The notes below the pieces were generated by a model. It saw only the letters and a list, made by a program, of their open reading frames with translations, did not search any database and had not been told where the DNA came from. Position numbers and translations under genes: made by a program. Shown one piece after another: positions 1 to 22,481 of a stretch of DNA of 22,481 nucleotides (positions are counted from its first letter, which is position 1; each line of letters opens with the position of its first letter). Source of the DNA: Entophlyctis helioformis (taxonomy: Eukaryota; Chytridiomycota; Chytridiomycetes; Chytridiales; Chytriomycetaceae). Location: positions 1 through 22,481 of the forward strand of contig JAHLKH010000300.1 in NCBI GenBank assembly GCA_025526915.1, in the 5' to 3' direction.

Positions 1-33
1 AGGACCAGCCAGAGACAGCGGAGATATGCTTAC

Positions 34-163
34 CACGCGACGCAAAGAAGAGCGAGTAGGCCTGCGCGGGCGGCGGGACAGACGGAGCGGCGGTTCAGGT
101 CGGGGTGGAGAGCGAGAGAGTGTGAGACACTAGAGAGAGAGACAGGCAGGCACAAGGCATGGC

Positions 164-194
<31 letters not shown>

Positions 195-422
195 CGCACC
201 TTGCCGAGGCCTGCAGAGAGACAGCAGCGACAGCGGCCACCGGGGGCAGAGACACGTGCACATGAGCAGCAGAGACAAGGGTGTGAGACATAGGCACAGA
301 GAGACAGAGAGAGACACTACAGAGAGAGAGAGAGACACTAGACAGAGAGAGACACCCAACGCACCACCACCGGCACCCGTGATGAGCACAACGCGGCCGT
401 CAAAGCGCAGACTGTCGGACAT
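34..422 (-). CDS. Peroxisomal multifunctional enzyme (Fox2/HSD17B4 type), N-terminal exons, partial
   Basis: This is the 5' end of a short-chain dehydrogenase gene that runs off the left edge. Three coding exons are visible on the minus strand: 365-422, 200-210 and 34-61. Spliced, they encode MSDSLRFDGRVVLITGAGGG, then LGK, then AYSLFFASRG. This is the N-terminal Rossmann strand and glycine-rich NAD-binding motif (TGAGGGLG) typical of the dehydrogenase half of peroxisomal beta-oxidation multifunctional enzyme type 2. Donors are GTGCGT, GTGCGT and GTAAGC; acceptors are CTGCAG and GCGCAG. Phases agree across all junctions (58 nt, 11 nt, 28 nt). The ATG at 420-422 is the natural start of the family. 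The assignment rests on about 33 residues, so another peroxisomal SDR is possible, but the opening is very characteristic. The substrate-binding and hydratase parts lie outside the window. Confidence 0.82.
62..364 (-). repeat. GA/CT-rich simple repeats in two Fox2-like introns
   Basis: The two introns flanking the 11-nt exon (62-199 and 211-364) are made largely of AGAGAG/AGAGAC tracts. On the coding strand these are long CT-rich runs that could act as extended polypyrimidine tracts around the tiny exon. No gene is seen here on either strand. Confidence 0.8.
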
Positions 423-700
423 GAGAGGATTGGGAGTGACTGGGAGAGTGCAGGCGAGTGGACTGGGAGTGACTGGGAGTGCGGGAGAGTGCGAGTGACA
501 GATGCACGCGCACATGCAAGGCCGCGCTCGCTGCCCCGCACGTGATGCCCGGGCCAGAGGAACAATGGATTTCATTGCGTCACCTGGTTGAAGGTGCTGT
601 GCTCGTGGCCTTGGTCTTGGTGGTGGGCGTGCTCGTGGTGGGTGTGCTGCCTGTTCCCCCTGCTGTTCCCCCTGGCGATCCCTGTGTGCATCCACCGCGC
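423..700. other. Intergenic: 3' flank of RBM gene / promoter of Fox2-like gene
   Basis: This 278-bp gap separates the stop of the RBM5/10-like gene from the Fox2-like start. It contains near-direct repeats of GGGAGTGACTGGGAGTG (about 430-500) and one CACGTG E-box at 539-544, about 117 bp upstream of the Fox2-like ATG. E-boxes are bHLH sites; a role here is inference. The RBM stop codon is provisional, so a little coding sequence could extend into this region. Confidence 0.5.
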
Positions 701-1258
701 TCAGTCCGCTGCCGCGCTTACCCGCGCGCCTGCTCCTGGTACGCATTCGGATCCCGCAGCCCGCGCCCCGCCGCCAGCACCACCGTGCCGCTCAGGCTGG
801 CTCGCCGTTGTGACCGCACCCGCCCCGATCCCCGCCCCGCTCGCATACACCTGCGCGTCCACCGGCGCCACGATCCCACGCCCGTCTGCCCCGAGCCCCG
901 TGCCGGCCTTCCACCCCATCTTCTGCAGCATGCGGCTGCCCTTGTTCGTCGCCGGAATCCCCTGTCCGAGCGCGTCCGACTCCACCGACGGCGTGATGAG
1001 CAGCGGCCCGCCCGCTGCTCCCATGCCACTGCCACTGCCCCTGCCCTTGCCGCTGCCGACGGCCACCAGGTTGGGATTCGTGTGGGGATTGCTGCCACTG
1101 CTGCTCCCGCCCGCTGGCAGTCGCCGCTTCTTGTGTCCGTGCCCAGAGGCTGCCGCTGCCGCTGCTGCTGCCATTGCCTGCTGCCGCATCTGCTCAAGCT
1201 GCTTCTGTCGCAGCGCCGCCATGTTGGTCTGCGCGCAGACTGTCAGCACAAACATCTG

Positions 1259-1289
<31 letters not shown>

Positions 1290-3963
1290 CGCTCACCTTG
1301 TGCAGTGCAGACTTGGCTTGGTGCTTGCGCAGATCGTCGCCCGACTTGAACTGCCGCTCGCACAGCAGACACGCCATGATCGACAGGTCGCTGTACTCTT
1401 CGTTGACCGCTCCCTCGGACGGAAGCCGCTGCTCGCCACGCTCGTCAGTCCCATCCAGCATCCCATCCAGCATCCCATCCAGCATCCCATCCAGCATCCC
1501 ATCCAGCATCCCATCCAGCATCCCATCCAGCATCCCATCCAGCATCCCATCCATCCAGCATCCAGCATCCCAGCCTGCACTTACGGCCATGAGCGCCTCG
1601 TCCGAAATGTCCACAACAGCCGGCCGGTCCAGCTCAGACACGTCAAAGTCCTTGAGCTCCTCGTGCTTGCTCTGCCACTTTTGCAGCTGCACAGCGATGC
1701 GCTTGGTCGTGCCCGTCGCTGCCTTCTTGGCAACCCCCTTCTTGCCCGTGCCCGTGCCCGTGCCCGTGCCTGCCCCTGCACCAGCGACGCTCGCGTCGCC
1801 TGCCCCGCTGGCATCCGCACTCGCCTCCTTGGACGAGACGAGACTCGGATCGCCGCCCGTCTCGCTGTCAGCCACGTTCGAATAGAATGTCGCCAGCTGA
1901 TCATCCAGCCTGGCTTGTGGCTGCTGTGGCGGGCGGATGACGGCTGCTGTTGCTGTTGCTGCTGCTCCTGCTGCTCCTGCTGCTGTGGCTTTACTGGCAG
2001 CCACTGAACTGCCGCTGGCACTCCCAGTGGCACTCCCAGCTGCATTCCCAGCTGCATTCCGGACATGGCCACCAAGCAACCACGACGGCGCGCATTGCAG
2101 CGGCTGGTTGGGCGGATACTGCACCGTGTACGCCTGCTCGTCCCAGTACGCAACGAGCAGATGGCCGCCAGACGGCTCGACATACGTTGCGCTGACCCAC
2201 GGCGACGATGTGTACACGGGCAGGAAGCTCTTGAGGTGCGAGTAGGCGACGGCAACCACGCGGCCGTCAATCACGAGCGGCTGTGGGCTCTGCTGGTTGT
2301 AGATGAGCCCCAGCAGGTAGTTGGCAGCCTGGAAATGGAGGCAGTGGGCTCGCGTCAGTCTCGGCCCAAACAGCAGCCAGCTGTGCCGTGCGTCTGTGCG
2401 TGACGTACATCCAGATCCTTGAACTCGGCAAACGCAAAGCCGTACGACACGCGGCTGGCCCGCCCTCTGACCAGCCGCACGCCAAGCAGCGGCACGACGG
2501 CACTCATCTGGCTGTAAAGCTGTTCAACAAAGGCATCCATGTTAGCAAACGCAGCCAGGCGGACCATCTTGTTTGGCGCAACTCACCGCCTCGTCGGTTG
2601 TGAGCGGGTCCAGGCCACGCAGCAGCAAGATGGGATTGGGCACATCGCCAATGTCGCGGCTGCCATCATTGGCCACTGCCGCCACGTCCAGCACAGTCTT
2701 GGGCACATGGCACACAAAGCACGCCGTCCTCCACGTAAAGTTTTTGCTCAGACACTGCACTCTGTGTCAGCGAGACTGTCCACCTTGTCTCGTTCCACCG
2801 TGCTCCATCACGCTCATCCAGCACACACGAGTGCGGGAATCGTTGGGTACCTTGGCACACGTCCAGTCCTCTTCCGACACCTTGGGTAGCGTGGCATACT
2901 CCATGCGCACGCGCATGCCGCCCAGCGTGAGCCCATGCGTACGCATCGACAGCCACGCCGTCGACTCCTCGATGCTCGGGAACCGTACAAACGCAAACCC
3001 GCGCGACTTGCCCGTCTCGCGGTCGCGAATGATCCGCACGCTTTCGGCGTTGGCATTGTCCTGCATGAGCACGGCCTCGATCTGCGTCGCAGCCGTCCAG
3101 TACGATGTGATGCGTCCGATGTGATGCGTCCGATGCGTCCCGCCAGATCCGAACCAATCCATCCCCGTCCGGTCGTGCGAGGGGGGTGGTAGACACTGGG
3201 TCAATAACTGTTCTCAAGTCGACACACGGGTGTGCACAGGGTGGTCTCAACAAGACTCTTGATGGTGGCGATGATGATGATGGCGATGGTGGTGGTGGTG
3301 GTGGTGAAGGGAGATGGAAAAGAGGCGGCATACGTCTGCTTCGACCGTCGTGAACGGCAGGCCGTTGAGGATGAGCGCTTGCGTGGGGTTGCCCTTGCGT
3401 GAGAGCGGCGTGACAGACTGGCGGCCACATGGCGATGGGTTAGTGTCCGTGCTCTCGGGTGTCATTGCTGCCCGCACACGTACGCCCTGGCTGGTGGTGT
3501 TGATCGTGGTGTTGCTGCTGTCGTATCGGTCGTGTTGCCAGCGACCGCGGTCACGGCTGCGGTCACGGCTGCGAGACCTGGAGTGGCTGCGAGACCTGGA
3601 CCAAGAGCGGGAACGGGACCTGGAGCGGGACCTGGAACGGGAGCGAGACCTGGAACGGGAGTGGCTGTACGGCCTGTTGCGACCACGGCCGGGGATGCGG
3701 CCTCGGCTGTCGCGCACATGGTCTCGGCTGCTCCTCGCTCGGTGCCGGTCTCTGCTCGGGCTGCGGCTTCTGCTCCGCGGCCTGCGGGCTGGCGAGCGGG
3801 CACCTCGGCGGCTGCCTACCGACCTGCCTGCAGACAGCGCCTTGTCCTCCGAGTGCGTCGACGGATGGGCATGCTGCTGCTGTTGCTGCTGCTGGTGGTA
3901 TCGCTCTCTTGGCGGCGGGCTGAGCGACCGTCGGCGGCCGCCAGAGCCATCTCTGTCGGTCAT
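701..3963 (-). CDS. RBM5/RBM10-like RNA-binding splicing regulator (RS, RRM, RanBP2 ZnF, RRM, C2H2, G-patch)
   Basis: Eight coding exons: 3484-3963, 3334-3417, 2851-3081, 2587-2754, 2409-2519, 1585-2328, 1297-1428, 701-1228. All have lengths divisible by three, giving about 825 aa, close to human RBM5. In order the protein has an RS-rich N-terminus; RRM1 (ALILNGLPFTTVEAD, spliced to IEAVLMQ, with RNP1 KSRGFAFVRF); a RanBP2 zinc finger split by an intron (DWTCAK then CLSKNFTWRTACFVC); RRM2 (ILLLRGLDPLTTDEA ... SYGFAFAEF); a low-complexity middle; a C2H2 finger (MACLLCERQFKSGDDLRKHQ); and a G-patch (NKGSRMLQKMGWKAGTGLG). This architecture is known for RBM5/6/10 proteins, which control 3' splice-site choice in early spliceosomes. 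I do not see the tyrosine-rich OCRE repeats found in animal members. The start is the ATG at 3961-3963 (MTDRDGSGG). The 3' end is provisional: beyond the G-patch the frame ends at 701, but another frame (PNAYQEQARG followed by GTAAGC) suggests a possible further exon. Confidence 0.9.
1264..1288. repeat. (CA)n microsatellite in RBM intron 7
   Basis: A run of CA dinucleotides fills much of the 68-nt intron 1229-1296. On the coding strand it is (GT)n just after the GTGAGC donor. Confidence 0.85.
1449..1571. repeat. 12-bp minisatellite in RBM intron 6
   Basis: About 8-9 tandem copies of CATCCCATCCAG occupy the intron 1429-1584. On the coding strand each copy reads as a GGATGGGATGCT unit with no in-frame stop, so an unspliced transcript would encode a repeated Asp-Gly-Met-Leu stretch. 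Confidence 0.9.
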
Positions 3964-4241
3964 CCTATTGGCCTGCATGCCATGCCAGTGCCAAAGAGTC
4001 AGCAGCATGCATGGGCGGGCAGCGGGGTGACGCACATCTGCGAGCATGCCACGTACAAGTGTGTGCTGGTTTGGTCGATCGCTACGGATCCCAGATCCAG
4101 AATAGTCTTTGTCAGGAATAGCTGGATGGAAGTCGTGTCACGTGGAAAGCACGTGACTGGGTAGCTGTCTGGCAAGGCGGGTGCATCAAGGCATAACAGC
4201 CGGTATCCAAAGCCCAGCGTGTACAACAACAGAAACGGTAT
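3964..4241. other. Intergenic: promoter side of RBM gene, 3' flank of DsbA-like gene
   Basis: This 278-bp gap has no open frame resembling a protein. It carries a twin E-box palindrome (listed separately) and CATGCATG-rich sequence close to the RBM start. Confidence 0.6.
4137..4157. promoter_or_regulatory. Twin CACGTG E-box inverted repeat
   Basis: GTCACGTG (4137-4144) and CACGTGAC (4150-4157) form a perfect 8-bp inverted repeat with a 5-bp spacer, each arm containing the CACGTG core bound by bHLH factors such as Cbf1-type proteins. It lies about 175 bp upstream of the RBM-like ATG, within a plausible promoter. Occupancy is inferred. Confidence 0.55.
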
Positions 4242-5056
4242 CTATTTGGACGCCACACGCTCAATGAGCCGCAAAAAGTCATCCGTCTCCTGTGCCCCAC
4301 TGATCTCCGTCTTGCCATTGAACACAAAGTGCGGCACGGTTTTGACCTTGCGGCGCACGCCTGCCTCGCGACGGCGGATCTCGTCGCTGCCCTCGTCCGA
4401 CTTGAGGAACGCTTGTGCGGCTGCGCGGTCGCCGCCCACGCGCGCATACGCACTCACGAGCACGTCGATCTCGCCCACGTTCCTGCCCTTTTCGTGGTAC
4501 AGGCTGTACAGCTCGATGGCGACCTTGTCCTGCAGACCGTGCTGCTCGGCCAGAAGGAGCAGCCGGTGCGCGTCAAACGTGCTGTCAACGGCGTTGGTGT
4601 CAGTGTCAGTGTCTGTGTCTGTGTCGCCATGGAAGTAGCAAGACGCGCACGGCATGGCACGCACTTGGACACGATGCCCTTGTGTGTCATCTTGAGTCCA
4701 GCCAGCCGGGCCGCCTCTTCCGTGTACGGCACCATCTTCTGCACCTGCTCGTCGCCGACCTTGGCGGCCAGATGCTTCAGCTTGGGCATGCCCTTCTTGT
4801 CCATGTTGGGATACAGCTGTGTCGGCAGAGGGTCGGCAGAGGGTCAGCAATCGCCAGAGGCCATGGGGCTGCGTCTCGGAGGGTGCTGGCGGCTCACTTG
4901 AAAGGGCAGGTAGTTGAACACAAACTCAACGTCGTCGTGGCCGGTTGCCTTGAACGCCTCGATGGCGTTGCCGAGTCTCTGCCGTCCGATGGCGCACCAT
5001 GGGCAGGCAATATCGGACGTCATGTCGATGGTAACAGTCTTTGACTTTGGTGCCAT
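4242..5056 (-). CDS. DsbA/FrnE-like thioredoxin-fold oxidoreductase
   Basis: Three exons (4898-5056, 4665-4816, 4242-4581; phases 0 and 2) encode 216 aa. The N-terminus has a beta strand followed by the redox motif CPWC at residues 18-21 (DIACPWCAIGRQRL). The middle is the helical insertion of the DSBA family (PNMDKKGMPKLKHLAAKVG, then NTFDAHRLLLLAEQHGLQDK, created across the second splice). The C-terminus has the cis-proline strand (KVKTVPHFVFNGKTEISGAQ). This matches the FrnE-like branch of DSBA oxidoreductases (Pfam DSBA), cytosolic proteins of poorly known substrate in fungi. No signal peptide is present. Introns are 81 and 83 nt; the first holds a short tandem duplication (GTCGGCAGAGG) and the second a GTGTCT/GTCAGT repeat. 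The ATG at 5054-5056 gives the expected family start. Confidence 0.9.
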
Positions 5057-5346
5057 GTCTGTGGATGTATGTCTGTGTGGATGTTGGGTCGGCGGCCAGT
5101 TTTATGGACGGATGCGGCAAAAACGGTGGCGCCGACCAAATCGGCAGCGAGCGCGCGCTTGTTCGCGGCAACACATCCGATTGGCGGACGTGCCAACAGC
5201 AAGCGGGGCGTTTTGTCCAAAGAATTCTATACAGCCGCACCAATAGGCATGCGCTGTGCGACTGTTGGTGGCCATGATCCCGAGGAGGGGCTGCAAACAG
5301 CAGTGCCAGATGGGCGTGGTGTGAATGCTCTATTAACAACGGGATG
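5057..5346. other. Intergenic: DsbA-like promoter
   Basis: 290 bp between the ankyrin gene's stop and the DsbA-like start. No convincing coding potential and no strong motif was seen. Confidence 0.5.
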
Positions 5347-6648
5347 CTACGGATGACGAGGATGGGCATTGAGCCACTCAATGATAAACGGCCGACAATA
5401 ATGGTTTGCCTGGTCCACGCCAAACTGCGTGTACCCTTCCGTGCGGTTGAGATGCAGCCACTTGACGACATCGAGGTGCCCGCCGCCCATGGCGCGGTCC
5501 ATTGCAAACGTCGTGCAGTGGTATCCGTGGGTATGCAGCCAGACGACCGCGTCCAGATGGCCCAGCGCAGCAGCAAGGTCCATGGCAGCGGTCGAGCAGG
5601 CCGTGTTGCCGGCATCGTACAGCATCTGCATAATGTCGACATGCCCTTGGCTGGCTGCTGTGCCCAGCGCCGACAGGTCGCCACAGTTTCGGTAGCGCTT
5701 GAGGCGGACCCGGTGGTGTGCGACCAGGTGCCTGAGCAGAGCCGGATGCCCGCAATAGATGGCGATCCAGCCAAGTGCGATCGGGAATGTCATGTCCACA
5801 AGGTCGAACCAGCCGCGCCGCATCGGGATCTGGAACAGTCGCCAGTCCAGCCGGTCCAGGTTGGATGACTTGCTTATCGCGTAGCTGTTGATGGCGCTGC
5901 ACAGCTCGTGGTCGTAGTCGGCATCCGCCTGGCCAGGAAAGTGGGCACACAGACGGTGGTACATGGATCGAGACGATGCCATCAGAAACCCAGGCGAGTC
6001 TGTCGTGCCCGCCTTCAGATAGTGATTGGGCAGCAGGCCCAAGTCGCCGGGCCAGTCGACGGTCAAGGCGTCGACCCAGATGCCATCGAACAGATCCAGC
6101 TCATCGTACGGGTAGGCGTCGTACTCTTGCTTGGTTTTGAGCTGGTGGCAGAGGAAGCGAGTGAGGGGACTCGCAAAGGAGAGGATCATGAGCCGCAGCT
6201 CCATGGGGAGCGTGTCCCATCGGCTTGCGTCTGGATCGATGCCAGCGAGAGCGAGCAGACGGCGACGGACGGTGGGCGGCATCCAGTCCCACCAGCTCTG
6301 GCCAGGCAGCAGCTCAAGCAGCGGCGGAGGAGTGACGACGACGGCCGCAGATGGCTGAGAAGGGGCAGCGAGTGGGGCTGGGGCGGTCGAGACAGCCAGC
6401 GAGTCGTGCAGAGCAGCGAGGGCCGCAGCGACGGTCTGGTATGCGGCAATGGCAGACTGGACAGCGGCGGCAGCATCAGATACTGCGCTGGCTGTTGGTG
6501 CAACAGCAGCAGTCGCAGTCTTGACGGCCGTGTCGGCAGCGGCAGCGGCAGCCTGTGCAGCGAGTGCAGCCTGCGTGACGGCAGCAGCAGCAGACGGCGG
6601 TGCATTCGTCACCGACTTCCTCTTGACGTTGCGTCGCTTGCTGGGCAT
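5347..6648 (-). CDS. Ankyrin-repeat protein with F-box-like segment, intronless
   Basis: A single-exon gene of 433 aa. The start is the ATG at 6646-6648 (MPSKRRNVKRKSV), the first ATG in the frame. The basic N-terminus could be a nuclear signal. It is followed by an alanine-rich, probably helical stretch (roughly residues 20-85) and an LPMELRLMILSFASPLTRFL segment that resembles an F-box-like helix. The C-terminal half carries degenerate ankyrin repeats, seen as GHVDIMQMLYDAG, GHLDAVVWLHTHGY and GHLDVVKWLH. Such proteins form large families in some chytrids and amoebae. With F-box-like plus ankyrin parts, a substrate-adaptor role is possible but unproven. No introns are seen, unlike all other genes here, which could reflect origin from an expanding retrocopied family. 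Confidence 0.85.
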   Translation of the reverse strand: MPSKRRNVKRKSVTNAPPSAAAAVTQAALAAQAAAAAADTAVKTATAAVAPTASAVSDAAAAVQSAIAAYQTVAAALAALHDSLAVSTAPAPLAAPSQPSAAVVVTPPPLLELLPGQSWWDWMPPTVRRRLLALAGIDPDASRWDTLPMELRLMILSFASPLTRFLCHQLKTKQEYDAYPYDELDLFDGIWVDALTVDWPGDLGLLPNHYLKAGTTDSPGFLMASSRSMYHRLCAHFPGQADADYDHELCSAINSYAISKSSNLDRLDWRLFQIPMRRGWFDLVDMTFPIALGWIAIYCGHPALLRHLVAHHRVRLKRYRNCGDLSALGTAASQGHVDIMQMLYDAGNTACSTAAMDLAAALGHLDAVVWLHTHGYHCTTFAMDRAMGGGHLDVVKWLHLNRTEGYTQFGVDQANHYCRPFIIEWLNAHPRHP

Positions 6649-6807
6649 GTCGCTGTGCTGCTCAGTCGTTGGAGCATTCCGTGGCAAGACCAACAGCGTT
6701 CAATGCCACGGTCGGTCGGACGATGATCGTATCTTATTGCAGAGGGGTGGAGAGGACATGGATGGGACACGGATGGGACACGGATGGGACACGGATGGAG
6801 ATGCCGC
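6649..6807. repeat. 11-bp tandem repeat downstream of BIM1-like gene
   Basis: About 3.5 copies of GGATGGGACAC at 6760-6798, immediately 3' of the BIM1-like stop codon and in the promoter side of the ankyrin gene. The rest of this short gap shows nothing else. Confidence 0.75.
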
Positions 6808-7508
6808 TCAGAAGAGCATGACGGCAGAGAGGGCAATCAGGGCAGTCATCACAAGGCCGCCCGCTACAACCGGTCGAGGAGCGGCCGAGCGAGCAAGCGG
6901 CGATGCACTGGCGGCAGGCGCAGCAGGTGCAGTGACGGCAGCGCCAGACGGAGCCGCGGCAGCAACGGTAGTGGTGGACGCCGGCGTGGCCGTGGAGTTT
7001 GACGCTCCCGCCGACAGATCGAGCATGACGTCCGAGCAGGCGTAGAGCACGCCGTCGGGAGTGGTGGCGACAATCTGGACCGTGGCCGGCGCCTTGGCCG
7101 ACGCAGCGGGGATGGCCGACAGGTCAAAGGCGAGGTCGTAGACACCGACCTTGGTCAGAGAGACTGCGCCAATCTTGTACGAAAAGTCGGCCGCCTGTGG
7201 GTTGGCGCCGAGGCCAAGGCGGACCTCGACGTTGCCGTTGGCATCGGCAAAGCGGATGGAGATGGGCGACTCTGCAGGAGTGAGACGGCGGTGAGACGGT
7301 GGTGAGACAGCGGTGAGTCAGCAGTGAGACAGCACCACTTACTGGGGCCAAACGACGAGCGGGTGGGCGACGTGGCGTTGAAGCCGCCGCAAGGGCCTTG
7401 CGGTTGGATGAGCTCGTCGAAGCCGCGGGGAGCAGGCGTCGTGACGGTAAAGTGCGCAGACACGGACGAGGCAGCAGCAAGAGTGGCAAGGAGGGCAGTG
7501 GTGAACAT
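6808..7508 (-). CDS. BIM1/X325-type copper-binding LPMO-like protein, GPI-anchored
   Basis: Two exons (7343-7508 and 6808-7271, phase 1, intron 71 nt) encode 209 aa. Residues 1-18 are a clear signal peptide ending in SVSA. Cleavage would expose an N-terminal histidine in HFTVTTPAPRGFDELIQPQ followed by PCGGF. This is the hallmark of the X325/BIM1 family, LPMO-like proteins that bind copper through the N-terminal His but act in copper handling rather than polysaccharide oxidation. The core continues with SPISIRFADANGNVEVRLGL and a strand-rich domain to about residue 140. A Ser/Thr/Ala/Pro stalk and a hydrophobic C-terminus (VMTALIALSAVMLF) predict GPI anchoring at the cell surface. The intron contains short GTGAGAC-type repeats. 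The function is transferred from the family. Confidence 0.88.
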
Positions 7509-7953
7509 GGTGTGCGAGGGCGAGGCTGTGCGAGGGCGAGACTGTGAGTGTTGCGTGATTTGTGCGTGGATGGGGGAAAAGTGGCTCACTGGATGAGCAT
7601 TTAACGGCGCGCGGCATTAATGCGGTGCCACCAGGAGAGTGCCACACGCACGCCACTGAGGTTTCAAGGGATGCTCGCACTGGCGGGCGCACTTGTGCAC
7701 GCTGTTCGGCCGTCATGCCGGACGATGGTGCTGCGGCTTGGGCTGGCTGCGGAGCGTGAGCGAGCTGCTCAGTTGCTGTGCCGTCGGCTGCAGCCGCTGC
7801 AGGTGTTGCTGGGCTGCCTTCGTGCTCTGCGACTGGCGCATCCGTCTCGGCGTCTGGCCGCATGGACCGATCACTCATCGCTGATGTCGATGTTGCACAG
7901 AAAGTTCATTGCATGACAGTCTAGCATATGTTGGTACATGGAAGAGGGCATGG
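7509..7953. other. Intergenic: BIM1-like promoter and LRR gene 3' flank
   Basis: 445 bp. An ATG at 7876-7878 on the minus strand opens an Ala/Pro/acidic frame (MSDRSMRPDAETDAPVAEHE) that runs on into the BIM1-like exon in another frame. It has no recognisable domain and I do not call it a gene. No other feature was seen. Confidence 0.4.
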
Positions 7954-10900
7954 TCAGAACAGGGCGAGAGGGGCAAGGAGAGCAGCAACGACCGAGACGA
8001 TCGAGGCAGCCACAGAGCCGGCACCGCTGAGAATGGGCTCTCCCTCGGGTAGATCGTGCTTGTTGTAAATACCGCCGTTGTTGCCATCGCCGTAGATGCT
8101 ATAACCGCCATCTCCAGAGGAGGGAGACGCTGACGGCTGGCCGCCATAGACTGCATTGGTTGTGGAAGCAGGGACACCTGGAGTAGCGGTCACTGTGATG
8201 GTGACGGCAGTTGCGTTGGCATCAACAGTGGCCGTACGAGATGGGTTGGGAGGCGCGATCGTCACGGTGACCACAGCCGAGGCAGACGCGGTCGGGTTGA
8301 CGGGGCCACCAGTGGCAGAGGCAGTCGGTGTAGCAGGGCCAGCAGAGGCAGATGCAGTCGGGTTCACGGGACCATTGGGACCAGCAGTGGCAGACGCGGT
8401 CGGTCCGGTAGGTCCATCAGGGCCAGCAGTGGCAGACGCGGTCGGGCTGACGGGTCCATCAGGGCCAGCAGAGGCAGACGCGGTCGGGCTGACGGGTCCA
8501 TCAGGGCCAGCAGAGGCAGATGCGGTCGGGGTTGACGGGTCCATCAGGGCCAGCAGAGGCAGATGCGGTAGGTCCGGCAGGTCCATCAGGGCCATCAGTG
8601 GCAGACGCGGTCGGGCTGACGGGTCCATCAGGGCCAGCAGAGGCAGACGCGGTAGGTCCGGCAGGTCCATCAGGGCCAGCAGAGGCAGATGCGGTAGGTC
8701 CGGCAGGTCCATCAGGGCCATCAGAGGCAGATGCGGTAGGTCGGCAGGTCCATCAGGGCCAGCAGAGGCAGATGCGGTAGGTCCGGCAGGTCCATCAGGG
8801 CCATCAGAGGCAGATGCGGTAGGTCCGGCAGGTCCATCAGGGCCAGCAGAGGCAGACGCGGTCGGGCTGACGGGTCCATCAGGGCCATCAGTGGCAGACG
8901 CGGTCGGGCTGACGGGTCCATCAGGGCCAGCAGAGGCAGACGCGGTCGGGTTGACGGGTCCATCAGGGCCAGCAGAGGCAGACGCGGTAGGTCCGGCAGG
9001 TCCATCAGGGCCAGCAGAGGCAGATCGGTAGGTCCGACAGGTCCATCAGGGCCAGCAGAGGCAGACGCGGTCGGGCTGACGGGTCCATCAGGGCCATCAG
9101 TGGCAGACGCGGTCGGGTTGACGGGTCCATCAGGGCCAGCAGAGGCAGATGCGGTAGGTCGGCAGGTCCATCAGGGCCAGCAGAGGCAGATGCAGTCGGG
9201 CTGACGGGTCCATCAGGGCCATCAGTGGCAGACGCGGTCGGGCTGACGGGTCCATCAGGGCCAGCAGAGGCAGATGCGGTAGGTCCGGCAGGTCCATCAG
9301 GGCCATCAGTGGCAGACGCGGTCGGGCTGACGGGTCCATCAGGGCCATCAGTGGCAGACGCGGTCGGGTTGACGGGTCCATCAGGGCCAGCAGAGGCAGA
9401 TGCGGTAGGTCCGGCAGGTCCATCAGGGTCATCAGTGGCAGACGCGGTCGGGTTGACGGGTCCATCAGGGCCATCAGTGGCAGACGCGGTCGGGCTGACG
9501 GGTCCATCAGGGCCATCAGTGGCAGATGCGGTCGGGCTGACGGGTCCATCAGGGCCAGCAGAGGCAGACGCGGTCGGGTTGACGGGTCCATCAGGGCAGC
9601 AGAGGCAGATGCGGTAGGTCCGGCAGGTCCATCAGGGCCATCAGTGGCAGATGCGGTCGGGCTGACGGGTCCATCAGGGCCAGCAGAGGCAGATGCGGTA
9701 GGTCCGGCAGGTCCATCAGGGCCAGCAGAGGCAGATGCGGTAGGTCCGGCAGGTCCATCAGGGCCAGCAGAGGCAGACGCGGTCGGGCTGACGGGTCCAT
9801 CAGGGCCAGCAGAGGCAGATGCAGTCGGGCTGACGGGTCCATCAGGGCCAGCAGAGGCAGACGCGGTCGGGCTGACGGGTCCATCAGGGCCATCAGTGGC
9901 AGACGCGGTCGGGTTGACGGGTCCATCAGGGCCATCAGTGGCAGATGCGGTAGGTCCGGCAGGTCCATCAGGGCCAGCAGAGGCAGATGCGGTAGGTCCG
10001 ACAGGTCCATCAGGGCCAGCAGAGGCAGATGCGGTAGGTCCGCAGGTCCATCAGGGCCAGCAGAGGCAGATGCGGTAGGTCCGGCAGGTCCATCAGGGCC
10101 ATCAGTGGCAGACGCGGTCGGGCTGACGGGTCCATCAGGGCCATCAGTGGCAGACGCGGTCGGGCTGACGGGTCCATCAGGGCCATCAGTGGCAGACGCG
10201 GTCGGGCTGACGGGTCCATCAGGGCCATCAGTGGCAGACGCCGGTCGGGTTGACGGGTCCATCAGGGCCATCAGTGGCAGACGCGGTCGGGCTGACGGGT
10301 CCATCAGGGCCATCAGTGGCAGATGCGGTAGGTCCGGCAGGTCCATCAGGGCCAGCAGAGGCAGATGCGGTAGGTCCGGCAGGTCCATCAGGGCCATCAG
10401 TGGCAGACGCGGTCGGGCTGACGGGTCCATCAGGGCCAGCAGAGGCAGATGCGGTAGGTCCGGCAGGTCCATCAGGGCCAGCAGAGGCAGATGCGGTAGG
10501 TCCGGCAGGTCCATCAGGGCCATCAGTGGCAGACGCGGTCGGGTTGACGGGTCCATCAGGGCCATCAGTGGCAGACGCGGTCGGGCTGACGGGTCCATCA
10601 GGGCCATCAGTGGCAGATGCGGTAGGTCCGGCAGGTCCATCAGGGCCAGCAGAGGCAGATGCGGTAGGTCCGGCAGGTCCATCAGGGCCATCAGTGGCAG
10701 ACGCGGTCGGGCTGACGGGTCCATCAGGGCCAGCAGAGGCAGATGCAGTCGGGCTGACGGGTCCATCAGGGCCAGCAGTGGCAGACGCGGTCGGGCTGAC
10801 GGGTCCAGCAGTCGTTGTGGAGGCCCCCGTTGTCGTGCGAGCCACAGAAGTCGTGCGAGCCACAGTTGTCGTCATCGTGGTCGTCTGAGGGAGCGTCGGC

Positions 10901-13603
10901 ACAACACCCTCACCTTTATGCATGCATGCATGCAAGGCAAGGCAAGTATCAGTACCGTGCACTGTCACTGGCCAGCTGCATCCAGTCGCGTCGCACACTT
11001 ACACCGAGGGACTTGGCACAAGGGAGGGAAGTGTTCTGGGTAGCAGACCGCCGTGAACGCGCCCGTGCAGAAGAAGATGGACTTGTCCTTGAACGACTCG
11101 GGGAGCGGGTTGTACAGCTGGTAGTTGTTGTTGAATGCAAACGCCTCGAGCTTCTGGAGGTCACCAATCGACGACGGGATGGTGCCTTGGAGCAGGTTGT
11201 CGTTCAGGTAGCTGTGCATCGCCAGGCCCGGCAAGGCGAGTGTCAGTGGTCGGCTGCCGGCATGGCACTCTGATGCTGGGCCGCCAGGCGTGGCACCACT
11301 TACAGACGCTCAAGCAGCTTGATGTTTCCAAAGAAGGCAGGCACAGGTCCGCTGAGCTGGTTGTCTGACAGATCGACCCAGCGGAGCGTCTGCATGTTGC
11401 CGAGGTACTCGGGGATGATGCCAGTGTACTTGTTGAAGCGAAGCTCGCTGTGGCATGAGCGTGTGCATGAGTGTGTGCATGAGTGTGCGTGCTGATCAGA
11501 GTCGCATGTCGTGCAATCCCGGCCACGATCGGCTGTTCGTGCTGGTCAACTTACAGTTTGGACAGCTTGGACAGCGCGCGGACATCAGGAAGCGAGCCGG
11601 TGAGGCCCTGCTTCTCAAGCAGACTGGCAAGCAGAGAGGCAGAGGGACACAGAGGTAGATGGACACAAACACAAACACAGAGCGACAGATAGTGAGTGGC
11701 ATGCGACAGGGACGGCGCAGCAGACGAGCATGCCACTTACACCTGCGTCACAAAGTCGTCGTCGTCGCACTTTGCGAACCGGTACACGTCTCTGTTGGTG
11801 CAGCAGTCGGACTCGTAGCCAGAGAAGACGGTGGGGAAAGCACCCGCGAGCACGTCGCAGTCCTTGCACTTCTTGGTGATGCCACAGGCCGGGCCAGTGC
11901 GGCCGGCAGGAAGACACATGGCAGTGCCAAGACCAGTGCAGGTCGTGCCGGCCTTGAGAGAGAGCAGAGGGCCGCCAAGGCCGGCATTGCGGGCGAACTT
12001 GAGCGTGTCGAGCTTGGCGAGCGTGTCGGGAATGCGGCCAATGAGCGCGTTGCCTTCGAGCGAGACAGACGTCAGCAGAGGCAGGGCGGTGCCGAGCTCA
12101 GCGGGGATCGTGCCGGTCAGTGCGTTGTTGTCGAGCTGCAGGCTCTTGAGGCTCTTGAGCTTGAAGAGGTCGACTGGGAAGTCGCCCTTGATCTGCTTGT
12201 TGTTGGACAGGTTGATGGCAGTGATCGAGCCAGAGGTATCGCAGGTGATGCCGGGCATGTTGTTGCAGCAGTCGGCCTTGACGGTCACGGCAGGGAACGC
12301 AGCGCTGAGGATGCCGCACTCGGACGGGCCTTGATGGCGGGCAGCCGTCGAATGCGGGGCACAGCAGGTGCATTGAATGGAGCCAGAGTGGTGCCAGAGT
12401 GGTGTCAGAGTGGTGCCAGAGAGCTGTCAGCAAACAAGCGCCATGGGCCGGATGCACAGCCAGCAGCAGGCGTCACTCACAGGCAGCGAGGCTGCAGGAC
12501 ACGCCAGAGTGGCTGGGGCCAAGACAGACATCCGTGGTGGTGCCATTGCAGGAGGCGAGCGTTGCAGTGAAGCCGGTCGGGAACGGGCCTTCGAGGGCCG
12601 GGTTGTCGTCGAACCTGAACGAGCGGAGGGACTTGAGGTCCTTGAGCTCCGACGGGATTGTGCCAGTCAGGAAGTTCGAGGCGACGGATCTGTGCGGCAA
12701 GAAGAGGAGGAAGAGGAGGAGGAGGAGGAGGAAAAGCGGATGGTTCCGCACATGAGACGGGTCCCAGAGCACGTGGTCGATGGATGATGGATGACGATCA
12801 GCATGGCGCGGAGGTTGCCGCAGGTGTGGCAGGACATGGCAGGACATGGCAGGACATGGGCAGGATATGGCAGGACATGGGCAGGACAATGGCAGACGGC
12901 GTTGCTTACAGCGTCTTGAGCTTGGTCAGCTTGGCGAGCGACGCCGGGATGGGGCCAGTGAACTGGTTGCGCGACAGAATGCTGCCAGTGGCAAGCGGTG
13001 GTGCACGGGCAATGACGAGCAAGGGCCATGGTCGATGGCGCAGATGTGTGATGGGGAGCCAGGTTGAACAGACGGGTCAATGGATGCGCCGATTGAGCCG
13101 GCAGACATGTTTCGCGATGTGGCCAGGCGAGGGGCCAGACAAAGGGGGCAGGACTGCCACACGGCGTATACTGGCGAGAACCTACAGAGTGTCCAGCTGC
13201 GAGAACGTCGACAGCTGCTCGGGGATGGGGCCGACAATCTTCTGCTCGTCGAGGTTGCTGGTGGGCGGGAAAGACACGATGGAAGGGCGATGGTGCACAG
13301 CAACGGCGGTCAGTCGGTGGCGGTGGGCACTCGGCTGTGTGTTGGATTGGCCTTTGATGGCTGACCATCACCAGCCGTTGGCTTGGCAATCGTTGGCATG
13401 ACGAGCAGAGGGCACAGGACACAGGGGACACAGATACGGGTGTATGGCATATGCACTTACAGCGTCGTCACAAAACCATTGTCGTCACACTTGACCTCTT
13501 CGGAGAACTTGCAGCAAGACTTGACCGGCGTGAACGTGCCAGGATACAGTGCACGCAGCACCGTGCACTCTGCCGAGACAGCCACTGCCTGCGTGGACGA
13601 CAT
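7954..13603 (-). CDS. Three-module extracellular-type LRR protein with long GPDGP repeat stalk (frame broken in repeats)
   Basis: Nine exons: 13461-13603, 13186-13257, 12910-12981, 12481-12689, 11741-12329, 11555-11623, 11304-11447, 11003-11211, and about 7954-10913. The protein holds three copies of a module made of a Cys-rich header ([11 protein letters not shown]...CC...[22 protein letters not shown]...DCC...[14 protein letters not shown]...DCC...[10 protein letters not shown]), plant-type LRRs ([18 protein letters not shown]) and a Cys-rich cap. Most LRR exons are 69-72 or 144 nt with phase 2 at both ends. Module B lies in one exon, as if its introns were lost. The last exon is a 14-residue repeat stalk ([14 protein letters not shown]) and ends in a Gly/Ser region and a hydrophobic tail ([16 protein letters not shown]) suggesting a GPI anchor. 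As assembled, an extra C near 10239 stops translation at 10228 (about 729 aa); without indels it would be near 1,490 aa. No signal peptide follows the ATG at 13601-13603. The AAAG acceptor at 10914 is weak but phase-consistent. Confidence 0.8.
8340..10815. repeat. 42-bp coding minisatellite, nearly 60 copies
   Basis: Tandem units such as GGTCGGGCTGACGGGTCCAT plus the following 22 bp, encoding 14 residues on the minus strand ([42 protein letters not shown] variants). V-S, V-N and A-G unit types are interspersed, indicating repeated unit shuffling. At least six single-unit length changes of one or two bases are visible (near 8527, 8738, 9030, 9150, 9595, 10038 and 10239). The opposite strand is also open for long stretches and looks collagen-like, but this is a by-product of the repeat. 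Confidence 0.95.
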
Positions 13604-14155
13604 TGGGTTGATGATAGCGAGGGGAGGGTCTAACGCCGTCCCTTTTATTGGCGTTCTGGCGAGACAAGCAAATTTGTGCGACACGGTTGCCACGTTACGC
13701 CGTCGGACAACTCCACCATACGATGGCGATGAAGGGCACATCCGCCGTACTGCGCAATGGGTTGCCGCTTCTGACCAATCATTTGGGCTCGTGTTGGCTA
13801 ACGGCTGCGGCGCACACGATGAATCACATGGAGAACAATCACTCCATCGTTCATCGCCAACGACATCGTTACGACACGTCTTCATCGCCAACGTGTTGCT
13901 GGCAAGGAAGGCGTCACACCCAGCCATTATGGCATCACCTTGGTCAACGCCAGCTCGAGAGTCTCGGGCAAAGCGATGTACATGTGTCTGCCAGCCAGCG
14001 AACAGCACTTCAGCACACAGGAGTGTGGGACACCCACCTATGCGAGACGACGTTGCATGTTGATTCTGGCGTTCCACACTTGGCATCGAGAAATGACATC
14101 ATGGTCTAATGGGTTGCGTTCAACTTTGCAACATTTAAAACTTTTCATGTGAAAT
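13604..14155. other. Intergenic between LRR gene and tRNA
   Basis: 552 bp with AT-richer stretches than the flanking genes. It holds a short direct repeat (TCATCGCCAACG, twice near 13851-13900) and an AT-rich ACATTTAAAACTTTTCATG just upstream of the tRNA. No gene was found on either strand. Confidence 0.5.
13641..13651 (-). promoter_or_regulatory. TATA-like element of the LRR gene
   Basis: On the minus strand CCAATAAAAGG lies about 38-48 bp upstream of the ATG at 13603. Its position suggests a very short 5' UTR and supports this ATG as the first codon. No experimental support. Confidence 0.4.
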
Positions 14156-14228
14156 GGCTCTGTGGCCCAATGGATAGGGCGTTGGACTTCGGATCCAAAG
14201 GCTGGGAGTTCGAGTCTCTCCAGAGTCG
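14156..14228 (+). tRNA. tRNA-Arg(UCG)
   Basis: A 73-nt cloverleaf without intron: acceptor GGCTCTG/CAGAGTC (one G-T pair), D stem GCCC/GGGC with loop AATGGATA, anticodon stem TTGGA/TCCAA with loop CTTCGGA (anticodon TCG, reading CGA), variable loop AGGCT, T stem GGGAG/CTCTC with loop TTCGAGT, discriminator G. It is the only plus-strand gene found. Confidence 0.95.
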
Positions 14229-14235
14229 ATTTTTT
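14229..14235 (+). terminator. RNA polymerase III T-run terminator
   Basis: Six consecutive T (14230-14235) begin two bases after the discriminator base of the tRNA, the usual Pol III stop. Confidence 0.85.
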
Positions 14236-14509
14236 GCTCCCTCTTTTGCTTACTGTGTGTGGTAATGCCTTCCTTTTATCCTCCTCCAACGTAAAACTCT
14301 GACCTTCTCTCCTCGCTGCTCACCTAGTGGCCAAACGCTTTCACGAGCATGACATCTGTGTCTTTGGGACTGGGACTTTTCTTCTTGGAATGAACACCGG
14401 CATTGCCAATAGAAAGCGCAGTGTCATCATTGATACGAGGTGTTTAATGTGAGGCGCAGATGGTAGGTGTGCTACTAATGAGGTTTGGTCTAAAACGAAA
14501 ACGAGTTGA
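14229..14509. other. 3' flank of SLA1-like gene
   Basis: 281 bp between the tRNA and the SLA1-like stop codon, probably containing the 3' UTR. No gene was seen. Confidence 0.5.
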
Positions 14510-17500
14510 TCATTGGAAACCAGATCGGCCCATTGCAAACTGCTGCTGCTGTTGCTGCTGTTGCTGCTGCTGCAAGAGAAGCTGCTGTTGTTGCTGCGGC
14601 GTAAGGCCGGCCATATTCATGCCCATGTTCATCTGTGGGTTGAAGCTGTTGACAGACGCACCTTGCATGCCCATGACACCCATGACACCCATGCCGCCCA
14701 TGCCATTTCCAGCCATTCCCATCATGCCAGCATTGGCTGTGTTGGGTAATCCGCCCATGCCGATGCCCATACCCATGCCCATGCCCATGTTGCCCATGTT
14801 AGGTCCAGCTGCCATGTTGGGACGAATCGTCTGGTTGTTGAACGCGTTGATACCACCAATAGGTTGCACGCCAGCTCCGGTTGATGCGACAAACGCGGGC
14901 GTAGTGGCCTGCATGGTGTTGACGGTGCCCATGCCGCCCATGCCCATGCCCATGTTGCCAAAGGCAGCTTGCCCGGCCTGAGCAGGAAGAGCCATGCCGG
15001 GACGGAACGCAGCAGCAGCATTGTTGTTCATGCCGCCAAAAGCGCCAAACGCTCCGGCCGGCTGATTCATCTGCTGCTGTTGCTGTTGCTGATTCTGCTG
15101 CTGCTGCTGCTGCGCGACAGTGGCGGCACTCTGGTTGAACAGCGACGGAGCGGCGGGATTGACTTCCTTGAATGCTGCGTATCGGTCGTTGGAGGTAATA
15201 GCAGGGCCAGTCGGCGCAGGTCCAAACGGCATCTGCGGCGTTGTGTTCATCCAGTTGGGTCGAACAACGCCGGCCGGTGTCACCATCGTCTGGATGCCTT
15301 GCGCAACGCCGGCACCAGTGCCCATCGCAGGCTGCTGGGCGACTGGACCCGTCGGGACAAAGCGGCCAGATCCACCCGTGTTGGTCGGGATGAGCGGTGC
15401 GGGAAGAGGACGAGCCTGCATGGCCGCAGTCTGAGCCTGGATCGCTGCACGCTGCTGGGCCTGCAGGAGCTGCTGCTGCGCGTTAATCTGCTGCTGCTGT
15501 GCTTGCAACTGCTGTTGCTGCTGAGCGACCTTGAGCATAGCCTGCTGCTCGAGGAGGGCCGCCTGGCGGTTCTGTTCCTGCGCACGCAAAACGGCCTGCT
15601 CGGCACTTGCAATCGTACGCTTGGCCTCTTCCTGCTGCATCTGGATCTTGAGAAGCTGCTCCTGGGTTGCCGCATTGCGGCCAGGGCTTGCCGAGCCACC
15701 CCACGGGTCGCTGCTGTTGCTGGCGCCGGCAGGACCGCCAAAGGCGCCGCCGATGCTTTTGAGACCGAGCGAGCTGGCGGCATTGACTTCCTGTGTAGAC
15801 GGCGGAACATTGAAGCTTGTTGTGGATGCATTCGAGACGTTCGACGTGCGGCGCACGGTGGGCGGACTTATCCGGGACGTGTTGGATGCCTTGAGCAGAT
15901 TTCCGGCCTGCTGAATGGTCGCCATGTTGACCGAGTTGCTTTGGCCGCCAACCGAAGGTTTGCGAGAAGCAGCCGATCCAGCGCCAGGCACGCTGAGGCC
16001 GCTCGAGGTAGCCGTTGAGCCATTGCGAGCCAGCCGGTTTTCCTGGTTCTGCAACTCGCGAGCAAAGGCCTCGTCGGCCTTGATCTGCTCCAAGCTTGCT
16101 GTGGACGACGGCTGGCCAGATGACTGTGCTCTCATGGCCATGCGAGCGTCGAGCATCTGCAGGTTGCGCGCCTGAGCCTCCTTCTCCCGTGCTGCAGTCA
16201 GCTGCTGCGTGGCAGGTGTCAGCGAGGGCAGGTTGGCGGCTTTGCGGATGCGGATGATGTCGCCCTCGGTGATACCCATGGCGCGCAGTGCATCGCGGTC
16301 AAGGTCGGGCAGAATCGTCTGATCCATGTGCTGGTCTGCGAAGCGTCGGCCAAGCGACTCGGCGTCCTTGGATGCGAGGCCGGCCTTGATGAGCCACTCG
16401 CGCCAGTTGAAGCCGTTGTGGGTGAACTCGCTGGCCGACGCGCCAGAGCCACCGGCAAGGTTCATGGTCGAGCCGCCAGTCTTTGGCTTGGGCGGTGCAG
16501 GAGTCGCACCGCTAGCTGCAGCCAGATGCTCGTTTCCAGGAAGTGACTGCACATACTCGACATCCGCCGGGCTCAGCTTCTCGAGAGGCACCGCGATCTT
16601 GACGCCGTTGGATTTGTGCAGCTGCACCTTGCCTTCGCTCAGGCCGACATACGCAGCATCCACCTCAAATGAGCCAGAGCGGTCTTTCCACTTGCGCAGC
16701 TTGGACGGATCGGGCACTGCCAAGCAAACGATCACAGTTTGATAGTGAGCAACAAGCCGATCCACCAATATATCCACTGTCAGCCTACAAACTGCGTACT
16801 CTCGTTTGCCGGCTTGACCTTGGTGTCTTTCGGCGCGCTTGTAACGGGCCGCGATGCAGGAACTTGCGGACGGTCTGGGATGGACGGCGCATTCGACAGA
16901 GGCTTCCTTGCTGCCAGAGCAGCAGCCAGCGTGGGCTGTGCAGGTGGTGCAGGAGCAGGCGGTGCAGGCGGTGCAGACGCAGGTGCAGGAGGTGCAGGAG
17001 GCGGTACGGGCGATGTGACAGCAGCGGGGCGGGTGGGAAGCCTTGGCGGCTCGACCACTGGTGGACGAGCGGCAGCAGCAGCCTGCTCTTGCTTGAGCCG
17101 CTCCTCTTCAGCATGGCGGCGCTCCTCCTCTTCGCGCTTGCGGCGTTGCTGCTCCTCGTCGCGTCTCCGTGCATCCTCCTGTGCCTTGCGGCGCTGGTCT
17201 TCCTCGCGCTGTCGAGCAGCTTCATCAGCACGACGCTGAGCCGCCTCTTCCTCGCGACGGCGTGCTTCGAGAGCAGCATTGTCTGGGCCCTGGTGTGCGG
17301 GAGATGCAGCGCCAGACTGCAGCTCAACATACGTCTTGGGAACAAGACCCTCGGCACCAGGTCTGCCAACGATGCGCACAAGCCACCAGTCGGGATCCGT
17401 ATCGTCCATAACCACGACTTTGTCGTTTTCGCGGATCTGGAGCTCGCCCTCTTCGACCGGGTCGTAGTCGTACAGTGCAAGGGCAGTCTTGACTGGTGCG

Positions 17501-19207
17501 GTTGCCGCGCTGCTGAGAGAAGCAGGCGATGGCGATGGCGGCGGAGGGCGGGCTGCTGCGACAGGCAAAGTGGGTGTCATGGCAGCTGCAATCGGAACAG
17601 GAGCAGCAAATGTTGTCTTGGCGCTGGGCGGCGATCCGCTGACGACATTGCCGTTCTTGGTCTGGATGGATCAACGGACAGATGCTGGTCAGTTGTCTAC
17701 ACAGCGGTTGTAGACAGATCATTAGGACGGCAATCACCTTGTTGAGAACCTGCTCGAGCTCGGCCACAGCGCCATGGACATCGACCTTTTCGCCCTCGTA
17801 GTCCTTGGCATCCTTGCCCTCAAACTCCAGGACAAGCTTGGTCTTCTTGTCCTTATAGCGGGTCAGCTCTTTGATGGGGATTTTCGAGATGATCTCTCGG
17901 GACTGCCTCGCGGCATCGGCAGGAAACGAGTAAGCAGGCAGCTTTGCATCCATGCTTGAAATGAGCTGCTCTGGCGCTCTTGCCACTTACAGGGTCTTCA
18001 ACAAAGTAGATTGCGCCGTCCTGATCGCTGAATCCAAGAAGACCCTTCTTGCTGTTCTTCTTCTTCTTCTTGTCGATCTCAGTCAGCGGGTAGTACTTGA
18101 TGTCGTCAGGGCCGTACATGTGGGCAGCCATGTTCCTGGGTTCAGACTTGGGCTTGACGAATCCAAGGCCGTTGAGGGCGTTCAACAGCTGGTGTTTCTG
18201 CTGCTCGGGCTGGAAGGATGCCTGATCGGGCGAGCCAGAGCGCACCTCGGCTGGAAGCGGCGGCAGTGGTGCCTCTGCAGGCTGGCCATCCAGCGAAGAT
18301 TGCTAGAGAGGATCCATCCGATGCCGTTTGTTGGGCATGGCAGCTTGCGTCAGCACCCAACGCAACAAGATCGCCGTTTGCCTAGCGTGCGGGCAGATCT
18401 GGGCTCATGGGCGGAAGAATCGCAGCGAGCCAGCGCCTGGTGCACCAGGCCATCACAACAAGCACCCACCTCTTCGACGTAGGTGGCGGGGATGAGGCCG
18501 ACGTTGTGGTCCTGCTTGACAAACCACCAGTCTGCATCGACCTTTTCGTAGACCCTGACAAGATCGCCCTCACGGATGGAGATCTCCTCGTCGGTGTTTG
18601 GCTCGTAGTCGTATATTGCGGTGGCCAGGCAGACTGGCGTTGCCTGCCAAATGCCAGGCGTTGGTACAGATAGCGGTTGGCGATGGGCAGGTCGTGCGTC
18701 CGTGCGGAAAGGGCAACGCAGGGCGCAGTCAGCAAGCATGGCTGCATATGATCCGGCAGGCTACTGGCTGCCCATCTCGCTGGCTGCCAAGCTGGCCGGG
18801 CATGCCACTGCCAACACAGCAAAGCACTGTGTGCTGTTCTGCGCTGTGCAAAGCGCCGTGTCTGGCTGGCGGCGCAGACTAGGGCAAGGGCACAGCAGCG
18901 CAGCAGCAGAACAGCCAGGGCTGCGCAGTGGAGCAAGGCGTCTGGCACAAGGGGCAGGCATCGCAGACAGGCATCGCAGTCAGACACGCAGCCTCGGCAG
19001 CGGCCAACGCACCTCTTCGACATAGGACATGGGGATGAGGCCCGAGCGAGCCTCCTGGAAGGCGTCTGCCGGCTTCTCAGTGGCTGCCCACCAGTCCTGG
19101 TCGGTGTCGTCTGTGATGAGCAGGATGTCGCCTTCGCGGATCGACAGCTCTTCGTCTGTCTGGGCGACGTAGTCGAACAGTGCTCGTGCGACTATCTTGC
19201 ACTGCAT
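14510..19207 (-). CDS. SLA1: SLA1-like endocytic actin-patch adaptor (three SH3, SHD1, SAM-like SHD2)
   Basis: Six exons (19013-19207, 18470-18643, 17991-18302, 17738-17941, 16800-17661, 14510-16716; phases 0,0,0,0,1) encode about 1317 aa; yeast Sla1 has 1244. SH3-1 is residues about 4-64 (ARALFDYVAQTDEELSIREG ... DWWAA ... SYVEE), SH3-2 about 66-122 (ATAIYDYEPNTDEEISIREG), and SH3-3 about 353-412 (ALALYDYDPVEEGELQIREN). A conserved region with a lysine run (KKKKKNSKKGLLGFSDQDG) lies between SH3-2 and SH3-3. After SH3-3 come an Arg/Glu-rich coiled coil and a Pro/Ala linker. SHD1 follows at about 584-643 (LRKWKDRSGSFEVDAAYVGL), known in yeast to bind NPFxD cargo signals. SHD2/SAM is at about 680-745 (FNWREWLIKAGLASKDAESL). 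The tail is Gln/Met/Gly-rich with PTG motifs and polyQ, ending in MGRSGFQ. Known role: coupling cargo to Las17/WASP-driven actin assembly. The ATG at 19205-19207 is the only in-frame start before SH3-1. Introns are 369, 167, 49, 76 and 83 nt. Confidence 0.93.
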
Positions 19208-19520
19208 CTGGTCGTTGTGGTCGCTGTGGTTGCTGTGATTGCTGTGGTCGCTGTGGTTGTGGTTGTTGTAAAACGCGGCTGAGGGGTGGGCAATAGGGCG
19301 AGGGAATGCCGGCAGTTGCCGGCAAAATGCCCGACATCCAAACAATTACCAAGAATCATTGAATTAAATTGGACGCGAGAGGCGTCGAATGTAAGGCAGC
19401 ATAACACACGATTGAAGGTTCGAGTCAGCAACCAGCATGGACGACAGGCGGGCGAGGCACATCCAACGAGGGTCTTACCTTCGTAAAGTGACCCTATTGG
19501 TCGATCGGAGGTGCCCCGAT
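19208..19520. other. Gap between Fanzor-like stop and SLA1-like start; candidate guide-RNA/element-end region
   Basis: 313 bp. Next to the SLA1-like start is a 9-bp repeat of the CTGTGGTTG type (about 19210-19268), probably in the 5' UTR. There is a 5-bp hairpin GACGC-GAGAG-GCGTC at 19372-19386, and a stem ATCGG...CCGAT at 19504-19520 directly abutting the Fanzor-like stop codon. In known Fanzor loci the guide RNA derives from sequence at and beyond the 3' end of the gene, so this is where it would be expected. Nothing in the sequence proves it. Confidence 0.3.
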
Positions 19521-22372
19521 TCATATTGTGCTGGAAGTCACAGCACGTGGAGTTGCATGTGCCTTGCTGGCTCGTGACCGCGGACAGACCGTGTCCGTGG
19601 TGGAGGCGGCAGGACGATGGGCGGATCGGGTGGTCTTGGAGGCCGGCTGGTTGACAGGCAGCTCAGGTACTGGAAGCTGCTGGACGACAGGCTGACTGGC
19701 CTTTGTGTGTGTCAAGTAGAGCGGCCGCTCTCCATCGAGCAAATGCCCCAGTGCGACCATTCCGATGTTGGTGGCTCCAAGCACGTCTCGGTGTAGACGG
19801 CCTTGCATGCTGTGCACTCGTAGCGTCGCAGGTTGGTGCGGTTCTTGTATGGGATGCGCTGCTTGCACTGCGGGCACATCTGGCTGGTCAGGTTCTCGTT
19901 GCAGCGGTAGATCTGTGTGTGTGAGTGCATGATCGTGTGGTCAGTTGGTGCACAGATGGATAGATGGATGGCATGGCATCAGACGCACATAGGCATATCC
20001 AGACGACCGCAGATGCCTGATGAGAAACTTCTCAAACACAGCGTGCCGGCCACCTTGGCCTGTAAAGTCGATGCCAATGCCCACACAACGGGAATGTCCT
20101 TCTCTGTTGGCTTGTCACAGCGACCTTGAGATGCAGCAGATGCGCGCTTTCCAGTGGTCGATCCTGCCAGCTTCATGATGCCTTCAAGAGCATGTCCGCG
20201 AATAGACATGCTGTTGCTGCGCATGGAAAAACGCTCGGCCTTGACCTTCTGTGGAATTGCCATGCCATGCCACTCCAATGCAATCAGCAGGCGATCAAGC
20301 AGCATGGCGATCATGCCGATATGCATTCAGAAGCAGAGAAAAACATACCTTTGCATTCAGGAATGTCGAGCAATACGCCAAGCAGCGAAGATCCCAAAAG
20401 GCTCTCTCGCCAGGCTTGACGTTTGGATCGGCATGCTTTGCTGTCTTGAAGGCAATTGCCTCATGGATGTCGGCTGCCTTGGCATATCGGCCATTGAACC
20501 TGGCACAAGAGACAGGCGCTGTGAGTTGATCTGGTCAAGAGTGCACAGAGTCATTGCATACATTACCATCGCAGAAGTTCGCGCTCAGCTTGAAATAAGC
20601 CAGAGGAGAGCACATAGTTGGACTCGTGCGTGTATGTGCCGGTATTGACGTTGAGCAGCATGCTGGACGCGCCAAACAGGTACCGCTGGCCCCAGTCTAG
20701 ACTGACAACGCGAACAGTCTCATAGCCCTTGTCGGCGAGCAGCTTGTTGGCATCAGCAACATCAGGTAGTCGCTGGGATGCATTGAAGTTGCGCTTGGCC
20801 TGTCATGCCATGGCATGAGTGAGGGATGTGCAATGCATGTGCACCAATGCGCGAGGTTAGCATGCAAGTGACATACAAGGTTTGGCACTTTTGGCTTGGC
20901 AGCTGTGGATGGCATGTCAGTTGGTGTGGACAGCAAGTACGCGTCTGGATTGGCACAGCAACTCACATTCGCCGTTGAGGTAATCAGGCACACAATCAGC
21001 CTCATTGGCAAGACTGGGAAGCTCGCATGAAGACGCCGTGTCGGGACCTGCGAAGCAAGGCGGCGGTTAGAATTGATGTGTGCACCAAAGCATCCAAGCA
21101 CGGCACATACTGCAAGGCGACTCTGGACGGTCTGTGCGATAATCGCGAACCAACTGGCCGACGCTGTATCCGTTCGAGATGACGCTACTCATCCGTGTCC
21201 GTTTGGTTGGTCTCGCTGGGGGTAGAGCATCAACCGCAGCCTGGATGAAGTCCTTGCGCTCCTTGCCACGCAGACGCTGCTTCTTGGCCTCTTGCGTCGC
21301 CTTGGCTCTAGCCGCTTTCTTGGCCTTGGTGTTGGCTGCGTCCATTTCCGCTTCGGCTTCTGCCGGCGTTTGATACCGGCCTTTCTTGGGGCGGAGGCCG
21401 GGAAGCAGGACGTCCATGACGCAATTCTCGCGACTCGAGCTGAATGCCTTCTTGATCTCGCTGTCGGTTGACTTGAGTGTCAACTTTTTCGAGCCAGGCT
21501 CTTTGAGAAAGGTGGATTGTTAGTATCAAATCATAAAAAGATGGCACAAACAGGCAGTGCAACTTACTGATCGCAGCAAGTAGCTCCTTTCGCAGTGCTT
21601 GCAAAGCAGGATCCTGCCCCTTGCTGTCGCGCTCCTTCTTTGTCCCCATCACAGACCAAAAGAGTGTCCTCTCTGTGATGAGAACGAAAGGGTCGCAGCT
21701 TGCCGGCTGCGGGCAAAGCTTGATGCTCTGTCTCCCAGCGAGATTGCGCAGCGCATGGAACTTGCCGGGATGCGACAGCGACTCACTGAGCACAATCGCA
21801 GCGAGCTCGTCTAGCTCTGGAGGTAGCACGACAACGGCCTTGCCCTCTGTGGCTGAGGAAGAGCTGGATGCTGCGGCCTTCTTGCTGCGTGGCTTCTTTG
21901 GTGCGTCCTTGCCCTCCGTGGCTGGCGATGGGCTCGGCGCCGCGCTCTCGGTGGTGGCAGCCTTCCCGACACATGGCTTCTTGGCGTCCTTGGCAGCGGC
22001 GGCCTTAGCACGCGTGGCTTCTTGGCGGCTTTGGCAGGCAGAAGCGGGCGTCCTTGGCAGTGGGTCCTTGCCGACGCGTACCTTCTTGGCTACGCCGCCC
22101 TTGTCGGTGATTGAAGTGCTGGACGCGGTCCGCTTGTGGGTTGGCGCGGGGTCCTTGCCGACGCGTACCTTCTTGGCTACGCCGCCCTTGTCGGTGATTG
22201 AAGTGCTGGACGCGGTCCGCTTGTGGGTTGGCACGGCGTCCTCAGTGGCAGCCTTCCCAACGCGTGGCTTCTTGGTGGCTATGGCAGCAGCAAGCCCTGG
22301 CGTCCCTGGCGGCTTTGGCAGCTGTCCCTGACGGCTTTGGCAGCAGCGCGCTGGCGGCGTTGGCAGCAGCAC
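19521..22372 (-). CDS. Fanzor-like RNA-guided endonuclease (eukaryotic TnpB homologue), multi-exon, two frame breaks, 5' end incomplete
   Basis: Eight exons: about 21568-22372, 21111-21500, 20967-21047, 20877-20902 (26-nt microexon), 20567-20799, 20349-20499, 19989-20248, 19521-19912. Six junctions preserve frame with GT-AG motifs, and the first listed intron has a TACTAAC branch point. The N-terminus is basic with NLS-like KKPRVGK/KKVRVGK motifs. The Lys/Arg-rich middle leads into RuvC-I (VRVVSLDWGQRYLFGAS, catalytic Asp), a helical WFNGRYAKAADIHEAIAFK segment, then VKAERFSMRSNSMSIRGHAL and GIGIDFTGQGGRHAVFEKFL. RuvC-II (YRCNENLTSQ, Glu) precedes a zinc ribbon (MCPQC ... YECTAC) and RuvC-III (HRDVLGATNIGMVALGHLL, Asp). 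This order is that of Fanzor/TnpB nucleases, which cut DNA guided by an element-encoded RNA. Two breaks exist: two surplus bases near 20081-20086 and one missing base at 19793/19794. No ATG is seen in the N-terminal frame, so the start lies upstream. It is either a recent pseudogene or damaged by assembly errors. Confidence 0.83.
22064..22237. repeat. 87-bp tandem duplication in Fanzor-like N-terminus
   Basis: Two nearly identical 87-bp copies (22064-22150 and 22151-22237) encode 29 residues each, including THKRTASSTSITDKGG and VAKKVRVGK. The duplication keeps the frame and doubles an NLS-like motif. Confidence 0.9.
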
Positions 22373-22481
22373 GGCTTGGCGGTCTCAGCGTCCCTGGCTT
22401 TCTTGATCAGGTACGTAGTCCACGCCGTCGCTTGCTTGGGAGTTGAACTGCGCACAAGCTTGAGGCACGCTGCAAACACCA
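22373..22481 (-). other. Upstream part of Fanzor-like N-terminal region, frame uncertain
   Basis: An open minus-strand frame runs to the window edge (QATAWTTYLIKKARDAETAK), different from the frame used below 22372. The K/A-rich character continues, so this is probably the same gene, joined by an unseen intron or a frameshift. Confidence 0.35.

Follow-up and report, generated by a model that had tools for sequence, protein, structure and literature searches.

The last part of the window, by which we mean the whole 22,481-nucleotide stretch of Entophlyctis helioformis contig JAHLKH010000300.1 (C300) that was analyzed, appears to be the 3′ third of a ~9.9-kb transposon copy. The 3′ part of this transposon encodes a Fanzor1-like RuvC nuclease (D-E_alt-D plus a C4 zinc ribbon), which is preceded on the same strand by an XPG/FEN1-like region that probably belongs to the same many-exon gene. 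RNA-guided copying of the element is proposed, and we put the probability of this reading at roughly 0.78. The assembly itself shows conserved motifs and splice joints, copies whose nuclease core is open, a high copy number, sharp ends with duplications, and a conserved 3′ block. Its sequence establishes that the Fanzor-like gene is real and resides in a multi-copy transposon; RNA guidance, an omegaRNA, and DNA cleavage are predicted from it. Sequence comparison also goes beyond the initial annotation, adding the upstream XPG-like region, two types of element ends, DWG in RuvC-I, and introns that are, taken as a whole, better conserved than exons.

Gene structure and assembly of the window copy

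The initial annotation had placed a spliced Fanzor-like gene at 19521..22481 on the minus strand. This span holds the last eight exons of the transposon copy; the gene runs off the contig end, with its start outside the window, the element extends about 6.6 kb further 5′ (based on the copies on C98, C15, and C121), with C300 ending inside it, and the transposon right end lies at about 19281. The 5′-most exon in the window (21568..22481, on the minus strand like all exons below) encodes an N-terminal Lys/Ala/Pro-rich linker, which bears out the annotated long basic N-terminal part, together with a CPQPASCDPF segment. It is open at the contig end, its frame is uncertain 5′ of about 22384, and an 87-bp tandem duplication (22054..22227) lies within the coding region of the linker.

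Seven core exons follow. Core exon 1 (21111..21500) holds the stretch with the SNG/TDG motif, and its joints are kept in most other copies; exons 2 (20967..21047), 3 (20877..20902, 26 nt), and 5 (20349..20499) were checked against the splice joints of other copies, and exon 4 (20567..20799) carries RuvC-I SLDWGQ (20703-20686). Exon 6 (19989..20248) shows a frame shift relative to open copies near 20081-20070. Exon 7 (19521..19912) contains NENLTS with the RuvC-II glutamate (NENLTSQ, from 19900), the C4 zinc ribbon, HRDVLGATNI (RuvC-III), the C-terminal tail, and the stop codon, with a second frame shift relative to open copies near 19795-19788 and part of the tail out of frame. All four annotated motifs were thereby located on the minus strand, and the eight exons have the expected GT..AG joints, most of which are kept in other copies. 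Splicing of these exons nevertheless leaves in-frame stops and no single open product, so that we rejected the reading of one intact gene for this copy, and the two frame shifts place its zinc ribbon and HRD in different frames.

These breaks may be assembly errors, since C300 duplicates part of contig C40 yet differs from it inside the repeat. Window positions 13066-19270 are 100% identical (rounded) to C40 over 6.2 kb, with lengths differing by 2 nt, and positions 17800-19299 show zero differences; the region from 7 to 13 kb is mostly collinear at 95–98% identity, whereas inside the element the two contigs are separated by 38 substitutions and 40 indel columns. Overall, C300 (window 7000-22481) corresponds to C40 at 152.5–167.1 kb, with near-identical unique DNA and differing repeats, and from its sequence C300 looks like a redundant contig covering part of C40. 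Judged from this comparison, the repeat consensus in the E. helioformis assembly is unreliable, and we read single-copy frame breaks and mosaic patterns accordingly.

Outside the element, the window contains long, highly repetitive Pro-Asp-Gly-rich open frames (7954-10998, minus strand), a tRNA-Arg (tcg) gene (14155-14229), and an SH3-domain host gene on the same strand as the element (16780-19173), which is SLA1-like only by an under-cut-off match and which, by eye, seems to start just past the element right end.

A multi-copy transposon with two types of ends

A six-frame search of the whole assembly with PF07282, the Pfam TnpB zinc-ribbon profile, (29.57 Mb, 482 contigs) yielded at least 150 places over the cut-off (150 of 150 scored, from 205 candidates). 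The window copy is absent from these 150 places; its zinc ribbon alone scored 24.0 bits, under the cut-off of 26.3. By DNA search, at least 20 other near copies at 94–99% identity, including the C40 twin, and further copies at about 77–82% were present among the best 40 of 290 candidates. Since Fanzor elements are already known to reach hundreds of copies (PMC3627910), a high copy number is by itself nothing new.

Complete type-A elements (C98, C15, C121) are ~9.8–9.95 kb long, beginning GAGGGGGGGGTAATTG.. and ending ..GCCCACCCCTC. The type-A right end of the window copy (19281..19329, minus strand) reads ..GCCGGCAACTGCCGGCATTCCCTCGCCCTATTGCCCACCCCTC and is followed by unique host DNA. The right end of type B lies about 48 nt earlier, at ..TATGAATATCGGGCC, and its left end reads GGCCCGGTTCTCATACC.., so that the same 3′ Fanzor-like module is, by sequence, found in two kinds of transposon ends. 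Among 46 stretches typed, 29 were type A, counting the window copy and its C40 twin, and 12 were distinct type B, the remainder being one duplicate, two that were cut off, and two without a match; type-A left ends numbered at least 40 genome-wide (best 40 of 84 candidates).

Target duplications were checked in 13 type-A copies, of which nine had both ends and four lacked the right end in the stretch examined. Perfect 9-bp duplications were found at C121, C178, and C144 and a 10-bp duplication at C38, with partial duplications at C15 and C13b and none at C13a, C1, or C98. All three two-ended type-B copies (C5, C12, C24) had perfect 8-bp duplications, a length typical of hAT-like elements. Comparison of the element with MULE/MuDR transposons showed 9-bp duplications and no recognizable terminal repeats, and Pfam recognized no transposase in the element pieces tried.

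Long open frames often begin close to an element end, at a distance of up to 250 nt, which suggests insertion near gene starts; frames with 250 codons or more were present in 13 of the 36 right flanks and in 1 of the 14 left flanks. Separately, a Ty3/gypsy-like frame, read by eye as an integrase that includes a part resembling a chromodomain, was seen in the sequence upstream of two copies (L039, L043), and at least 40 copies of this frame occur genome-wide (best 40 of 130 candidates).

An XPG/FEN1-like region upstream of the nuclease

Exons further upstream in the element read HVDVMSVF, YVFHVDGQ, HEADVCIARCA, ANDSDLV, and GRGIGFGAKFI. The acidic motifs HVD, HVDG, (H/Y)EADxCIA, and DSDLV and the G-x-G segment are common to three families (40–44% identity to the first) and form what we take to be the FEN1/XPG family pattern. 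Pfam XPG_I_2 matched in all three members examined, at E values of 0.014–0.18 that are all under the cut-off, and the XPG name therefore rests on the motifs. A genome search with PF00867 gave four matches, none at XPG-like loci, a protein search with the XPG chain recovered no relative among 7996 scored, and an NCBIfam search with the region gave no useful match.

XPG-like sequence is abundant, with at least 215 matches in the genome, 124 of which were clustered into 85 loci. A listed Fanzor place lies within 20 kb of 50 of these loci (35 are without), and at 48 of the 50, all testable, it is downstream on the same strand, with the XPG-like region about 5–14 kb upstream. The spacing falls between 4.5 and 9.5 kb at 38 loci, versus about 1 expected. 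On C24, a 750-aa open frame links a conserved middle domain with the Fanzor N-terminus, implying a protein that exceeds the ~800 residues given for large Fanzor1s (PMC10711439) even before the XPG-like part is counted. Coding blocks on C24 continue from XPG to block D5 with gaps of ~60–400 nt, the stretch 2032–3070 having been read by eye. Taken together, the XPG-like part probably belongs to the same many-exon gene and polypeptide as the Fanzor, by a splice chain that we joined by hand.

That hand-joined chain leaves a real possibility, which we nonetheless doubt, that the XPG-like region and the Fanzor are two neighboring genes in one transposon and not fused. In the accounts of Saito et al. 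(PMC10432273) and of Bao and Jurka (PMC3627910), Fanzors are separate genes, some of them beside other transposon genes, which would fit such an arrangement. On C24, however, the coding blocks are consecutive from XPG to D5, and one reading frame covers both the middle domain and the Fanzor N-terminus; these two observations argue for a fused gene. A literature search pairing Fanzor with XPG found no report, and XPG is unmentioned in the main texts of PMC10432273, PMC10711439, PMC3627910, and PMC11423790.

Coding state and constraint among copies

When group-A copies were read with the joints of the window copy, 3 of 21 were open over the seven-exon core (L011, L022, L023), one was open but partial (L029), and 17 had in-frame stops. 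The non-group-A set comprised 19 copies, eight of which (L001-L008) were left unscored because they are partial and were read in a fixed frame; among the 11 covering all exons, most joints were kept, six were open to the terminal stop (L030, L033, L035-L038), and five were not fully open. Nine copies in all are therefore open over the core. Their dN/dS in the RuvC core was 0.29–0.61 among 11 of 36 pairs listed, values that the choice of open copies biases downward.

The prevalence of broken frames (17 of 21 group-A copies and 5 of 11 of the others) could mean that the whole family is dead and its members are decaying relics of past transposition. We consider this unlikely given the nine core-open copies, dN/dS below 1 in the pairs listed, and the identity of at least 99% over most of the element among the copies on C98, C15, and C121, and since an unreliable repeat consensus could itself break frames.

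Relationship to Fanzors

The RuvC-II glutamate occupies the E_alt position, with the zinc ribbon starting six residues after it, and reads NENLTSQMC at all 39 distinct places compared, and HRD (RuvC-III) is likewise found at 39 of 39. RuvC-I reads DWG at 35 places, i.e., at all that were readable (4 were unread), and DPG at none. The zinc ribbon and HRD share one frame at 36 of the 39 places, the exceptions being the window copy, L019, and L082, and open copies show the RuvC D-E-D order, in which RuvC-II and RuvC-III flank the C4 zinc ribbon. A motif that may be the one of the wedge domain reads TDG at 15 and SNG at 20 of the 35 readable places. According to Yoon et al., DPG together with E_alt is a Fanzor fingerprint, with DPG near exclusive to Fanzors (PMC10711439, section 23), and TDG in the wedge domain is characteristic of Fanzor1 (PMC10711439, section 28).

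The spliced core of the open copy L023 matched PF07282 at 42.6 bits (cut-off 26.3). PDB sequence searches returned no relevant match, although Fanzor structures exist, and an AlphaFold model of P0001 alone (mean pLDDT 40) was not usable. The protein search recovered one relative, from E. helioformis itself, and no known Fanzor, and no relative was found in the viral contigs searched. The annotation of a Fanzor-like nuclease is therefore upheld in the D-E-D order, E_alt, the PF07282 match, and the transposon ends with duplications, and is qualified by the absence of DPG, by a copy that is broken as assembled, and by the gene being one member of a very large family in a composite transposon. Judged from its sequence, the protein would work like a Fanzor, while strict Fanzor membership is incomplete because DPG was not seen. 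The family might instead be a eukaryotic TnpB relative of the E_alt/D-hydrophobic-G kind, separately acquired from bacteria and later furnished with introns and its own transposon, as DWG fits the D-Phi-G class that Yoon et al. place in a different clade from DPG Fanzors (PMC10711439) and NCBIfam TnpB models match the zinc ribbon at 26–27 bits, far under their cut-offs, but the introns, the long N-terminal part, and TDG at 15 of 35 readable places (the other 20 being SNG) make this improbable.

A conserved 3′ block as omegaRNA candidate

Past the stop codon, ~190 nt of non-coding sequence (19330..19520, minus strand, ending ..TTGGTAATTGTTTGGATGTCGGG) share 83–89% identity with the five copies compared from other families, even though the C-terminal tail varies. 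This block, our omegaRNA candidate, reaches the transposon right end and matches in position the omegaRNA of SpuFz1, which spans the right end and 14–15 nt beyond (PMC10432273, section 7). Folding scores were weak (z of -2.23 and 0.36), and hairpins in the block had no covariation support: helices 1 and 2 are invariant, and helix 3 has five compensated and many broken cells. We therefore reject the idea that the omegaRNA hairpins are proven by covariation.

Uneven divergence between families

Similarity between families varies strongly along the element. Type A and C24 (type B) are 66–71% identical in most upstream matches, which rules out an earlier candidate reading of no upstream nucleotide similarity between families A and B, 76–77% identical in the last 2.3 kb of the gene, and 83% identical in the 3′ block. 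Type A and C178 are 95% identical over 0.6 kb at the left end, 67–68% in the XPG and middle parts, and 83% at the right. Synonymous sites are saturated or nearly so in XPG exon 1 (dS 1.07 to infinite), compared with dS values of 0.10–0.49 in exon 6 and 0.70 in exon 4 of the RuvC part. This unevenness would fit exchange or homogenization of ends between families.

Between families, introns (window 19913-21110) are better conserved, taken as a whole, than exons. Identity between A and B is 93–95.5% for introns 2, 3, 4, and 6 and 80–87% for introns 0, 1, and 5, versus 69–89% for exons; overall, introns diverge by 0.091 and exons by 0.218. Exon differences are transversion-rich, with a transition/transversion ratio of 1.01, compared with 3.06 in introns. 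Two candidate causes were rejected, namely A-specific mutagenesis as the source of exon divergence and CpG decay alone, non-CpG divergence being 0.193 in exons and 0.074 in introns.

Within type A, the copies on C98, C15, and C121, which keep at least 99% identity over most of the element, have one repeat-rich segment at 94–99%, but are mostly 93–98% identical in the last 1.5 kb and about 95% identical in the first 400 bp. Across 16 close copies (window 19272-21621), 210 of 288 minor alleles (73%) are also found in other families, versus 17% by chance, and linkage between variable sites is at background beyond about 30–100 bp. We did not accept mosaic copies as biology, given that C300 and C40 match each other in unique sequence yet differ inside the element, which points to an unreliable repeat consensus. 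Such allele sharing and linkage loss may reflect conversion with selection on exons, or assembly error.

Comparison with known Fanzor elements

E. helioformis is a chytridiomycete, which supports a chytrid host, and Spizellomyces punctatus, the host of SpuFz1, is likewise a chytrid. The Spu-1 element, which carries this Fanzor1, shares with the present one the RuvC and zinc ribbon, a non-coding block that extends from the stop codon to the right end (an RNA-encoding one in Spu-1, a candidate here), a high copy number (S. punctatus has 42 Fanzor loci as well as 134 ghosts), and Ty3 insertions at some copies (PMC10432273). However, Spu-1 is about 2.1 kb long, with a single ORF, 30–33-bp inverted repeats, and a putative TA target, whereas the E. 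helioformis element is ~9.9 kb long, with many introns, an XPG-like part, 8- or 9-bp duplications, and short ends.

Other likenesses are found among the elements described in PMC3627910. The MuDR-type Fanzor1 elements of Mucoromycota (ROr-4, PBl-3, MCi-4) also have 9-bp duplications and are described there as without their own transposase, but they carry inverted repeats as in known MuDR elements, and none were recognized here. CMe-1A of Cyanidioschyzon merolae reaches a similar copy number of about 150 per genome, at ~80% identity to its consensus, but is only about 3 kb long, with duplications reported as not determined. Chlamydomonas CRe-1, CRe-2, and CRe-3, which are Helitron2 Fanzor1 elements, have multi-exon Fanzor1 genes and high copy number, but differ in having Helitron ends and duplications that are variable in length or absent.

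Proposed mode of copying and implications

In the mechanism that we propose, the 3′ block would be transcribed as an omegaRNA. For type B, its 3′ end would run into flanking DNA and so take a guide from the insertion site; for type A, the RNA would either run ~48 further nt to the flank or carry a fixed, element-derived guide. The ribonucleoprotein would then cut the matching unoccupied site, and repair would copy the element into the cut, raising copy number, with the XPG-like part processing broken or flap ends. As no known transposase was recognized in the element pieces tried, integration itself may be supplied in trans.

A bolder version, which we hold to be a long shot, is that one protein, possibly some 1,900 residues long and uniting FEN1/XPG-type and Fanzor-type RNA-guided nucleases, would mobilize ~10-kb elements without a DDE transposase of their own and would be exchanged between the two end types, and that RNA-guided cuts near the right end (with the fixed element-derived guide in type A) would drive conversion among copies, keeping old exon variants in circulation while introns homogenize.

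Saito et al. (PMC10432273) describe what Fanzors do in their hosts as unknown. With at least 150 copies, nine of those compared being core-open, two kinds of ends, and a linked part that resembles a flap nuclease, the E. helioformis family would permit direct tests of whether a Fanzor helps in transposon copying and of its partner enzyme, and the combination of DWG with E_alt probes how sharp the proposed Fanzor fingerprint is.
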